Shown here one piece after another: positions 1 to 64,000 of a stretch of DNA of 64,000 bases; within the stretch, counting starts at the first letter, position 1; each line of letters starts with the position of its first letter. Source of the DNA: Capillimicrobium parvum (GTDB taxonomy: Bacteria; Actinomycetota; Thermoleophilia; Solirubrobacterales; Solirubrobacteraceae). Location of the stretch: the NCBI RefSeq assembly GCF_021172045.1, contig NZ_CP087164.1, forward strand, positions 4,588,001-4,652,000, read 5' to 3'. Position numbers and translations under genes: made by a program. The notes under the pieces are model-generated. The model was not told the origin of the DNA, made no database searches, and was given only the letters and a program-made list of their open reading frames with translations.

Positions 1-2
1 CC

Positions 3-1403
3 AGGAAGCGCCGGAAGGTCCCGGTCAGGAAGCCGCCCGAGGGCGAGGTGAGCTGGACCGAGGAGACGTTCGCGCGCCTGCGGGACGCGCAGCCGGAGGC
101 GCTCGTCTCGCGCATGCGCGTCGACCACGCGATGATCCTCAACGTCGTCAACCAGCCGCGGGACGCCGTCGAGACCATGCGCGCGCTGATCGACGACAAC
201 CACGAGGACGAGCGTGGGCGCGCGAGGCTCGCGGAGCAGGCCGAGGCGCTCGGCAACGAGCTGGTCGCCGCCGGCGTCCTGGAGTGGCTGCCCGAGCCCG
301 ATCTCCACGGTCGCACGCTGCGGCTCGCGATCGACCTGCAGGAGAACTTCGCGCTCAACCAGCCGCTCGCATCGTTCGCGCTCGCCGCGCTGGAGCTGCT
401 CGAACCGGAGTCCGAGGACCACACGCTCGACGTCCTCTCCGTCGTCGAGGCGATCCTCGACGACCCGTTCCCCGTGCTCAAGGCCCAGGCGAACAAGGCG
501 CGGGGTGAGGCCGTCGCCGAGATGAAGGCCGAGGGGATCGACTACGACGAGCGCATGGAGCTGCTCGAGGAGGTCACCTACCCCCAACCGTTGGGCGAGC
601 CGCTGAGGGATCTGTTTCACACATACCGGGAGACCCACCCGTGGGTGCGCGAGTCCGACCTCTCACCGAAGTCGGTCGTGCGTGACATGTACGAGCAGGG
701 GCGCACCTTCACGGAGTTCGTCGCGCACTACGGCCTCGCGCGCTCGGAGGGCCTCGTGCTCCGCTACCTGAGCGACGCCTACCGGGCGCTGCGCCAGACG
801 GTGCCCGAGCGGCTGAAGTCAGAGGAGCTCGAAGCGATCGTCGACTGGCTCGGCGAGACGGTCCGCCAGACTGACTCCAGCCTGCTCGACGAGTGGGAGG
901 CGCTGACCGATCCGGAATCCGTCGCCCGCGCCGCGGCCGCCGCGGCGGCCGGGGAGACCCTGGCGCCGCCGCGGCCGGTCACCGGCAACGACCGCACGTT
1001 CACCGTGATGGTCCGCAACGCGATGTTCCAGAAGGTGCAGCTCGCCGCCCGGGACCGTTACGACGAGCTCGCACGGCTCGATGCCGCCGCAGCCGCGCTC
1101 ACCGACCCGCCCGGCCGGCCCTCCATGACAGAGGCCTCCTGGGAGGCCGCGCTCGGCGCCTACTGGGACCAGTACGAGAGCATGGGCAGCGGACCACAGG
1201 CACGGGCGCCGCATCTCCTGATGATCGACCGCAGCGCGGCGGCCGCCGGCCCGCGAACCTGGACCATCCGCCAGATCATCGACGACCCCGAAGGCCATCA
1301 TGACTTCGCGATCATCGCGACGGTCGACCTCGACGCCTCCGACGCCGCCGGGGAGCCGGTGATCCGCACCGCGTCGTTCGCGGCGGCCGGCATCGCGTCG
1401 TGA
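3..1403 (+). CDS. DEAD/DEAH-box helicase, C-terminal part with DUF3516 domain (5' end outside window)
   Basis: The open frame runs from the left edge to a TGA and gives 466 residues, with no convincing internal start. It opens with a basic stretch (KRRKVPVRKPPEGEVSW) typical of the link after the helicase core in actinobacterial DUF3516 proteins. The rest is an acidic, helical DUF3516 region ending near DDPEGHHDFAI. The Walker A and DExH motifs must lie upstream of the window. Family members are about 830-880 residues, so a little over half is visible. These proteins are predicted RNA helicases and their substrate is not established. The assignment rests on recalled family resemblance. Confidence 0.8.
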   Translation, partial: RKRRKVPVRKPPEGEVSWTEETFARLRDAQPEALVSRMRVDHAMILNVVNQPRDAVETMRALIDDNHEDERGRARLAEQAEALGNELVAAGVLEWLPEPDLHGRTLRLAIDLQENFALNQPLASFALAALELLEPESEDHTLDVLSVVEAILDDPFPVLKAQANKARGEAVAEMKAEGIDYDERMELLEEVTYPQPLGEPLRDLFHTYRETHPWVRESDLSPKSVVRDMYEQGRTFTEFVAHYGLARSEGLVLRYLSDAYRALRQTVPERLKSEELEAIVDWLGETVRQTDSSLLDEWEALTDPESVARAAAAAAAGETLAPPRPVTGNDRTFTVMVRNAMFQKVQLAARDRYDELARLDAAAAALTDPPGRPSMTEASWEAALGAYWDQYESMGSGPQARAPHLLMIDRSAAAAGPRTWTIRQIIDDPEGHHDFAIIATVDLDASDAAGEPVIRTASFAAAGIAS

Positions 1404-1484
1404 TCGAAGGGCAACGACCACCACATCGGGCGAAGTCCGATGCGGCCAGGAGGCATCGGACCGGCGACCCCGCAGGGACACCGT

Positions 1485-1901
1485 ATGCTCGCGATCGTGC
1501 CGTTCACGCACAGGAACCTCAAGGAGGACCTGGAGGACGTCGGATCCAGGTTCGACGGCGCGCCGGACCTTGAGTTCCGCCTGGCGACCGCGGCGCTCGA
1601 GCTCGAGCGATCCGGCCTGGGCTACCAGCGCGTCCCGCCGGGCTGCCGCTTTCCGTACGGCCATACGCACAAGACGCAGGAGGAGGTGTACGTGGTCCTG
1701 CGTGGGAGCGGGCGGATGAAGCTCGACGACGAGATCGTCGAGCTCAGGGAGTGGGACGCGGTGCGCGTCCCGCCCGGCACGTGGCGGGGCTACGAGGCCG
1801 GGCCGGAGGGCCTCGAGATCATCGTCATCGGCGCGCCCAACCTCGGCGACGCTCCGCGCGAAGACGTCGAGGGCCGGCGCGACTGGTGGGCCGACACCTA
1901 G
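1485..1901 (+). CDS. Small cupin-domain protein
   Basis: A 138-residue single-domain cupin. The first cupin motif is visible as HTHKTQEEVY followed by GSG, which supplies the two His and one Glu of a metal site. The second motif lies around PPGTWRGYEAG, where the usual His is replaced. I chose the ATG at 1485 because AGGGA lies about 8 nt upstream; an in-frame ATG at 1440 would add 15 unlikely residues. It stands alone between the helicase and a small secreted protein. Such cupins can be isomerases, dioxygenases or sugar-binding proteins, and the substrate cannot be told here. Confidence 0.75.
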   Translation: MLAIVPFTHRNLKEDLEDVGSRFDGAPDLEFRLATAALELERSGLGYQRVPPGCRFPYGHTHKTQEEVYVVLRGSGRMKLDDEIVELREWDAVRVPPGTWRGYEAGPEGLEIIVIGAPNLGDAPREDVEGRRDWWADT

Positions 1902-2053
1902 AGCGCCGCGCCGCTTCGAGCGGGGCTGTCGCAGCGCAGTCGAGCCGTTCGCCACTCGCCGTCTGTTAAGCCGACGCGGACCACGGGAAGGATCGCGGCA
2001 CCGGTACGTCGTTGGGGACGAAGAGCCGCGCACCCCAGCGAATGGAGGCACCT

Positions 2054-2338
2054 ATGCGCAAGCTCCTCGTGGCCACTCTGGCCATCGCCGCCACGGCGGC
2101 CGTGCCGGCCGCGACAGCATCCGGAGCGTCCAACCCCAGCGGGACCGGACAGCCGAACCAGTCGTGCGGGTCGGCCACCGCGGTGCAGCAGCCGGCGGGA
2201 TTCGGCACCGGCGGCTTCGCCCACGCCGAGACCGTCTATGCCGGCAGCGAGGGCACTCCGTCGGCGGCGAACGGCAACTCGCACGCCGTCTCGCAGTACG
2301 ACGTGGCCTGCTACCAGGTCACGCAATCGGGCCACTGA
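2054..2338 (+). CDS. Small secreted protein of unknown function
   Basis: A 94-residue product with a clear Sec signal peptide (MRKLLVATLAIAATAAVPAA, then an Ala-rich cleavage region near ATASGA). The mature part is about 70 residues, rich in Gly, Ser, Asn and Gln, with two cysteines that could form one disulfide (SCGS and VACYQ). A GGAGG ribosome-binding site about 6 nt before the ATG fixes the start. I recall similar short secreted proteins in related soil actinobacteria but know no function for them. Confidence 0.65.
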   Translation: MRKLLVATLAIAATAAVPAATASGASNPSGTGQPNQSCGSATAVQQPAGFGTGGFAHAETVYAGSEGTPSAANGNSHAVSQYDVACYQVTQSGH

Positions 2339-2587
2339 AACCGGCGAACCGACGTCCACGGGCGAGGGCCGCCCGCTCCACCTCCAGGCGGAGTGTCCGG
2401 CGGCCCTTGTCGGCGTGCTCGAGCCCGCCGATCCAGGCGGCACGGAGCGCTGCGCCAGGCGCCCGAACGGAGCTCGCGCTTGGAGCGGCGCCGACCCTGT
2501 GGGAACATCGTCGTCGCAGCGCCGAGACCGGGCGCCGCTGTCCGGAGGAGAGGCGCCACGCCGTCAGATCGCCCCGAACTCTCGAGC

Positions 2588-3778
2588 ATGGCGGACGACT
2601 ACGGGCGGTACGCGCTCTCGCAGCGCGCGGCGTTCGAGGCGACCCACCCGTATGTGCTGGCTGCGGCGCGGCTGTTTGCGGACGAACGGGTGCTCCGCGT
2701 GGTCGATCTCGGCGCCGCCGATGGGGTCAACTCGCACGGCCTCATCCACGATCTCGCGGAGCAACGCGCCGGCCGCCCGCTGATCTACGCGCTCGTCGAT
2801 CTGCCGACGAACGCGTGGCGCGTCGCCGGCGAGCATCTGCGGCACGCCTTCGGCGAAGCGGCGGACGGGTCGGGCGTCCTCGTGATCCCCGGGCCGGGCG
2901 ACGCCGGCCCCGGGGTGGCCGATGTCGGCACGGGAGCCCACTACGCCTCGCCGGAGGCCCACGGCGAGGCCTGCCGCCGAGCGGTCGAGCACAGCCCACA
3001 TCCCGCCACGGTGATCAGCCTGGCGGGCATCCCGCTCCAGCGGGCGCCCTGCCTTCCGCCGGGCAGCGTGGATGTCGCGGTCACCGGGACAACGATGCAC
3101 TGGGTCGCCGATTCGGCCGGCTTGGCGTCGACGGGGTCGGTCTTCCCGGGCTACCCGGACCACAGAGACGAGGCCGAGCGGCGAGCCTGGCTCGTGGCCG
3201 CAGCGCGTGAGTGGCAGCGGCTGCTCGAGATCCGCGCCATGGAGCTGGCGCCGGGCGGCCGGTTCATTGCCGCGCTCCCGGCCTCGCCCACTTCGGGCCC
3301 CGGGAGGACGGGGCTCTACGTCGAGATCATCGGCGACATGAACCGGGTGCTCGCCGATTGGCGCCGTGCGGGGCGCATCGGCGCCGCCACCGTCGCCGCG
3401 GTCGTCGTCCCCGTGTGGATGCGCACGCTGGACGAGATCCGGGACCCCTTCGAGGCGGGCGGCGGACGCGTCGCCGGCCTCGAGCTCGAGAGCGCCGAGC
3501 TCTTCCGTCTCGACAATCCCTACTGGCACGAAGATCCCGCCGTGTTCGCGCGGGGCTACATGCGCAGCGTGCTCGCCTGGGGCGGGCCGCTGCTGCATCG
3601 CGCGTTCGCGCGTGAGGGCGAGGACCGCGCCCGCGGCCTTGTTGCCGACTTCATCCGAACGCTCGAGGAGCGCGTCGCGGATGCCCCCGACCGCTATCGC
3701 TGGGACTACATCGAGGCCCTGATCGTCTGCCGGAAGGCGGACGGCACCGAGCGCAACCGGACACGGCCCTCAGATTGA
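2588..3778 (+). CDS. SABATH-type SAM-dependent carboxyl methyltransferase
   Basis: A 396-residue protein resembling the SABATH (Methyltransf_7) family, which methylates carboxyl groups of small acids such as salicylate and is best known from plants. Visible hallmarks in order are the SAM-binding region VVDLGAADGVNSH (about residues 38-50), LVDLPTNAW where plant enzymes carry DLPxNDFN, TTMHWVAD for the usual SSLHWLS, and LAPGGRFIAALPA for the VPGGRMVL strand. The ATG at 2588 begins exactly at the family N-terminus. No biosynthetic neighbours suggest the substrate. Confidence 0.75.
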   Translation: MADDYGRYALSQRAAFEATHPYVLAAARLFADERVLRVVDLGAADGVNSHGLIHDLAEQRAGRPLIYALVDLPTNAWRVAGEHLRHAFGEAADGSGVLVIPGPGDAGPGVADVGTGAHYASPEAHGEACRRAVEHSPHPATVISLAGIPLQRAPCLPPGSVDVAVTGTTMHWVADSAGLASTGSVFPGYPDHRDEAERRAWLVAAAREWQRLLEIRAMELAPGGRFIAALPASPTSGPGRTGLYVEIIGDMNRVLADWRRAGRIGAATVAAVVVPVWMRTLDEIRDPFEAGGGRVAGLELESAELFRLDNPYWHEDPAVFARGYMRSVLAWGGPLLHRAFAREGEDRARGLVADFIRTLEERVADAPDRYRWDYIEALIVCRKADGTERNRTRPSD

Positions 3779-3897
3779 CCAGCGGCTTGCCGAGCGCGGC
3801 GCGCACCGCGCTTGCGTGACGGAGGATCCTGGCCGGGAGGCACAGCGACCCATCCGGACGGCGCTCGCCCAGGCGAGCGACATCGCCGGCGCCCCCG

Positions 3898-4842
3898 TCA
3901 GGTCCGGGCGTCGCCCGCGGAGCCCCGGACCTCGGCCCGGTCCCGCGCCACGGCCGCAGGCACAAGCAGCTTCTCGGCCTGGCGCTCGGGTGCGACGCGC
4001 CGAACGTTCCAGGCCAGCCCGAGGCGCTCGAGGGCCCGGATCAGCCAGCCCCCAGGATCGATCTCCCACCACCGCAGCCCATGGAACGCCGAGGTGGGGA
4101 ACGCGTGATGGTTGTGGTGCCACGCCTCTCCGAACGACAGCGGCGCCAACCATGCGACGTTGCGCGACTCGTCGTCGGTACGAAAGCGCCGGCGGCCGAG
4201 GAAGTGACAGAGCGAGTTGATCGCGAACGTGACGTGGTGCAACAGGAAGATCCGCACGACACCGCCCCACAGAAGCGCCGTCAGCGCGGCATCCAACGCA
4301 CCTCCGAGCAGCCATCCGAGCGCGAACGGCAACGCGAGACCGAGCAGGACCCACACGAAGAAGAGCCGGTCGATCGTCCTCAGAGCCGGGTCACGCATGA
4401 GGTCCGGCGCATAGCGCTCGCGGTCCGCCCGGCCCTCGTCGGTGAACAACCAGCCGACGTGCGCGTGCCACAGCCCCGACAGGCCGCCGAGCAGCCCCGG
4501 CAACCGCGACAGATGTGGACTGTGCGGATCGCCCTCCTCGTCGGTGAACGCGTGGTGCTTGCGGTGGTCGGCCACCCAGTTGATGACCGGACCCTGAACG
4601 GCCATCGAGCCGAGAACCGCCAGCACGACGCGCACGCCGCCGGATGCCTCGAACGATCGATGTGTGAGCAAGCGGTGGAAGCCAACGGTGATCCCGAACC
4701 CGGTCAGCAGATAGAGGACGACCATGATCAAGAGCTCGCGCACCGCGATCGCCTCGTCCCACAACAACACGATCGCAGCGACAAATCCGATGACGGGCAC
4801 CAGAACGCCCCCAACGTTCCCCCATCGGCCCCAGACGGACAT
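3898..4842 (-). CDS. Membrane acyl-CoA / fatty acid desaturase
   Basis: An integral-membrane di-iron desaturase of about 314 residues. All three histidine boxes are present: HRLLTH (residues 56-61), HRKHH (93-97) and HNHHAF near the C-terminal third. Four hydrophobic segments sit in pairs around them. It resembles stearoyl-CoA/Delta-9 desaturases that insert a cis double bond in acyl chains, using electrons from a separate donor. The start is uncertain: ATG 4842 gives the usual short N-terminus, and ATG 4869 would add nine residues. No ferredoxin or reductase gene adjoins it. Confidence 0.85.
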   Translation of the reverse strand: MSVWGRWGNVGGVLVPVIGFVAAIVLLWDEAIAVRELLIMVVLYLLTGFGITVGFHRLLTHRSFEASGGVRVVLAVLGSMAVQGPVINWVADHRKHHAFTDEEGDPHSPHLSRLPGLLGGLSGLWHAHVGWLFTDEGRADRERYAPDLMRDPALRTIDRLFFVWVLLGLALPFALGWLLGGALDAALTALLWGGVVRIFLLHHVTFAINSLCHFLGRRRFRTDDESRNVAWLAPLSFGEAWHHNHHAFPTSAFHGLRWWEIDPGGWLIRALERLGLAWNVRRVAPERQAEKLLVPAAVARDRAEVRGSAGDART

Positions 4843-4975
4843 GCCCCTGTCTACCCCATCAGCGAGCATCTCTGTCGCCGCCGCTGGTCCGCTGCACCAC
4901 CGCCTGCGCGTCGGCCGGGCCGACATTGCTTCCGGAGAGGGTCGTGCTCACGCGCCGCCGGGTTTGGTGAACTCG

Positions 4976-5047
4976 TCCACCCCCTGAGACGCGCGGCAAT
5001 CCACCCCCGGAGACGCGCGGCAATCCACCCCCTGAGACGCGCGGCAA
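4976..5047 (+). repeat. Three tandem copies of a 24-bp unit
   Basis: Three head-to-tail 24-bp units occupy 4976-4999, 5000-5023 and 5024-5047. Units 1 and 3 are identical and unit 2 differs by one base (CCCCTG against CCCCGG). The core is GAGACGCGCGGCAA. The last AA of unit 3 runs straight into the GGAG ribosome-binding site of the hydrolase starting at 5056, so the array lies in its 5' leader or promoter. Confidence 0.9.
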
Positions 5048-5055
5048 GGAGATTC

Positions 5056-5994
5056 ATGCAGATCGGACTCGAGAACTTCATCGACGCGAAGCTCGCGGCG
5101 TACGCCCAGGAGAGCCGGGATTTCAACGCGGCATCGGCCGCGAGCAGCGACACCGACTCCCATCCCGACCCGAGCACGCCGGATGGGCTGCGACAGGCAC
5201 GGGCCGGACTCAGCGTCCGGGCGGCGGCGCCCGGGCCGCCGGCGGTCGAGCGGTTCGCCGAAGCCGCGGGGCGGCGGGTGCCGGTGCGGATCCTCGCTCC
5301 CGAGCGCGGGGCAGCACGAGGGGTCTATCTGGAGATCCACGGCGGCGGCTTCTATCTGGGAGCGGCGGCGCGGGGCGACGCGCGCAATCGCCGCCTCGCG
5401 GACGCCCTCGGGGTCGCCGTGGTCAGCGTCGACTACCGGCTGGCTCCCGAACATCCCTGGCCCGCCGCACCGGATGACTGCGAGACGGCGGCACTCTGGC
5501 TCCGGGACGAGGCCGAAGCCCTCTTCGGCGCCACCCGCTTGGCGATCGGCGGCGCGTCGGCGGGAGCCACGCTGGCCATGACGACGCTGCTGCGGCTCCG
5601 CGACCGAGGCGTGGCCAAGCCCTTCGTCGGCGCCGCCCTGCAAGCCGGCACGTACGACTTGAGCGGACTGACGCCTGCTGGCCGGCGGCTCGCCGACGAG
5701 TTCTTCATCCAGGCGTATGCCGGCCACGTGGCCGACCGCACGAACCCTGACGTCTCCCCGGTCTACGGCGACCTACGCGACCTGCCTCCGGCTCTGCTCG
5801 TCGTCGGGAGCTTGGACATCATGCTCGAGGACAACCTGGCCCTGGCGGCCCGGCTGTCAGCGGCGGGCGGCGAGGTGGACGTCCGTGTCTACCCGGAGTC
5901 CCCTCACGGCTTCACGTCCTTCCCGACGGCGATGGCGAACGCCGCGGTGACCGACGTCGAGTCGTGGCTCGCCGACCGCTTCGATGCCACGTAG
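5056..5994 (+). CDS. Alpha/beta hydrolase, hormone-sensitive-lipase type (esterase/lipase)
   Basis: A 312-residue hydrolase of the HSL family. The oxyanion-hole motif is HGGGFYLG (about residues 94-101) and the nucleophile elbow is GGASAGA, where GDSAG is commoner. The acid and base are likely the Asp in GSLDIMLED and the His in SPHGF. The family cleaves short-chain esters or lactones. The ATG at 5056 has AAGGAG just upstream. The frame is open much further upstream, but that stretch is antisense to the desaturase and is not coding. The leader consists of the three 24-bp repeats. Confidence 0.85.
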   Translation: MQIGLENFIDAKLAAYAQESRDFNAASAASSDTDSHPDPSTPDGLRQARAGLSVRAAAPGPPAVERFAEAAGRRVPVRILAPERGAARGVYLEIHGGGFYLGAAARGDARNRRLADALGVAVVSVDYRLAPEHPWPAAPDDCETAALWLRDEAEALFGATRLAIGGASAGATLAMTTLLRLRDRGVAKPFVGAALQAGTYDLSGLTPAGRRLADEFFIQAYAGHVADRTNPDVSPVYGDLRDLPPALLVVGSLDIMLEDNLALAARLSAAGGEVDVRVYPESPHGFTSFPTAMANAAVTDVESWLADRFDAT

Positions 5995-6246
5995 CTGATC
6001 GTGGCGCCGAGCCGCCGAGCGCCGGCCCCGGCTGCCACCAGCCCACCGCTCGCGTCCGTGCGTTCCTCGGCGTGCTCTCACCCGAGCCCGCGCTGAGCAG
6101 CCGTACCAGCGCTTGCCACGCCGGTTGCCGGGCGCCATGATGAGACCCGGCTTCCCGGCACACCCGATCCGGCGTCCGAGCCACCCCGCCAGCCCGCTGC
6201 GCTCGGTCAGATGTGCGCCCTGCCCCAACGCACCAAGGAGGCGAGC

Positions 6247-7053
6247 ATGGCACGGGTCCAGGTGGACGGGCTCACGATCAACTACGACGCACAGGGAGAG
6301 GGCGAGCCGCTCCTGCTGATCCCCTACCTGTCCGCCGACCACGCCTGCTACGCGTTCCAGCTGCCCGCGTACGTGGAGCATTTCAGGTGCATCGCGATCG
6401 ACCTTCCCGGCTCGGGCGAGAGCGACAAGCCGCCCGGGCCGTACTCGACGGAGGGCTACGCCGAGCAGGTCGCCGGCTTCCTCGACGCGATCGAGGTCGA
6501 GCAGGCCCACGTGGCCGGCGTCTCGCTCGGCGCCGCCGTGGGCATGCATCTCGCCGCCCGCCATCCGGGCCGGGTGCGCTCGCTCTCGCTGCACAGCGCC
6601 TGGGACGCCAGCGATCTCTACCTGAAGACGGTCGTCGAGCTCTGGCGAACGCTTGCGTCGTCGCTGCCGACCGCCGCGGACGTCGTCATCCAGGGCATCT
6701 TCCCGCTGGCCTTCACGCCGGCCATGTACGTCAGCCGGCCGGAGCTCCTGGACACGCTGGTCGACTTCGTACGTGGCCGCCCGGCCCAGCCGATGGACGC
6801 GTTCCTGGCCCAGACCGACGCGGCCATCGGGCACGACGCTCGCTCGGTACTGCGCGAGATCGGCGTTCCGACCCTCATCACCGTCGGGGCGCACGACCTC
6901 GTCTGCTCGACGCGCTTCGCCGAGCGGCTCAACGACGAGATCGGCGGGAGTGAGATGGTGGTCTTCGACCACCTGTCGCACGCCGGACTGCACGAGGACC
7001 CCGAGACCTTCAACGGCGCAACGCTCGACTTCCTGCTGCGCCAGCGCGGGTGA
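6247..7053 (+). CDS. Alpha/beta-fold hydrolase
   Basis: A 268-residue single-domain hydrolase. The nucleophile Ser lies in GVSLGAA, the acid Asp in VGAHDLVC and the catalytic His in LSHAGLHED, so the triad looks complete. The N-terminus (VDGLTINYDAQGEGEPLLLI) is typical of this superfamily. A strong AAGGAGG site 6-10 nt before the ATG at 6247 fixes the start. The substrate is unknown; the fold serves esterases, lactonases, haloperoxidase-like and C-C hydrolases. The 252 bases between the previous gene and this one show nothing else I can support. Confidence 0.85.
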   Translation: MARVQVDGLTINYDAQGEGEPLLLIPYLSADHACYAFQLPAYVEHFRCIAIDLPGSGESDKPPGPYSTEGYAEQVAGFLDAIEVEQAHVAGVSLGAAVGMHLAARHPGRVRSLSLHSAWDASDLYLKTVVELWRTLASSLPTAADVVIQGIFPLAFTPAMYVSRPELLDTLVDFVRGRPAQPMDAFLAQTDAAIGHDARSVLREIGVPTLITVGAHDLVCSTRFAERLNDEIGGSEMVVFDHLSHAGLHEDPETFNGATLDFLLRQRG

Positions 7054-7118
7054 GGCGCACATGGCACCCACGGGACGCGCACCCGTTGACTGTCCCATCG
7101 CGGGAGAGCCGCCGCGGC

Positions 7119-7430
7119 CTACGCGAATCGGTCGCGCAGGCTCGGGTCGACGACGTCCGCGTACTCCGGGTGGCGCTGGATGAACGCCGCGGTGAACGGG
7201 CACGATGGGATGACCGTCGAGCCGCGCCTGCGCATCTCGTCCAGCGCGCCGCGCACGAGGACGGAGCCGAAGCCCTGCTGCTCGTGGCCGGGGAGGATCT
7301 CCGTGTGGGCGAAGATCAGGCTCGCGCCCGCGGGCAGGTAGTCGATCCAACCGACCACCTCGCCGTCGGCGCGGAGCTCGAAGCGGCGCGCCTCTGGGCT
7401 GTCGGCCACGACGGGCTCGCCGGTTGCCAT
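7119..7430 (-). CDS. GNAT-like N-acetyltransferase, small YidJ/NATD1 type
   Basis: A compact 103-residue protein matching the short GNAT-like family (NATD1/YjdJ). It begins RRFELRADGEVVGWIDY, then FAHTEILPGHEQQGFGSVLVRGALDEMR, where the Q/GxGxx/G acetyl-CoA pyrophosphate-binding turn is visible, and ends CPFTAAFIQRHPEYADVV. These proteins may acetylate small amines, and most have no known substrate. It is convergent with the hydrolase upstream and divergent from the secreted protein at 7531. Confidence 0.8.
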   Translation of the reverse strand: MATGEPVVADSPEARRFELRADGEVVGWIDYLPAGASLIFAHTEILPGHEQQGFGSVLVRGALDEMRRRGSTVIPSCPFTAAFIQRHPEYADVVDPSLRDRFA

Positions 7431-7530
7431 GCCGTCAGCCTATGCCCAGGGGCGCCGGGACGCCCGTGCGGGGGTCGGGTGTGTGTCGCCGCCTGCTGAC
7501 ACGGCGCCGGCCACGTGGTTGGATTGTCCG

Positions 7531-8703
7531 ATGCTCGACCGCCACGCAGTGTCCGGCTGGTGCGCGCGGAGCCTCGTCGCCGCCGTTGCCACGCTGTCGA
7601 TCGCGGCGGGCGCCGCCCAGTCCGCATCGGCCGCCTCACGCGGCACCGAGGGGCGCGAGGTGATGTCGGTGGCTCGCGCCGTGATGGGCGAGCAGCATCT
7701 CGCGGGCCTGATCCTGCGCGTCGACCGCGGCAACCGTCATGTCGTCACGGCGGCGCTCGGCGAGTCGATGACCGGCGTGCCCGTGACCCGCGGCATGCAT
7801 TTCCGGATGGGCTCCGAGAGCATCCCGTACCTCACGACGATCCTGCTGCAACTGCAGCAGGAGGGCCGGCTGGACCTCGACGACCCCCTGTCGAAGTACC
7901 TGCCCGACAGCGGCGTGCCGAACGCCGATCGCGTCACGCTGAGGATGCTCGGCCACAGCATCTCGGGCTATCCGGACTGGATCCAGGGCAACCAGGCGTT
8001 CGTCGACATCCTCCTCGCCAACCCGTTCCGGCTCTGGAACGACCAGGAGCTGCTCGACCATGCCTTCGCGCAGCCGCTGATCTGCGAGCCCGGCGCGTGC
8101 TTCCACTACGCGCACACGAACTTCCTGCTGCTGGGGCAGGTGGTCACCGCCGTCACCGGGCAGCCGTTCGCCAAGCTCGTCCGCCGGCGGATCTTCCGGC
8201 CGCTGGGACTCCGCGACACGACCATCACCCGCACGGCGAAGATGCCCGAGCCGGCTCTCCACGCCTACGGCACCGACCGCGGGCCGTATGAGGACACGAG
8301 CTCCTGGAGCCCGTCGTGGGGCCTGGGCAAGGGGCAGCTGATGGTCAGCACGATCGACGACGTCGCCGCCTCGGCGCGCTCGATCCTCGGCGCCAGACTG
8401 ATCTCGCGCTCCAGCGAGCGCCAGTTCGTCGAGCGTCCCGCCGTGATCAAGACGCCGATCCCCGGCCTGTCCTACGGGCTCGGGGTGCTGCTGGCCGGAG
8501 ACTGGCGGGTGCAGAACCCGTACGTCAACAACTACGGCGGCGTGATGGCCTATCTCCCCGACGAGCGCCTGTCGATCTCGATCGTCGCGACCAAGGGCAT
8601 GAACGCCGACTTCGACGGAGGCAACCCCAGCGAGACGGTGCTCGCCCGTCTCGCCGACACGATCGCCCCCGGGCATCCGGCGCGCCTCCCCGGTACCGGC
8701 TGA
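7531..8703 (+). CDS. Secreted beta-lactamase/PBP-fold protein with degenerate catalytic motifs
   Basis: A 390-residue product with a signal peptide (VAAVATLSIAAGAAQSASA) and the class C beta-lactamase / serine hydrolase (PF00144) fold. Landmarks include the HSISGYPDW loop and the YAHTNFLLLGQVV helix. The catalytic residues look wrong: the SxxK box reads GSESIP with Ile for the general-base Lys, YxN reads YAH, and the C-terminal HxG region reads NYGG. It may be a non-catalytic binding protein or a divergent esterase. I chose the ATG at 7531 because it gives a proper signal peptide. Confidence 0.7.
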   Translation: MLDRHAVSGWCARSLVAAVATLSIAAGAAQSASAASRGTEGREVMSVARAVMGEQHLAGLILRVDRGNRHVVTAALGESMTGVPVTRGMHFRMGSESIPYLTTILLQLQQEGRLDLDDPLSKYLPDSGVPNADRVTLRMLGHSISGYPDWIQGNQAFVDILLANPFRLWNDQELLDHAFAQPLICEPGACFHYAHTNFLLLGQVVTAVTGQPFAKLVRRRIFRPLGLRDTTITRTAKMPEPALHAYGTDRGPYEDTSSWSPSWGLGKGQLMVSTIDDVAASARSILGARLISRSSERQFVERPAVIKTPIPGLSYGLGVLLAGDWRVQNPYVNNYGGVMAYLPDERLSISIVATKGMNADFDGGNPSETVLARLADTIAPGHPARLPGTG

Positions 8704-8713
8704 CGGCCGGTCG

Positions 8714-9331
8714 CTACGGCGACTGCGCGACGCCCAGCGTCTGGGCGGCCAGCATCTTCGGCGCGCCCTTCTCGTAGAACGCGTCGAGCTCGGTGATGAC
8801 GAAGCCGGCGCCCCGCAGCAGATCGGCGGTCGGCCGGGTGAGATGGCATCCGCCGAACAGCCGCTGCTGGAGCGGGTCGAAGCGGTGCTGCCAGCGGCGC
8901 ACGCGCTCGTCCGGGGCCAGGCCGTGCTCGACGAAGTGCAGCGTGCCGCCGGGCTTGAGGACCCGCCGCAGTTCGCGCAGCGCGGCGTCGATGTCCGGGA
9001 TCGTGCACATCGTCCATGTCGAGAGGGCGGCGTCGAAGCGATCGTCGGGAAACGGCAGCGCCTGCCCGTCCAGCCCCTCCCGATGCACGGGGATCGACGT
9101 GGCGCTCACGCGCTTTCGCGCGAGTCGCCAGGCGACGTCCGCCGGCTCGACGGCGAACACCTCGGTCACGGCGGCGGGATAGTGCGGCACGTTGAGGCCG
9201 GATCCGAACCCGATCTCGACGACGTCGCCCGCCAGCCCGGCACAGACCCGGCGCCGCTGCGCCACGGCCTCCTTCATGTCGCACGCGACGTTGACGATCC
9301 GCGGTAGGACCTGCTCGCCATACACCCCCAC
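8714..9331 (-). CDS. Class I SAM-dependent methyltransferase
   Basis: About 205 residues with a Methyltransf_11-like core. Motif I is VVEIGFGSGLNVPHY, followed by VFAVEPAD, the post-I segment LPFPDDRFDAALSTWTMCTIPD, and LRRVLKPGGTLHFVEHG. It resembles phospholipid or small-molecule methyltransferases of the UbiE-like group, and the substrate is unknown. The start is probably the GTG at 9331, placed 4-7 nt after an AGGGAGG-like site; an ATG at 9400 would add a poorly conserved leader. It ends 10 nt from the convergent gene at 8703. Confidence 0.8.
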   Translation of the reverse strand: MGVYGEQVLPRIVNVACDMKEAVAQRRRVCAGLAGDVVEIGFGSGLNVPHYPAAVTEVFAVEPADVAWRLARKRVSATSIPVHREGLDGQALPFPDDRFDAALSTWTMCTIPDIDAALRELRRVLKPGGTLHFVEHGLAPDERVRRWQHRFDPLQQRLFGGCHLTRPTADLLRGAGFVITELDAFYEKGAPKMLAAQTLGVAQSP

Positions 9332-9421
9332 GACCCCTCCCTTCCGTCGGGAACGATGATCGGCTGCGTCGAGCCTAGACCACCGGTGCCGGCGCGACAC
9401 CCGCCGACGCGCGACGAGGCC

Positions 9422-10357
9422 TCAGTGCCGGCCCGCGCGTGCCCGCAGGTGCGTGACCGCCACGACGATCGCGCCGACGGCGAGCCCCAGGATCGCCGAA
9501 GCGCCGGTGTTCGTCAGCCACGCGGCGACGCCGCCCACCGGTCCGAGGGCGTCGTCGACGTCCTCCTCCAGGTGATGGACCCCGTCGTAGGGCGCGGAGG
9601 CGCCGAGCTCGTCGAGGCCGACCAGGAGGATGTGCCCGCCGACCCAGAGCATCGCGGCGATCCCGACCTTCGCCAGCACCGACAGGACGACCGGCATGCC
9701 GCGCACGAGCCCGCGGCCGAACGACGCGGCGAGCCCTTCGCGGACCTGCGCCAGCCGGAGGCCGACGTCGTCCATCTTCACGATCAGGCCGACGACGCCG
9801 TAGACGCCGGCGGTGATCACCAGCGCGACGAAGACGAGGATCACGGCACGGGAGACGAGCGGTTCGTCGGCAACCTCGTTGAGCGCGATCACCATGATCT
9901 CCGCCGAGAGGATGAAGTCCGTGCGGATCGCCCCGCGGACGAGCGCATCTTCGTCCTGCGGCTCCTGCTCGCTGACCGGCATGGTCCCCGGCGGGTCGTG
10001 CGGGCGGATCATCTCCCACAGCTTCTCCGCGCCCTCGTAGCACAGGTACGCGCCGCCCATCATCAGGATCGGCGTGAGCAGCCACGGCAGCATCTCGCTG
10101 AGCAGCAGCGCCGCCGGGAGGATCACCAGGAGCTTGTTGCGCAACGAGCCGACGGCGATCCGCTTGATCATCGGCAGCTCGCGCTCGGGCCGGAAGCCCT
10201 GGACGTAGCGCGGGGTGACCGCGGCGTCGTCGACGATCACGCCGGCGGCCTTCATGCTCGCCCGGCTCGCACCGGCGGCGACGTCGTCGACCGACGCCGC
10301 GGCCGCGCGGGCGAGCACGGCGACGTCGTCGAGGAGCGCCGCCAGCCCGGCGCTCAT
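9422..10357 (-). CDS. DUF808 (YedI-type) inner-membrane protein
   Basis: A 311-residue membrane protein matching DUF808. It shows the family N-terminus (AGLAALLDDVAVLARAAAASVDDVAAG), the conserved AAGVIVDDAAVTPRYVQGF and RELPMIKRIAVGSLRNK blocks, a GGAYLCYEGAEK helix, and several later hydrophobic segments. Length and order of blocks fit Escherichia coli YedI. The function of the family is unknown. It is a single transcription unit; the 142 bases between it and the next gene contain no feature I can support. Confidence 0.85.
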   Translation of the reverse strand: MSAGLAALLDDVAVLARAAAASVDDVAAGASRASMKAAGVIVDDAAVTPRYVQGFRPERELPMIKRIAVGSLRNKLLVILPAALLLSEMLPWLLTPILMMGGAYLCYEGAEKLWEMIRPHDPPGTMPVSEQEPQDEDALVRGAIRTDFILSAEIMVIALNEVADEPLVSRAVILVFVALVITAGVYGVVGLIVKMDDVGLRLAQVREGLAASFGRGLVRGMPVVLSVLAKVGIAAMLWVGGHILLVGLDELGASAPYDGVHHLEEDVDDALGPVGGVAAWLTNTGASAILGLAVGAIVVAVTHLRARAGRH

Positions 10358-10499
10358 CCTCGGCCTCCACGACGAGGCGGCGGGTTCAGGAGCGTCATGA
10401 CCGGCCTGGAGCTGTTCTCACCGCGCGAAGGGTAGGGCGGGGTCGATCCGGCCGGGTCCGCGGCCACGACGCTCCGGCGCGGCCGCCACCCGACCCACA

Positions 10500-13172
10500 T
10501 CAAGCGGCCGGCGGGGGCAGGATCTCGACGTACCCCTCCGTTCCGTGCACGCGGATCCGCTGCCCGTCCGCGATCAGCCGGGTGGCATGCTCGACCCCCA
10601 CGACGGCCGGCAGGCCGTACTCCCGGGCGATCACCGCGCCGTGGGTCATCAGGCCCCCCACCTCCGTCACGAGGCCCTCGACCGCGACGAACAGCGGCGA
10701 CCAGCTCGGGTCGGTGAAGGCCGTGACCAGGATGTCGCCAGGCTCGATGTCGGCCTGGGCCATGTCCAGGATGACGCGGGCCCGGCCCTCGACGGTCCCG
10801 CCCGAGACCGCCAGGCCGACCAGCGCGCCGGTCGGCACGTCGTCGCGCCGGTAGGCCCCGGCGATGGCCTCGCCCTCCGACGTGAGCACCCGGGGCGGTG
10901 TGAGCGCCTGATAGGACCTGAACGCGTGCTTGCGCTCGGAGATGAGCTGATCATCGACCTGGTGCGTGCGCACGACGTCGTGGAGCTCCTGGAACGTGAG
11001 GTGGAAGCTGTCCTCCTTCTCACCGAGCACGCCGGCCCCGACAAGCCGCTCGGCCTCCTCCAGCAAGGCCTGCTTGTAGACGAAGTAGCGGCTGACGATG
11101 ACGTACTTCGGATACTCCCGGTACCCGATGAAGGTCCGGACGCGGTCGATCATCCCCTTGACCTCTTCGGCCCTGCGTTCCCCGTCCGGCAGGGCCCGCA
11201 ACCGCTCCAACAGCTCCCGCTCCTTGTTCCAGGCCTCCTGGCGGCCCTGCTCGAAGCGCCGCGCGCCGGCGCCGGGCGCGAGGTTCTCGACGTTGCCGAG
11301 GATCAAGGGCACGAGCGTGGCAGGACGTTCGCTCCACCGCGGCCTCGTGATGTCGATCTCCCCGACGCAGCGCATGCCGTACGTGTCGAGGTAGGCCAGG
11401 ATCGCGTCGTGCGCCTCCCGCCCGCCCGCGAGCTCGGGCAGCTCGTCGAGGAAGTCGTCGTCCTCCACGTGGCGCAGGAAGGCCACCACGTCCGGATGCG
11501 GGCGGATGACGTCGGCGACGTCCAGGAGCGCCAGCCCCATCTCCGACGTGACGTTCCCGGGGGCGGACTGCGTCAGCGCGTCGGCCGCGTTCGCCTCGCC
11601 CAGCCACGCCTCCAGCTGCTCGTTGAGCCACCACGTGGCCTCCATCCCGGCCATGATCACCTGCCGGCTCCGTGGGTCGAACACGATCCGCTTCAGCTCC
11701 TGGATGTCGGCCAGGATGAAGTCGAACAGCGCCGAACCGGACCTCGCCCGGATGCTGCGCTTCAAGGCGGCGATGGACGCCTGGCCGCGCCCGATCAGCT
11801 CGGTGACGATGGCTGGATCGGCATCGATCGCGGCCGGTGCGCCCCCGGGTGGCGGCCCGCCGGGACCGTCGTCCGGGAGCGACGCGATGAAGTCGCCGCG
11901 TTCCAGGATGCTCTGCAGCGCGTCCCCGATCAGCGGATCGGATCTCCCGAGCGCCTCCAGGAGGTCCGCGCGGCTCGTCGGCGAAGCCAGCCGCGCGGTG
12001 ACGTCGACGAACAGCCTCCCGCCGGCCTCGTGCATCGGCGGCAGCGCCGTCAACTGGAACACGGAGAGCCCGAGGGGCTTCATGGGGTCGGTCATCATCT
12101 GCTGATGGCCGACGGAGACGTAGACGCGGTTCGCCCCGTCTCCGGCCGCGGGGACCGGGAACAACGTGGTGATCGGCCGGCTCTGGACGATCTCGAAGCC
12201 GTCGTCGGCCAGGCACCATTCGATGTCCTGGGGGCGGCCGAAGTGCCCTTCGACCCGCCGGCCGAGCCGGACGAGCTGGACGACCTGCGCGTCCGTCAGC
12301 GCCGGCTGCTCCCGGCGCTGCGCGTCGATGGCCCGTTCCTGCGTGCCGCCTGCCGGCGACGCGTGGATGGCCAGGTGCTTGCGTGCGACCGCCTTGGCGA
12401 CGACGGCGTCGTCGCGCACCCGGTAGACGTCCGCGTTCGCCAGGCCGGAGACGAGGGCCTCGCCGAGGCCGAAGCCGGCCTCCACCGAGGCGACGTTCCG
12501 GTTCGACGTGACCGGATCGGCCGTGAACAGGACGCCCGCCGCCTGCGGGAGGACCATCCGCTGCACGACGACCGCCATCTGGACCTTGCGGTGGTCGAAG
12601 CCGTTGCGCAGGCGATAGGTCACGGCGCGCTCGGTGAACAGCGAGGCCCAGGCCCGGCTGACGTGCTCGAGGACCGCGGCCGGCCCCACGATGTTCAGGT
12701 ACGTGTCGTGCTGGCCGGCGAAGGAGGCCGTCGGCGAGTCCTCCGCGGTCGCACTCGACCGGACGGCGTACGCGGCCTGCACGCCGAGACGGCCGAGCGC
12801 GACGGTGATCGCCGCCGTCACGTCGTCGGGCAGCGCGACCGCTTCGATGGTCCGCCGGATCTCCGCGCTGAGCGCGCGGATCGCTTCCCGGTCGTCGGGC
12901 CTCAGGCGCGACAGGCGATCGAGCCGACCGTCGATCGACGGGGCGTGCGCCATGACCCGCCGGAAGGCGGCCGTCGTCACGCAGAAGCCCGGCGGCACGC
13001 GGATGCCCTCGATCTGCGAGAGCTCCCCCAGGTGCGCGCCCTTGCCGCCGACGCGCGCGACCTGCGTCGCGTCGATCTCCTCGAGACCCAGCACGTAGCG
13101 GTCGGGCCGGGGGGTGTGGTCCCCGGTCCGATCGCCTCCAACGGTCACCGCCGCATCCTCCACCGTGCCCAT
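10500..13172 (-). CDS. rph: Rifampin phosphotransferase-like enzyme (PEP synthase superfamily)
   Basis: An 890-residue three-part protein. The N-terminal ATP-grasp region (PPDK_N) starts VGGKGAHLGELSQIEGIRVPPGFCVTT. The middle part carries SVGHQQMMTDPMKPLGLSVFQ, recalled as typical of Rph proteins. The C-terminal swivelling domain holds the phospho-His in GGLMTHGAVIAREYGLPAVVGV and ends with IRVHGTEGYVEIL. There is no C-terminal pyruvate/PEP TIM barrel, which argues against a true pyruvate-phosphate dikinase. Rph inactivates rifamycins by ATP-dependent phosphorylation. A GGGAG site precedes the ATG at 13172, and a 19-bp rifamycin-associated-type inverted repeat lies 50 nt upstream. A PEP synthase role is the alternative. 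Confidence 0.75.
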   Translation of the reverse strand: MGTVEDAAVTVGGDRTGDHTPRPDRYVLGLEEIDATQVARVGGKGAHLGELSQIEGIRVPPGFCVTTAAFRRVMAHAPSIDGRLDRLSRLRPDDREAIRALSAEIRRTIEAVALPDDVTAAITVALGRLGVQAAYAVRSSATAEDSPTASFAGQHDTYLNIVGPAAVLEHVSRAWASLFTERAVTYRLRNGFDHRKVQMAVVVQRMVLPQAAGVLFTADPVTSNRNVASVEAGFGLGEALVSGLANADVYRVRDDAVVAKAVARKHLAIHASPAGGTQERAIDAQRREQPALTDAQVVQLVRLGRRVEGHFGRPQDIEWCLADDGFEIVQSRPITTLFPVPAAGDGANRVYVSVGHQQMMTDPMKPLGLSVFQLTALPPMHEAGGRLFVDVTARLASPTSRADLLEALGRSDPLIGDALQSILERGDFIASLPDDGPGGPPPGGAPAAIDADPAIVTELIGRGQASIAALKRSIRARSGSALFDFILADIQELKRIVFDPRSRQVIMAGMEATWWLNEQLEAWLGEANAADALTQSAPGNVTSEMGLALLDVADVIRPHPDVVAFLRHVEDDDFLDELPELAGGREAHDAILAYLDTYGMRCVGEIDITRPRWSERPATLVPLILGNVENLAPGAGARRFEQGRQEAWNKERELLERLRALPDGERRAEEVKGMIDRVRTFIGYREYPKYVIVSRYFVYKQALLEEAERLVGAGVLGEKEDSFHLTFQELHDVVRTHQVDDQLISERKHAFRSYQALTPPRVLTSEGEAIAGAYRRDDVPTGALVGLAVSGGTVEGRARVILDMAQADIEPGDILVTAFTDPSWSPLFVAVEGLVTEVGGLMTHGAVIAREYGLPAVVGVEHATRLIADGQRIRVHGTEGYVEILPPPAA

Positions 13173-13221
13173 CGCGTTGCTCCCTTCGTCGCTTGCGGCG
13201 AGCGAGTATGGAGCACACCCC

Positions 13222-13240
13222 GGGGCTTGAAACAAGCCCC
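13222..13240. promoter_or_regulatory. Rifamycin-associated element (RAE)-like 19-bp perfect inverted repeat
   Basis: GGGGCTTGAAACAAGCCCC is a perfect palindrome of 8-bp arms around AAA. Its length, form and position match the rifamycin-associated element described upstream of rifamycin-inactivating genes in actinobacteria. It lies 50 nt upstream of the phosphotransferase start at 13172 and 112 nt upstream of the divergent acetyltransferase at 13352. Confidence 0.8.
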
Positions 13241-13255
13241 CCAGCAGGCGATACT
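13227..13255 (+). promoter_or_regulatory. Possible sigma70-type promoter overlapping the RAE
   Basis: TTGAAA at 13227-13232 sits inside the inverted repeat and is followed, after exactly 17 nt, by GATACT at 13250-13255. These match the -35 and -10 consensus at 5/6 and 4/6 positions. It would transcribe toward the acetyltransferase at 13352. The match could be chance. Confidence 0.35.
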
Positions 13256-13351
13256 TTGGATGTGGCGGGGGGCGACGGCACTCGTGCAGCGCTCCCAGCG
13301 GCCGCGGCGGGCCGACGAGCGTCAGGCGATCGCCAGCGCAAGGACAACGCG

Positions 13352-14221
13352 ATGCTGCGCCCCGCCACACCCGGCGACCGCCCCCAGCTCATCGCGCTGG
13401 CGCTCGCCGAGGATGCAGCGTGGTCCGGCGCGCCCGCGGTGTCCGCCGAGGAGGCCGGCGAGCTCATCGATCCCTTCGGCCGCGGGGTGGTCCTCGATCG
13501 CGACGGTCGCCTGGCGGGCCATGCCGCGTGCGGCGAGGGCGGCGAGGCGATCCTACTGGTGGACCCCGCCGACGACCCTGGGCCCGCGCTGGAGGCGCTC
13601 GTCGCATGGCTTGGCGAGCGCGGTCATCACGAGGTCGTCACCTACGCCCGCGACACGCGGCGAATCGCGTGGCTCGAAGCCAACGGCTTCACCCATCGGC
13701 ACTCGGCCTTCGATCTCCAGCGCGGCATCGACCCGCCGCCCCCGCCCGCGGTCTGGCCGAGCGGGGTCGCCGTCGCGCGCTACCGGCCCGGCGAGGACGA
13801 CGATGCCGTCCACGCGCTGATCTACGTCGACGCTGCCTGGGGGGAGGTGCCCGGACACACGCAGAGGTCGCTGGAATCCTGGCGGTCGATGGTCACGCCC
13901 GACTACCGTGGCTGGGTCGCACGCCGCGACGAGCGTCCCGTCGGCTGGGTCGCCGGCCGCGTCTTCAGCGACGGGCGCGGATGGCTCAAGCAGATCGCCG
14001 TCGCCCGCTGCGCGCGCCGTCTCGGTCTCGGCCGCGCGCTCATGCTGCACTCGCTCGCCGACCTTCGCTCCAGCGGTGCGGCCTCGTTCGGCCTCGGGGT
14101 GCGGGCCGACAACGAGAACGCCCTCGGCCTGTACCGCGACGCCGGGTTCGAGGTCGAACGCGAATGGCGCGAGTACGCGCGGCCGACCCCCATCGGTCCT
14201 CCCGCAGGTGGTGCGGCGTGA
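13352..14221 (+). CDS. Tandem GNAT N-acetyltransferase
   Basis: A 289-residue protein with two GNAT halves, like mycothiol-synthase-type acetyltransferases. The N-terminal half (about 1-130) is degenerate. The C-terminal half carries the catalytic core: GWVAGRVFSDGRGWLKQIAVARCARRLGLGRALM with the R/QxxGxG/A acetyl-CoA loop, then LGVRADNENALGLYRDAGFEVER. The ATG at 13352 has AAGGA about 8 nt upstream. It is divergent from the rifampin phosphotransferase and might share control through the RAE. The substrate is unknown. Confidence 0.8.
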   Translation: MLRPATPGDRPQLIALALAEDAAWSGAPAVSAEEAGELIDPFGRGVVLDRDGRLAGHAACGEGGEAILLVDPADDPGPALEALVAWLGERGHHEVVTYARDTRRIAWLEANGFTHRHSAFDLQRGIDPPPPPAVWPSGVAVARYRPGEDDDAVHALIYVDAAWGEVPGHTQRSLESWRSMVTPDYRGWVARRDERPVGWVAGRVFSDGRGWLKQIAVARCARRLGLGRALMLHSLADLRSSGAASFGLGVRADNENALGLYRDAGFEVEREWREYARPTPIGPPAGGAA

Positions 14222-14290
14222 ACCGTGCAGCCGCCATCCGAGGCTCTGGTCGAAGCCACCTCGCATCGGGCGGGCACGTCAGGGACGGGT

Positions 14291-15148
14291 TCACAGATCG
14301 CGGCGGCGGAACGCCAGCGCCGCCAGCGCCCACACGACGGCGGACCACGCCACCGCCCATGGCCAGATCGCGGCGCTGACGTCGCTGGCGCCGCCGAACG
14401 GCCCGAGCTGCACGATCACGCCGGCCGCGCCGCCGACGTTCGCGGTCAGGGCGTGCAGCCCGTTCTGATAGAGCGCCTCGAACGGCACGATCCACGAGAT
14501 GACCGAGCTGGCCGTCTTCAGTCCGCCGACGTCGAGCGCGTCGCCGATCTGGCCCAGAAGCCCAGCGGCGAGTCCCGTGGCGAAGACCATGAAGATCGCG
14601 ATGCCGTTGGCGGTGGTCCCGAGCACGGTCGAGCCGAGCAGCGAGATCGCCACCACGGTGACGACCCCCAGCGCCAGCCCGGCCGCGGGAACGACGAGCG
14701 ACGCGGGCGTGAAGTCGCCGGCGGCGCGCGTGATGAGCGCGGCGACGAGGAAGACGATCACGACGTACGGCGCGCAGACGGCGGAGGCGGCGAGCAGCCG
14801 CCCGGTCAGCAGCGTCGTCCGTCCCACCGGACGCACGACCAGCGGCTGCAGCAGCCCGCGGTCGGCGTCGCCGCGGACCGCTCCGAGCGTGAGGAAGATG
14901 GCCAGGACCACGCCGAGGAAGAGCGCGACGAACATCGCCAGGCCGAGCAGGGTCCCGCCCGCCAGCACCTTCTGGTCGATCGGGATGAGGCCCACGCCGT
15001 TCGTCTTCTGGAGCGAGTTGAACACCTCGATGGCGGCCAGCGCGTAGAGGCCGAGGAAGACCGCGGTCAGCAGCGCCACGACCAGCAGCACGCGGCGGCG
15101 GACCGCCTCCCGCAGCGCATGACCGGCGATGGTGATCGCGTCGCTCAC
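14291..15148 (-). CDS. ABC transporter permease (ABC-2 / NosY type)
   Basis: A 285-residue membrane protein with about six hydrophobic segments. It starts ITIAGHALREAVRRRVLLVVALLTAVFLGLYA, the usual cytoplasmic lead into TM1 of ABC-2 permeases, and carries GAVRGDADRGLLQPLVVRPVGR, the typical coupling-loop region. Its start overlaps the 3' end of the ATPase gene by four bases (ATGA), so the two are translationally coupled. Together they would form an exporter of unknown substrate. Confidence 0.85.
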   Translation of the reverse strand: MSDAITIAGHALREAVRRRVLLVVALLTAVFLGLYALAAIEVFNSLQKTNGVGLIPIDQKVLAGGTLLGLAMFVALFLGVVLAIFLTLGAVRGDADRGLLQPLVVRPVGRTTLLTGRLLAASAVCAPYVVIVFLVAALITRAAGDFTPASLVVPAAGLALGVVTVVAISLLGSTVLGTTANGIAIFMVFATGLAAGLLGQIGDALDVGGLKTASSVISWIVPFEALYQNGLHALTANVGGAAGVIVQLGPFGGASDVSAAIWPWAVAWSAVVWALAALAFRRRDL

Positions 15149-15993
15149 CCGTCACGCCCCACCACGGCGGCGAGATAGGCGTCCTCGAGCGTGCCGCTCA
15201 CCACGCGGACGCCGTAGACCTCGGCGCCTTCGGCCACGAGCTCGCGGACGATCCGCGGGACGTCCTCGCGGCGCGCGTCGGGCAGGCGGCGCACGCCTTC
15301 GGAGGTCTCGACCTCGACGCCGCCCGGCGCCGCCAGGTCCTCCGGCCGGCCCTCGGTCACGACCCGGCCGCGGTCGACGATGACGACGCGGTCGCAGACG
15401 AGCTCGACCTCGCTGAGCAGGTGCGAGTTCAGGAGCACGCCCACGCCCTGGTCGCGCAGCCCGACCAGCAGGTCGCGCACCGTGCGCCGGCCGCCGGGGT
15501 CGAGGGCGCTCGTCGGCTCGTCGAGCAGCACGAGCCGCGGTTCGCCGATCAGCGCCTGGGCGATGCCCACCCGCTGCTGCATGCCCTTGCTCATCGTCTC
15601 CATCCGGCGCCCGCCCTCGCCGCTGAGGCCGACCCGGGCCAGCAGCGCCTCGCGCTCCGCCGCGCCGCCGGCCGAGCGGGCCAGGCGCTGATGCAGCGCG
15701 AGCACCTCGTCGGCACGGGCCCAGCCGGGGAAGCGGAACAGCTCCGCGAGGTAGCCGGTCGAGGCTCGAGCCGCCCGGCTGCCGGCCGTCGCGCCGGCCA
15801 CGTGCGCCTCCCCGGCCGTCGGGCGGACGAGGCCGCAGGCGATCTTCACCAACGTCGACTTGCCCGCGCCGTTGGGACCGAGCAGGCCGACCAGCTCGCC
15901 GGCGGCGACGTCGAGATCGACGGCGTCGAGGGCGGTCGTCGTGCCGTAGCGCTTCGAGAGGCCCCGGGCGGACAGCGCGGCGGTCATCCCCAC
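15145..15993 (-). CDS. ABC transporter ATP-binding protein
   Basis: A 282-residue nucleotide-binding subunit. Walker A is GPNGAGKS (about residues 39-46), the signature is MSKGMQQRVGIAQAL (a KGMQQR form common in ABC-2 exporters of the CcmA/NodI/DrrA type), Walker B is LVLLDEPTSALDP, and the switch His is in LNSHLLSEVE. A C-terminal extension after about residue 215 may interact with the permease or handle the substrate. It is the first gene of a two-gene operon with the permease at 14291. Confidence 0.9.
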   Translation of the reverse strand: MGMTAALSARGLSKRYGTTTALDAVDLDVAAGELVGLLGPNGAGKSTLVKIACGLVRPTAGEAHVAGATAGSRAARASTGYLAELFRFPGWARADEVLALHQRLARSAGGAAEREALLARVGLSGEGGRRMETMSKGMQQRVGIAQALIGEPRLVLLDEPTSALDPGGRRTVRDLLVGLRDQGVGVLLNSHLLSEVELVCDRVVIVDRGRVVTEGRPEDLAAPGGVEVETSEGVRRLPDARREDVPRIVRELVAEGAEVYGVRVVSGTLEDAYLAAVVGRDG

Positions 15994-16085
15994 AGCCTTC
16001 CCAACGCCGCGGATGTCCAGCCGTCACGCCGCGTCGTTCGCCACGGCCGCTCGCCGACGTCGATCTGGCCGGTGTCCCGAAGTGG

Positions 16086-17564
16086 TCAGGGGCCTGGACC
16101 GAACGGTGGCCGGTCCTGGCGGCACCTGGTGCCGGCCGGCGGCAGCTTGATCCGGATGAGGTAGCGATCGATGTAGCGCGTCGCGCAGGTGCTGCGGGTC
16201 CCCACGATGTGTCCGTAGCCGTCGACGGTCAGCAGGCGCGCCCGGGCGAGCCGGCGCGCCATGGCGACGGCGGCCCGGTATGGGCTGGCCGGGTCGTAGG
16301 TGTTGTTGACCACCAGCACCGGGTGGGCGGTGCGCCGGTCCCAGGGGCCGCTGTAGCGGTCGGCCGCTTTCGCGCGCCAGCTCGCGCAGGCCGCGCTCGT
16401 CCACGACCAGTACGGCCCGATGGGTCCGGCGCGCTGGTAGGCGAACGCGTCCAGGGACGGGAAGGCGGCCGGACCGGGGTTGGGACTCTCCGAACAGCGG
16501 ATGGCGAAGGCCTGTCCGATCTGCTGCCCCGGGATCGCCGTCGGCGGCGCCGCGTCGCCGGTGGTCCACAGGTCCTGCAGCGTGGTCGCGAGCGACGGCC
16601 AGCTCGCCACCGAATAGAGATCGTTGCCCGTGATCGACACCACCTGCGCATAGGTCAGCGTCGCGCTCCGGGGATCGGTCCGAAGTCGTGTCAGCAGGTC
16701 CGCGTACTTGGCGCGGGTCGCCTCGGGGCTGCCGGCCGTGAACGCGCAGTGGGCGGCGTCGGCGCTGCCGCAGAGGTCGAGGAACGCGTTCAGGGTCTCG
16801 GCCGAGCTGAGGTCGGAGCCCGTGCGCAGGTCGGTGCTCAGGAAGCGGCCGCCGTTCGCGTCGATCTCCCGGCCCACATAGGCCTGCGGGTCGAGGTTCG
16901 CGTCGAGCACCATGGCGCGCACGCGGTCGGGGAACAGGTTGGCGTAGGTGGCACCCAGGAAGGTTCCGTAGGAGAACCCGTCGTAGTTCAGGCGCCGGTC
17001 GCCGACGGCGCGGCGCAACCGATTCAGGTCCCGGGCGGTGTCCGCGGTCGACACGTGGCGCAACAGGTCACCGTTGCGTCTGTCGCAGCGGCGATACAGC
17101 TGCGCATACCGATCGAGCCAGGCGCCCATCTGCACGCGGCCGACCGGAAACGAGAGGGTGACGTCGTCGAGGAAGGCGCTCTCGGCCTGGGGCGACGCAA
17201 AGCACTGCACCGCGGTGCTCGCACCGACCCCCCGCGGGTCCCAGCTGGCGATGTCGAAGCGCGCGCGCAACGCGGCCGGGATCGGCGCCAGGGGAAGCAG
17301 CGACGCGCCGGCGGCGCCCGGCCCACCGAAGTTGAAGAACAGCGTGCCGATCCGGTGCTTGCGGTCGGTGGCCGGACGCCGGACCACGGCGAGCCGGATC
17401 GTGCGGCCGCCCGGATCGCCGTAGTCCAGCGGCACCCGAAGCGTGGCGCACTGAAAGCCCCGCTGAGCGGGGTCGGCGCAACGCTTCCAGGCGAGCGCCG
17501 ACGCCGCCGCGGCGGGCGGCGTCACGGCACCCGCCGGCATCGCGGCGGCCAGCACGCCGAACAT
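16086..17564 (-). CDS. Secreted alpha/beta hydrolase, tripeptidyl-aminopeptidase (TAP-like) family
   Basis: About 492 residues, secreted. The N-terminus is a signal sequence (FVAMFGVLAAAMPAGAV). The oxyanion region is LFFNFGGPGAAGASLL, the nucleophile elbow is YDGFSYGTFLGATYANLFP, and the C-terminal TAP domain holds the acid in VLVVNNTYDPASPYRAA and the His in TVDGYGHIVG. Family members (SlpD/E, tripeptidyl aminopeptidases) release peptides from protein N-termini outside the cell. The start is uncertain: an Arg-rich stretch before the signal core suggests a longer N-terminus, possibly from GTG 17711, which would overlap the divergent gene. Confidence 0.8.
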   Translation of the reverse strand: MFGVLAAAMPAGAVTPPAAAASALAWKRCADPAQRGFQCATLRVPLDYGDPGGRTIRLAVVRRPATDRKHRIGTLFFNFGGPGAAGASLLPLAPIPAALRARFDIASWDPRGVGASTAVQCFASPQAESAFLDDVTLSFPVGRVQMGAWLDRYAQLYRRCDRRNGDLLRHVSTADTARDLNRLRRAVGDRRLNYDGFSYGTFLGATYANLFPDRVRAMVLDANLDPQAYVGREIDANGGRFLSTDLRTGSDLSSAETLNAFLDLCGSADAAHCAFTAGSPEATRAKYADLLTRLRTDPRSATLTYAQVVSITGNDLYSVASWPSLATTLQDLWTTGDAAPPTAIPGQQIGQAFAIRCSESPNPGPAAFPSLDAFAYQRAGPIGPYWSWTSAACASWRAKAADRYSGPWDRRTAHPVLVVNNTYDPASPYRAAVAMARRLARARLLTVDGYGHIVGTRSTCATRYIDRYLIRIKLPPAGTRCRQDRPPFGPGP

Positions 17565-17699
17565 CGCCACGAACGTGAAGATCGACCACCGGCGGCGGTC
17601 CGGAGCAACGGAGCCCTCGGGCGCGCCGCTCCTGCGTCGCGACGGGGCGTTGCGGCGGATGCACGAGCGGCCTTGCGCAGCGGCTGCGATGCTGACGGC

Positions 17700-17945
17700 A
17701 TGGGCGACCACATCGAGCTGACGCTTCGACCGAAGGCGGGCGCCAAGCCGCTCGACGCCGAGACGGCAGGGCGGATCGGCCGCGCCGCCCGCGCCGACAC
17801 GGTGCAGCTCAGCGAGGGCGGCGCCGTCTTCGGGTTCTCGCCGCCGGCCGCGGACAGCGGCGTCGTCCGCGGCAACGTCGAGATGGGCGCCCGCTTCGAG
17901 CTCGGCGCGCATTGGCACACCCGCTACGAGCTCGTGGGCGGATAG
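17700..17945 (+). CDS. Small protein of unknown function
   Basis: An 81-residue product beginning MGDHIELTLRPKAGAKPLDAETAGRIGRAA. It has no signal peptide or membrane segment and is mixed in charge. There is one tryptophan-histidine cluster near the end (AHWHTRYELVGG). Codon use matches its neighbours. I do not recognise the family. It is divergent from the TAP-like hydrolase, and their 5' ends lie close together or overlap. Confidence 0.5.
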   Translation: MGDHIELTLRPKAGAKPLDAETAGRIGRAARADTVQLSEGGAVFGFSPPAADSGVVRGNVEMGARFELGAHWHTRYELVGG

Positions 17946-17962
17946 CGCGCGGTGAACGCGTC

Positions 17963-18160
17963 TCACCCGCCGATCCCGCGAGCGCAATGCTCCGTCGGCG
18001 CGTCGTACTCCTCGGCCCTCGTGATCTCGAGGTACTCCGTGTCGGTGACGGCATCGAGGTCGTGGCCCGGCGCCCAGTAGTACGACTCGCCGGCGTCGTG
18101 GTCGCGCGCGCGCTCCGCGCGGGCCCGCGCACCACCGTTCGGCAGGTCGTCCCAGGTCAT
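17963..18160 (-). CDS. Small acidic protein of unknown function
   Basis: A 65-residue, mostly polar product (MTWDDLPNGGARARAERARDHDAGE). It starts only 7 nt after the stop of the PBP4-type carboxypeptidase and has a GGGA-like site upstream, so it is probably the second gene of that operon. It has no signal peptide, membrane segment or motif that I recognise. It converges with the small gene ending at 17945. Confidence 0.45.
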   Translation of the reverse strand: MTWDDLPNGGARARAERARDHDAGESYYWAPGHDLDAVTDTEYLEITRAEEYDAPTEHCARGIGG

Positions 18161-18167
18161 GCCGTCG

Positions 18168-19760
18168 TCACAGGTCCCTGTAGATGGCCTCGAGCATGCG
18201 GGCCTGATCGGTCACGACGTTCAAGAACGCCAGTGACGTGCGGATGGGGACGTTGCCGACCGCGATCATGACGACGACGTGCCGGCCGCTGCGGGTCTGG
18301 ACGTACCCCGCGAGGCTGTTGCCGAGCACGATGATCTGGCCGGCCGAGTTGGACACCACGCGGTTGCCCGTCTTGATCTGCGCGTGCCCGGCCGCCGGCG
18401 ACCTCGACAGGACGTTCGCCAGCGTTCCGTCCCGGCCGAGGATCGGCAGGGCGTCGACCAGCGCGTTGCCGTACGGCGTCTTCGCGGCCCGTCGCAGCAG
18501 CGTCACCATCGCCGCGGGCGTCGTCCGGCCCTGGTCGTCGGACCCGGCGCCGTCCTGGGGCACCACGCCGTTGCGCGGCACCCCCAGGCCGACGGCGTGC
18601 CTGACCTCGCCCCGCATCCCGTCAGCGCAGTCGGTGCTCCCGAGCCTGACGGCCACGAGGCACGCCATCACGTCCGCACCGCGGTTCCAGCTGACCTTCA
18701 GGATGAGCTTGGCGAACTGCGAGAGCGTCGCGGAGACGTGCTCGCCCACCAGGTCGGACGCGCTGTAGCTGTCCTTGGCGGGCAGCAGCGTGGCGGGGTT
18801 CGGCCCCGTCGTCGCCGCCGACACCGTGACGCCGGCGCGCTGCAGCGCCTCGATGAACGCGGTCCGGGCGAAGGCCGCCGGATCGGCGATCTCCCAGACC
18901 CTCAGGGTCGGGGGGCTGCCGGCGGCGATGGTCCCGCGAACCTCGATCGTCCCCTTGGTGGGCTCGGAGACCGTGAGGTTGGTGGGCCGACCCTTCGCCA
19001 CCGTCGTGACCTTGTTGTCGACGACGTAGGTGCCGGTGATCGGCCGCGGCGCGATCGACGCCGGGCCGCCGACCGTACCCGGCGTGACGAGCAGGTCGAC
19101 GAGGTTCTCGTTGACCCAGATCGCCGACATCAGCCCGTCCGGGAAGCCGTCGTAGACCTTGAACAGCCGGTCGTCGACGATGACGTCGCCGTTGATCTGC
19201 GTGACGCCGGAGGCGCGCACGCTCTGCGCCAGCTGATCGAGGCCGGCCAGGGGGTTGCCGGGTGGCTCGACCGCGCCGGGGAGCTGGTCGGCATAGCTCT
19301 GGTTGGCCGCCGGCAGGCTCTCGTAGTCCAGCGTGCCGTTCGGCTGCTCGCGCAGGCCGAGGCTGGGATCGCCCGAGGCGACGAGGACGAGGTTGCCGCT
19401 GAGCGTGCCGCCGGCGACCGGACCCTGGCGGTAGACCGGCGTGCGGAAGCGGTAGCTCGGCCCGTACATCGCCAGCGCCGCGGACACCGAGTAGAGCTTC
19501 ATCGTCGACCCGGGGTCGAACATCTTGTGGGTGCGCTGGCCGGCCAGGACCTTGCCGGTGCGCTGATCGACGACCTGATAGCCCCAGTCGGACTGGTGGT
19601 ATCGCGGCTTGCTCTCGATCCGGTGGATCGTCTTGACGAGCTTCGCGGTGGCGGCTGCCCGCGCGCCCGGCGAGGCCGCCTGCCCCGTGGCGGCAGCGCC
19701 GCCGAACGCGACGGCGGCGGCGACGGCGACGACGACGCACCCCGGGCGTGTCGGTCTCAT
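18168..19760 (-). CDS. dacB: D-alanyl-D-alanine carboxypeptidase/endopeptidase, PBP4 family
   Basis: A 530-residue secreted penicillin-binding protein of the S13 class. After a signal peptide (VVVAVAAAVAFGGAAATGQA) all three active-site boxes are intact: SxxK in GSTMKLYS (about residue 86), SxN in KVSWNRGAD, and KTG in AQIKTGNRV. The long insert between SxxK and SxN, containing NLVLVASGDPSL and VDDRLF, is typical of PBP4. It trims or cross-cleaves peptidoglycan stem peptides outside the membrane. A 65-residue gene follows 7 nt downstream. Confidence 0.88.
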   Translation of the reverse strand: MRPTRPGCVVVAVAAAVAFGGAAATGQAASPGARAAATAKLVKTIHRIESKPRYHQSDWGYQVVDQRTGKVLAGQRTHKMFDPGSTMKLYSVSAALAMYGPSYRFRTPVYRQGPVAGGTLSGNLVLVASGDPSLGLREQPNGTLDYESLPAANQSYADQLPGAVEPPGNPLAGLDQLAQSVRASGVTQINGDVIVDDRLFKVYDGFPDGLMSAIWVNENLVDLLVTPGTVGGPASIAPRPITGTYVVDNKVTTVAKGRPTNLTVSEPTKGTIEVRGTIAAGSPPTLRVWEIADPAAFARTAFIEALQRAGVTVSAATTGPNPATLLPAKDSYSASDLVGEHVSATLSQFAKLILKVSWNRGADVMACLVAVRLGSTDCADGMRGEVRHAVGLGVPRNGVVPQDGAGSDDQGRTTPAAMVTLLRRAAKTPYGNALVDALPILGRDGTLANVLSRSPAAGHAQIKTGNRVVSNSAGQIIVLGNSLAGYVQTRSGRHVVVMIAVGNVPIRTSLAFLNVVTDQARMLEAIYRDL

Positions 19761-19863
19761 GTCGGCGACCGTACCTCAGGATCGAATCACCGGAAGGTGG
19801 TGTTCGTGTGCACTGTGTGAGCGACCTCGCACTCCGCGAGACCCCATGGGTCAGGATCGCGGC

Positions 19864-20333
19864 ATGGCCGCTCGCGAAGCGTTCGTGCTGCTGCATCCCC
19901 TCGGGATGTCGCCGCGCGTGTGGGACGGATGGCTCGTCTCAGCCGGGCGCTCCCGATGTCGCTGCTGCTGCGCTCGGCGACCGTCCGGCGCCTCACGCTG
20001 CGCGACGCCGCCCGCCACGGCGACCGCCTGGACGCCGCGTAGGTCGCCCAAGCCACGCACGACCTCCTCGGCTGCCCGATCGCCGAGGACATCCTCACGA
20101 CCGGCGAGGAGGTCGCCCCGCTCGATCCGCTGCCGTGCCCGGTCACGCTGGCCTGGTCGGGCAGCGACACGCTGCTGCCCGTCGAGGTCAACGGCGCCGT
20201 CGCGCGTGCGCGCCTGCCGGACGCTCGCCTCGTGGTGCTCCCCGGGGTCGGGCACGTCCCGATGATCGACGACCCGGAGGGCGTCGCCCGCACCATCCTG
20301 CAGACCCCCGGGGCGGTCGCCCAGCACCGGTGA
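19864..20333 (+). pseudogene. Alpha/beta hydrolase remnant (internal deletion, frameshift, stop)
   Basis: The first 20 or so residues (REAFVLLHPLGMSPRVWDGW) are a normal hydrolase N-terminus. The similarity then jumps frame, loses the section that should contain the nucleophile elbow, and meets an in-frame TAG at 20040-20042. Beyond it the same frame continues as a good hydrolase C-terminus with the acid (TLAWSGSDTLLP) and the catalytic His (LPGVGHVPMIDDP), ending at TGA 20331. No continuous start-to-stop reading exists, so this looks like a decayed gene. Confidence 0.7.
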
Positions 20334-20529
20334 CCTGCGACCGGCCGGGGTGCCTCGGCTCCGACCGCCACCGACCGCAGGGAGGGACCTCGATGACGCC
20401 CCGCACACGTAGGTCAAGCTCGGCTCGCGGCGCCGCCGGTGCGAGACGCGAACGGGCGCGGGACGGGCTCGCCCGACGTGCTCGACATGCGCATCCTCGG
20501 GGCCGGTGGGACGGCGACGGAGCCGCGGG

Positions 20530-21726
20530 TCAGAAGTCGACGACCGAGAAGCCGAGCGGCAGCTCGTCGTCGTGCGCGACCGGGTTGAGCTGGTCGCGCG
20601 ACGGGAAGCTCGCCTCGCCCTTGATCCCCGCCAGCAGCTGGTTCACGTTCGCCTGACCGGCGAGCGAGAACGAGGTGATGGTGTATGGGAACCCGTCGGA
20701 CGTGGCGGGCCGGCGCCCGTCGACGACATGGAAGTGCAGGTGCGGGGCGAGCGAGGCGCCGCTGTTGCCCAGCAGCCCGAGGACCATCCCCGTCTGCACG
20801 CGGTCGCCGGCCTTCACCCGGACGCTGCCCGGCGAGAGGTGCACGAAGGCCTGCGTGAGCCCGTCGCTCGTGCGGACGTAGACCGCGTTGCCGACGAGCT
20901 GATCCCACGTGAGGTTCGTCGGCATCCTGCCGGGCGTCTGATCGGGCTCGCCGTCGCGGGCGTAGGTCACGACGCCGTCGCTCACGGCCTTGATCGGCGA
21001 ACCGTAGGAGAACCAGCTGGCCGGGTTGGCCGGGTCGCCCTGGAACATGCGCCCGGCGGCGTCGATCCGCATCCAGTCGATCGCGAAGCGCTCGGCGGCC
21101 TGCAGCCGGCCGTTGAGGCCGAGGATCGCGTTGACGTGTCCCGATGGCGAACAGCAGCCGTCGGAGGCCACCCAGCCGGTCCCTTCGAGCGGCGGCGCGT
21201 ACGCGGGCGGGATGCGACGCGACACCGGCACCCGGCCCGCGTCGTAGGTGAACCGCTGCGCCTGGCTCGTGAGCGGGTTCTGCGTCGCGACCTGGAAGCG
21301 GTGCGTCAGGCGCCGGGGCACCGCCGCGCGCGACGCGAAGCTGACGTCGAGCGTCAGCAGCCGCGACGAGCCGGCCGGCAGCTTCGACGTCTCGGAGTCC
21401 TGGCGGTCGAGCTGGTGCAGCGCCCCGGTGCTGAGCATCTCCTTGACCGAGAGGCGGCGCACGGTCCGCCCGTTGGCGGCGTCGAGGATCCGCACCGGCC
21501 CGAGCGTGGCGGGCGCGCCCACCGAGTTGGTGAGCATGAGCTCGTAGAGGACGTGGAAGCGTCCGTCGGACCCGCGCACCGCCACCACCTGCCGCTGCGG
21601 GATCATCGACGCGATCACCGGCGTGAGTGGACCGGCGGCGGGCTTGGCCGCGTGAGCAGCCGGCGAGAGCAGGCTGCCGAGCGAGAGCGCGGCGATGACC
21701 GCAGGAACGAGGCGACGCAGATTCAT
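20530..21726 (-). CDS. Secreted M23-family (LytM-type) peptidase
   Basis: A 398-residue secreted protein. It starts MNLRRLVPAVIAALSLGSLLSPAAHA, a clear signal peptide. The first 200 residues form an uncharacterised beta-rich domain. The C-terminal part is LytM-like: GSPIKAVSDGVVTYA, then AFVHLSPGSVRVKAGDRVQTGMVLGLLGNSG, and the metal-binding PHLHFHVV. The upstream HxxxD-type ligands are less clear, perhaps the His in SGHVNAI or the Asp in FAIDWMRI. Active relatives cut peptidoglycan cross-links, while degenerate ones bind or activate amidases. ATG 21726 is preferred over 21744. Confidence 0.78.
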   Translation of the reverse strand: MNLRRLVPAVIAALSLGSLLSPAAHAAKPAAGPLTPVIASMIPQRQVVAVRGSDGRFHVLYELMLTNSVGAPATLGPVRILDAANGRTVRRLSVKEMLSTGALHQLDRQDSETSKLPAGSSRLLTLDVSFASRAAVPRRLTHRFQVATQNPLTSQAQRFTYDAGRVPVSRRIPPAYAPPLEGTGWVASDGCCSPSGHVNAILGLNGRLQAAERFAIDWMRIDAAGRMFQGDPANPASWFSYGSPIKAVSDGVVTYARDGEPDQTPGRMPTNLTWDQLVGNAVYVRTSDGLTQAFVHLSPGSVRVKAGDRVQTGMVLGLLGNSGASLAPHLHFHVVDGRRPATSDGFPYTITSFSLAGQANVNQLLAGIKGEASFPSRDQLNPVAHDDELPLGFSVVDF

Positions 21727-21776
21727 GCGCGCGACGCTACACACCGGAAAGGTGCCCGCTCAAGAGCAATCGCCAC

Positions 21777-23018
21777 TCATGTTTGGCCGGGTGACGTCCC
21801 GCGCCAGTGCACGATCTCGAGCGCGAGCGCGACCGGCAGGCCGCGTCCCTCCAGCGGCGCGGGCAGCAGGCTCGCCGCGCGGGCGAGGCGAGCGAGCACC
21901 GTGTTGCGGTGCGTGAACAGCACGCGCGCGGCGCGCGTGGCGCTCTGTCCCTCGCGCAGGTAGACGCGGGTCGTCTCGCGCAGGTCCGGCGGCGCGGCGG
22001 CGAGCTCGCCGAGCGTGCGCGCGACGAACTCGTCGGCGCGCTCCTCGTCGTGGGTGGCGAGCGCGACGACCTGCACGTCGTCGTAGCGGGCGAGGCGCAG
22101 GTGCCCGCCGCCGCGGTGCATGAGCCGCTGGGTGGCGAGCGCGTCGAGGTGGCTGCGGCGGAAGCCCGCGAGCCCCTCGAGCGTCGGGCCGAAGGCGACG
22201 CGCACGTCCGCCGGGCCGTCGAGCGCGCCGGCATCCGCGCCATTCGCCCCGTCGGCGCCGCTGATCCACACCCACAGCGCCGAGGCGCTCGCGAGCACGG
22301 TGAGCGGCCGCGCACCGCCGCCGGCGCGGCCGAGCGCCTCGGCCGCCTGCTCGAGGACGGCCGGGTCCGCGTCGGGCCGGTCGCTCCAGACGATCGCCGC
22401 CGTGTGGGAGCGGTCCAGCGCGTAGCCCAGACGCGTCGACGCGCGGTCGAGCGCGACCGGCGCACCCTCGAGGATCAGCGACACGAGCTCGAGGCGCTGA
22501 GCGTGGGTGCCGCGCGTCAGCTGATCGCGCTCGCGCTCGATCTGCTGGGCGATGCCGGCCATCGTGGCGTCGACGAAGGCGAAGATCGAGCGCGCGGTCA
22601 CGGCCAGCAGCTCGCGCAGCTCGCCGGCGTCGGACGTGAGCTCGAACGCGAGCGCCATCCACCGCTGCCAGCCGACGTTCTGACCGACGCGATACCCGCG
22701 CAGCGCCTCGTCGGCCAGGCCGCGGCGCACCAGATCGCGGGCGATGGCGAGGGTCTCGGGCCCGAGGTTCGCCGCCACGGGCGCACCCGGGTCGTGCACG
22801 TTGGCCGTCGCCCAGTGGACGAGGTTCGCGCGGTTGCTGCGGCGCACGGCGGCGGCGAGCACGGGATCGGAGGCGATCGGGTGCTCGGGATCGGAGAGGA
22901 TCGCGGCGTCGACCTCGGCGAAGACCTCGTCGGGCGCCTCGAGCAGCAGGCTCGCGCCGGTGCGGATCAGCTCGGCGACGCGAGGCGAGGGCCGCGTCCA
23001 CGATCCATGGTCGACCAT
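21777..23018 (-). CDS. PucR-family transcriptional regulator
   Basis: A 413-residue regulator of the PucR/CdaR type. It has an N-terminal helical sensing region, a central GGDEF-related segment (about 180-300), and the C-terminal helix-turn-helix with the family signature REGQSATRAARVLFTHRNTVLARLARAASLL. It lacks a separate GAF or PAS domain. It is divergent from a flavin monooxygenase at 23116, with 97 nt between the starts, so local control of that gene and the following P450 is likely. Confidence 0.85.
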   Translation of the reverse strand: MVDHGSWTRPSPRVAELIRTGASLLLEAPDEVFAEVDAAILSDPEHPIASDPVLAAAVRRSNRANLVHWATANVHDPGAPVAANLGPETLAIARDLVRRGLADEALRGYRVGQNVGWQRWMALAFELTSDAGELRELLAVTARSIFAFVDATMAGIAQQIERERDQLTRGTHAQRLELVSLILEGAPVALDRASTRLGYALDRSHTAAIVWSDRPDADPAVLEQAAEALGRAGGGARPLTVLASASALWVWISGADGANGADAGALDGPADVRVAFGPTLEGLAGFRRSHLDALATQRLMHRGGGHLRLARYDDVQVVALATHDEERADEFVARTLGELAAAPPDLRETTRVYLREGQSATRAARVLFTHRNTVLARLARAASLLPAPLEGRGLPVALALEIVHWRGTSPGQT

Positions 23019-23115
23019 CGGACGGAAAGCTTAGCCGAGCGATGGGCGATTTGCACATGTAGACGCACGAGTTCAGGGCGAAGTGCATGGCCGGATCCTG
23101 CGCCCGCCGGGCATC

Positions 23116-24642
23116 ATGGATCTCGAATCCACCATGACCACGCACCCGGCCGATCTCACGCACTTCGACGTCCTCATCGTCGGTGCCGGCATCTCCGGCA
23201 TCGGCGCCGCCCACCATCTCCAGGCGAACCTGCCGGCCAGGACCTACGCGATCCTCGAGGCCCGCGACGCGATCGGCGGCACCTGGGACCTCTTCCGCTA
23301 TCCCGGCATCCGCTCGGACTCCGACCTGCACACCTTCGGCTACGCCTTCAAGCCGTGGACCGGCGACAAGGCGATCGCCGACGGCCCGGCCATCCTCGCC
23401 TACATCGAGGAGACCGCGCGCGAGAACGGCATCGACCGCCACATCCGCTTCGGTCATCGGGTGGTCCGCGCCGACTGGTCCTCCGAGCACGCCGTCTGGA
23501 CCGTGCAGGTCGAGCGGCCCGCCCGCGGCGACACGCTCGAGATGACCGCCCGCTGGCTGTTCTGCGCCAGCGGCTACTACCGCTACGACGAAGGCTTCAC
23601 CCCGCAGCTGCGGGGCCTCGAGCGCTTCGAAGGCGAGATCGTCCATCCGCAGCACTGGCCGGAGGCCCTCGACCACGCCGGCCGGCGCGTCGTCGTCATC
23701 GGCAGCGGTGCGACGGCCGTGACGCTCGTCCCGGCGCTGGCCGCCGACGCGGCCCACGTGACGATGCTGCAGCGCTCCCCCTCCTACGTCCTGCCGCTGC
23801 CGTCGCGCGATCCCATCGCCAACTGGCTGCGCCGGATCTTCGGCGACCGGCGCGGCTACGCGCTGGCGCGGCGCAAGAACATCCGCCGCCAACAGCTGGT
23901 CTACGGGTTCTCCCGCCGCTTCCCCCGCGCCGCGCGGCGGCTCATCCGCTGGGTCAACGCCAAGCAGCTCGAGGGCGCCGCCGCCGACGTCGACGTGGAC
24001 TTCAAGCCGAGCTACGACCCGTGGGACCAGCGGCTGTGCGCCGCGGCCGACGGCGACCTGTTCCGCGAGCTGCGCCGCGGCACCGCGTCGGTCGTCACCG
24101 ACCACATCGAGACGTTCACCGAGCACGGCATCCGCCTGCGGTCGGGCCGCGAGCTCGAGGCCGACCTCGTCGTCACCGCCACCGAATTGAACCTGCTCGC
24201 GTTCGGCGGCATCGAGCTGCGCGTCGACGGCCGGGAGGTGCGCCTGCCCGAGACCGTCGCCTACAAGGGCCTCATGCTCAGCGGCGTGCCGAACTTCGCC
24301 TTCTCCATCGGCTACACGAACTCGTCCTGGACGCTGAAGGTCGACCTCGTCTGCGAGTACCTGTGCCGCCTGCTCGCGCACCTCGACGCGACCGGTCACG
24401 ACGCCTGCGTCCCGCAGCTCGACGGCGAGCTCGAGACCCGGCCGCTGCTCGACTTCCGGGCCGGCTACGTGCTGCGCTCGCTCGACGCGTTCCCCCGCGC
24501 GGGCGACCGCGCGCCGTGGCAGCTGGCGATGAGCTACGACGCCGACGTGCAGACGCTGCGCCGGGGCACGGTCGACGACGGGACGCTGCGGTTCCTCGAC
24601 GCGCGCCGGCCGGCGGCCGAACCGGCGCCGCTCGCGGCATGA
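23116..24642 (+). CDS. Baeyer-Villiger-type flavin monooxygenase (EthA-like)
   Basis: A 508-residue flavoprotein. The FAD Rossmann motif is VLIVGAGISGIGAAHHLQ near the N-terminus, the BVMO fingerprint FxGxxxHxxxW is present as FEGEIVHPQHW, and the NADPH Rossmann motif is VVVIGSGATAVTLVPAL. The region GGTWDLFRYPGIRSDSDLHTFGYAFKPW is shared with EthA-like enzymes. It should insert oxygen next to a ketone or oxidise a heteroatom, using FAD, NADPH and oxygen. A second in-frame ATG at 23134 is possible. It is followed after 55 nt by a P450 gene. Confidence 0.88.
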   Translation: MDLESTMTTHPADLTHFDVLIVGAGISGIGAAHHLQANLPARTYAILEARDAIGGTWDLFRYPGIRSDSDLHTFGYAFKPWTGDKAIADGPAILAYIEETARENGIDRHIRFGHRVVRADWSSEHAVWTVQVERPARGDTLEMTARWLFCASGYYRYDEGFTPQLRGLERFEGEIVHPQHWPEALDHAGRRVVVIGSGATAVTLVPALAADAAHVTMLQRSPSYVLPLPSRDPIANWLRRIFGDRRGYALARRKNIRRQQLVYGFSRRFPRAARRLIRWVNAKQLEGAAADVDVDFKPSYDPWDQRLCAAADGDLFRELRRGTASVVTDHIETFTEHGIRLRSGRELEADLVVTATELNLLAFGGIELRVDGREVRLPETVAYKGLMLSGVPNFAFSIGYTNSSWTLKVDLVCEYLCRLLAHLDATGHDACVPQLDGELETRPLLDFRAGYVLRSLDAFPRAGDRAPWQLAMSYDADVQTLRRGTVDDGTLRFLDARRPAAEPAPLAA

Positions 24643-24697
24643 CGGCGTTCGCGGGCCGGGTGTTGCCGTGCGCGCCCGTCACCGGCATGGTTGCTCC

Positions 24698-25902
24698 ATG
24701 TCCACCACGGCCGAGCAGGGCTTCGGCGAGAGCATCACGGTCGAGATGCTCGATGCCGACCCGTACCCGCTCTACGCCCGGATGCGCGCCGAGCAACCGG
24801 TGTGCTGGGTCCCGGCCGTCGGCCTGTGGTTCGTCACGCGCTGGGACGACGTGCAATACGTCAACGCGCATCCGGAGCTCTTCACCGCCGACGTGTCCGC
24901 CTCGCCGCTGCGGCGGGCGCTCGGCGAGAACGTCCTGACCGTCGACGGCGTGCTGCACAAGCGGCTGCGCGCGCCGCTGGAGGCCGCCCTGCGCCCGAAG
25001 CTCGTGGACACGTGGGCGCCGCAGCTCGTCCGCGACGTCGCGGAGCCGCTGCTGCAGCGGATGGCCCCGCGCGGCCGCGCCGACGTCATGGCGGAGTTCC
25101 TCGAGCCGGTCAGCGTCCTGTCGCTCGGGCGGGTCCTCGGGCTCGGCGACCTCGACGCCGACACGCTGCGCCGCTGGTTCTTCGCGCTCGCGACGGGCGG
25201 CGCCAACCACGAGCGGGACCCGGCGAAGTACGCGATCTCCGACGCGGCGTCGCGGGAGATCGACGAGCGGCTCGGGCCGATCTGCGACCGCCTCGAGCGC
25301 GAGCCCGACGGAAGCCTGCTCGCCGGGATGCTTCGCGACGTCAGCCGCGCGCACTGCGCCCGCGCGCGGAGGTCCTCGCCGACCTCAAGCTGATCCTGCT
25401 CGGCGGCATGCAGGAACCCGGCCACGGCGCCGGCCTGACGCTCTGGGCGCTGCTGACGCACCCCGGCCAGCGCGCCCGGGTGTTCGCCGATCCCGGCCTC
25501 GCGGACGCGGCGGTCGAGGAGGCCATGCGGTGGATGGCGCCGGTCGGGACGGCGACGCGCCAAGTCCTCCAGTGCGTCGAGATCGGCGGCGTGACGCTCG
25601 AGCCGGGCGCGCGCGTCGCGGCGGTGCTCGCCTCCGCCAACCGCGACGAGCGCCGGTGGGAACGCGCCGACGCCTTCGACATCGGCCGTCCCGCGCAGGC
25701 CCACCGCGCGTTCGGCACGGGGCCGCACTTCTGCGTCGGCCACTGGCTCGCCCGCTACGAGCAGCGCATCCCGCTGCGGATGCTCTTCGAGCGGCTGCCG
25801 AGCCTGCGCCTCGACCCCGACGAGCCCGCCGAGATCGGCGGCTGGGAGTTTCGCGGGCCGGCCCGCCTACCGGTCCTCTGGGATCCGCCGGCGGCGGGGT
25901 GA
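24698..25902 (+). pseudogene. Cytochrome P450, interrupted by one frameshift
   Basis: From ATG 24698 the frame reads as a P450 N-terminus (DADPYPLYARMRAEQPVCWV, FVTRWDDVQYVNAHPELF) through LLAGMLRDVSR. It then derails near 25345-25375. The continuation (EVLADLKLILLGGMQEPGHG, the EEAMRW ExxR helix, and the heme loop FGTGPHFCVG) lies in the next frame, consistent with loss of one base in a CG-rich run. Together the halves make about 401 residues, normal for a bacterial P450. The heme Cys and ExxR are intact. It is either a recent pseudogene or a sequencing error. Confidence 0.8.
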
Positions 25903-26009
25903 GCGGCCGGTCGATCTAGACTCGCCGCATCGGACTCCTGCGACGCCTGTATCTGAAGAAGGGCAGCTTCCCGGCGGACGAGCGCAAGCGGCTGGAGCGC
26001 GAGCGGATC

Positions 26010-26342
26010 GTGCTGATCGCCGAGGGCATCCCGGCGACCGTCACGCGCGGCGAGGGCGGGCGCAGGCGGGGCACGATCGCGGCGCTGGCGATCACGCAGC
26101 AGCGCCTGGCGATCTCCGCGCTCGGCGCGTCGCTCGTGGACGTCGGCTGGGACGACGGCGAGGCGACGGAGCTGGAGGTGACCGCCCGCGACGACGGGCT
26201 GACGGTCGCGTTCGACGGCGAGCGGTTCGGCCACGACGAGCCCGGTCGCGTCGAGGTCTTCCTGCGCATCGGCGATGCGGGGACGCTGCTGGCCGCGATC
26301 GACCAGCGGCGGCGGCCGCTGGAGCCGCGGCGCTACCGCTGA
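26010..26342 (+). CDS. Small protein of unknown function, true start probably upstream
   Basis: From GTG 26010 this gives 110 residues (LIAEGIPATVTRGEG to RRPLEPRRYR), beta-rich and charged, with no membrane segment. The same frame is plausibly coding further upstream to about 25929 (IGLLRRLYLKKGSFPADERKRLE), but no ATG, GTG or TTG precedes that stretch before a stop at 25917. The codon at 25929 is ATC, where a single change would give ATG GGA. So either an unusual start is used or the start has mutated. I do not recognise the family. Confidence 0.5.
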   Translation: MLIAEGIPATVTRGEGGRRRGTIAALAITQQRLAISALGASLVDVGWDDGEATELEVTARDDGLTVAFDGERFGHDEPGRVEVFLRIGDAGTLLAAIDQRRRPLEPRRYR

Positions 26343-26367
26343 GCAGCGCCGGCGAGCTGAGCCGTCC

Positions 26368-26754
26368 TCAGTCGCGGGGTTGCGCGACGAACAGCTCGAC
26401 GGGGTTGCCGGACGGGTCGTCGACGACCACCTGGTCGCCACCCATGCCGCGGACGATGTCGCTGCGCAGCGTCGCGCCCGCGTCGCGCAACCGCTGCACC
26501 TCGGCCTCGAGATCGACGACCTCGAGCTGGAAGCGGTTCCAGCCGCCCGGCTCCGGCCGGCGATCGCCGGGAAGCGTCCGTCCCCCGCCACCCTGTCCGC
26601 TCGGCGCGTTCAGCAGCAGCCGCAGGTCGCCGCGCCTGAGCATCGCGAACGGCGGCGCCGGCCGCATGACGACCTCGAAGCCCAGCAGGCCGGTATAGAA
26701 GGCGATCGCCTCGTCGACGTCATCGACGATGTACCGCACGCTCACTGTCGCCAT
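26368..26754 (-). CDS. VOC-family (glyoxalase/bleomycin-resistance fold) protein
   Basis: A 128-residue protein with the paired beta-alpha-beta-beta-beta modules of the VOC superfamily. Visible are RYIVDDVDEAIAFYTGLLGFEV, LRRGDLRLLLNAPSG, NRFQLEVVDLEAEVQRLRDAGA, and the C-terminal VDDPSGNPVELFV with the metal-ligand Glu. It could be a dioxygenase, a lyase or a binding protein. A GGGGAGG site lies just before ATG 26754. It ends 25 nt from the convergent small gene. Confidence 0.82.
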   Translation of the reverse strand: MATVSVRYIVDDVDEAIAFYTGLLGFEVVMRPAPPFAMLRRGDLRLLLNAPSGQGGGGRTLPGDRRPEPGGWNRFQLEVVDLEAEVQRLRDAGATLRSDIVRGMGGDQVVVDDPSGNPVELFVAQPRD

Positions 26755-26858
26755 TCGGTCCTCCCCAACGATCGAGGTGCAAGAGCGGAAGCCGACGGTA
26801 ACACCGCCGGCACCGGATCCCATGCGCTGCGCGTCCGCGGGTCGAGCATCGCCGACCC

Positions 26859-28334
26859 TCAGGCCGCCTCGGCCACCGGACGTCGCACGGACGCGTCGTC
26901 GTCGGTCGCCGCGGTCTCGCCCCGGGTGTTCGCCAGGCGCAGCGCGAGCACCGCGGCCGCGGCGAGCGCGACGGCGCACGCCAGGAGCCCCGACCGGAAC
27001 CCGCCGGTCAGCGCCTCGGCGGGCGAGCCGGCGCCGCCCAGCAGGTGGTCGGTCCGCGAGGTGGCGATCGCCGAGAACACCGCGAGCCCCAGCGCGCCGC
27101 CCACCTGCTGCGACGCGTTGAGCAGCGCGGCCGCCAGGCCGGCCTGGTCGCGCACGACGCCCTCGTTGGCGGCCGTGGTCACGGCGACGAACACGGCGCC
27201 GAGCCCGACCGCGGCGAGCATCAGGCCGGGCAGGATGTCGGCCGTGTAGGAGCCGTCGACCGGCACGCGCGACAGCCAGAACACGCCGCCCGCGGCCAGC
27301 AGCGCTCCGGCCACGGCGACCGGACGCGTCCCCACGCGAACGAGCAGCTGCGACGACACGCCCGCCGCGACCGCCACGCCGAAGCACAGCGGCAGGTACG
27401 CCATCCCCGACTGGATCTGCGACCACCCGAGCACGTTCTGCATGTAGAGGGTGAGGAAGAAGAACATCGCGAGGATCCCCGCGACCGCGATGAGCTGCGT
27501 GACGTCCGCGGCCGCCAGTCCGCGCACGCGGAAGATCGACAGCGGCAGCAGCGGGTTGGCCACGCGAGCCTCGCTCCAGACGAACACGGCCAGCAGCGCC
27601 GCGGCACCCGCGAGGCCGGCGACGGTCCGCGGGTCGCCCCAGCCGACGTCGGGCGCCTTCACCAGCGAGAGGACCAGCAGCAGCATCCCGCCGGTGCTCA
27701 GCAGCGCGCCGCGGAGGTCGAGGCGCCGCCGGTCGGGCCGGCGGGAATCGTCGGCGAACAGCCGGACGGTCGCGATGACGGCCAGCACGCACACGGGCTC
27801 GTTGACGAGCAGGACCCAACGCCACCCGGGCCCCTCGGACAGCACGCCGCCGAGCAGCACGCCGACCGCCGAGGCGAAGCCGGCAACGCCGCCCCACACC
27901 CCGAGCGCCGTGTGCCGGTCGCGGCCCGTGAACGTCGTCGTCAGCAGCGACAGCGCGGCGGGCAGCATCATCGCCGCGCCGAGTCCCTGCGCCATGCGGG
28001 CGCCGACGAGCATGCCCGAGCTCTGCGCCAGGCCGCCGGCCAGCGACGACACGGCGAACAGCGTGGTGCCGGCGATCAGCAACCGCCGCCGCCCGAACAG
28101 GTCCGCCGCGCGGCCGCCGAGCAGCATGAACCCGCCGTACGTGAGCAGGTAGCCGCTGATGACCCACTGCAGATCCTGGACGGAGAAGCCGAGGTCGCGG
28201 CGGATCGACGGCAGCGCGACGTTGACGACCGACGCGTCGACGAAGTCGAGGAACGCGATCGCGCACAGCAGCGCGAGCGCGAGCCTGCCGCGACGGGTCG
28301 AGAGGGGGGTCCGGGTGCTCTGGGCGGTCGTCAT
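26859..28334 (-). CDS. MFS drug-efflux transporter, DHA2 (EmrB/QacA, 14-helix) family
   Basis: A 491-residue membrane protein with about 14 hydrophobic segments. Family motifs are LDFVDASVVNVALPSIRRDLG in helix 1 (motif D1), WVISGYLLTYGGFMLLGGRAADLFGRRR (motif A), and GGVLSEGPGWRWVLLVNEPV (motif C and its end). It should export drugs or toxic metabolites using the proton gradient. ATG 28334 follows GGAGGACC closely. A perfect ECF41-type promoter (TGTCACA, 16 nt, CGTC) lies upstream at 28417-28391, so it is probably the target of the neighbouring sigma factor. Confidence 0.9.
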   Translation of the reverse strand: MTTAQSTRTPLSTRRGRLALALLCAIAFLDFVDASVVNVALPSIRRDLGFSVQDLQWVISGYLLTYGGFMLLGGRAADLFGRRRLLIAGTTLFAVSSLAGGLAQSSGMLVGARMAQGLGAAMMLPAALSLLTTTFTGRDRHTALGVWGGVAGFASAVGVLLGGVLSEGPGWRWVLLVNEPVCVLAVIATVRLFADDSRRPDRRRLDLRGALLSTGGMLLLVLSLVKAPDVGWGDPRTVAGLAGAAALLAVFVWSEARVANPLLPLSIFRVRGLAAADVTQLIAVAGILAMFFFLTLYMQNVLGWSQIQSGMAYLPLCFGVAVAAGVSSQLLVRVGTRPVAVAGALLAAGGVFWLSRVPVDGSYTADILPGLMLAAVGLGAVFVAVTTAANEGVVRDQAGLAAALLNASQQVGGALGLAVFSAIATSRTDHLLGGAGSPAEALTGGFRSGLLACAVALAAAAVLALRLANTRGETAATDDDASVRRPVAEAA

Positions 28335-28355
28335 GGGGTCGGTCCTCCTGCGCTT

Positions 28356-28382
28356 CGTCACATCGCTGCGGTGAGCGTCGTC
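28356..28382 (+). promoter_or_regulatory. ECF41-type promoter for the sigma factor gene (autoregulation)
   Basis: CGTCACA at 28356-28362, 16 nt, then CGTC at 28379-28382. It differs by one base from the ECF41 consensus TGTCACA-N16-CGTC. Transcription would begin near 28389, upstream of ATG 28424 and downstream of the alternative GTG at 28385, which supports the start chosen for the sigma gene. Confidence 0.65.
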
Positions 28383-28390
28383 ATGTGGGT

Positions 28391-28417
28391 GACGACAGCG
28401 GGCGAGAGGATGTGACA
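28391..28417 (-). promoter_or_regulatory. ECF41-type promoter for the MFS transporter
   Basis: On the minus strand TGTCACA (28417-28411) is followed by exactly 16 nt and CGTC (28394-28391), a perfect match to the published ECF41 promoter form. Transcription would start near 28384 and leave a leader of about 50 nt before ATG 28334. Confidence 0.75.
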
Positions 28418-28423
28418 GCAGCG

Positions 28424-29299
28424 ATGGACGACCGGGACGTGGTGACGAGCGAGTTCGAGGCGCAGCGGCCGCGGCTGCGGGCGGTCGCGTACCGGATGCT
28501 CGGCTCCACCAGCGAGGCCGAGGACGCCGTGCAGGAGGCCTGGCTGCGGCTGAGCCGCAGCGACGCCGGCGGCATCGACAACCTCGGCGGCTGGCTGACC
28601 ACGGTCGTCGCGCGCGTCGCCCTCGACATGCTCAAGGCGCGCAACCGCCGCCGCGAGGACTACGTCGGCAGCTGGGTCCCCGAGCCGATCGTCACGACCG
28701 ACGGCGCCGCGCCCGATCTCGAGCGCGAGGCGCTGCTCGCGGACTCCGTCGGCCTCGCCCTGCTCGTCGTCCTCGAGACGCTGTCGCCGAAGGAGCGCCT
28801 GGCGTTCGTGCTGCACGACATGTTCGGCGTGTCGTTCGCCGAGATCGCGCAGATCGTCGAGACGACGCCCGACGCGGCGCGCCAGCTGGCCAGCCGCGCG
28901 CGGCGCCGGGCCCGCGGCGCCCCGGTCGCCGACGCCGACCTCGCCCGCCAGCGCGAGCTCGTCGACGCGTTCCTCAAAGCAGCGCGCGACGGGGACTTCG
29001 AGGCGCTGGTCGCCCTGCTGGACCCCGACGTGGTCTTCCGCCGGGACACCGGGACGCGCCGCGGGATCGCTCCGCTCGTCGGTGCGGAGGCGGTGGCCCG
29101 CCGCGCGGCGCAGGGCGGCCCGCGGTTCGCGCCCCTCGCGCACCCGGCCATCGTCAACGGCGGCGCCGGCATCGTCGTGGCGTCCGGCGGCCGGGTCGTC
29201 GGCGTCGCGGGCATCACCGTCTCCCGCGGCCGGATCGCCGAGATCGACGTCATCACCGACCCCGAGAAGCTGCGCGCCGTCAGCGCGCAGTGGCGCTGA
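28424..29299 (+). CDS. ECF41-family RNA polymerase sigma factor with SnoaL-like C-terminal domain
   Basis: A 291-residue extracytoplasmic-function sigma factor. Region 2 is RAVAYRMLGSTSEAEDAVQEAWLRL, the ECF41 linker motif appears as WVPEP, and region 4 is LSPKERLAFVLHDMFGVSFAEIAQIVETT. A SnoaL-like domain of about 110 residues follows and ends in DPEKL, close to the NPDKL motif of ECF41 proteins. In this group the fused C-terminal domain replaces an anti-sigma factor and tunes activity. ECF41 promoters are readable upstream of this gene and of the divergent transporter. Confidence 0.88.
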   Translation: MDDRDVVTSEFEAQRPRLRAVAYRMLGSTSEAEDAVQEAWLRLSRSDAGGIDNLGGWLTTVVARVALDMLKARNRRREDYVGSWVPEPIVTTDGAAPDLEREALLADSVGLALLVVLETLSPKERLAFVLHDMFGVSFAEIAQIVETTPDAARQLASRARRRARGAPVADADLARQRELVDAFLKAARDGDFEALVALLDPDVVFRRDTGTRRGIAPLVGAEAVARRAAQGGPRFAPLAHPAIVNGGAGIVVASGGRVVGVAGITVSRGRIAEIDVITDPEKLRAVSAQWR

Positions 29300-29306
29300 G
29301 CCGCGC

Positions 29307-30134
29307 TCAGCGGCCGCGGCCGAAGCCGGGCCCGCCGACGCGCCGGCCCGTGAAGCGGATCGGCGCCCGCCGGCACCGGAGGTCGCGCAGGCGCAGGGTC
29401 CCGGTGACGCGCCGGCGATGGTCCGTGAGCCGGGCGTCGAGCCGGTGCGCGGGCGTGTCCGCGTTCGCGTGGGCGCGGCGCGAGGAGATCCGGCCCTTGC
29501 GCGTCACGTGCTCGCGGCCGAGCCGCAGAAACGCCGGGCCCGGCCAGCACGCCGCGTCGAACGGCACGCCCGAGCCGGTGAGCACCAGGCGGCCGGGGGT
29601 GATCCACAGGTCGAACGTCTCGCGCTGGCTCGTCGTGCCGTGGTAGTGGCGGACCGGGAACGCCGGATACGGAAGCCTCGTCGGGTACACGTCGGAGGCG
29701 AACTCGAACGCGGCGGGGGTCAGCGGCTCGAAGAACCGCCCCGCCGGGTGCTTCCGGACCTGGGCCTCCGCGGTCGGCGGTGCGTCGGGCCGGCACGGGT
29801 AGACGTCGTAGTACAGGTAGCCCCTGAGGTCGACCCGCGAGGCGACGACGAAGCTGCAGTCCCCCTCCTCGGCCACCACGCAGTCGGCGCGGCGGCTCGT
29901 GACCTGGGCGCAGTCCGCGACGGTCGCCTGGCAGGCGCCGCAGTCGTTGGCGAACGCCGTGCTCACGGTCCGGGCCGTACCGGCATCGATCGACGTGGGC
30001 GTCGTCGCGTGCGCCGCGGGCGCGGTTCCGGTCCGGGCCGTCCCGGCGTCGATCGGCGTGGGCGTCGTCGCGTGCGCCGCGGGCGCGCTCGCGAGCCCGG
30101 CCACGACCAGCACCAACACGGTCACGCTCCTCAT
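29307..30134 (-). CDS. Secreted protein of unknown function with duplicated signal-cleavage region
   Basis: A 275-residue exported product. The signal peptide (VTVLVLVVAGLASAPAAHA) is followed by two copies of a 21-residue segment (APAAHATTP...IDAGTART), each carrying an AHA cleavage-like site. The next part has several cysteines (NDCGACQATVADCAQ, RADCVVAEEGDCSF) that probably form disulfides. The C-terminus is very basic. I do not recognise a domain. It ends 7 nt from the convergent sigma-factor gene. Confidence 0.65.
   Translation of the reverse strand: MRSVTVLVLVVAGLASAPAAHATTPTPIDAGTARTGTAPAAHATTPTSIDAGTARTVSTAFANDCGACQATVADCAQVTSRRADCVVAEEGDCSFVVASRVDLRGYLYYDVYPCRPDAPPTAEAQVRKHPAGRFFEPLTPAAFEFASDVYPTRLPYPAFPVRHYHGTTSQRETFDLWITPGRLVLTGSGVPFDAACWPGPAFLRLGREHVTRKGRISSRRAHANADTPAHRLDARLTDHRRRVTGTLRLRDLRCRRAPIRFTGRRVGGPGFGRGR
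29967..30092 (-). repeat. 63-bp tandem duplication inside the secreted-protein gene
   Basis: Copies at 29967-30029 and 30030-30092 differ at only about three positions over their first 57 bases. The length keeps the frame and duplicates 21 residues around the signal-peptide cleavage site of the gene at 29307-30134. Confidence 0.9.
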
Positions 30135-30171
30135 GCCCGCATCAACGCCGTCGTACCCCGAGGGTTGCGGC

Positions 30172-31080
30172 TCACAACCCGGCCATGCGCTGCACGATCC
30201 CGACCGCGGCGAACGAGCCCGAGGCGATCGCGCTCGCCACCGACGGGGGCGGCGGGGTCACGTCGCCGGCCGCGGACACGCCCGGCACGCTCGTGCGCAG
30301 CCACGTGTCGACCTCGACCAGCTGCCCGAGGTGGCCGGCGATCGTCCTGACGCCGAGCTGCTCGGCCAGCCGCGAGCGCTGGTGCAGCGTCACGGCCACG
30401 AGCAGGCCGTCGCAGGCGCGCTCGTCGCCGTCGGCGAACGCGATGGCCGTGAGCGCGTCGCCCGGTCCGCGCAGACCGGCGACGGGGCGCTCGTCGATGC
30501 CCACCCCCGCCGCCGCGAGCCGGTCGGCGCCGTCGGCGTCGAGGTCCACCGGACCGTTCGCGTACACCGTCACGTCGTCGCTCCACATCCGCAGCAGCAG
30601 CGCCCGGTGGACCGCCGTCTCCCCGCGGTCCAGCACGCCGAGCGCCCCGTCGCGCACCTCCCAGCCATGGCAGAACGGGCAGTGGAAGACCGAGCGCCCC
30701 CAGCGCTCCTCGATGCCGGCCACGTCCGCGAAGCGGTAGTCCATCCCGGTGGCGAGCAGGACGTGCCGAGCCGTCTCGCGGGCACCGCCGGCGAGCTCGA
30801 GCGCGAAGCCGTCCGCCCCGTCCGGCGCCGCGCGCACGACCTCGCCCGCGCGCACCTCGACGCTCGGATACGCGGCGAGCTCGGCCCGTCCGCCGGCGTA
30901 GAGGTCGGCGGGCGGGCGGCCGTCGTGGCCGATCAGCCCGCCGATCCCGTGGGCGGGGCGGTTGCTCTGGCCTCCCGCGTCGACGACGAGCGTGGCGCGC
31001 CGGGCGCGGCCGAGCACGAGCGCGGCGCTGAGCCCGGCGGCGCCGGCGCCCACGACGATGCAGTCCCAGGTCTTGGTCAT
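30172..31080 (-). CDS. Thioredoxin-reductase-like FAD/NAD(P)-dependent oxidoreductase
   Basis: A 302-residue flavoprotein. The FAD motif is CIVVGAGAAGLSAALVLGRA at the N-terminus, and a redox-type CxxC occurs as HCPFCHGWEV, where thioredoxin reductase has CATC. The C-terminal FAD motif is PGVSAAGDVTPPP. It has the two-domain layout of TrxR, but the NAD(P) motif (GVLDRGETAVHRALLL) lacks the normal GxGxxA, so the electron donor may differ. Such proteins often reduce a small thiol or act on a metabolite. It is divergent from an XRE-cupin regulator 46 nt away. Confidence 0.82.
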   Translation of the reverse strand: MTKTWDCIVVGAGAAGLSAALVLGRARRATLVVDAGGQSNRPAHGIGGLIGHDGRPPADLYAGGRAELAAYPSVEVRAGEVVRAAPDGADGFALELAGGARETARHVLLATGMDYRFADVAGIEERWGRSVFHCPFCHGWEVRDGALGVLDRGETAVHRALLLRMWSDDVTVYANGPVDLDADGADRLAAAGVGIDERPVAGLRGPGDALTAIAFADGDERACDGLLVAVTLHQRSRLAEQLGVRTIAGHLGQLVEVDTWLRTSVPGVSAAGDVTPPPPSVASAIASGSFAAVGIVQRMAGL

Positions 31081-31126
31081 CGTCTCAGCGTGACGGCGTC
31101 GCTCGGATATGCCAAGCTGCTTTGCC

Positions 31127-31699
31127 ATGTCGGCAAACACGGAGCCGTTCGACGTCCGGGTCCGCCGGCGCCTGCGCGAGCTGCGCAGCGAGCGCGGGCT
31201 GACGCTGCAGCAGGTCGCCGACCGCGCGAACATCGACGTCTCGACGCTGAGCCGTCTCGAATCGGGCAAGCGGCGTCTGGCCCTCGACCACGTCCCGCTG
31301 CTCGCAGACGCCCTCGGCGTGACGGCGGACGAGCTGCTCGGCGCCCGGCCAGCCCAGGACCCGCGCGTGCGTTCGGAGCCGGAGCACCTCGACGGCCTGA
31401 CGATGTGGCCGCTGACGCACCGCGGCGCGGCCCGCGGCCTGCAGGCCTTCAAGATCCGCATAGCCGCCACGCGCACGACGCCGCCGGACCCGCTCCCGGT
31501 CCACGAGGGCCATGACTGGCTCTACGTCCTGCACGGCCGGATGCGCCTGATCCTCGGCGCCGACGACTTCACGATCGAACCCGGCGAGGCGGTCGAGTTC
31601 ACCACCTGGACGCCGCACTGGTTCGGCGCCGTCGACGGGGCCGTCGAGCTCATCGCCATCCTCGGGCCGCAGGGCGAGCGGCTGCACCTGCACGGCTGA
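31127..31699 (+). CDS. XRE-family regulator with C-terminal cupin domain
   Basis: A 190-residue regulator. The N-terminal helix-turn-helix (residues about 8-65) reads LRSERGLTLQQVADRANIDVSTLSRLESGKRRLALDHV. The C-terminal cupin holds PVHEGHDWLYVLHGRMRL and EPGEAVEFTTWTPHW. This pairing is usual for regulators that sense a small ligand and control one neighbouring enzyme. It is divergent from the thioredoxin-reductase-like gene. I took ATG 31127; an upstream in-frame ATG at 31109 is less likely. Confidence 0.85.
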   Translation: MSANTEPFDVRVRRRLRELRSERGLTLQQVADRANIDVSTLSRLESGKRRLALDHVPLLADALGVTADELLGARPAQDPRVRSEPEHLDGLTMWPLTHRGAARGLQAFKIRIAATRTTPPDPLPVHEGHDWLYVLHGRMRLILGADDFTIEPGEAVEFTTWTPHWFGAVDGAVELIAILGPQGERLHLHG

Positions 31700-31703
31700 G
31701 GCG

Positions 31704-32957
31704 TCAGGGATCCGGCGACGGCGCTCTGAGCACCACCACGCAGTTCTGCCCGCCGAAGCCGAACGCGTTGACGACCGCGGTGCGCACGTCGGCGCGCCGG
31801 GAGCGCAGCGCGACGTGGTCGAGGTCGCACTCGGGGTCGGGCGCCTCGAGGTTGACCGTCGGCGGGATCACGCCGTCGCGCATCGCGAGCAGTGATGCGA
31901 GCGCCGAGAGCGAGCCGGCCGCCGCGATCATGTGGCCGACCATCGACTTCGGCGAGCTGACCGCCACCGCGTCCGCGGCGGCGCCGAACGCCGCCCGGAT
32001 CGCGCGGGTCTCGGTGACGTCGTTCGCACGGGTCCCCGTGCCGTGGGCGCAGATGTAGTCGACCTCCTCGGGCCGAGTCCCCGAGCGCGCCAGCGCCTGC
32101 TCGATCGCCCGCGCCGCGTACGTGCCCGACGGCTCCGGCGCGCTGATGTGAAACGCGTCGCTCGTCAGGGCGCCGCCCGCGACGCTCCCGTACACGCGGG
32201 CGCCGCGGTCCCGCGCGTGCGCGGCGGACTCGAGCACGAGCAGGACCGCGCCCTCGCCGTAGACGAACCCGTCGCGGTCGGCGTCGAACGGGCGGCTCGC
32301 CCGCTCCGGCTCGCCGTTGCGCTGCGACAGCGGCCCCATGTTCGCCAGGCCGGCGATCATCGCCTTGCCGATCCCGGCGTCCGTCCCGCCGGCGATCACG
32401 ACGTCGGCCTCGCCGGCGAGGATCAGGCGCCGCGCCTCGAGCAGCGCGTAGTTGCCGCTCGCACAGGCCAGGGCGCTCGCGCTCACCGGTCCGTGCGCCG
32501 AGACGTCGATCGCCACCTCGCACGCCGGCATGTTCGGGATGGTCGAGGGCACGTACGTCGCGCTGACGTCGCGCGGGCCGCCCGCGACGAGCGCCTCCAC
32601 CGCCCACTGCGTCTCGGGCGCTCCGCCCACCGCGCTGTTGACGATGACGCCGACGCGGTCGGCGGCGGCGGCGACATCGAGCCCGGCGTCCGCCACCGCC
32701 TCGCGCGCCGCGGCGACCGCGAACTGCGAGAAGCGCGCCGAGCGCCGGGCGCGCTTGGCCCCCATGACCGCCTCGGCGTCGAACCCCCGCACCTCCGCGG
32801 CGATCCGCACCGGCAGGTCCGACGCCTCGAACGCGGTGATGCACCCGACGCCCGAGCGCCCGGCGACGAGCCCGTCCCACGTCTCGGCCACCGAGAGGCC
32901 GAGCGGGGTGACGGCGCCCAGGCCCGTGACGACGACCTCGTCGGCGCGCGCCGTCAC
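31704..32957 (-). CDS. Beta-ketoacyl-ACP synthase (KAS II / FabF-like)
   Basis: A 417-residue condensing enzyme. The active-site Cys is in SALACASGNYALLEARR, the two His in AHGTGTRANDVTETRA and SMVGHMIAAAGS, and the Lys in SSPKSM, so the Cys-His-His set is complete. It starts VVVTGLGAVTPLGLSVAETW and ends AFGFGGQNCVVVL as usual. It extends acyl chains by decarboxylative condensation with malonyl-ACP. The start is GTG 32957, overlapping the stop of the upstream ligase as GTGA. No ACP, ketoreductase or dehydratase lies nearby, so a role outside bulk fatty-acid synthesis is likely. Confidence 0.88.
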   Translation of the reverse strand: MTARADEVVVTGLGAVTPLGLSVAETWDGLVAGRSGVGCITAFEASDLPVRIAAEVRGFDAEAVMGAKRARRSARFSQFAVAAAREAVADAGLDVAAAADRVGVIVNSAVGGAPETQWAVEALVAGGPRDVSATYVPSTIPNMPACEVAIDVSAHGPVSASALACASGNYALLEARRLILAGEADVVIAGGTDAGIGKAMIAGLANMGPLSQRNGEPERASRPFDADRDGFVYGEGAVLLVLESAAHARDRGARVYGSVAGGALTSDAFHISAPEPSGTYAARAIEQALARSGTRPEEVDYICAHGTGTRANDVTETRAIRAAFGAAADAVAVSSPKSMVGHMIAAAGSLSALASLLAMRDGVIPPTVNLEAPDPECDLDHVALRSRRADVRTAVVNAFGFGGQNCVVVLRAPSPDP

Positions 32958-34597
32958 GGGCGCTCGAGCAGTCCGGCGGCGGCGTCGGCCTCGACCTGCG
33001 CGCGCACCTGGTAGTGGACCTTCTTGCCCGTCGCCGTCATCGGCAGCACGTCGGCGAACCGGTACGCCCGCGGGCGCTTGTAGCCGGCGAGCATCGGGTG
33101 CGCGAGGCAGTGCGCCTCGCACGCGGCGGCGTCGAGCGCCGGGTCGGCGCGCACGACGTAGGCGACGACGATCTCGCCCCAGCGCTCGTCCGGCAGGCCG
33201 ACCACGGCGCAGTCGCTCACGCCGGGATGCTCGTTGAGGACCGCCTCGACCTGGGTCGGGTGCACGTTCTCCCCGCCCGAGATGATCATGTCGTCCTTGC
33301 GGCCGACGATCGTCACGTACTCGTCGGCGTCCCACGTCGCGAGGTCGCCGATGTACAGCCAGCCGTCGCGAAACCGCGCAGCCTGCTCCTCGGGCTGGTT
33401 GACGTACGCGTACCCGGACTTCACGGAGCGGACGATGACCTCGCCCACCTCGCTGCCGTCCTTCGCCGCGAGGTCGTCGGGCGCGGCGACCCGGTCCTCG
33501 TAGATCCGCACGACCGCGACGTCGTCGTCCGTGCACGCCCGTCCGGCCGAACCCGCGTGGTCGGGCAGGTCGGCCGGCCGCAGGAACGTGTTCCAGAACG
33601 CCTCGGTCGTGCCGTAGCCGTTGAAGATCCGCGGCGTGAGCAGGCGCTGGTAGCGCAGGCACGCCTCGCGGTCCAGCGGCGCGCCCATCGTCACGATCCC
33701 GTGCAGGGTCGACAGGTCGCGCGGGCGCGCCTGCTGCTCCGCGCTCAGCAGGGCGAGGTTCGTCGGCGCGCCGATCAGGTAGGTCAGCCCGTGCTCGGCG
33801 ACCCGGTCGAGCACGGTCGCGGGGTCGAACTGGCGCAGCGCGACCGCCTCCGCGCCGACGTAGAACACCGGGTTCGGGCCGCCCGAATACAGCCCGCCGC
33901 GATGGAACCATGGCGTCATGTTCAGCGTCCGGTCCTCGGGCGAGAGGGGGAAGTGCATGATCACGTCGTGCGCCGAGAGCACCTCGACCAGGCTGCTGAG
34001 CGACACGCCCTTCGGCATGCCGGTCGTGCCTGACGTATAGAGCCGGGTCGTCTCGTCATACGTGGTCGCGTCGGGCAGGGACGCGGGCGGTTCGGCCTCG
34101 AGCAGCGTGTCGAACGCGCGGGCGCGGCCGCCGCCCGGCCCCACGACCGCCACGAGGCCCGGCTCATGCGACGCCCGCGCGAGCGCGTCGCGCGCCGTCG
34201 GCTCGAGCGCGCCGTCGTACACGAACGCCCGCGGCCGGCTGTCGTCAAGCACATATGCCGTCTCCCCGGATGAGAGGCGGAAGTTGATCGGCGACGCGAC
34301 CGCGCCGAGGCGCTGCGCCGCCAGCCACAGCAGCGCCAGCTCGGGCCCGTTGAACAGCTGGAAGACGACCACGTCGCCCGGCCCCACGCCGGCATCGCGC
34401 AGCCCTCCGGCCAGCCGCCCGGCGTCGGCCCACAGCGACGCGTAGGTCCACCGGCGGCCGCTCGCCGGGTCGTGCAGCGCGAACCGGGAGGCGAACCGGT
34501 GGCTGTTGCGCTCGACCCCGGCGATGTACGTGAAGCGCCGTTCGAAGACCTCGCGAAAGGCGGTGGGGTCGTAGTGGGAGGCGGGCTGGGCGCTCAC
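32954..34597 (-). CDS. AMP-dependent acyl-CoA synthetase/ligase
   Basis: A 547-residue ANL-superfamily enzyme. The P-loop-like motif is TRLYTSGTTGMPKGVSLS, the A5 motif NGYGTTEAFWNT, the A7 hinge DGWLYIGDLATWD, then GRKDDMIISGGENVHP, and the catalytic Lys near the end in MTATGKKVHYQ. It would activate a carboxylic acid as the adenylate and transfer it to CoA or a carrier. The start is GTG 34597 with AAGGAG upstream, overlapping the LLM gene stop by four bases; its own stop overlaps the KAS start in the same way. Confidence 0.88.
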   Translation of the reverse strand: MSAQPASHYDPTAFREVFERRFTYIAGVERNSHRFASRFALHDPASGRRWTYASLWADAGRLAGGLRDAGVGPGDVVVFQLFNGPELALLWLAAQRLGAVASPINFRLSSGETAYVLDDSRPRAFVYDGALEPTARDALARASHEPGLVAVVGPGGGRARAFDTLLEAEPPASLPDATTYDETTRLYTSGTTGMPKGVSLSSLVEVLSAHDVIMHFPLSPEDRTLNMTPWFHRGGLYSGGPNPVFYVGAEAVALRQFDPATVLDRVAEHGLTYLIGAPTNLALLSAEQQARPRDLSTLHGIVTMGAPLDREACLRYQRLLTPRIFNGYGTTEAFWNTFLRPADLPDHAGSAGRACTDDDVAVVRIYEDRVAAPDDLAAKDGSEVGEVIVRSVKSGYAYVNQPEEQAARFRDGWLYIGDLATWDADEYVTIVGRKDDMIISGGENVHPTQVEAVLNEHPGVSDCAVVGLPDERWGEIVVAYVVRADPALDAAACEAHCLAHPMLAGYKRPRAYRFADVLPMTATGKKVHYQVRAQVEADAAAGLLERP

Positions 34598-35550
34598 GCG
34601 CGGGCTCCTTCCTGGTCGGCCGAAACCGTCGGGCGGCCGAGGCCGAGGTGCACCCGCACCTCCGCCAGCCGCTCGTACTGTGCCAGCGGCGCGGCGCCGA
34701 GCGGCATCAGGATCAGCTCGCCGACCCCCGCCTCGACGTACGCGGCCAGGTGTTCGGCGACCTGCGCCACACCACCGAGCGCGGTCCAGCGCTCGACGGC
34801 CTCGAGGTCGAGGCCGTAGAGCCCGCGCAGATGCGCGGCCGCGGCGTCGCGCGCGGCCGCGACGTCGTCGTCGACCCGCACGCCGACGAGCAGCGCGAGC
34901 CGGGGCCGGGGGCGTCCGTGCTCCTGGGCGAGCGCGGCCAGCCGTTCCGCGCGCCGGGCGACCTCGTCCGCGGTCAGCCACATCGGCAGCCAGGCATCGC
35001 CGAAGCGCGCCGCCCGCCGCAGGGCCGCCTCGCCGCGGCCGCCGACGTAGATCGGCGGCATCGCCGCGACGGCCGGCCTCAGCGCCGGCACGTCGAGGTC
35101 TCCGAGCGCGCCGCCGGCCCGCCGCACGGGCCGCCCGCCGAGCAGGTCGGCCAGCACCTCGAGCGTCTCGTCCACGCGCCGGCCGCGCTCGTGCACCGGC
35201 ACCCCGGCGGCCGCGAACTCCTGCGGGAACTCGCCCCCGAGCCCGACGCCCACGCGCAGCCGCCCACCCGCGAGCGCCTCGATCGTCTGCAGCTGCTTGG
35301 CCGCCCATGCCGGCGGCCGCAGGGCGAGGAGCATGACGCTCAGTCCCAGCGTCACCCGCGCGGTGACGGCGGCCGCGGCCGCCAGGCACGACGGCGCGTC
35401 GAGCCCCGGCGCCGGACAGGCGAGGTGGTCGCCGGCCCAGACGCCGTCGAAGCCGAGCGCCTCGGCCCGGCGCGCAGCGGCGACGACCGGCGGCGGCTCG
35501 CCCGTGCCGAGCGGATCGAACGTCGGCAGCAGGACGCCGCAGCGCGTCAC
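34594..35550 (-). CDS. LLM-class (probably F420-dependent) oxidoreductase
   Basis: A 318-residue luciferase-like TIM-barrel enzyme. Landmarks are CGVLLPTFDPLGTGEPPPVVAAARRAEALGFDGVWAGDHL, VTLGLSVMLLALRPPAWAAKQLQTIEALAGGRLRVGVGLGGEFPQEF, and PPIYVGGRGEAALRRAARFGDAWLP. The family uses reduced F420 or FMN. It is the first gene of a three-gene operon with the ligase and ketosynthase. GTG 35550 is my start, with GGAG about 8 nt upstream; an in-frame start at 35589 would add 13 residues. Confidence 0.82.
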   Translation of the reverse strand: MTRCGVLLPTFDPLGTGEPPPVVAAARRAEALGFDGVWAGDHLACPAPGLDAPSCLAAAAAVTARVTLGLSVMLLALRPPAWAAKQLQTIEALAGGRLRVGVGLGGEFPQEFAAAGVPVHERGRRVDETLEVLADLLGGRPVRRAGGALGDLDVPALRPAVAAMPPIYVGGRGEAALRRAARFGDAWLPMWLTADEVARRAERLAALAQEHGRPRPRLALLVGVRVDDDVAAARDAAAAHLRGLYGLDLEAVERWTALGGVAQVAEHLAAYVEAGVGELILMPLGAAPLAQYERLAEVRVHLGLGRPTVSADQEGARA

Positions 35551-35621
35551 GCGAGATGCTCCGGCCGCAGACCCGTCATGCGCCCACACGCTAGGGCCCG
35601 CGGCGTGGGAGGATCGACGAC

Positions 35622-36305
35622 ATGAGCACGCGCGTCCGCGACCTCCTGATGCAGGCGTTCGACGAGCGCCGCCACGAACCCATCGAGAAGCGCATCCGCG
35701 CGGAGCTCGGCGGCCGGACCGTCATCGACACCCGGCGCGCGCTGCTGGTGTGGCCTCCGCGCCGGCCCGTGCCGGCGTACGCCGTCCCGCTCGACGAGCT
35801 GGGCGACGGCGTTCCGCCGGACGCGGTCCACGCGGACGACGACGACCTCGCCGGCTACGCGATCCTCGACTTCGGCGCGTTCGACGCCTGGTACGAGGAG
35901 GACGAGCCGAACGTCGGCCATCCGCGCGACCCGTTTCACCGCATCGACATCCTCCACAGCTCGCGGCACGTCCGGGTCGAGCTCGACGGCGACGTGCTCG
36001 CCGAGTCGACCCGTCCGTGCCTGCTGTTCGAGACGATGCTCCCGATCCGCTTCTACCTACCGGCGCAGGACGTCCGGCTCGACCGCCTCACGCGCACCGA
36101 CACCCGGAGCACCTGCGCCTACAAGGGCCACGCCTCGTACTGGGCGCATCCGGCCCACGGCGACATCGCGTGGTTCTATCCCGAGCCCCTGCGCGAGGCG
36201 GCCGAGATCCGGGACCGCATCGCGTTCTTCAACGAGCACGTCGACCTCATCGTCGATGGCGAGCGGCTCGAGCGGCCGGTGACGCCCTGGTCGAAGCGCC
36301 GCTGA
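35622..36305 (+). CDS. DUF427-domain protein
   Basis: A 227-residue protein with one clear C-terminal DUF427 copy: HVRVELDGDVLAESTRPCLLFETMLPIRFYLP, then CAYKGHASYWAH and DIAWFYPEPL. The N-terminal half (about 1-100) looks like a second, weakened copy. DUF427 proteins form a small beta-barrel and most have no known function. The gene is divergent from the LLM operon and ends 1 nt before the convergent SRPBCC gene. Confidence 0.82.
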   Translation: MSTRVRDLLMQAFDERRHEPIEKRIRAELGGRTVIDTRRALLVWPPRRPVPAYAVPLDELGDGVPPDAVHADDDDLAGYAILDFGAFDAWYEEDEPNVGHPRDPFHRIDILHSSRHVRVELDGDVLAESTRPCLLFETMLPIRFYLPAQDVRLDRLTRTDTRSTCAYKGHASYWAHPAHGDIAWFYPEPLREAAEIRDRIAFFNEHVDLIVDGERLERPVTPWSKRR

Positions 36306-36306
36306 G

Positions 36307-36807
36307 TCAGCCCGCGGCGAGCCGCGCGAGCAGCTCGTCGAGGCGCTCGTAGGTCTCCCGCAGGCCGCCCTCCATGCCCGAGCCGACCATCCCGTCGCGC
36401 TCCTCGGTGGTATGGAACACGGATGTGGTGACGACCCGGGTGCGCCCGTCGTCGAGCTCCTCGAACGTCGCCGATTCGACCGACACGTGGCCCGGCATCC
36501 CTTCCCACTCGAAGGTCTGGACGATGCGCTCCGGCGGCGTCACCTCGCGATAGGTACCGCGGAAGCCGGTCTCGCTGCCGTCCTCTCCGCGCGTCACGAA
36601 GCGCCAGCTGCCGCCGGTGCGCACGTCCATGACGTCGACGATCGTGGTCGTCCCGCGCGGCCCCCACCACTCGGGGATCAGCTCCGGATCGGTGTAGGTC
36701 GCGAAGACGCGATCGCGCGGCGCGTCGAAGATGCGCTCGATGTGGATGTCACGGTCGCCCGGCGTCGTGACGAGCGTCCGGCGTGCGTCCTTCTGCTGGC
36801 TGGTCAT
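36307..36807 (-). CDS. SRPBCC (AHSA1-like) ligand-binding protein
   Basis: A 166-residue START/Bet v1-fold protein. The AHSA1 signature is visible as IHIERIFDAPRDRVFATYTDPELIPEWWGPRG, and the C-terminal helix starts near GLRETYERLDELLARL. Such proteins bind hydrophobic ligands in a deep pocket, and few have a known ligand. The gene overlaps the ArsR-type regulator upstream by 59 nt, forming the well-known ArsR-SRPBCC operon type. Confidence 0.85.
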   Translation of the reverse strand: MTSQQKDARRTLVTTPGDRDIHIERIFDAPRDRVFATYTDPELIPEWWGPRGTTTIVDVMDVRTGGSWRFVTRGEDGSETGFRGTYREVTPPERIVQTFEWEGMPGHVSVESATFEELDDGRTRVVTTSVFHTTEERDGMVGSGMEGGLRETYERLDELLARLAAG

Positions 36808-37138
36808 GCGGTGCTCCTTTCGTGCGTTCGAGCAGCTCCTCGAACCGGTCGAGGCGCTCCTCCAGGGTCCGGCGGTAGGTCTCCATCCAGGCCTCCACGT
36901 CGTCGAGGCGCCCGGGGCCGGCGGTGCACCGCCGCGCGCGCCCGACCTTCTCGGTGGTGACGAGCCGCGCGTCCTCGAGGATGCGCACGTGCTTCTTCAT
37001 GCCGGTGATGGAGATCCCGAACGGCTCCGCGAGCTCGGTGATCGTCGCGCTGCCCGCGCCGAGGCGCTCGAGCACCTGCCGACGGGTGGGGTCCGCGATG
37101 GCGGCGAGCGTGCGATCGAGCTGCGAATACTGAACCAT
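36749..37138 (-). CDS. ArsR-family winged-helix regulator
   Basis: A 129-residue regulator. The winged helix reads LAAIADPTRRQVLERLGAGSATITELAEPFGISITGMKKHVRILEDARLVTTEKVGRARRC, without the metal-binding Cys pairs of ArsR/SmtB, so it probably senses an organic ligand or a protein. Its 3' end overlaps the SRPBCC gene by 59 nt in another frame. A perfect 8-bp-arm inverted repeat covers its own start codon and suggests autorepression. Confidence 0.87.
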   Translation of the reverse strand: MVQYSQLDRTLAAIADPTRRQVLERLGAGSATITELAEPFGISITGMKKHVRILEDARLVTTEKVGRARRCTAGPGRLDDVEAWMETYRRTLEERLDRFEELLERTKGAPHDQPAEGRTPDARHDAGRP

Positions 37139-37148
37139 CAGGTTCAGT
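37129..37148. promoter_or_regulatory. 20-bp palindrome over the arsR start codon (probable operator)
   Basis: ACTGAACC (37129-37136), ATCA, GGTTCAGT (37141-37148) is a perfect inverted repeat. The ATG of the ArsR gene, read on the minus strand at 37138-37136, falls inside it. This position would let the regulator block its own transcription or translation start. Confidence 0.6.
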
Positions 37149-37249
37149 GTTGCACGGACCGCGCGCCGGCGCAACCGATGACTTCCGGCGCGCGCTGCCG
37201 TCGAAGCGATAGACCTGCGTCCACCGTCCCATCGAGGAGCCACCCCGCC

Positions 37250-37624
37250 ATGACTGCCCTCTCCATCACCGGCGTCGACTTCGCCACCGTCCCGGCGAAG
37301 GACATCGACGCCTCGGCGCACTTCTACGAGCACGTGCTCGGCCTGCCGTTCGTCAAGCGCTGGGGCGACATGCCCGGCGTCGAGTTCCAGGCCGGCAACC
37401 TCACGGTCGCCGTGATGGACCCGACCGCGTTCGGCCAGGAGTTCCGCCCGCACGGCGTCCCGCTCGCCTTCCACGTCGACGACGTCGCGGCCTCGCGCGC
37501 CGCGCTCGAGGAGCAGGGCGTGCAGTTCCTCGGCGACACCATCGACAGCGGCGTCTGCCACCAGGCGCTCTTCCTCGACCCGGCCGGCAACGTCCTCGAT
37601 CTGCACCACCGCTACGCGCAGTAG
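37250..37624 (+). CDS. VOC-family (glyoxalase fold) protein
   Basis: A 124-residue VOC protein. It begins ITGVDFATVPAKDIDASAHFYEHVLGLPFVKRWG. The second module has VPLAFHVDDVAASRAALEEQGV and ends ALFLDPAGNVLDLHHRY, with metal-ligand-type His and Glu/Asp positions. GAGGAGC about 9 nt upstream fixes ATG 37250. It is divergent from the ArsR-SRPBCC operon with 111 nt between them. The substrate is unknown. Confidence 0.83.
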   Translation: MTALSITGVDFATVPAKDIDASAHFYEHVLGLPFVKRWGDMPGVEFQAGNLTVAVMDPTAFGQEFRPHGVPLAFHVDDVAASRAALEEQGVQFLGDTIDSGVCHQALFLDPAGNVLDLHHRYAQ

Positions 37625-37741
37625 CCGTCGCGCAAGGGACTTCCCCGATGCGGGCCCTCGACGTGCGCCGAACGCTCGCGGCCCATCACGCGAAAAGATC
37701 TTACGGATTAGGGGCGGGCTGGTCCGTCATGCTGGGGGGCC

Positions 37742-38167
37742 ATGAGCGATCCGTTCGACCTGCAGCGCTTCGTCGACGCCCAGGACCGCGGAGCCACCTA
37801 TGACGCCGCGCTGGCCGAGCTGCGTGCCGGACGCAAGACAAGCCACTGGATGTGGTTCGTCTTCCCGCAGATCGCCGGGCTCGGCCGCAGCGCAACGGCC
37901 CAGCACTACGCGATCTCGTCGCTCGCCGAGGCGCAGGCGTACCTCGCCCACCCCGTGCTCGGCCCGCGGCTGCGCCAGTCCGCCGCGGCCCTGCTCTCGC
38001 ACTCCGGCCGGAGCGCCGATCAGATCCTCGGCGGCATCGACGCGATGAAGCTGCGCTCCTCGCTGACGCTGTTCTCCCGCGCCGCGCCGGACGAGCCCGT
38101 GTTCACCGAGGTGCTCGACCGCCTCTTCGGCGGCGCGCCCGACGCGGCGACGCTGCAGCGGCTCTGA
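37742..38167 (+). CDS. DUF1810-family protein
   Basis: A 141-residue protein matching DUF1810 (calpastatin-like in old annotation). It starts DPFDLQRFVDAQDRGATYDAALAELRAGRKTSHWMWFVFPQI and continues GLGRSATAQHYAISSLAEAQAYLAHPVLGPRL. The family is widespread in bacteria and has been linked loosely to ADP-ribose chemistry, but I would not assign a reaction. It converges with the secreted protein ending at 38173. Confidence 0.85.
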   Translation: MSDPFDLQRFVDAQDRGATYDAALAELRAGRKTSHWMWFVFPQIAGLGRSATAQHYAISSLAEAQAYLAHPVLGPRLRQSAAALLSHSGRSADQILGGIDAMKLRSSLTLFSRAAPDEPVFTEVLDRLFGGAPDAATLQRL

Positions 38168-38172
38168 CGCGG

Positions 38173-38706
38173 CTATGGGGCGTGACCGACGCGGCCGCGG
38201 AACGTCCCGGTCACGTGGATCTCCTCGCCGTCGATGAACTCGCTGCCGAGCACTGCGTCGATGCTGAAGGCGACGACGCCGCCGCGCCGGCAGCTGGTGC
38301 GGGTGAACGTCATCGAGCCGGACGCCTCCTCCTCCGCCGTCGACGCCTCGTTGGGCATGTCCGCCGCGAAGATCTGTGCGCCGCGCGGATGGTCGAAGAC
38401 GAAGTCGAGCGGGAACGGCAGCCGGGTGCCGGGGGCCACGTCGCGGCGCACGGCGCTGAGCTGCCAGTGGTGCTGCGGATGGCGCAGGCGCCCGGCGAAG
38501 ACGTGGATGGCGGGGACCGCGACGTCCTCCTCCCACGGTCCGCACCACACGCGCGTCTTGCCCGGGAACGTGATCGCCGTGCCGTCCTCGCGGCTGAAGA
38601 CGAGCGCGGCCTCGGCCGTCGACGCGGACGCCACCAGCGCGCACGCCGCGGCGAGCGCGACGGCCACGCCGCGACGGCTCCCCCGATGCTCCCGCGCTCT
38701 CGCCAT
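38173..38706 (-). CDS. Secreted protein of unknown function
   Basis: A 177-residue exported product with a signal peptide (GVAVALAAACALVASASTAEA). The mature part is beta-rich, with two cysteines that could pair (VWCGPW and TSCRRG) and motifs such as HVFAGRLRHPQHHWQLSAV and HVTGTFRGRV. It may be a small beta-sandwich wall or extracellular protein. ATG 38706 is preferred because it gives a proper basic n-region. I do not recognise the family. Confidence 0.65.
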   Translation of the reverse strand: MARAREHRGSRRGVAVALAAACALVASASTAEAALVFSREDGTAITFPGKTRVWCGPWEEDVAVPAIHVFAGRLRHPQHHWQLSAVRRDVAPGTRLPFPLDFVFDHPRGAQIFAADMPNEASTAEEEASGSMTFTRTSCRRGGVVAFSIDAVLGSEFIDGEEIHVTGTFRGRVGHAP

Positions 38707-38766
38707 GACGATCGGCCTGCGGCCGACGCCAACCGTACACCGGCCGGGCACGGCCGGGACGACGAG

Positions 38767-39099
38767 CTACTTCGGCGGCAGCGTGCGGACGAACGCGACG
38801 CTCTGCCCGACCCACGAGGCGAGCTGGCGCTTCGTCCGGACGCCGTCGGCGTGGACGAGCAGCCAGCCGTCCATCGCGCGCCCGCGCATGACCATCAGCT
38901 CGACGTGCGCCCGCGCGAGCGCCTTGTCGGTATCGGCCGGGTCGATGCGCACGAGCAGCCCGCCTGTGCGCGACGCGGCGACCGACAGGCGGCCCTGCAG
39001 CAGGAAGGCCAGCCCGCCGAACATCTTCTTCTCGGTCACGCCCTCCTCGCCGGCGAGCATCTCGCGGAGGCGGTCGGCGAGATGCTCGTCGTAGGCCAT
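38767..39099 (-). CDS. TfoX N-terminal-domain protein
   Basis: A 110-residue stand-alone TfoX_N domain. It opens EHLADRLREMLAGEEGVTEKKMFGGLAFLLQGRLSVAA, the family hallmark, then LLVRIDPADTDKALARAH and RAMDGWLLVHADGV. The Sxy/TfoX competence regulator carries this domain with another. Single-domain versions are common in actinobacteria and have no known role. It lies in a run of minus-strand small genes with the cupin and YjbR genes upstream. Confidence 0.85.
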   Translation of the reverse strand: MAYDEHLADRLREMLAGEEGVTEKKMFGGLAFLLQGRLSVAASRTGGLLVRIDPADTDKALARAHVELMVMRGRAMDGWLLVHADGVRTKRQLASWVGQSVAFVRTLPPK

Positions 39100-39140
39100 C
39101 GGCGCGGCGAGCCTACCGCGCGCCGCCGACCGAACCGGCG

Positions 39141-39566
39141 CTATCCGGCGTGCTGGCGGGCGTCGGGCGAGGCCTCCCAGAAGTCGTCGATCTTCGTCGA
39201 GTCGCTGTGGCCGATCTTGCGCGAGACGGCCCACATCTCGACGGGCTCGGAGCCCTCGTTGCGGTGCGAGCGCGGCGTGCGGCGCGCGACCCGCACGGCG
39301 GCCGGCGCCCGGACCTCGCGCACCTCGTCGCCGAAGCGCATCGTCAGCGTCCCCCTGGTCACGAGATAGAGCTCCTCGACCTCGTCGTGGAAGTGCCCGG
39401 TGCCCTGCTCGAAGTCCGCGTGCGGAGGGACGCGGATGAGCGTGACGGAGAGCTGGTCACAGGCCAATGCGTCGGTGAGGCGGCGGAACTCCCCGGGTAC
39501 GTCGGTGCCCGCGTAGGCGTCGTCGACGTCGTCGGGAGCGACGACGGCGTAGTCGGTCTCGGTCAT
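39141..39566 (-). CDS. Cupin-domain protein
   Basis: A 141-residue cupin. The first motif is QGTGHFHDEVEELYLVTRGTLTMRFG and the second RVARRTPRSHRNEGSEPVEMWAVS, giving a likely metal site. It starts at ATG 39566, 22 nt after the YjbR-like gene, so the two may share a transcript. The ligand or substrate is not evident. Confidence 0.8.
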   Translation of the reverse strand: MTETDYAVVAPDDVDDAYAGTDVPGEFRRLTDALACDQLSVTLIRVPPHADFEQGTGHFHDEVEELYLVTRGTLTMRFGDEVREVRAPAAVRVARRTPRSHRNEGSEPVEMWAVSRKIGHSDSTKIDDFWEASPDARQHAG

Positions 39567-39588
39567 GGCCGGGGTCCTACCCGGCCGG

Positions 39589-39990
39589 CTACGCCTCGGA
39601 CGCTCCGTGCTCGTCGAGGTACTTCCGCGCGAGCCGCTTCGGGGCGCGGGCCAGCCACGCCTCCACGACCACCTCCTCGAGCTCCGCCGGCCCGATCGCG
39701 TCCAGGCGGACGAGCACCGCCGGGTAGCCCTCGAAGTGGGGCGTCGTGAAGAACGCGCCGGAGGGATCGGCGACCATCGCCTCCTTGGCCACGAGGTGCT
39801 CGACGCGCGCGCCGAGGATCGGGCCGTCCGGCGCTTCCGGGCCGAGCGCCTCGACATCGGACCGGCGCAGCGGGCGCTCCCAGACGAACAGCTTGTCCTT
39901 GACGACCCACTGGCGCAGGTCGCGTGAGACCCGCTCGCTCGTCTCGGGCAGCTCGAGCGCCATCCGCCGGACGTCCTCCCAGTCGGCCAT
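39589..39990 (-). CDS. MmcQ/YjbR-family DNA-binding-fold protein
   Basis: A 133-residue protein of the MmcQ/YjbR family. Landmarks are WEDVRRMALELPETSERVSRDLRQWVVKDKLFVWERPL, ATG-proximal as usual, then FFTTPHFEGYPAVLVRLDAI and the terminal EEVVVEAWLARAPKRLARKYLDE. The fold binds DNA in some members (CyaY-like, double wing), but the physiological role is unknown. It is the first gene of a short minus-strand run with the cupin and TfoX genes and is divergent from trmO. Confidence 0.87.
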   Translation of the reverse strand: MADWEDVRRMALELPETSERVSRDLRQWVVKDKLFVWERPLRRSDVEALGPEAPDGPILGARVEHLVAKEAMVADPSGAFFTTPHFEGYPAVLVRLDAIGPAELEEVVVEAWLARAPKRLARKYLDEHGASEA

Positions 39991-40041
39991 GCGCCCAGCC
40001 TAGGCGAGCGCCGGTCGCGCCGATCCGGTAGGAAGACGGCC

Positions 40042-40449
40042 ATGGAGCTCGTCGCCATCGGCACCGTCCGGTCGCCGCTCACCGATCGGGCGTCGGCGCC
40101 CAAGCAGGGCCACGAGGGCGCGCCGGACGCGTGGCTGGCCTTCGACGCCGATGTGCGCGCCGGCCTCGAGGGGATCGCCGCAGGCGACGACCTGCTCGTG
40201 CTGACGTGGCTGGACCGCGCGGACCGCGGCGTGCTGCGCGTCGTACCGCGCGACGACCCGCGCAACCCGGAACGCGGGGTGTTCAGCACGCGCTCGGCGG
40301 ACCGGCCGAACCCGATCGGGGTGCACCGGGTACGCGTGCTCGAGGTCGCCGGCGACCGGCTGCTGGTCAGCGACCTCGAGGCCATCGACGGCACCCCGAT
40401 CGTCGACGTCAAGCCGGTGCTGCGGCGCGCGGACCCCGACGTGCGCTGA
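40042..40449 (+). CDS. trmO: tRNA (N6-threonylcarbamoyladenosine37-N6)-methyltransferase TrmO
   Basis: A 135-residue TsaA/TrmO-like protein, which uses SAM to methylate t6A37 in tRNA-Thr. Its beta-barrel signature is clear: IGTVRSPL at the start, LLVLTWLDRADR, then DPRNPERGVFSTRSADRPNPIGVHRVRVLEV, and VSDLEAIDGTPIVDVKPVL. It lacks the C-terminal extension of the Escherichia coli enzyme, as many actinobacterial copies do. The gene stands alone and is followed by a 423-nt gap containing a strong hairpin. Confidence 0.85.
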   Translation: MELVAIGTVRSPLTDRASAPKQGHEGAPDAWLAFDADVRAGLEGIAAGDDLLVLTWLDRADRGVLRVVPRDDPRNPERGVFSTRSADRPNPIGVHRVRVLEVAGDRLLVSDLEAIDGTPIVDVKPVLRRADPDVR

Positions 40450-40872
40450 CCGCTCAGACCGTATGGGCGTACGGCTGGCGTGAGAGCGCCTGCACGACGA
40501 GCCGCGCCGTCATGGCGGCACGGTCGCCAGCACAACGGGCAAGTGCCCGACCTTGTCGCGTTCACGGCGTCACGCGCCGTGAATGCGACAAAGCCCCTCA
40601 CACCGGGCCACCGCGCCGGCCACCGAGCCGAGCGAGCCGGGCACCAACCACGCCCCCTTCGTCGAGCCGTTCAGCGCGCCCGCACCCCGCAAGCCCTGCA
40701 CGGGCGGAGCTCAGACCCGCGAGCCATCGTGCACGCGGCCCTCGAGCCGGCCCCGGCGAGTCCGGCGCGTACGCGGAGCCCGCGGCCGCGAGAGCCGCGG
40801 GGAGCCCAAGGACCGCGGCCAGGCGTGACGTGGCGGCGATCCAGGAAACGGAGCGCCGGCGCAGTCGCCGGC
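40450..40872. other. Gene-poor interval with one strong hairpin
   Basis: These 423 bases lie between the convergent ends of trmO and the SRPBCC gene at 40873. Frames here are Arg/Pro-rich and lack ribosome-binding sites, so I call no gene. The only clear structure is the hairpin at 40553-40591, with a small GGGCA/TGCCC stem just before it at about 40537-40548. Confidence 0.6.
40553..40591. terminator. 17-bp hairpin, probable bidirectional terminator or repeat element
   Basis: TTGTCGCGTTCACGGCG (40553-40569) pairs with CGCCGTGAATGCGACAA (40575-40591) across a 5-nt loop. The single imperfection would be a G-U pair in RNA. No T-run follows, so it may work as a U-less actinobacterial terminator between convergent genes, or it may be a mobile palindromic repeat. 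Confidence 0.55.
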
Positions 40873-41484
40873 TCAGGCGCCAGCGCCGCGGCGGATCATC
40901 GCCGCCGCCCGCCAGAGCACGATGCGGATCCCCGGCGACACGAGTCGCCAGTAGCGTAGGAACGAGGCGCGCGAGGCGGGGTCGGTCGCGGTCGAGCGGC
41001 AGTCGTAGGTGAGTAGGCAGCGGCGCTCGCCGTACGGGTGGACGGAGAGGCTCGCCGCGATCTTCACGTACCCGGGCTCGGCGAAGGCGCCGAACTCGGC
41101 GCAGGTCGTGGGACGCCAGTCCACCTGCGCTCCGAGGAACTGGCCGATCGCCCCGAACGCGAACTCGCGGCCTGGCTGCGCGCCGAGGCGGATCCAGGCA
41201 TCCGGCCCCTCGCCCATCACGCCGAGCCGGCCGCCGGTCTCGGCGATCGGTACCGCGGGCGGTCGTCCGCGCAGCCGGCGCGAGAGGCGGTCCGGCAGCG
41301 CCCGCGCCGCGATCACCCAGCGCAGGAGCGGGTCCTTGCGTGGCATGTCGGCGAAGTCGGCGTCGAGGATCGCCGCGTAGGTCGTGGCGGGGTCGGCGTC
41401 GACGAGGACCGTGACGGTCGTCGCCGCGTCGGGCGAGGGCATCAGGCCGTCGAGCAGCAGCGGCGCAGGCGCGGTAGTGATCAT
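40873..41484 (-). CDS. SRPBCC-fold protein of unknown ligand
   Basis: About 203 residues with a Bet v1/START-like pattern: VTVLVDADPATTYAAILDADF at the start, then GRLGVMGEGPDAWIRLG, and a long C-terminal helix (ASFLRYWRLVSPGIRIVLWRAAAMIRRG). Such proteins bind lipids or polyketides. The start is uncertain; I use ATG 41484, with ATG 41520 as an alternative. It is divergent from the VOC gene at 41709. Confidence 0.65.
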   Translation of the reverse strand: MITTAPAPLLLDGLMPSPDAATTVTVLVDADPATTYAAILDADFADMPRKDPLLRWVIAARALPDRLSRRLRGRPPAVPIAETGGRLGVMGEGPDAWIRLGAQPGREFAFGAIGQFLGAQVDWRPTTCAEFGAFAEPGYVKIAASLSVHPYGERRCLLTYDCRSTATDPASRASFLRYWRLVSPGIRIVLWRAAAMIRRGAGA

Positions 41485-41708
41485 CACGCGCAGCTTCGCC
41501 CACACCACGACCGGCGCCATCCGCAGCCTCCCGTAGTTCGCAAAGGCCGAGTACGGGCCGGGGGCGTTCCTCCCGCTGAGCGGGCCAGCGTCCCAGGCCA
41601 GCGTCAGGCCGGGCAAAATTAGGCCAGGATGTGGCCGCAAGCGTCCGTAGATTGTTTTCCACGAGGCCCGGAGCCGCCGGGCCGACCCTCGACCGAAGGA
41701 GCGAAGGC

Positions 41709-42080
41709 GTGGACTACAAGCTCGAGCTGGTGGCGATCCCGGTCACCGACGTCGACCGCGCGAAGGCGTTCTACACCGACAAGGCGGGCTTCAACGCCGA
41801 CCACGACCACACCGTCAGCGACGGGGTCCGCTTCGTCCAGCTCACCCCGCCGGGCTCGGCGTGCTCGATCGCGCTGGGCGAGGGCGTCACCGACGCGGAG
41901 CCGGGCTCCGTCCGGGGGATGCAGCTCGTCGTCGCCGATGCCGACGCCGCCCACGACGAGCTCGCCGCCCGCGGCGTCGAGGTCAGCGACGTGCAGGGCT
42001 TCCCGTGGGGCCGGTTCGTGTTCTTCGCCGACCCGGACGGCAACAAGTGGGCCGTGCAGGAGCTCCCGGCGCGGCCGTAG
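41709..42080 (+). CDS. VOC-family (glyoxalase fold) protein
   Basis: A 123-residue VOC protein: LELVAIPVTDVDRAKAFYTDKAGFNADHD, then GVRFVQLTPPGSACSIALGEG, and the second module MQLVVADADAAHDELAARGVEV ending FVFFADPDGNKWAVQEL with the metal-ligand-type Glu. The start is GTG 41709, preceded by AAGGAG. Its last codons lie inside a tandem GC-rich repeat shared with the end of the convergent MarR gene. Confidence 0.85.
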   Translation: MDYKLELVAIPVTDVDRAKAFYTDKAGFNADHDHTVSDGVRFVQLTPPGSACSIALGEGVTDAEPGSVRGMQLVVADADAAHDELAARGVEVSDVQGFPWGRFVFFADPDGNKWAVQELPARP

Positions 42081-42159
42081 GGCGCCGCCCGCAGCGCGCG
42101 TCAGGCGCGGCCGTCGGGCGCCACGCGCAGCGCGCGTCGTCAGGCGCGGCCGCCCGGCG
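42068..42159. repeat. 36/39-bp GC-rich tandem repeat across two convergent gene ends
   Basis: Units at 42068-42103 and 42104-42142 both start GGCGCGGCCGT, contain CAGCGCGCGTC and end TCA. A partial third unit begins at 42143. The repeat includes the last codons and stop of the VOC gene and the last codons and stop of the MarR gene. Confidence 0.8.
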
Positions 42160-42607
42160 CGGCCGGGGGCCGCTCCTCGGCCTGGACGCCGGCCACGATC
42201 CGGTCGAGCAGCTCGGCCAGCTGGTCGGCGTCCTCCTCGGTGAGCCGCGACCGCAGGTGGCGGTCGTGGCGGGCGGCGACGTGGCGCAGGCTCATGAACA
42301 GATCCTCGCCCGCGCCGGTCAGCTCGACGTGCTGCACGCGGCGGTTGCTGCGGTCGCGCCAGCGGCGCACGAGCCCCTGGTCCTCCATGGCGTTGAGGTG
42401 ATGGGTGAGCGTCGCGCCGCTGATCCCCATCGCCCCGGCCATCTCGTTCTGCGCGCCCCAGCGCTTCGACCGGACCAGCGCCAGCACCTGCCACGTCGCC
42501 GCCGATCCGCCGGCCTGCGCCATCGCGCGGTCGAAGGCCTGCCCGGCGAGGCGCGCGGTCCGCGCGAGCCGGAGCCCGAGGGGCGGGGATGCGCGCGGGC
42601 CCGGCAT
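42140..42607 (-). CDS. MarR-family transcriptional regulator
   Basis: A 155-residue winged-helix regulator: ATWQVLALVRSKRWGAQNEMAGAMGISGATLTHHLNAMEDQGLVRRWRDRSNRRVQHVELTGAG, the typical MarR core with recognition helix and wing. N- and C-terminal helices form the dimer interface. It is divergent from the DUF2237 gene; the 88-nt gap contains short palindromes (GTCGATCGAC near 42626 and CGAACCGTTCG near 42638) that could be its operator. Confidence 0.87.
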   Translation of the reverse strand: MPGPRASPPLGLRLARTARLAGQAFDRAMAQAGGSAATWQVLALVRSKRWGAQNEMAGAMGISGATLTHHLNAMEDQGLVRRWRDRSNRRVQHVELTGAGEDLFMSLRHVAARHDRHLRSRLTEEDADQLAELLDRIVAGVQAEERPPAAPGGRA

Positions 42608-42695
42608 GCGCGCCAGCCTATCGGGGTCGATCGACGTCGAACCGTTCGGCTTCCAACCCAGCGCGGGCCGTCGGGCGAGCGGCCATACTTGTGCG

Positions 42696-43088
42696 GTGAC
42701 CGAGCGCAACGTGATGGGCGGCGACCTCGAGCCCTGCGGGACCGACCCGATGACCGGCTTCTTCCGCGACGGCTGCTGCCGGACCGGCGCCGAGGACCGG
42801 GGCAGCCACACGATCTGCGCGGTCGTGACGGCCGAGTTCCTCGAGCATCAGCGCATGATCGGCAACGACCTGAGCACGCCGATGCCCGCGTACCGCTTCC
42901 CCGGACTCGTCCCGGGCGACCGCTGGTGCGTCACGGCGCGCAACTGGCTGCGCGCGTACGAGGACGGGGCGGCTGCGTACGTCGTGCTCGCCTCGACGCA
43001 CGAGCGCGCGCTCGACGTGGTGCCGCTCAGCGCCCTGCAGGAGCACGCCGTCGACGTTCCCGCCGACCCCGGGGCGCTCACCGACTGA
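42696..43088 (+). CDS. DUF2237-family protein
   Basis: A 130-residue protein matching DUF2237. It starts RNVMGGDLEPCGTDPMTGFFRDGCCRTGAEDRGSHTICAVVTAEFLEHQRMIGNDLSTP, with the family's conserved paired cysteines, and continues FPGLVPGDRWCVTARNWLRAYEDGAAAYVVLASTHERAL. The function is unknown. The start is GTG 42696; a CATACT -10-like element only 7 nt upstream suggests a near-leaderless transcript. Confidence 0.85.
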   Translation: MTERNVMGGDLEPCGTDPMTGFFRDGCCRTGAEDRGSHTICAVVTAEFLEHQRMIGNDLSTPMPAYRFPGLVPGDRWCVTARNWLRAYEDGAAAYVVLASTHERALDVVPLSALQEHAVDVPADPGALTD

Positions 43089-43093
43089 CGACC

Positions 43094-43147
43094 ATGGCGA
43101 TCGACCGCCTCGACCTGGTCGTCACCGACTTCGAGCCGGGCGCATGA
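43094..43147 (+). pseudogene. 17-residue open frame, leader peptide or gene remnant
   Basis: ATG 43094 opens MAIDRLDLVVTDFEPGA and stops at TGA 43145-43147, overlapping the ATG of the AraC gene as ATGA. The residues resemble the first strand of a VOC protein, so this may be the scar of a deleted gene. Alternatively it is a short coupled leader for the regulator. Confidence 0.35.
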
Positions 43148-43848
43148 GCTACCGCGAGCATGCGCCGCCGCCGGCGCTGACGGCGTGGGTCGAGTGCGTG
43201 TGGGAGCGCAGGGGCGAGCCGGGCCCGCCCGTCCGCGTGGTGCCCGACGGGTGCGTCGACGTCGTCTGGACCGAGGGCGCCGGCACCCAGCTCGTCGGTC
43301 CGAACACCGTCGCGTTCCTCGTCGACGTCGAGCCGGGGCGCGGTATGGCCGGCGCGCGGATGCACCCCGGCGCCGCCCCAGCGCTGCTCGGCATCCGACC
43401 CGGCGACGTCCTCGACGGGCGCGCCGGGCTCGGTGAGCTGTGGGGCGACGACGGGGAGCGGCTCGCGGAGGGCTTCGAGGCCGCCGGCGACCGCGTGGCC
43501 ACGTTCTTCGACTTCCTGTCGGCGCGCGCCGCGACCGCCGCCGCGCCCGATCCGCTCGTGCGTGCGGCCGCCGGACGGCTGCAGCAGCCGGCCGCCCGGG
43601 TGGGCGACCTGGCGGGCGCGCTGGCCGTCAGCGAGCGCCAGCTGCGCCGCCGCGTCGAGGCCGCCGTCGGCTACGGCCCCAAGCGGCTCGCGCGCATCCT
43701 GCGCCTGCGCCGGGCGCTGGCCGCGGCGCACCGCGGCGACGAGCTCGCCCGGGTCGCGGCCGACGCCGGCTACGCCGATCAGGCGCACTTCGCGCAGGAC
43801 TGCCGCGCTCTGGCCGGCGTGCCGCCCACCCGCCTGCTCGCGGCGTAG
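43144..43848 (+). CDS. AraC-family transcriptional regulator
   Basis: A 234-residue regulator. The N-terminal sensor domain (REHAPPPALTAWVECVWERR, VPDGCVDVVWTEG) belongs to the DUF6597 group common in actinobacterial AraC proteins. The C-terminal double helix-turn-helix reads VGDLAGALAVSERQLRRRVEAAVGYGPKRLARILRLRRAL and VAADAGYADQAHFAQDCRALAGVPPTRLL. It is followed after 55 nt by a VOC gene, a frequent pairing that suggests control of that gene. Confidence 0.87.
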   Translation: MSYREHAPPPALTAWVECVWERRGEPGPPVRVVPDGCVDVVWTEGAGTQLVGPNTVAFLVDVEPGRGMAGARMHPGAAPALLGIRPGDVLDGRAGLGELWGDDGERLAEGFEAAGDRVATFFDFLSARAATAAAPDPLVRAAAGRLQQPAARVGDLAGALAVSERQLRRRVEAAVGYGPKRLARILRLRRALAAAHRGDELARVAADAGYADQAHFAQDCRALAGVPPTRLLAA

Positions 43849-43903
43849 CGCCCAGGTCCGTTTTGTCCAAGACGGGCGGCCGGGCCCGCAGGATGATGGG
43901 CGC

Positions 43904-44305
43904 ATGACCGACACCGCATTGACCCTCGGCTGGACGATCGTCTACGTCGACGACCCCGCCGCCGCATCCGAGTTCTACCAGCGCACGTTCGGGCTGCGCG
44001 GCGAGTTCGTCGCGCCCGGCGGCGAATACGCGCAGCTCGACACGGGCACGACGAAGCTCGCGTTCGCCGCCTACGCGCTCGGCGAGAACAACTTCCCGGG
44101 CGGCGTGCGCCGCGCGACCTCGGACGGCCCGCCCGCCAACGTCGAGCTCGCGCTCGTCACCGAAGACGTCGACGGCGCGTACGCCCGGGCGATCGAGGCG
44201 GGCTGCACGGCGCTGAGCGAGCCCGCCGATCAGCCCCACGGGCAGCGCGTCGGCTGGCTGCGCGACCCGTTCGGCACCCTGATCGAGATCGCGTCGCCGA
44301 TGTAG
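43904..44305 (+). CDS. VOC-family (glyoxalase fold) protein
   Basis: A 133-residue VOC protein: TLGWTIVYVDDPAAASEFYQRTFGLRGEFVAPGGEYAQLDTGTTKLAFAAY, then NVELALVTEDVDGAYARAIEAGCTALSEPADQPHGQRVGWLRDPFGTLIEIASP. The GQRVxxxRDPFGxLIEI ending is shared with PhnB-like and dioxygenase-like members. It probably belongs to one unit with the AraC regulator just upstream. The substrate is unknown. Confidence 0.85.
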   Translation: MTDTALTLGWTIVYVDDPAAASEFYQRTFGLRGEFVAPGGEYAQLDTGTTKLAFAAYALGENNFPGGVRRATSDGPPANVELALVTEDVDGAYARAIEAGCTALSEPADQPHGQRVGWLRDPFGTLIEIASPM

Positions 44306-44314
44306 GCGGCGCGC

Positions 44315-44686
44315 TCAGCCGGGCCGCGAGCCGGACGGCCCGGCAGGCGTTCGAAGAGCGGCTGTGTCGCGGCTGATCCGGACGCGCGCGGGCGCGATCA
44401 CCCGCACCTCGACCCGGGTGGGCCGCGTCGGCTCGCCGAGCGAGAGGAACTCCCGCACCGGCGCGTGGTGGGCGCAGAACGGGCAGCGCATCGCGTCGGC
44501 CGGCGCCAGCCGGTCCATCCCGATGGCCACCGGCGCGTCGCAGACCGGGCAGGCGAGCGTCCCCACGCCGAGGCGCGTCGAGTGCGCGACGCGCCGATGC
44601 TCCTGGGCGCCGTTGCGCCGTGCGGTGGCGTCCGCGCGGACCGGGTCCGGGCCGTCGATGCCGCGCTGGAAGCTCACCCCACCCAT
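44315..44686 (-). CDS. Putative zinc-ribbon protein of unknown function
   Basis: A 123-residue protein with two CxxC knuckles, LACPVCDAPV and MRCPFCAHHAPV, 21 residues apart, fitting one zinc ribbon of about 30 residues. The flanks are polar and proline-rich and have no recognised domain. It converges with the VOC gene ending at 44305. A role in nucleic-acid or protein binding is possible, but nothing nearby points to one. Confidence 0.6.
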   Translation of the reverse strand: MGGVSFQRGIDGPDPVRADATARRNGAQEHRRVAHSTRLGVGTLACPVCDAPVAIGMDRLAPADAMRCPFCAHHAPVREFLSLGEPTRPTRVEVRVIAPARVRISRDTAALRTPAGPSGSRPG

Positions 44687-44734
44687 TCTAGGTGGGGCGT
44701 CCTCCCGCGCCGCGGGCCTACCGGGACAGGCCCC

Positions 44735-46162
44735 TCAGGCCGCGGCGCGCTCGGGCGCCAGCACGCGCCCGTAGCCGCGGCGCGGCCGCGGGACCAGGAA
44801 GGTCGTCAGCAACGCGAGGCCCGCCGCGCCCGCGGCGATCATGAACGCCATCGTGAAGCCGGACTCGGTCGGCTCGCTACCGCCGACGACGGTGCTCGCG
44901 ATGACCGCGGCGGTCACGGTGCTGCCGATCGCGCCGCCGATCGTCCGCATGACGGTGTTCATCCCGGTCGCGACGCCGGTCTGCTCGGGCGGGACGACCT
45001 CGACGATGAGGTTCGCGAGGGAGGCGAAGCAGAAGCCGACCCCGAAGCCCACGAGCGCCGCCGCGACGTACACGTCGACCGGATCGGTGTGCACGAAGGC
45101 GAGCATGAGGAACGACAGGGTGAGGACCGCCGCCCCCAGCAGCATGGGCGGGCGCGAGCCGTACCGGCGCGACATGCGCCCGGCGATCGGCCCGGACAGA
45201 AGCATCGCCGTGGTCGACGGGAGCATGAACAGGCCCGCCCCGGTGACGCTCGACCCGAAGCCGTAGCCCGAGCCCGTCGGCATCTCGACGAACTGCGGGA
45301 TGAGGATGAACGAGCTGTACATCCCGGCGCCGACGAGGATCGCCGCCAGGTTGACGGTCCACACGCCGCGCCGGCGCATCATGCGCATGTCGACGAGCGG
45401 CTCGGCGGCCCGCCGCTCGTTGGCGATCCACAGCGCGATCAGCACGATCGTCAGCGCGAACGAACCGAGCATGCGGGGCGACGTCCACCCCCAGCTGGAC
45501 CCCTGGCTGATCGCGACCAGCCCCACGACGAGCCACGACGACAGCAGCGCCGCGCCCGCCCAGTTGACCTTCCCGGGCACCTTCAGCGGCGATTCCGGGA
45601 TCCACAGCACGGTGGCGATCGTGGCGAAGGCGACCGGCGCCAGCGGCAGCCAGAACAGCCAGTGGTAGCCGAGGTTGTCGACGATCGGCCCGGCGAGCAC
45701 GATGCCCAGCCCGCCGCCCAGCCCGAGGAAGACCGACATCATCGCGATCCCACCGGCGACCTTCTCGCGCGGGAACTCGTCGCGGATGATCCCGAACGCG
45801 AGCGGGAACATCGCGCCGCCCGCACCCTGCAGCAGCCGGCCGAGGATCATCACCTCGATGCTCGTCGCCAGCGCGGCGACGACCGTTCCGCCGGTCAGGA
45901 CCGCGAGGGTGATGACGAGGACGCGCTCCTTGCCGAACATGTCGCCGAGGCGGCCGGCGATCGGCGTGATCACCGAGGCGCTCAGCAGGTAGCCGGTCAG
46001 CAGCCACGTCACGGCGGTCGCGGACGTGTGCAGGTCGCGCTGGATCTCGGGCAGCGCCGGCGCCACGAGCGACTGCATGAGCGAGTACGACATGCCCGCC
46101 ACCGCGAGGACGGCGAAGGTCAGGTTGTGATGCTGGCGGGCCGGTGCGTCGGGGCTGGGCAT
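44735..46162 (-). CDS. MFS transporter, DHA2 (EmrB/QacA) family
   Basis: A 475-residue membrane protein with about 14 hydrophobic segments. Motifs are MQSLVAPALPEIQRDL in helix 1, TGYLLSASVITPIAGRLGDMFGKERVL (motif A), and a glycine-rich motif C region at FLGLGGGLGIVLAGPIVDNLGYHWLFW. It is likely a proton-driven drug or metabolite exporter. It is divergent from a TetR regulator with 58 nt between the start codons, and TGTCAT/ATGACA half-sites in that gap suggest TetR control of its expression. Confidence 0.9.
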   Translation of the reverse strand: MPSPDAPARQHHNLTFAVLAVAGMSYSLMQSLVAPALPEIQRDLHTSATAVTWLLTGYLLSASVITPIAGRLGDMFGKERVLVITLAVLTGGTVVAALATSIEVMILGRLLQGAGGAMFPLAFGIIRDEFPREKVAGGIAMMSVFLGLGGGLGIVLAGPIVDNLGYHWLFWLPLAPVAFATIATVLWIPESPLKVPGKVNWAGAALLSSWLVVGLVAISQGSSWGWTSPRMLGSFALTIVLIALWIANERRAAEPLVDMRMMRRRGVWTVNLAAILVGAGMYSSFILIPQFVEMPTGSGYGFGSSVTGAGLFMLPSTTAMLLSGPIAGRMSRRYGSRPPMLLGAAVLTLSFLMLAFVHTDPVDVYVAAALVGFGVGFCFASLANLIVEVVPPEQTGVATGMNTVMRTIGGAIGSTVTAAVIASTVVGGSEPTESGFTMAFMIAAGAAGLALLTTFLVPRPRRGYGRVLAPERAAA

Positions 46163-46192
46163 GCGGGGGTACGTCGATCAGGCGGCGGCGGC

Positions 46193-46229
46193 ATTTGTCA
46201 TCCTACAATGACATCGGCCGATGACAAAT
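46193..46229. promoter_or_regulatory. TetR operator candidate between the MFS and tetR genes
   Basis: ATTTGTCAT (46193-46201) and ATGACAAAT (46221-46229) are perfect 9-bp inverted arms 19 nt apart. A third ATGACA half-site at 46208-46213 makes TGTCAT-N6-ATGACA with the left arm. The right arm contains the tetR start codon. TACAAT at 46204-46209 could be the tetR -10 box, placing it inside the operator. Confidence 0.6.
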
Positions 46230-46808
46230 CCCTCGCCCACCACCAACCGCCGCCCCTACGACGCCCGGGCATCGCGCGAGGCGCTGCTCGACGCGGCCAC
46301 CTGCCTGTTCGCCGAGCACGGGTACGAGCGTGCGACGATCCGCGAGATCGGCGAGCGCGCCGGCGTCGACGCGGCGCTCATCGCGCGCTATTTCGGCGGC
46401 AAGGAGGGGCTGTTCCTCGCGGTGCTCAGCGATCCGGCGCGCCTGACGCCGATCCCGGCCGAGAGGCAGACGTTCGCGGGCGTCGCGCGCACGCTCCTGG
46501 AGCGCTGGGAGACCGACCAGACCCCGTTGCGCGGGGCGCTCGTCAGCACCCAGCAGAGCCCGGAGATCCGCGACCAGGTGCGGCGGATCCTCGACTTCCG
46601 CGTGATCGACCCGCTGGCGGACCGCCTCGCCGAGCGCGGCATCCCCGACGCCCGCCTGCGCGCAGAGCTGCTCATCGCCGTCCTGACCGGGGTGACGGTC
46701 CTTCGGCGCAACCAGGTCCTCGAGGAGCTCCAGGCCGCGAGCATCGAGGACCTGCTCGAGCTCGCCGAGCCGATGCTCGCCGCACTGGAGCGCGGCGAGA
46801 CGACCTGA
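46221..46808 (+). CDS. TetR-family transcriptional regulator
   Basis: A 195-residue regulator. The DNA-binding domain is REALLDAATCLFAEHGYERATIREIGERAGVDAALIARYFGGKEGLFLAVL, a textbook TetR helix-turn-helix. The C-terminal ligand domain (about 70-190) is unassigned. It is divergent from an efflux-type MFS gene, the usual repressor-pump arrangement, and its start codon lies inside a candidate operator. A very short or absent leader is implied. Confidence 0.88.
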   Translation: MTNPSPTTNRRPYDARASREALLDAATCLFAEHGYERATIREIGERAGVDAALIARYFGGKEGLFLAVLSDPARLTPIPAERQTFAGVARTLLERWETDQTPLRGALVSTQQSPEIRDQVRRILDFRVIDPLADRLAERGIPDARLRAELLIAVLTGVTVLRRNQVLEELQAASIEDLLELAEPMLAALERGETT

Positions 46809-46809
46809 C

Positions 46810-47259
46810 TCAGACGCGCGGCTCGAGCACGACGAGCGGGATGCGCCGCTGCGTGTAGCCCTGGTAGTCGTCGTAGGGCTTGTAGATCGCCACGAGCCGC
46901 GGCCAGTAGCGCTCGCGCTCCTCGTCGGTCGCGACCCGCGCGTGGACGCGCCGGCGCTCGCCGCGCAGCTCGACCTCCGTGTCCGGGTTGGCCCGCAGGT
47001 TGTGGAACCACCCCGGATGGCGGTCGCTGCCGCCCTTGGAGGCGACGAGGACGAGGTCGTCGCCGTCCGGCAGGTAGATGAGCGGCGCGACGCGCGACTT
47101 CCCGCTCTTCGCGCCGACGTGGTGCAGCAGCAGGATGTCGGCCTTGCCGAAGCGTCCGCCGACCTTCCCGCGGGTGGCGCGGAAGGCGGCGGTGTTGAGC
47201 TTCGTCATCACCCCGAAGACCTTCCAGAACGGCGAGTCGGGCGGAGGCGGCTTGGGCAT
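46810..47259 (-). CDS. Deazaflavin (F420)-dependent nitroreductase-family protein (Ddn-like)
   Basis: A 149-residue split-barrel protein of the Ddn/FDOR-A family. Visible are LNTAAFRATRGKVGGRFGKADILLLHHVGAKSGKSRVAPLIYLPDGDDLVLVASKGGSDRHPGWFHNLRANPDTEVEL, the F420-binding core, and YQGYTQRRIPLVVLEP at the end. Relatives in mycobacteria use reduced F420 to reduce quinones or nitro compounds. It supports an F420 economy together with the LLM enzyme at 34594. It ends 1 nt after the convergent tetR stop. Confidence 0.87.
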   Translation of the reverse strand: MPKPPPPDSPFWKVFGVMTKLNTAAFRATRGKVGGRFGKADILLLHHVGAKSGKSRVAPLIYLPDGDDLVLVASKGGSDRHPGWFHNLRANPDTEVELRGERRRVHARVATDEERERYWPRLVAIYKPYDDYQGYTQRRIPLVVLEPRV

Positions 47260-47324
47260 GCGCCTACGCTACCCGTCCAAACCTTGCCACACCTTTGTCA
47301 AGGTTGCTGTATGCTCCCGACGCA

Positions 47325-50300
47325 ATGCGGGACTACGCCAAGACCATTCGCGAGCGGGTCGTCATCTTCGACGGCGGCATGGGAGCGACGCTCGAGCAGT
47401 TCGACCTCACCACCGAGGACTACGGCGGGCTGCCGGGCAAGTGCCACGAGGCGCTGATCCTCCACCGGCCCGACGTCATCGCCGGCGTGCACGACTCCAT
47501 GGCCGCCGCCGGCGCCGAGGTCGTGCAGACCAACACCTTCCAGGCCAGCCGCCTCAAGCTCGACGAATGGGGCCTCGGCGCGTACACGCTCGAGATCAAC
47601 CAGGTGGCGGCGGAGATCGCCCGCCACGCGATCGGCGGCGGCGACGAGCGCTTCGTGGCCGGGTCGATGGGCCCGACCGGCTTCCTGCCGGCCTCCGACG
47701 ACCCGACGCTCGGCGCGATGCCGTTCCGCAAGCTCGTCGAGGTCTTCGATGAGCAGGCCCGCGGCCTGCTCATCGGCGGCGTGGACCTCATCATCATCGA
47801 GACGGTCCAGGACATCCTCGAGGCCAAGGCGGCGATCTTCGGCGCCCGCGACGCGTTCAGGACGGTCGGCCGCGCGGTCCCGATCCAGGTCTCGGTCTCC
47901 CTGCTGCCCAACGGCGGCAAGATGCTGCTCGGGACCGACATCGACGCGACGCTGACGACGCTCGAGGCGCTGAAGGTCGACGCGATCGGCCTGAACTGCT
48001 CCACCGGCCCGGACGACATGCGCGACGCGATCCGCTTCCTCGGCGAGTTCAGCCCGGTGCCGATCTCCTGCATCCCGAACGCCGGCCTCCCGATCCAGGG
48101 CCCCAACGGCGAGACGATCTTCCCCGAGGAGCCCGCGCCGCTCGCCGCGACGCTCGGCGAGTTCGTCGAGCGCTACGGCGTGACGATCGTCGGCGGCTGC
48201 TGCGGCACGACGCCGGCGCACATCCACGCGATCGCCGAGCGCTGCCGGCCGCACCAGGTCTCCCCCCGCCCCGCGCCGCGCCCGCCGCGCGTGTCGTCGA
48301 TGATCGCCGCGACTCCGCTCGTGCAGGACCCCAGCCCGACGCTGGTCGGCGAGCGCGTGAACTCGCAGGGCTCGCGCAAGGCCAAGGAGCTGCTGCTCGC
48401 CGACGACTACGACGGGCTCGTCCAGGTCGCCGAGGACCAGGTCGAGGGCGGCGCGCACGTGCTCGACCTCTGCGTCGCGCTGACCGAGCGCTCCGACGAG
48501 GACGAGCAGATGCGCCAGGTCGCCAAGCGCGTCTCGCTCACCCAGCCGGCGCCGATCCAGGTCGACTCGACCGAGCCGGACGTCATCGCCAAGGCGCTCG
48601 ACCAGATCCCCGGGCGCGCGATCGTCAACTCCATCAACCTCGAGGCCGGCCGGGCGAAGGCCGACGTCGTCGTCCCGCTCGTCGTCGAGCACGGCGCGGC
48701 GCTCATCGCGCTGACCATCGACGAGGTCGGCATGGCCAAGACAGCCGACCGCAAGGTCGAGATCGCGCAGCGGATCAAGGAGATCGCGTGCGACGAGCAC
48801 GGCCTCGACCCCGAGCTGCTGATCTTCGACCTGCTCACGTTCACGCTGACGACGGGCGACGAGGAGTGGCGGCCGTCTGCGGTCGCGACCATCGAGGGGA
48901 TCCGCCGCGTGAAGGCGGAGATCCCGGGCGTGAAGACGTCGCTGGGCGTGTCGAACGTCTCGTTCGGCGTCGGCCAGCCCGCCCGCGCGGTGCTCAACTC
49001 GGTGTTCCTGCACCACTGCGTGGAGGCCGGGCTCGACCTGGCGATGGTCAACCCGAACCACATCACGCCGTACGGCGAGATCGACGAAGCCGAGCGCAAG
49101 CTCGCCGATGACCTCGTCTTCGACCGCCGCGAGGACGCGCTGGAGCTGTTCATCGCCCACTTCGAGTCCAAGGGCGCGGTGGCCGAGGAGGAGAAGGCCG
49201 ACGCGACCGCGGGCATGGAGCCCGAGGAGGCGCTGCACTTCCACATCCTGCGCCGCAAGAAGGACGGCGTCGAGGACTGGATCGACCGCGCCGTCGAGAA
49301 GATCGGCGCGGTCCCGACGCTCAACGACGTGCTGCTGCCGGCGATGAAGGAGGTCGGCGACAAGTTCGGCGCCGGCGAGCTGATCCTGCCGTTCGTGCTG
49401 CAGAGCGCCGAGGTCATGAAGCGCGCCGTCGCGCGGCTGGAGAACTACCTCGACCGCATCGAGGGCTACACGAAGGGCACGGTCGTCCTCGCCACCGTGT
49501 TCGGCGACGTCCACGACATCGGCAAGTCGCTGGTCAACACGATCCTCACGAACAACGGCTACACCGTCGTCGACCTCGGCAAGCAGGTGCCGATCGGGAC
49601 GATCCTCGACGCGGCCAAGGAGCACGATGCCACGGCGATCGGGCTCTCCGCGCTGCTCGTGTCGACCTCGAAGCAGATGCCGCTCGCCATCCAGGAGCTG
49701 CATCAGCAGAACATGGAGTTCCCGGTGCTCGTCGGCGGCGCGGCGATCAACCGCGACTTCGCCCTGCGCGCGCTCTACCCGAAGGGCAAGGAGTCCGACG
49801 AGGTCTACGAGCCCGGGCTGTTCTACTGCAAGGACGCCTTCGAGGGCCTGGCGAAGATGGACGCGATCGTCGACCCGGGAGCCCGTGAGAAGCTCGTCGC
49901 CGACACGCGCGACCGCGCCCGCCGCCTGCGCGAGCATGGCGCCGAGCCCGAGGAGCTCGTGACCGACGACGACTCGGTGCGCTCCGAGGCGCGGATCGAC
50001 AACCCGGTGCCGGAGCCGCCGTTCTGGGGCGCGCGCGAGCTCGAGATCGACCTCGGCGAGGTCTTCCCCCACCTCGACACCCATGTGCTGTTCAAGCTGC
50101 ACTGGGGCGGGCGCGGCGTGAAGGGCGAGGAGTGGCAGCGGCTGGTCTCCGAGGACTTCCAGCCGCGGCTGGAGCGGATGTGGGCCGAGCAGGACTACCT
50201 GCGCCCCCGCGCCAAGCTCGGCTACTTCCCGTGCTACAGCGAGGGCAACGAGGTCGTGGTGCTCGATCCCGAGGACCGGGAGACGGTGCTCGAGCGCTTC

Positions 50301-50837
50301 GTGTTCCCGCGCCAGCCGGGCCACTCGCGGATCTGCCTGGCCGACTTCTACCGGCCGAAGGACAGCGGCGAGCTCGACGTCGTCGCCTTCCAGGCCGTCA
50401 CGGCCGGCGACGAGGTCACCGATCTCATCGCGCAGCTCGAGCGCGACGGGGAGTTCGCGGAGCAGCTGTTCGTGCACGGCCTGGGCGTGCAGACGGCCGA
50501 GGGCATGGCCGAGTGGATGCACGCGCGGATCCGCGCGGACCTCGGCATCGAGGACGACCAGGGGCGCCGGTGGTCCTGGGGCTACCCGGCGTGCCCGGAG
50601 CAGTCCGAGCTCGAGAAGCTCTTCCGCGTGATCGACGCGCCGTCGATCGGCCTGCGGCTGTCGGGCGGGTTCGCGCTCGAGCCCGAGCAGTCCACGGTGG
50701 CGATCGTGGCCCACCACCCGCAGGCGGTCTACTTCGGCATGAAGTCGGGGTTCCTACCCAAGGACAAGGCGCCCGACGACCTCGTCAAGGGCTCCCAGCG
50801 CGACGCGACGGTGGGCGCGGAGGTGCCGGCGGGCTGA
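47325..50837 (+). CDS. metH: Cobalamin-dependent methionine synthase
   Basis: An 1170-residue four-module enzyme that methylates homocysteine from methyltetrahydrofolate through cobalamin. The homocysteine domain (about 1-310) has VIFDGGMGATLEQF and the zinc Cys in LNCSTGP and GGCCGTTPAH. The pterin domain (about 330-600) has VGERVNSQGSRKAKELL. The B12 domain has the DxHxxG motif in VFGDVHDIGKSLVNTIL. The activation domain has WSWGYPACPEQSEL and GFALEPEQSTVAIV. I use ATG 47325; TATGCT just upstream at 47310-47315 hints at a leaderless transcript. I see no B12 riboswitch in the 65-nt upstream gap. Confidence 0.95.
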   Translation: MRDYAKTIRERVVIFDGGMGATLEQFDLTTEDYGGLPGKCHEALILHRPDVIAGVHDSMAAAGAEVVQTNTFQASRLKLDEWGLGAYTLEINQVAAEIARHAIGGGDERFVAGSMGPTGFLPASDDPTLGAMPFRKLVEVFDEQARGLLIGGVDLIIIETVQDILEAKAAIFGARDAFRTVGRAVPIQVSVSLLPNGGKMLLGTDIDATLTTLEALKVDAIGLNCSTGPDDMRDAIRFLGEFSPVPISCIPNAGLPIQGPNGETIFPEEPAPLAATLGEFVERYGVTIVGGCCGTTPAHIHAIAERCRPHQVSPRPAPRPPRVSSMIAATPLVQDPSPTLVGERVNSQGSRKAKELLLADDYDGLVQVAEDQVEGGAHVLDLCVALTERSDEDEQMRQVAKRVSLTQPAPIQVDSTEPDVIAKALDQIPGRAIVNSINLEAGRAKADVVVPLVVEHGAALIALTIDEVGMAKTADRKVEIAQRIKEIACDEHGLDPELLIFDLLTFTLTTGDEEWRPSAVATIEGIRRVKAEIPGVKTSLGVSNVSFGVGQPARAVLNSVFLHHCVEAGLDLAMVNPNHITPYGEIDEAERKLADDLVFDRREDALELFIAHFESKGAVAEEEKADATAGMEPEEALHFHILRRKKDGVEDWIDRAVEKIGAVPTLNDVLLPAMKEVGDKFGAGELILPFVLQSAEVMKRAVARLENYLDRIEGYTKGTVVLATVFGDVHDIGKSLVNTILTNNGYTVVDLGKQVPIGTILDAAKEHDATAIGLSALLVSTSKQMPLAIQELHQQNMEFPVLVGGAAINRDFALRALYPKGKESDEVYEPGLFYCKDAFEGLAKMDAIVDPGAREKLVADTRDRARRLREHGAEPEELVTDDDSVRSEARIDNPVPEPPFWGARELEIDLGEVFPHLDTHVLFKLHWGGRGVKGEEWQRLVSEDFQPRLERMWAEQDYLRPRAKLGYFPCYSEGNEVVVLDPEDRETVLERFVFPRQPGHSRICLADFYRPKDSGELDVVAFQAVTAGDEVTDLIAQLERDGEFAEQLFVHGLGVQTAEGMAEWMHARIRADLGIEDDQGRRWSWGYPACPEQSELEKLFRVIDAPSIGLRLSGGFALEPEQSTVAIVAHHPQAVYFGMKSGFLPKDKAPDDLVKGSQRDATVGAEVPAG

Positions 50838-50847
50838 GCCCGCCGGC
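50825..50847 (+). terminator. Hairpin enclosing the metH stop codon
   Basis: GCCGGCGGGC (50825-50834) and GCCCGCCGGC (50838-50847) form a perfect 10-bp GC stem. The 3-nt loop is the TGA stop codon of metH. Only a short TTT follows (about 50854-50856), so it may end transcription without a long U-tract or act on translation termination. Confidence 0.6.
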
Positions 50848-50938
50848 GTGCAGGTTTCGCGCCGGATCGGGGCGCCGAACCTCCGCAAAGCTCCAGCGGC
50901 CCGTGCGAGACGAAGCGACTCGCAGGAGGGTCGCGCCC

Positions 50939-51208
50939 ATGTCGCTGATCTACGCCGCGGTCGCCGGGATCCCGCTCGTCCTGCTCACGGTGCACACCCT
51001 CGTCGTGCTCGGGCGGCCCGACGCGGTCTCAGGCGGCGCCGTGGACGAGCGCCTCGCCGTCGGCGGCGAGCAGCGCCAGCTTGGCGGCACGCGGCAGCCG
51101 CTTGATGCGGGCCTCCTCGCGCCGCGCCGCGCTGCGGTCGGCCATGGGCAGGGCGACGGCCAGCTCCACGGGGCGCCGGCTCGCGGTGTAGCGGCTCGCA
51201 CGACCTGA
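50939..51208 (+). CDS. Possible small membrane protein, antisense overlap with the next gene
   Basis: ATG 50939 has a strong AGGAGG site about 9 nt upstream, and the first 27 residues (MSLIYAAVAGIPLVLLTVHTL) make a convincing membrane helix. From about 51029 on, the frame runs antisense to the GIY-YIG gene and looks non-coding (Gly/Arg/Gln-rich). It may be a truncated gene whose 3' end was lost. The full 89-residue product is doubtful. Confidence 0.35.
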   Translation: MSLIYAAVAGIPLVLLTVHTLVVLGRPDAVSGGAVDERLAVGGEQRQLGGTRQPLDAGLLAPRRAAVGHGQGDGQLHGAPARGVAARTT

Positions 51209-51349
51209 CGCGTGCGCGGCGAGGCGGCGCTCGAGGTCGCTCGTCCAGCCGCAGTACAGCGAGCCGTCGCGACAGCGCAGGAGGTAGACCCAGGCGGGCG
51301 GGAGGTCGGTCACGGACCGGTCTTCGCCGCCGGTGCGTGCGTTCCTCAC
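51029..51349 (-). CDS. GIY-YIG-domain nuclease-like protein
   Basis: A 106-residue single GIY-YIG domain of the UPF0213/YhbQ type: WVYLLRCRDGSLYCGWTSDLERRLAAHASGRASRYTASRRPVELAVALPMADRSAARREEARIKRL. The metal-binding Glu is expected in REEARIKRL. The family cuts nucleic acids, and small single-domain members have no settled role. GTG 51349 overlaps the stop of the upstream membrane protein by four bases (GTGA), placing it at the end of the mau-like operon; GTG 51313 is an alternative start. Confidence 0.8.
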   Translation of the reverse strand: MRNARTGGEDRSVTDLPPAWVYLLRCRDGSLYCGWTSDLERRLAAHASGRASRYTASRRPVELAVALPMADRSAARREEARIKRLPRAAKLALLAADGEALVHGAA

Positions 51350-52842
51350 CGGGCGACGCGCACGACGTCGGACGTGCCGCCCGCGCGCGCCAGCCGCGTG
51401 ACGTAGGCGAACGCGTCGCCCAGCGCCGTCGACTGCAGCGTGTAGCGCGCCGGCCGGACCGGGCCGCCGCGGTCCTCCGGGCGCCGGCCCTGACCGGTGT
51501 GCCCCTTGCCGCGGCCGCCGTCACGGCCCGCCGCGCCGCGCAGGCGCAGGAGGACCTTCCCGCCCCGGCCGGGGGCCGCGGGCGCGAGCACGAGCTCCTG
51601 ACGCAGCGCGGTCGCGCGCGTGTAGAGCAGGACGCCGCCGCGCAGGGAGGGGTCGCCGATGAGGACGCGGCGCTCGCGGCGCAGCGCGAGCGGCGCTCCT
51701 CCGGGCACGGCGAGGTCGAGGACGCGCACCTCGCTGCCGGCGCGGGTGGCGTGCGACCAGACGACGCGGTCGCCGTCGAGGGCCGGACGGCTGAGGCTGC
51801 CGGGCGCCGGCACGGCGGCGACGAGCCGGGCGAACTCGGGCGGCGCGACCAGGTCGATCGCGAAGAGCCGGTCGGGGTTCGGCACGCGCCAGACGAGCCA
51901 GCGCGCGGAGACCGCGAGCGCGTCGGCGCCGGCGGCGGCCGGGACGAGCTGGGTCGTGCCGGCCGCGCGGTCGACGACCGTGACGGTGCCGTCGGGCGCG
52001 ACGTAGGCCAGCCGGCCGCCGCCGACGGCGGGACGCGTGCCGCCGGCGGGCACACGCTGACCGCCGGTGAGGAGCTCGCCGCCCACGCCGGGGATCGTCA
52101 GGGCGAGCAGCTGGCCGTCGACGCTGGGATCCGCGCCGGGACGCGCGACGAGCTCGGGCGCGGCGGCGCGCGCCTCGCCGCCCGCGAGCGCCGCGGCGAC
52201 CGCCAGGAGCGCCACGGCATCCGCGGCCCGCGCGCGGCGCAGGAGCGCCGGGCGCTCCGCCATCGCGGTGATCGCCCGCGCGCCCAGCTCGGTGTCGGCC
52301 AGCGGCGCGAGCACGACGATCGGCAGCGCGCGGCCGACACCGAACGCGATCCCGAGCCCGAGCCCGAGCCCGACGTCGCCGACGGCCACGCTCACCGCGG
52401 CCAGGGCGGGCAGCGCCCACGACAGCAGGTAGGTCGTGAAGCCGAGGCCGAGCAGGACGCCGTACAGCCCGCCGGCCAGGGGCAGCGGCAGGACGCGCCG
52501 CCACGACTCGGGAACCTGGCGGCGCAGCTGGGGCGCGATCCGCACGCCGGTCGCGTCGAGCGCCGCCGCGGCGATGGCGATCGCGACCGCGACCGCGAGC
52601 GCGACGGGCGCGTCCGCGCTGCCGGCCAGCGCGCCCAGCGCCGCCAGGCCCGCGAACGTGATCGCCCCGCCGAGCGGCGCACCGACCGCGAACGCGGCAC
52701 AGGCCGCGGCCGTGCGCCGCCGGCCGCCGGGATGGCCGTGCGGGCCGAGCGTGTCGATCATCGAGAAGCCGCAGGGCGACCACGTCCCGGTCAGACCGGC
52801 GACGAGCCCGGCGAGCGCCAGCGCGACGGCCGCGACCGTCAT
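51346..52842 (-). CDS. CcdA/MauF-like membrane protein with C-terminal propeller-like domain
   Basis: A 498-residue fusion. The first 240 residues contain about six membrane segments. The opening GLTGTWSPCGFSMIDTLGP resembles the SPC motif of CcdA/DsbD/MauF thiol-disulfide conduits; Cys24 and Cys48 are the only N-terminal cysteines. The rest is exported-looking and made of repeated beta blades (RLAYVAPDGTVTVVDRAAG, RWLVWRVPNPDRLFAIDLV, DRVVWSHATRAGSEVRVLDLAV), like a beta-propeller. It lies third in an operon after a MauE-thioredoxin fusion and a cysteine-rich Tat substrate. MauF-like is an inference from motif and context. Confidence 0.6.
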   Translation of the reverse strand: MTVAAVALALAGLVAGLTGTWSPCGFSMIDTLGPHGHPGGRRRTAAACAAFAVGAPLGGAITFAGLAALGALAGSADAPVALAVAVAIAIAAAALDATGVRIAPQLRRQVPESWRRVLPLPLAGGLYGVLLGLGFTTYLLSWALPALAAVSVAVGDVGLGLGLGIAFGVGRALPIVVLAPLADTELGARAITAMAERPALLRRARAADAVALLAVAAALAGGEARAAAPELVARPGADPSVDGQLLALTIPGVGGELLTGGQRVPAGGTRPAVGGGRLAYVAPDGTVTVVDRAAGTTQLVPAAAGADALAVSARWLVWRVPNPDRLFAIDLVAPPEFARLVAAVPAPGSLSRPALDGDRVVWSHATRAGSEVRVLDLAVPGGAPLALRRERRVLIGDPSLRGGVLLYTRATALRQELVLAPAAPGRGGKVLLRLRGAAGRDGGRGKGHTGQGRRPEDRGGPVRPARYTLQSTALGDAFAYVTRLARAGGTSDVVRVAR

Positions 52843-52996
52843 CGGCCGGCCCTCCGGCCGCCGGTCCGGGTCCGGGACCGCCCGTTGCACCCCGCGCTCG
52901 TCACGGCGGGCGGCGAGCTGGGCCGTGAGCGGCTCGGCGCGAACGCTCCCCGGGCGGCGCAGGGCCGAGGCGGTCCGGGCGCGCGCCGGCCGCGGC

Positions 52997-53584
52997 TCAA
53001 CACGGCACCTTCGTCTGGAAGTACATGACGCAGAACACCTTGCGGCCGCGATAGCAGTAACCGGTCAGCGCCTTGTCGCCGTTGATGCGGCGGTCGCCGT
53101 CGGTGCAGCAGTCGACGAGCTTGCGCACGTGGCCGTTGCAGCAGCGGTACCAGGAGCCGTCGATGTGCGGGGTGAAGCCGAACTGATCGCCGGCCGCCGA
53201 GCAGACCTTCGTACGGGTGGCGACGGGCAGGGGCCGCCCGGTCGCGTCGGTCAGGGGTCGGCCGTCCTCGCCCACCGGCCGCCCGCCCGCATCGACGAGG
53301 CGGCCGAGGTCGTCGACCGGCCGGCCGTCCTTCGCCCGGATCGGCAGGCCGCGGGCGTCGATGCGCGGCAGGCCGGTCGGGTGCGGGCAGGAGCCCGTCG
53401 TGTAGATGTGGCCGCAGAAGTGGTAGGCCTCCGCTTCGCCGGGCTTGATGGCGCGGCCGACCAGCCCGACGGCCGAGCCGGCGAGCATCGCCTGCCCGAC
53501 GCGGGCGAGCAGGCCGCGCCGCGACGTCCGCGCGGCGAGGTCCTCGGTCAGCGCGCCGAGCCCACGGCGCGCGCCGTCAGCCAT
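52997..53584 (-). CDS. Tat-exported cysteine-rich protein, methylamine-dehydrogenase-light-chain-like
   Basis: A 195-residue protein. A twin-arginine signal (SRRGLLARVG, residues 21-30) precedes a hydrophobic stretch to about 43. The mature part has ten cysteines (57, 66, 128, 148, 149, 159, 160, 177, 185, 195), including two CC pairs, and so probably five disulfides. Residues 75-120 are a Gly-Arg-Pro repeat region. The Tat leader, cysteine density and MauE/D-like neighbours recall the MauA light chain, but Trp145 is the only tryptophan, so a tryptophan-tryptophylquinone cannot form. The start overlaps the upstream gene by eight bases. Confidence 0.6.
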   Translation of the reverse strand: MADGARRGLGALTEDLAARTSRRGLLARVGQAMLAGSAVGLVGRAIKPGEAEAYHFCGHIYTTGSCPHPTGLPRIDARGLPIRAKDGRPVDDLGRLVDAGGRPVGEDGRPLTDATGRPLPVATRTKVCSAAGDQFGFTPHIDGSWYRCCNGHVRKLVDCCTDGDRRINGDKALTGYCYRGRKVFCVMYFQTKVPC

Positions 53585-54467
53585 GCACCGCCTCACCCAT
53601 CCGCCGCTCGGCCGTCGCGAGCACGCTCTCGAGCTGCGCCAGCCCGTTGAACGTGCCCTTCGCGAGCACGGTCCCGTCGCGCGGGTCCAGCGCGACGGCG
53701 TACGGGCTGCCGGGGACGTCCGCGACGCGCCAGAGCTCCGCGTCGCGCACCTCGTCGAGCGTGGCGACGGCCAGCGCGTCGTCGCGGGCGAGCATCGCCA
53801 CGCCGGGCGCGACCGCCTGGCACATGCGGCAGCCCTCCGACGCAAAGACGGCGAGCGCCAGGCGCGTGCGATCGGTCGGCGCGGTGGCGGCGAGCAGCGG
53901 CCCCGCCGGAGCGCCGAGCGCCGGCCCTTCGCTCGGGATCTCGAGCGCCTGCTGCGGCCCGATCGCCAGGCGCAGCATGCCGACCTCGCGGGCGAGGGCG
54001 AGCACCGCCACGACCAGCCCGGCGACGGCCAGCCCGCATACGGCGAGGCCGAGGCCGAGCCACGCCTCCGTCGACGCCGGCTCGTCAGGCAGGAACGGCA
54101 CCGCCGCGAACGCGACGGCGAGCACCGCGTTGCGCGCGACGGCGGCGGGCCCGACCGTCGACCGCGCGCCGAAGCACGCGCAGGGTGCGCCACGCCGGCC
54201 CCGAGCGAGGGCGACGCCCTGGGCGAGCCCGAACGCCGCCATGAGCGCCGCCGCCGCGAACGCCGCGGCGTCGAGCCCGACCGCCACCGTCACGGCCAGC
54301 GCCAGCTCGGCGGCCACGACCGCAGACCACGCCGCCCACTGCGCCCGGGCGCCGCGGATGCCGAACGTCGCCAGCGCCGCGGCGCTCGACCGCGGGGCCG
54401 CCAGCTTCTGGGCCGCGGCCAGCGCGAGAAGCGCCCCCAGAAGCAGCCCTGCCACCGCGTGCACCAT
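53577..54467 (-). CDS. MauE-like membrane protein fused to a thioredoxin-like (MauD-type) domain
   Basis: A 296-residue fusion. Residues 1-160 form about four to five membrane helices of the MauE/DoxX type, with the characteristic CACFG motif (Cys96, Cys98). Residues about 195-290 form a thioredoxin-like domain with CRMC (Cys213-Cys216) after LAVFASEG. In methylotrophs, MauE and MauD are separate proteins needed to form the many disulfides of the MauA light chain. Here they are joined and sit directly upstream of a ten-cysteine Tat substrate. It is the first gene of the operon. Confidence 0.75.
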   Translation of the reverse strand: MVHAVAGLLLGALLALAAAQKLAAPRSSAAALATFGIRGARAQWAAWSAVVAAELALAVTVAVGLDAAAFAAAALMAAFGLAQGVALARGRRGAPCACFGARSTVGPAAVARNAVLAVAFAAVPFLPDEPASTEAWLGLGLAVCGLAVAGLVVAVLALAREVGMLRLAIGPQQALEIPSEGPALGAPAGPLLAATAPTDRTRLALAVFASEGCRMCQAVAPGVAMLARDDALAVATLDEVRDAELWRVADVPGSPYAVALDPRDGTVLAKGTFNGLAQLESVLATAERRMGEAVHG

Positions 54468-54476
54468 CGGGACGGG

Positions 54477-54516
54477 ACGCTATCGGGCCCCGCGAGCGGC
54501 TGCGCCGCGATAGGGT
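54477..54516. promoter_or_regulatory. Paired divergent -10 elements for the mau-like operon and the patatin gene
   Basis: TAGGGT at 54511-54516 lies 10 nt before the patatin GTG (54527), and TAGCGT on the minus strand (54482-54477) lies 9 nt before ATG 54467. CTATCG (54480-54485) and CGATAG (54508-54513) form an inverted repeat around them. Both genes would be nearly leaderless. Confidence 0.35.
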
Positions 54517-54526
54517 CGGCGTCGCC

Positions 54527-55447
54527 GTGCGGGTGCTGAGCATCGATGGCGGGGGAATCCGGGGCATCGTGCCCGCGACGGTCCTCGCCGCGCTCGAGCA
54601 GCGCACGGCCAAGCCGGCGAACGAGCTGTTCGACCTCATCGCCGGGACCTCGACCGGCGGGATCCTCGCCCTCGCCCTCACCGCGCCCGGCCCCGACGGC
54701 GGCCCGCGCTGGAACGCCACGGCGATCCTCGACCTCTACCGCGAGGAGGGGCCGAAGATCTTCTCGCGATCGCTCGGTCGCCGGATCACGAGCATCGAGG
54801 GGCTCATCGACGAGCGCTACCCGAGCGAGAACCTGCGCGCGGTCCTGCAGCGCTACCTCGGCGGCGCCACCCTCGAGCAGGCGCTCACGCCGATGCTCGT
54901 GACCTCCTACGACCTCGTCGCCCGCAAGCCGCGCTTCTTCAAGAGCTGGCGCGACGACGACGTGGGCGTGCCGATGGCGCTCGCCGCCGAGGCGACGTCG
55001 GCGGCGCCCACGTACTTCGAGCCGGTGCTCGTCGACGGCACGCCGCTCGTCGACGGCGGTGTCTTCGCCGGCAACCCCGCGATGTGCGCGTACGCCGAGG
55101 CACGCCGCCTGCGCCCCGACGATGAGGACGTCCTGCTCGTCTCGCTCGGCACGGGCAGCCTGACGCGGCCGATCACCTACGACCAGGCGAAGGACTGGGG
55201 CCTGCTGGAGTGGGCGCGGCCCGTCATCGACGTGGTGCTGGACGGCTCGAGCGACGCCGTCGACTACCAGCTCGACCAGCTGCTCGCCGACCGCCACGTC
55301 CGCCTGCAGGCCGCGCTCACCGACGCCAACGACAACATGGACGACGCGAGCGCCGCCAACCTCGACGCCCTCGCCAGGACCGGCCGCCGGCTCGTCGAGG
55401 AGAACGCCGCGCGCCTCGACGCGCTGGCCGCCGAGATCGGCCGCTGA
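54527..55447 (+). CDS. Patatin-like phospholipase
   Basis: A 306-residue patatin. The oxyanion motif is SIDGGGIRGIVPA at the N-terminus, the nucleophile Ser is in IAGTSTGGILAL, and the catalytic Asp is in LVDGGVFAGNPA, so the Ser-Asp dyad is complete. It should hydrolyse acyl esters of phospholipids. The sequence type resembles stand-alone bacterial patatins and also the CBASS effector CapV, but no nucleotide cyclase or other defence gene is nearby. The start is GTG 54527, divergent from the mau-like operon. Confidence 0.88.
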   Translation: MRVLSIDGGGIRGIVPATVLAALEQRTAKPANELFDLIAGTSTGGILALALTAPGPDGGPRWNATAILDLYREEGPKIFSRSLGRRITSIEGLIDERYPSENLRAVLQRYLGGATLEQALTPMLVTSYDLVARKPRFFKSWRDDDVGVPMALAAEATSAAPTYFEPVLVDGTPLVDGGVFAGNPAMCAYAEARRLRPDDEDVLLVSLGTGSLTRPITYDQAKDWGLLEWARPVIDVVLDGSSDAVDYQLDQLLADRHVRLQAALTDANDNMDDASAANLDALARTGRRLVEENAARLDALAAEIGR

Positions 55448-55456
55448 TCGCGGTCG

Positions 55457-57778
55457 CTACGCCTTGAGCTTGGCGCGCGAGTCGCCGCGCATCGGCCGCA
55501 GCTCGACCGGCGCGGTGTGCAGGGCGCGCACGCGGACGTCCTTCCACGACAACCCCTCGCCGACCAGCGCCGGCGCGCCCATGATGAACGCCGTGGCGAT
55601 CTCGACGGCCTGCAGGATGATCCCGAAGGCCAGCGCGTCCGCGGAGCCGACGCCGTAGCCGGCCGTCAGCACGGCGACGCACGCCGCCTGGAAGACGCCG
55701 AGGTTCGACGGCGTCAGCGGCACGGCCGCGGTGACGTTGACCGCGAAGAGGACCGCCGCGGCCGCGCCGAGGCCCGCCCGCATGTCGAGGCCGAGGGCCA
55801 CCAGCAGGAGGTAGCAGGAGAGCCACTGAAGCGCCCAGGCGCCGAGCTGCATGACCGTCGCCTCGGAGCCCAGCCGCGGGTCGCGGAAGACGAGCAGCCC
55901 CGCTCGCACCCGCGTGAGCGCCCGGCGCGCCTGGGCGGCCGCCTGAGCCACGCGCCGCGACCGCGACGGCGCGCCCTTGCGCAGCAGCGCCGGGGCGGCG
56001 ATCACGGCGAGCAGGATCACGACCGGCAGCGAGGCGAACGCGATGAGCGCGCCCTGATGGCCGGCGAACAGCCCCACGGTCGAGAACATCACGAATCCGA
56101 GGACGATGAGCGCGAGCACGTTGAGCAGCGTCTGGGACACGATCGTGCCCACGACGGTCGGCAGCACCTGCCGCGGGCGCCCGATGCGCCGCGCGACCAC
56201 GAGCGCGCGCGACGGCTCGCCGAGACGGGCGGGCAGCGTCGCGGACATGAGGACGCCGATGGCCGTGCCGCGCAGCGAGTCGCGCAGCCGCACCCGCGTC
56301 CCCGGCAGCGCCGCGCGGAGGATGGCGCGCCAGGCCACGGCGCGGAAGACCATGGACAGGCACATGAGCGCCAGCCCCGAGAGCACCCAGGCCGGGCTCG
56401 AGCGCCAGAGCGCCTCGACGATGCGGTCGATGCCGATGCGCTGCAGCGCCAGCCACGACAGGCCGACGCCGGCCACGGCGGCGAGGCCGATGGCGGCGCG
56501 GCGCGCGAAGGCCACCGCGGGACGGGGGCGTCCGGCGATCGGCGGCTCGAGGCTCGGCAGCCGCCGCGCCCGCTCGACCGGCAGCCCGTCGCCGGAGCGC
56601 CGGCCGAAGCGCATCGCGAGCCGCTCGCTCGCGGTCTCGGGGCGGGGCGCGGCGATCGCGTCCTCGTAGGCGCCGAAGACCTCGTCGGCAACGTGCGGCC
56701 ACGCGAACCGCTCGGCCGACCTGGCCGCCTCGGCCCCCAGCCGGCTCTCGTGGGCGGGGTCGAGCGCGAGGTCGCGCAGCTGCTCGGCCAGCGCCGTCGC
56801 GTCGCCACGCGGGACGAGCAGGCCGTCGGCGCCGTCGCGCACCACGTCGCGATAGCCCGCGATGTCGGACGCGATGACGGGCGTGCCGGCCGCGAAGGCC
56901 TCGGTCAGGACCATCCCGAACGACTCGCCGCCGAGCGACGGCGCGCACAGCACGTCGGCGTCGCGCAGCACCGCGAGCTTGCGCTCGTCGTCGACCTTGC
57001 CGAGCGCCGTGATGCCCGCAGGCTCCTCGAGCATGGCCGTGACGTCCTCGGGCCCCGCCCCCACGATGACGAGCTCGGCGGGCACGTGGTCGCGCAGCGC
57101 CTCGAACGCGCGCAGCAGCACGGGCAGGCCCTTGCGCTCCACCGCCTGGCCGACGAAGGCGATACGCAGCGGCTCGCCGGGCGCGCGCGGCGCACGGGTG
57201 GGGGTCTCGCCGACCTCGACGCCGTTGGGGATCACGCGGTAGCGCCCGCCGTAGAAGCGCCGGCCCGTCCAGGCCGCGGCCTCCGACACGGCGATGCGGA
57301 CCGCGAGGCGGTTCATCCGGCGCCGGGCGCCGACCAGCGCCGCGGCGCCGTGGGTGACCGAGTTCTCGGAGTACGTGTGGAACGTGCCGACCAGCGGCAC
57401 GCCGCACGCGCCGCCCAGGGTGTCCCAGCAGGCCATGGGGACGACCGGCTCGTGCAGGTGCACGACGTCGTAGCCGCCCAGCGTCAGCTCCCGGCGCGCG
57501 GTGGCGGCCGCGTACGGCGTGAGCGCCACGTTCGACTGGGCGCCGTTGGCGGAGAAGCCGGCGCTGCGCCCGAGCGACACCAGATGCGCGGGCAGGGGCC
57601 GTGCCTGCGGCCGGGCGCCACGGTGGAGGCGGGGTGACAGAGCGTCGTCCGGGTCGTACGGGGCGAGGACCGTGACGTCGTGGCCTCGCGCGATGAACTG
57701 GTCGGACAGCGCCTCGATGTGCCGAGTCACGCCCCCGGGGTACGTCCACGAATAGGGCGACACCAGGGCGATGCGCAT
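55457..57778 (-). CDS. Fusion of a GT4 glycosyltransferase and a flippase-like (UPF0104/LPG-synthase-type) membrane domain
   Basis: A 773-residue fusion. Residues 1-375 are a GT-B, GT4-type glycosyltransferase similar to mannosyltransferase PimA: MRIALVSPYSWTYPGGVTRHIEAL, VVHLHEPVVP, VIPNGVEVGE, and the sugar-nucleotide motif GGESFGMVLTEAFAAGTPVIAS. After a linker, residues about 435-740 have seven or more membrane helices of the UPF0104 / MprF N-terminal type (AVAWRAILRAALPG, ATLPARLGEPSRALVVARR, VTAAVPLTPSNLGVFQAA). It may make a glycolipid and move or handle it in the membrane. It follows the membrane protein at 57789 by 10 nt, so they form an operon. Confidence 0.82.
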   Translation of the reverse strand: MRIALVSPYSWTYPGGVTRHIEALSDQFIARGHDVTVLAPYDPDDALSPRLHRGARPQARPLPAHLVSLGRSAGFSANGAQSNVALTPYAAATARRELTLGGYDVVHLHEPVVPMACWDTLGGACGVPLVGTFHTYSENSVTHGAAALVGARRRMNRLAVRIAVSEAAAWTGRRFYGGRYRVIPNGVEVGETPTRAPRAPGEPLRIAFVGQAVERKGLPVLLRAFEALRDHVPAELVIVGAGPEDVTAMLEEPAGITALGKVDDERKLAVLRDADVLCAPSLGGESFGMVLTEAFAAGTPVIASDIAGYRDVVRDGADGLLVPRGDATALAEQLRDLALDPAHESRLGAEAARSAERFAWPHVADEVFGAYEDAIAAPRPETASERLAMRFGRRSGDGLPVERARRLPSLEPPIAGRPRPAVAFARRAAIGLAAVAGVGLSWLALQRIGIDRIVEALWRSSPAWVLSGLALMCLSMVFRAVAWRAILRAALPGTRVRLRDSLRGTAIGVLMSATLPARLGEPSRALVVARRIGRPRQVLPTVVGTIVSQTLLNVLALIVLGFVMFSTVGLFAGHQGALIAFASLPVVILLAVIAAPALLRKGAPSRSRRVAQAAAQARRALTRVRAGLLVFRDPRLGSEATVMQLGAWALQWLSCYLLLVALGLDMRAGLGAAAAVLFAVNVTAAVPLTPSNLGVFQAACVAVLTAGYGVGSADALAFGIILQAVEIATAFIMGAPALVGEGLSWKDVRVRALHTAPVELRPMRGDSRAKLKA

Positions 57779-57788
57779 GTCGACGATT

Positions 57789-59756
57789 CTAAAGGGTCGG
57801 GCGGCACCTCACGGAAGACGGCGCGCAGCGCAGGTATCCCCACACCCACGCGGTCCCGAAGGTGGCCATGACGAGCAGCAGCGGACCAGAGTCGTTCGAC
57901 AGCGCTCCGGCCACTCCCGCGGCCGCGCTGCCGCCGAGCGCGGCGCGCCATGCGTCGACGCCGGGAACGCCGGGCAGCAGGCGCTCGCGCGCCCACGCAC
58001 CCGCGGCGATCGCGCCCAGCGCGATCACCGTGAGCAGCGGCATGATCCCGTGCTTGAGCTGCGTCCACGCGAGCTCGTACCGGCGCTGGACGACGTCCTC
58101 CAGCGCCTGGTCGTCGCCCGCCCGCAGGACGCTGCGCGTGAAGTGGCTGTCGCCGCCGGTGGCCAGGTCGAGCACCGCGAGCGCAACGACCGCCAGCACC
58201 GGCACGAGCACCGTGATCAGCGCGCGCCGCCACGTCAGCGCCCCCGGCAGCGCGAGCAGCACCGCGACCGCCGCCCCCGCGCCGACCGTCACCACGCCCC
58301 CGACGTCGGCGCCCAGCCGGCCCGATCCGATCGCGACGCCCAGCACGAGGCCGCCCGCCGCGAACGCGACCGCCAGCCCCGGCGACCGGCGGGCGCGCCC
58401 GAGCACGCAGGCCCCCGCCGCGATGCCCGTGAACATGAGCACGGGCAGCGTCGACTCGAGCTCGTTGCCGATGCCGTAGAAGCGCGAGCCGTAGAGCGGG
58501 TTGGGCCCGAGCAGCGACGTGACGATCAGCGGCGAGCCGAACGCGAGGTCGACGACGTAGGCGACGATGCCGATGACCGCCGGCACCACCGGCGCGACGG
58601 GCCAGCGCACGAGGCGGTCCAGCAGCGCCGCGAGGGCGAGCGCGCCGAGCGCGACGCCCAGCTCCTCGGGCAGCCGCCCGGGCCGCAGCGCGGCGAACGG
58701 CAGCAGCAGCGGCAGCAGCCAGAGGACCGCGAGCGCGCCGACGCGCACCGCCCAGCGCCATCCGCGGCGCCGGCCGGCGGCCACGGCGAGCAGGGCCACG
58801 ACCGCCCACGCGAGCGCCAGGTAGCCGAGCGTCGCGTAGCGCCGCGACGTGACGACCCGCAGCCGCGCGTGGAGGTCGCGCAGCCCGGCGACGTCCAGCG
58901 GCCCCGCGGTCTCGATCCGCTGGCCGGTCATCTCGCCCGGCACCGGCTCGCCGAGCCACTCGAGGACCGTCGGCGCGATGTCGATGCCGGCGACGAGCCC
59001 CTCCGTGCGCGTCGTGCGCGAGGTCAGCGTCCGCCCCCGGCGCTCGCCCACGAGCGCCACCGGCAGCAGGCGGGTCACGAGCGTCGCGGGCGGCTCGGTC
59101 ATCGCGACCACGAGCGTCCGCGGCGGCCGGTCGCGGACGAGCGGCCGCAGCGCCGCGCCGTCCGGCAGCCGCACCGCGGCAACGCGGTGGCGGCGCAGCA
59201 GGGCGCGGGTCCGCGCGACGACGTCGCCGGAAGTCAGCGCGAGCGCCATGACGGCGACTCGCCCGCGCCGGTCGGCGACCGCGATCGCGGGATCCGTCGA
59301 AGCGCCGGGCTGCGTCACGTAGGCGATCCCGCCGGGCACCGACGACGCGAACAGCCCCGGCACGATCGGCGCCGGCGCCGCGTCCGCCCGGCGCACCGCC
59401 GCGTCCCACCCCGCCACGCGCCCGTCGGCGAGCACCCCGAGCGGCGGCGTCCGCGGCGGCTCGTAGGCGGCCAGCGACGTGCGCGCGCCCTGCGAGAGGT
59501 CCAGAAGGGCCTGGATCTGGCGGTAGCTGCCCTGCGTCGCGCCGAGCATGCCGACCGACGCCCCCGGCACGGCGGCGAACGTGTCGAGCGTCGCGCCGGG
59601 CACGAACGCGACGATCGCCCGCGGCGGCCCGCCGGTGGCGGCCGCGCTGCCCGGCACGCCCGCCGCTGCCGCGGCGGTCGCGGCGGCGGTCAGGCACGCC
59701 AGGGCGAGCACGTACGCCCACCCTCGTATCCTTCGTCTGGCATGCCCGAACGTCAT
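57789..59756 (-). CDS. Large multi-pass membrane protein with degenerate alkaline-phosphatase-like ectodomain
   Basis: About 655 residues. A signal or anchor segment (GWAYVLALACLTAAATAA) is followed by a 330-residue extracytoplasmic region resembling the alkaline-phosphatase/sulfatase superfamily (IVAFVPGATLDTFAAVPGASVGML near the start, GLVAGIDIAPTVLEWLG near its end), but metal-binding residues are not evident. About ten membrane helices follow. ATG 59756 overlaps the hemQ start region by 15 nt on the other strand. It is transcribed with the glycosyltransferase-flippase fusion, suggesting envelope glycolipid or polymer work. Confidence 0.6.
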   Translation of the reverse strand: MTFGHARRRIRGWAYVLALACLTAAATAAAAAGVPGSAAATGGPPRAIVAFVPGATLDTFAAVPGASVGMLGATQGSYRQIQALLDLSQGARTSLAAYEPPRTPPLGVLADGRVAGWDAAVRRADAAPAPIVPGLFASSVPGGIAYVTQPGASTDPAIAVADRRGRVAVMALALTSGDVVARTRALLRRHRVAAVRLPDGAALRPLVRDRPPRTLVVAMTEPPATLVTRLLPVALVGERRGRTLTSRTTRTEGLVAGIDIAPTVLEWLGEPVPGEMTGQRIETAGPLDVAGLRDLHARLRVVTSRRYATLGYLALAWAVVALLAVAAGRRRGWRWAVRVGALAVLWLLPLLLPFAALRPGRLPEELGVALGALALAALLDRLVRWPVAPVVPAVIGIVAYVVDLAFGSPLIVTSLLGPNPLYGSRFYGIGNELESTLPVLMFTGIAAGACVLGRARRSPGLAVAFAAGGLVLGVAIGSGRLGADVGGVVTVGAGAAVAVLLALPGALTWRRALITVLVPVLAVVALAVLDLATGGDSHFTRSVLRAGDDQALEDVVQRRYELAWTQLKHGIMPLLTVIALGAIAAGAWARERLLPGVPGVDAWRAALGGSAAAGVAGALSNDSGPLLLVMATFGTAWVWGYLRCAPSSVRCRPTL

Positions 59757-60458
59757 TTCGTGAAGTACACCTTCCTGAAGATGGATCCGGCCTGGCGGCG
59801 GCTGCCCTCGGCCGAGCGCGCCGAGCACAAGCGCGAGTTCGTCGCCGCATGCGAGGACTTCGCCGACGACCACCTGCTGCAGTCGTTCAGCCTGATGGGC
59901 ACGCGCGGCGACGCGGAGATCATGCTGGTCTCCGAGGCGGAGAACCTCGACCGCATCCACGAGTTCCACGTCGTGCTGGCCCAGTCGGGCCTGATGCGGT
60001 GGGCGGACCAGCCATATTCGTTTCTCGGGATGCGCAAGGGCTCGGAGTACTCCGACGAGAAGCGCCTCGTTCCCCGGCCCTTCCGCGGCAAGTACCTGTT
60101 CGTCTATCCGTTCGTGAAGACCCGCGCCTGGTACGCACTGGACGGGCAGGAACGCTGGCGCATCATGCAGGAGCACATCACGGTCGGGCGCGAGTACCCC
60201 AACGTGGACAACCACACGACCTACTGCTTCGGCCTCGACGACCAGGAGTTCGTCGTCGCGTTCGACACCGACGACGTCGGCGCCTTCCTCGACCTCGTCC
60301 AGCGCCTGCGCACGACCGAGGCATCGAGCTTCACGCTGCGCGACACGCCCTCGTTCACCTGCATCGCCGCGTCGCTGGAGCGCGCGGTCAACGCGCTCGA
60401 CGGCGAGGCGCTGGTGCGCGAGCCGGCGGGCGTCGCGGCGCCGCGCGCCGCGGGCTGA
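59742..60458 (+). CDS. hemQ: Coproheme decarboxylase HemQ/ChdC (chlorite-dismutase family)
   Basis: A 238-residue member of the chlorite-dismutase family, actinobacterial HemQ type. It converts coproheme III to heme b using peroxide. Family features are FVKYTFLKMDPAWRRLPSAER at the start, SFLGMRKGSEYSDEKRLVPRPFRGKYLFVYPFVKTRAWYAL with the reactive Tyr region, and REYPNVDNHTTYCFGLDDQEFVVAFDTD with the proximal His. The distal Arg of true chlorite dismutases is not apparent. No other heme genes adjoin it. Confidence 0.9.
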   Translation: MPERHFVKYTFLKMDPAWRRLPSAERAEHKREFVAACEDFADDHLLQSFSLMGTRGDAEIMLVSEAENLDRIHEFHVVLAQSGLMRWADQPYSFLGMRKGSEYSDEKRLVPRPFRGKYLFVYPFVKTRAWYALDGQERWRIMQEHITVGREYPNVDNHTTYCFGLDDQEFVVAFDTDDVGAFLDLVQRLRTTEASSFTLRDTPSFTCIAASLERAVNALDGEALVREPAGVAAPRAAG

Positions 60459-60483
60459 TCCCGGGACGAACGGGGGCGGTGCG

Positions 60484-61113
60484 GTGGGGATGACGCCGGG
60501 GACGGCGCGGGCGGCGGACGAGCACCTGCGCGCGAGCGATCCGGTGATGGCCGCGCTCATCGAGGCCTTCGGGCCGCTGCCCGAGCGCGCGCCGTCGGAC
60601 GACCACTACGCCGCGATCGTGCGCTCCATCGTCGGCCAGCAGCTCTCGACGAAGGCGGCGCGGGCCATCCACGCGCGGCTGCTCGACGTCTTCGGAGGCA
60701 ACGAGCCGTCCCCGCGGCAGATCCTCGCCGCCGACCCGGAGGAGCTGCGCGCGGCCGCGGGGCTGTCGCGGGCGAAGGTCGCCTTCCTGCGGTCCCTCGC
60801 CGAGCACATCGAGTCGGGCGAGCTCGAGCTCGACCGGCTTGACGAGCTGCCCGACGAGGAGGTCACCGCCGAGCTGGTGGCGGTCAAGGGCGTCGGCGTG
60901 TGGACCGCCCACATGTTCCTCATGTTCCAGCTCGAGCGCCCGGACGTCCTGCCGGTCGGGGATCTCGGCATCCGGCGCGCCGTCGAGCGGGCCTACCGCC
61001 TGCGCGAGCCGCCCAGCGCGACCGAGCTGGAGGCGCTCGCCGAGCCGTGGCGCCCGTGGCGCACGGTGGCCTGCCGGTACCTCTGGCGGTCGTTGGACAA
61101 CGCGCCGGAATGA
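60484..61113 (+). CDS. DNA-3-methyladenine glycosylase II (AlkA-type HhH-GPD)
   Basis: A 209-residue HhH-GPD glycosylase. The core has DDHYAAIVRSIVGQQLSTKAARAIHARL, the helix-hairpin-helix LVAVKGVGVWTAHMFLMFQ, and the catalytic Asp in LPVGDLGIRRAVERAYRL. It lacks the N-terminal domain of Escherichia coli AlkA, as in the short bacterial form. It removes alkylated purines in base-excision repair. The start may be GTG 60484 or ATG 60490. It lies 25 nt after hemQ and could share its transcript. Confidence 0.88.
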   Translation: MGMTPGTARAADEHLRASDPVMAALIEAFGPLPERAPSDDHYAAIVRSIVGQQLSTKAARAIHARLLDVFGGNEPSPRQILAADPEELRAAAGLSRAKVAFLRSLAEHIESGELELDRLDELPDEEVTAELVAVKGVGVWTAHMFLMFQLERPDVLPVGDLGIRRAVERAYRLREPPSATELEALAEPWRPWRTVACRYLWRSLDNAPE

Positions 61114-61129
61114 CGGATATGGTCGAGAT

Positions 61130-62080
61130 GTGTCACGGACGACCTCACTTCTCGTTGCTGCCCTGGCCCTCGCCCTGATCGTCCCGGCCGGCGCCTCCGC
61201 GACGTTCCCCGGCACGAACGGCAAGATCGCCTTCGCCGGCACCAAGGCGGGCAGCAGCTGCAGCGGCCCGGGCTGCCTGGCGCCTGAGCAGCTGTTCTCC
61301 GTGTCGGCCGACGGCAGCGGCCTGAAGGCGCTGACCTCGACGGCGTTCGGCTCGGGGCAGAGCCCGGCGTGGTCTCCGTCGGGCAGGCTCGCGTACGTCT
61401 CGCGCGGCCAGGTGCTGGTCCGCTCGGCCGCCCTCGGCCGAGCGAAGCCGGTCACCCTGCGCGGCGTGCGCTCGCAGAGCGTCGACAACCTCGCCTGGGC
61501 CGCCGACGGCAGCGAGCTCTACGTCCGCGCGATCGCGTCCAGCGGCGGCGCCACGGCCTTCCTGCTCGCCGGCGGCAAGCTGCCGACCGCCAAGGTGCTG
61601 CTGCGCGCCACCGACGTCCAGGACATCGCCGCGGCGCCGAACGGCAGGCAGGTGGCGTTCGTCAACAGCGGCGCCCTCTACGTGGCCGACGCGAACGGCA
61701 CCAGCGCGACGACGGTGGCCACGGGCGTCAACAGCATCGACTGGTCGCCGGACTCGACGCGGCTCGTGACCGTCCTCAACGGCGCGATCGTGACGATGAG
61801 CCCCACCGGCGCGAACCGCACGCAGGTCACGCAGCCGCCGAGTGCGGCGACGGGCTGGAACGGTGCGGCCATGCCGTCGTTCACGCCGGACGGCTCGTCG
61901 ATCGTGTTCCTGCTCATCGGGTCCAACCCGGATCCGACCCCGGCCGAGGTCCAGGCCGCCCAGTCGAGTCACGGGCTCGCGACGATCTCGACCACCGGCA
62001 CCAACCAGCAGCTGCTCGTCCCGGCGTCCACGGTGTCGCCGAACCTGGCCGACGGTCCGGTCATGCAGCCGGTGGGCTGA
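61130..62080 (+). CDS. Secreted TolB/WD40-like beta-propeller protein
   Basis: A 316-residue exported protein. The signal peptide is SLLVAALALALIVPAGASA. The mature part is a six-bladed TolB/PD40-type propeller, with repeats such as SPAWSPSGRLAYVSRGQVLV, NLAWAADGSELYVRA, IAAAPNGRQVAFVNSGALYVADANG and SIDWSPDSTRLVTVLNGAIVTM. A single Cys pair (SSCSGPGC) follows the start of the mature protein. The start is GTG 61130, 16 nt after the glycosylase gene. The role is probably extracellular binding and cannot be refined. Confidence 0.8.
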   Translation: MSRTTSLLVAALALALIVPAGASATFPGTNGKIAFAGTKAGSSCSGPGCLAPEQLFSVSADGSGLKALTSTAFGSGQSPAWSPSGRLAYVSRGQVLVRSAALGRAKPVTLRGVRSQSVDNLAWAADGSELYVRAIASSGGATAFLLAGGKLPTAKVLLRATDVQDIAAAPNGRQVAFVNSGALYVADANGTSATTVATGVNSIDWSPDSTRLVTVLNGAIVTMSPTGANRTQVTQPPSAATGWNGAAMPSFTPDGSSIVFLLIGSNPDPTPAEVQAAQSSHGLATISTTGTNQQLLVPASTVSPNLADGPVMQPVG

Positions 62081-62241
62081 GCCGCTGGACCGGCGTACGG
62101 CTCTGCGGCCATGGTGGCGCGCGGCGCCGGGGGGGCGCGCGGGTCAGCGCGAACCAGTGAACGGAGAGCCCCTGCGCGAGCGTGGCCGGCAGGGTGTCTG
62201 CGGCTGAGCGGCACGGACGGCGCCCGGGGCACGCGGGGCGC

Positions 62242-62700
62242 TCACAGCGCGGCCCGGAGCTGCGGGGCCGCGTCGGCCAGCGAAGCGGCGGAGACGCGCT
62301 CGTCGCAGACGGCGCGCCCGCCGCTGCGCTCGACGGCCTGCTCGAGGGCGGGCGCCTCGTCACCGGAGAGCAGCACCGCGAGGATCGCGTCGCCGGGCGC
62401 CAGCCCCGCGCCGGCCACCTCGACGAGGTCGGCGCTCGCGGCCAGCGTGCGCCTGGTGGCCGCCGCGCGGCGGCCCGGATCGAGCCGGAAGTCGAGCAGC
62501 GCCGATATCGTCCCGCCGGCGCGTCCGGTCGCCAGGTCGACGGCGTGGAGCTCGCCGTCCGGCTCGCGCAGGACGAACAGCGCGTCGAGCAGGGCGGCGC
62601 CCCCGGCGAGCTCCATGCGCTCCAGCGCGCCGATGAGGCCGCCGTCGAATGCGCCCCCGCCGGAGAACCGGTACACCCGCAGCCGGCCGTCCGCGCCCAT
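62242..62700 (-). CDS. Hypothetical protein, possibly DUF1269-like
   Basis: A 152-residue soluble-looking protein: a beta-alpha start (MGADGRLRVYRFSGGGAFDGGLIGALERMEL), a central strand pair FVLREPDGELHAVDLATG, a Gly-Ala stretch, and a second beta-alpha part (DAILAVLLSGDEAPALEQAVERSGGRAV). The order recalls DUF1269-type proteins without their membrane part. I am not sure of the family. The start is ATG 62700 with a GGGTGAGG-like site upstream. Confidence 0.5.
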   Translation of the reverse strand: MGADGRLRVYRFSGGGAFDGGLIGALERMELAGGAALLDALFVLREPDGELHAVDLATGRAGGTISALLDFRLDPGRRAAATRRTLAASADLVEVAGAGLAPGDAILAVLLSGDEAPALEQAVERSGGRAVCDERVSAASLADAAPQLRAAL

Positions 62701-62705
62701 CGTCC

Positions 62706-62975
62706 TCACCCGCCTTCCCGAACGTCCTCGACGAGGACCGCCGCCGCCGCGCGCTCGGCGCGGCCGCCGGTCGCCCCCGCGCAGGGTGCGAGCGGCGCCG
62801 AGAGGATCAGCCCGTTCATGCCGAACAGGCCGCCCGCGGCGATGGTGACGGTGAAGACCACAAGGGGTTGAGGCTCAGGTCGCGCCGTAGGTGACCGGCG
62901 CGACGATCTGCTGCAGCGGCCCGTTGGCCATGAAGACCAGAGCGCCGAACCGGTCATGGCCTCAGGCTGGTCCGT
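62706..62975 (-). pseudogene. AI-2E-family permease C-terminal remnant
   Basis: On the minus strand one frame reads FGALVFMANGPLQQIVAPVTYGA and stops; the neighbouring frame continues with LNPLVVFTVTIAAGGLFGMNGLILSAPLAP. Joined, these resemble the last membrane helices of AI-2E/UPF0118 permeases (QPxVYGRxxxLxPLVV, then AGGxLFGxxGxxLAxPLA). The rest of the gene is missing and a frameshift divides the remnant near 62872-62882. It looks like a decayed gene end. Confidence 0.5.
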
Positions 62976-63077
62976 CGCGGGTCGGGAAGCATCACCCAGA
63001 CCGGGTGAATCGCCGAGATCGCCGCATTTCATCAGCGCCAGGCGTGCGCGGTCCAGCGGGTGACGCCGCGCTGACGT

Positions 63078-63740
63078 TCAGGACGCGCGCCGGACCGCCA
63101 CGGTGCGGTCGACCTCGGCGGCGATCGACCACCCGGCGGCCGGATCGGCGGGACCGCGCAGCAGGCGGTCGACCACGGCGGTCGGGCCGGGCAGGCCGCG
63201 CCCCTCGGGGCGACCCTCGCGCGCGTCGTGGAACAGCACGTGGCCGCCCGGGGCGACGAGGTCGTGCCAGTCGTCCCAGTCGCGCTGGACGCCCGCCTCG
63301 GCGTGGTCGCCGTCGATGAAGAGCAGGCCGATCGGCCCGGCGCTCCAGCGCGGCGCGACGTCGTGGCTGAAGGCGACATGCCAGACGACGCGCGGGCCGT
63401 CGTGGCGGGCGGCACGGGCGACGACACGGCGGCTCGCGCGCTCGGTGGCGCCCCAGCCGCTCGGCAGCGCCGACGCGTGGTGGCCGAAGGGGTCGATGAG
63501 GTGCAGCTCCTGGCCCGGGCCCATCACCTGGGCGAGCGCGACGGCCGAGCTGCCCTCGTAGACGCCGATCTCGACGACCCGGCCCGCATCGCGGCCCAGG
63601 CGCTGCAGCAGCTCGCGCTCGGCGTCGGAGTGCATCGTGCGGGGCGGGATGAGCCCCGCGCCCACGGCGACGGCGCGCAGGCGCGGGTCGTCGCGCAGGC
63701 GATCGGGAGCGAGGCGGCGCAGGGCCTGGGGCAGCGGCAT
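63078..63740 (-). CDS. Class I SAM methyltransferase (Methyltransf_24 type)
   Basis: A 220-residue protein. Motif I is RVVEIGVYEGSSAVALAQVMGP, followed by ELHLIDPFGHH, and the acidic motif GLLFIDGDHAEAGVQRDWDDWHDLVAPGGHVLFHDA that typifies Methyltransf_24 and catechol-O-methyltransferase-like enzymes. These often act on sugars or hydroxylated substrates in cell-surface clusters. The partial gene to its right has the same orientation, so both may belong to an envelope or glycan locus running off the window. Confidence 0.8.
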   Translation of the reverse strand: MPLPQALRRLAPDRLRDDPRLRAVAVGAGLIPPRTMHSDAERELLQRLGRDAGRVVEIGVYEGSSAVALAQVMGPGQELHLIDPFGHHASALPSGWGATERASRRVVARAARHDGPRVVWHVAFSHDVAPRWSAGPIGLLFIDGDHAEAGVQRDWDDWHDLVAPGGHVLFHDAREGRPEGRGLPGPTAVVDRLLRGPADPAAGWSIAAEVDRTVAVRRAS

Positions 63741-63799
63741 CGGGCGGGGACGCTACCGCCCGCCGCCGCCCGCCCGGTCCGGCGCCGCCGGGCGCCGCG

Positions 63800-64000
63800 C
63801 TACTGCTGCCCCGCGCACGCCGCGGCCGGATCGCCGAGCCCGCCGGTCGCCAGCGCGCGCCACGCGCCGTACGCCGGCTCGAGCCGCGTCAGCCGCGGGT
63901 TGGCGAGCCCGACCCGGAACGCCGTGTCCTCGCGGAACGTGTACTGAAACGCGACGTCGACGCGCGGATCGTCGGACCACACCGCCAGCGCGCGGGCCAT
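63800..64000 (-). CDS. C-terminal fragment of a larger protein (5' end outside window)
   Basis: The minus-strand frame is open from the right edge to a stop at 63800 and gives 66 residues (VDVAFQYTFREDTAFRVGLANPRLTRLEPAYGAWRALA). The ATG at the very edge may be internal. The tail resembles the end of secreted glycoside-hydrolase-like TIM barrels (strand VAFQYTFRED, then a helix with YGAWRAL), but this is weak. The product ends with a single Cys (AAACAGQQ). Confidence 0.45.
   Translation of the reverse strand: MARALAVWSDDPRVDVAFQYTFREDTAFRVGLANPRLTRLEPAYGAWRALATGGLGDPAAACAGQQ

What the first reader, a model, noticed from the sequence alone, without database searches (positions are those of the whole stretch)
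28335..28423. Two opposed ECF41 promoters between a sigma factor and an MFS exporter
The minus strand has a perfect TGTCACA-N16-CGTC for the exporter and the plus strand has CGTCACA-N16-CGTC for the sigma gene. Predicted start points are within about 5 nt, so the promoters face and overlap each other. GTCGTCA (28377-28383) and TGACGAC (28390-28396) form an inverted repeat that carries both -10 elements. ECF41 sigmas usually sit beside small oxidoreductase or carboxymuconolactone-decarboxylase genes, so a drug-type exporter as target is uncommon.
Basis: partly seen in the sequence, partly recalled or inferred. Interest (0 to 1): 0.7.

Follow-up and report, generated by a model that had tools for sequence, protein, structure and literature searches.

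The report
Symmetric two-way promoter for sigma-factor/exporter pair
A gene switch (sigma factor) and a drug-type export pump are apparently both switched on from one mirror-image promoter that RNA polymerase can use in either direction, and the same mirror-image design with exactly the same spacing recurs next to relatives of this sigma factor in at least five bacterial phyla.

Summary
The 89-bp gap (28335-28423) between an MFS exporter (-) and an ECF sigma gene with a SnoaL_2 tail (+) holds two opposed promoters, CGTCACA-N16-CGTC (+) and TGTCACA-N16-CGTC (-), with 8 bp between their -10 elements. It is not chance: 13 GTCACA-N16-CGTC sites occur in 5.95 Mb, and a facing pair at this gap is expected ~7e-6 times.

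New here: in a genome-collection scan allowing gaps of 0-30 bp, 73 of 80 facing pairs have exactly 8 bp, in five phyla, nearly all beside a relative of this sigma. A mapped ECF41 start site and leaderless targets put +1 at the ninth base after CGTC, so each promoter's +1 G pairs with the last C of the other's -10. The best model is one shared-bubble, symmetric, autoregulatory bidirectional promoter with mutually exclusive polymerase orientations. It extends sigma70 bidirectional promoters to an alternative sigma.

Corrections: starts are ~9 nt apart. The sigma lies in a clade beside, not inside, classical ECF41. Exporter targets (MFS, DrrA-like ABC) are common in this order. Start sites, sigma dependence and transported substrate remain untested for this locus.

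The parts
28356..28362 (+). -35 element (CGTCACA) of the sigma-gene promoter
   Evidence: Sequence; same CGTCACA in orthologous loci L093, L036, L037, L218
28379..28382 (+). -10 element (CGTC) of the sigma-gene promoter; extended CGTCA
   Evidence: Sequence; CGTCA in 90% of 72 gap-8 elements
28391..28391 (+). Predicted transcription start (G) of the sigma mRNA, ninth nt after CGTC
   Evidence: Inferred from mapped S. meliloti RpoE9/ECF41 start (PMC6180224) and leaderless ATG position in 27/135 sites
28411..28417 (-). -35 element (TGTCACA, perfect) of the exporter promoter
28391..28394 (-). -10 element (CGTC) of the exporter promoter
28382..28382 (-). Predicted transcription start (G) of the exporter mRNA
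   Evidence: Same inference as for 28391
28383..28390 (.). 8-bp gap (ATGTGGGT) shared by both promoters as -10 to +1 segment; gap exactly 8 in 73/80 loci
28377..28396 (.). Inverted repeat GTCGTCA-N6-TGACGAC, centre of the dyad
28404..28409 (+). Purine tract GAGAGG, probable weak/long-spaced ribosome site of the sigma gene, inside the spacer of the exporter promoter
   Evidence: Sequence; purine tract at the same place in 72 gap-8 elements
28344..28349 (-). AGGAGG ribosome site of the exporter, 9 nt before its ATG
   Evidence: Sequence
28424..29299 (+). ECF sigma factor, SigJ-type, with C-terminal SnoaL_2 domain
   Evidence: NF007214 284.8 bits (cut-off 271), Sigma70_r2, Sigma70_r4_2, SnoaL_2; PDB 5xe7 SigJ E=5e-49
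26859..28334 (-). MFS exporter, DHA2/EmrB type
   Evidence: MFS_1 6.5e-54; TIGR00711 242.6 bits over cut-off 230.2
26368..26754 (-). VOC/glyoxalase-type protein downstream of the exporter, possibly in the same transcript
   Evidence: PF00903; synteny in L093 and 55% identity to the gene directly served by a gap-8 promoter in Blastococcus L097; co-transcription is inference

Best explanation
The gap is one symmetric bidirectional promoter for an autoregulated SnoaL_2-type ECF sigma factor. Holoenzyme carrying this sigma binds in one of two mirror-image orientations. In one it makes the sigma mRNA (positive feedback), in the other the exporter mRNA (probably with the VOC gene). The 8-bp gap equals the -10 to +1 distance, so both orientations melt essentially the same stretch (about 28380-28393), and each promoter's initiating G pairs with the last C of the other's -10. 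The two orientations therefore exclude each other and are fixed in register. In this locus the exporter side should be favoured: it has a perfect -35 (TGTCACA versus CGTCACA) and a well-placed AGGAGG. The sigma is presumably held inactive by its SnoaL_2 tail until a ligand or condition releases it, and the pump then exports that compound or a related one. Shown here: sequence, conservation, fixed spacing, association with this sigma clade. Inferred: start sites at this locus, sigma dependence, mutual exclusion, ligand, pump substrate.
For: (a) Both promoters match the experimentally defined ECF41 motif (PMC3426412), and the same genome carries it before classical ECF41 targets (epimerase genes, L029 and L030). 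(b) Orthologous sigma-MFS loci (L093, L036, L037, L218, L050) keep both promoters and the 8-bp gap while spacers differ. (c) Genome-collection scan with gaps 0-30 allowed: 73/80 have gap 8, with 60 different 8-mers among the 73, and 78/81 lie beside a homologous sigma. (d) 93 homologous sigma loci chosen by protein only: of 18 with both promoters, 14 face at gap 8, 1 at gap 9, and 3 have only back-to-back pairs at variable distance. (e) +1 at the ninth base after CGTC: S. meliloti RpoE9 start (PMC6180224), and ATG exactly there in 27/135 other sites (p=3e-17). (f) Mutual exclusion at facing promoters is established for sigma70 (PMC12825309). (g) Autoinhibition by the SnoaL-like tail is reported for ECF41 (PMC8999054).
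Against: No transcription start or sigma dependence was measured for this locus. The gap is not universal: a Rubrobacteraceae-like family uses 11 bp, and 9, 10, 21 and 23 occur. One sigma-MFS locus (L196) is back-to-back instead. All facing-pair sigmas fall on one side of the tree, so part of the constancy may be shared ancestry. Paralogous sigmas in the genome could also use these promoters. The tail's ligand and the pump's substrate are unknown.
Confidence: 0.75

Rival explanations
1. Two independent ECF41-type promoters that happen to be packed into a short gap; the spacing has no role of its own and is kept only by descent from one ancestral locus.
For: All facing-pair sigmas fall on one side of the tree, so a single origin is not excluded. 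Other gaps (9, 11) and back-to-back pairs occur and presumably work.
Against: The gap bases are near saturation (60 different 8-mers in 73) and partner genes have been swapped many times, yet indels in the gap are rare (73/80), while the distance to the target gene's start varies widely. The gap equals the independently derived -10 to +1 distance.
Confidence: 0.2
2. The palindrome CGTCA-N6-TGACG is the operator of a separate dimeric regulator, and the promoter resemblance is secondary.
For: A 16-bp dyad with 5-bp arms is the usual form of a dimer's operator.
Against: The dyad is flanked on both sides by TGTCACA-type -35 elements at exactly N16; the only gene found consistently beside it is the sigma (78/81); the arms are the known -10 of this sigma type; leaderless one-way promoters of the same motif type mostly lack the A after CGTC (9/25 have it).
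Confidence: 0.04
3. Only one side is a working sigma-dependent promoter; the other gene is driven by housekeeping sigma or is not autoregulated.
For: In divergent ECF41 loci the motif was found before 36 (sigma side) and 41 (target side) of 55 (PMC3426412), so it is not always on both sides. The sigma-side -35 here is CGTCACA, one base from consensus.
Against: The first base of the -35 is variable on both sides across 72 gap-8 elements. The sigma-side elements are kept in L093, L036, L037 and L218.
Confidence: 0.15

Closest known systems
ECF41 sigma factors with divergent COE genes (Wecke et al. 2012, PMC3426412)
   Same: Sigma with SnoaL-type tail and no anti-sigma gene; TGTCACA-n16-CGTC promoter; divergent genes often both carrying the motif; the neighbouring gene as target
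   Different: Neither the facing geometry nor the 8-bp gap is mentioned in the text; targets there are decarboxylases, oxidoreductases and epimerases, not exporters; the facing-pair sigmas fall outside the classical SigJ/WLPEP/NPDKL clade
Bidirectional sigma70 promoters (Warman et al., NAR 2026, PMC12825309, and the 2021 work cited there)
   Same: Pseudo-symmetric DNA binds polymerase in either orientation, one excluding the other; divergent starts at preferred distances (18, 10, 23 bp)
   Different: There the symmetry is in a shared sigma70 -10; here complete -35 and -10 elements of an alternative sigma are mirrored at a fixed gap, and one product is the sigma itself
HrpL/hrpJ region of Pseudomonas syringae (PMC5263251)
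   Same: An ECF sigma gene divergent from its target, with holoenzyme at one promoter affecting the other
   Different: hrpL itself is sigma54-dependent and the effect is negative autoregulation; no mirrored promoter pair
M. tuberculosis SigJ (PDB 5xe7)
   Same: Same domain order, best solved relative (E=5e-49)
   Different: Falls in the classical clade with WLPEP and NPDKF motifs

Membership tests
ECF41 (broad, SigJ-type) | Sigma regions 2 and 4 plus C-terminal SnoaL-type extension | tested here: met
   Pfam and NCBIfam NF007214 over cut-off
ECF41 (broad, SigJ-type) | WLPEP motif (YVGPWLPEP) in the sigma2-sigma4 linker | tested here: inconclusive
   Here YVGSWVPEP, one letter off WLPEP; most other facing-pair sigmas diverge further
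ECF41 (broad, SigJ-type) | NPDKL motif in the C-terminal extension | tested here: not met
   Here DPEKL; other facing-pair sigmas mostly ADPxxL
ECF41 (broad, SigJ-type) | Falls in the clade of classical members (SigJ and the WLPEP/NPDKL sigmas) | tested here: not met
   Classical members form one clade (SH-aLRT 99); all 73 facing-pair sigmas lie outside it (quick tree)
ECF41 (broad, SigJ-type) | Promoter TGTCACA-N16-CGTC at neighbouring gene and own gene | tested here: met
ECF41 (broad, SigJ-type) | COE-type neighbour (decarboxylase, oxidoreductase, epimerase) | tested here: not met
   Neighbour is a DHA2-type MFS exporter
Current ECF group number (2021 classification) | Group HMM score | not testable with these tools
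   The classification paper and its models are not held
Bidirectional promoter (Warman sense) | Promoter elements on opposite strands so close that polymerase orientations exclude each other | tested here: met
   Sequence geometry: predicted footprints overlap over most of their length; exclusion itself not measured
Bidirectional promoter (Warman sense) | Divergent RNAs observed from both sides | not testable with these tools
   No transcript data for this organism
DHA2/EmrB MFS exporters | TIGR00711 score over cut-off | tested here: met
   242.6 bits vs 230.2

The most novel reading that the evidence does not exclude
A whole clade of SnoaL_2-tailed sigma factors, beside classical ECF41, is built around a single symmetric shared-bubble promoter with a fixed 8-bp gap. 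It serves as an orientation-choice element that sets the ratio of sigma to target by mutual exclusion, and in this order of bacteria the clade has become a regulator of drug-type exporters.
Probability: 0.5. Interest if true: 0.75.

Novelty: new variant of a known kind. Interest (0 to 1): 0.6.

Why it matters
If right, it is a minimal, naturally repeated case of a bidirectional promoter outside sigma70. Two near-identical core promoters are locked in one register, and one product is the sigma that uses them. That makes the question of how polymerase chooses between mirror-image promoters directly testable with one sigma, core enzyme and a 60-bp DNA. It also points to exporters (MFS, DrrA-like ABC) as targets of SnoaL_2-type sigmas, a possible route to what their tails sense, and it gives a precise 60-bp signature for finding such loci.

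Tried and rejected
An RNA element at the site: no Rfam match, and the leaders fold no better than shuffles. A wider regulon: the other genome sites I read lie mostly inside predicted genes, so they are probably chance; I did not follow the few near gene starts. Automatic choice of the longest ORF as neighbour misled and was replaced by clustering. A first motif count on the sigma set gave unexpectedly few WLPEP matches; alignment showed this is real divergence, not a bug. Papers on SigJ structure, the 2021 classification and the 2021 bidirectional-promoter study are not held. A careful tree did not finish in time; the quick tree is used.

Full report
What is there. The 89-bp interval 28335-28423 separates an MFS exporter gene (-, ATG at 28334) from an ECF sigma gene (+, ATG at 28424). 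The plus strand has CGTCACA 28356-28362, N16, CGTC 28379-28382. The minus strand has TGTCACA 28417-28411, N16, CGTC 28394-28391. The two are related by a dyad at 28386.5 and their -10 elements are 8 bp apart. The exporter is a DHA2/EmrB-type pump (TIGR00711 over cut-off) and the sigma is SigJ-type with a C-terminal SnoaL_2 domain; M. tuberculosis SigJ, PDB 5xe7, is its best solved relative.

More than chance. The 5.95-Mb genome has 5 perfect TGTCACA-N15..17-CGTC sites and 13 GTCACA-N16-CGTC sites. Three of the five perfect ones are at homologous sigma loci: this one, an epimerase-sigma operon (L029) and a divergent sigma/epimerase pair (L030). From 13 sites, a facing pair at exactly gap 8 is expected about 7e-6 times per genome. 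In 396 genomes of the phylum the facing pattern was found in 9 and its reversed control in none.

The fixed geometry. I scanned the genome collection for facing pairs with any gap from 0 to 30. The gap is exactly 8 bp in 73 of 80. Of 81 loci (these plus the window), 78 carry a homologous sigma on one side. The 73 gaps contain 60 different 8-mers, and the base-by-base profile shows low information inside the gap except for an A after CGTC on both sides, i.e. CGTCA-N6-TGACG. The hosts include Actinomycetota, Pseudomonadota, Acidobacteriota, Chloroflexota and Myxococcota. As a sample chosen without regard to promoters, I took 93 homologous sigma loci, 90 from a protein search of the same order and 3 paralogs from this genome. 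Eighteen have both promoters within 400 bp: 14 face at gap 8, one at gap 9, and three have only a back-to-back pair, at 3, 12 and 102 bp. Back-to-back pairs in the phylum sample have scattered gaps (10, 12, 13, 18, 26). The rule is not absolute: in the phylum sample facing gaps were 8 (3), 9 (2) and 11 (4, all one family).

Why 8. In S. meliloti, the ECF41 sigma RpoE9 has a mapped start for its target. The printed promoter CCATGTCACA...CTCGTCATGGTGTCG ends in G, the ninth base after CGTC; other rows of that table, where the start is in lower case, show that the last printed letter is the start (PMC6180224). Independently, among 135 TGTCACA-N16-CGTC sites of this order without a facing -10, ATG begins exactly at the ninth base in 27 (next best 8; p=3e-17), as expected for leaderless mRNAs starting at that base. 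One of them is the L030 epimerase in this genome. At gap 8 the ninth base is the G that pairs with the last C of the opposite -10. The predicted starts here are therefore 28391 (+) and 28382 (-), giving leaders of 33 and 48 nt, and both orientations would melt the same stretch. This explanation of the number 8 is inference from position, not a measurement.

Conservation at this locus. L093 (a short MAG contig labelled Alphaproteobacteria but syntenic, exporter 86% and sigma 82% identical), L036, L037, L218 and L050 keep both promoters and the gap while spacers and flanks differ. In many gap-8 loci the purine tract used as the sigma's ribosome site lies inside the spacer of the opposite promoter, next to its -35. 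Here it is GAGAGG, 14 nt from the ATG, whereas the exporter has AGGAGG at 9 nt. With the better -35 this suggests the exporter is the stronger output (inference).

Which sigmas. Classical ECF41 members carry YVGPWLPEP and NPDKL (PMC3426412, PMC7730460). The three paralogs in this genome fit that; this sigma has YVGSWVPEP and DPEKL, and most facing-pair sigmas have forms such as PLxxHVPEP and ADPxxL. In a quick tree the classical ones including SigJ form one clade (SH-aLRT 99) and all 73 facing-pair sigmas lie outside it. Promoter letters differ too: after TGTCACA, G is common in the leaderless one-way set (13/25) but rare in gap-8 elements (2/144), and A follows CGTC in 129/144 gap-8 half-elements versus 9/25. 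The leaderless set was gathered from the order without checking that each site lies beside a classical sigma.

Which targets. In the wide sample the partner is mostly a carboxymuconolactone-decarboxylase protein (47 loci), with glyoxalase-type, pyridoxamine-oxidase-type, NmrA-type, DUF1059, MFS, DrrA-like ABC and MMPL genes in others. In this order the facing pairs sit mainly beside MFS genes and DrrA-like ABC ATPases (L041, L045, L198, L202). MFS-sigma operons with the promoter before the MFS gene also occur (L249, L250, L253, L254). The MFS link was gained or lost several times. I found no held paper linking ECF41 to efflux pumps or describing this promoter geometry. A downstream VOC gene (26368-26754) is 55% identical to the gene directly served by a gap-8 promoter in Blastococcus, so it may be part of the exporter transcript.

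How it most likely works. Holoenzyme with this sigma chooses one of two mirror-image orientations on one element. One makes more sigma, the other makes the pump. Mutual exclusion is known for sigma70 bidirectional promoters (PMC12825309). The SnoaL_2 tail presumably keeps the sigma inactive until a signal arrives, as reported for ECF41 (PMC8999054). Start sites, sigma dependence, competition, signal and substrate are all untested for this locus.

Verdict. The wider result is a symmetric, fixed-register bidirectional promoter characteristic of a sigma clade beside classical ECF41: a new variant of a known kind.

Noticed in passing
L093 (JADZBA010000078.1): Contig labelled Alphaproteobacteria MAG is syntenic with this locus (exporter 86%, sigma 82% identical), so it is probably misbinned.
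   Followed up: partly
TGTCACA-N16-CGTC sites of the order (one search list), e.g. L030:3163-3202: Many ECF41-type targets appear leaderless, with ATG starting exactly at the ninth base after CGTC and C at -1.
   Followed up: yes
L130; G584, G591, G598, G605: A Rubrobacteraceae-like family uses an 11-bp gap with a near-constant gap sequence (ATTGTAGTAGT).
   Followed up: partly
L196 / L270: A sigma-MFS locus (MFS 69% identical) uses back-to-back promoters 3 bp apart, and its sigma appears leaderless.
   Followed up: partly
L039, L041, L045, L048, L198, L202; L088, L121: DrrA-like ABC ATPase genes are divergent partners of related sigmas, six of these eight loci in this order.
   Followed up: partly
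L110:680-739: An MMPL-family transporter gene is the partner of a gap-8 promoter in Streptomyces atriruber.
   Followed up: no
L142:6028-6087: In Ktedonobacter robiniae the two N16 spacers are themselves mirror images, so the whole 60-bp element is almost a perfect palindrome.
   Followed up: no
window 29965-30090 (-): Direct repeat of roughly 60 bp inside the small secreted-type protein gene 29307-30134.
   Followed up: no
window 30172-31179 (-) and 31109-31696 (+): Thioredoxin-reductase-like flavoprotein gene divergent from an XRE-cupin regulator gene.
   Followed up: no
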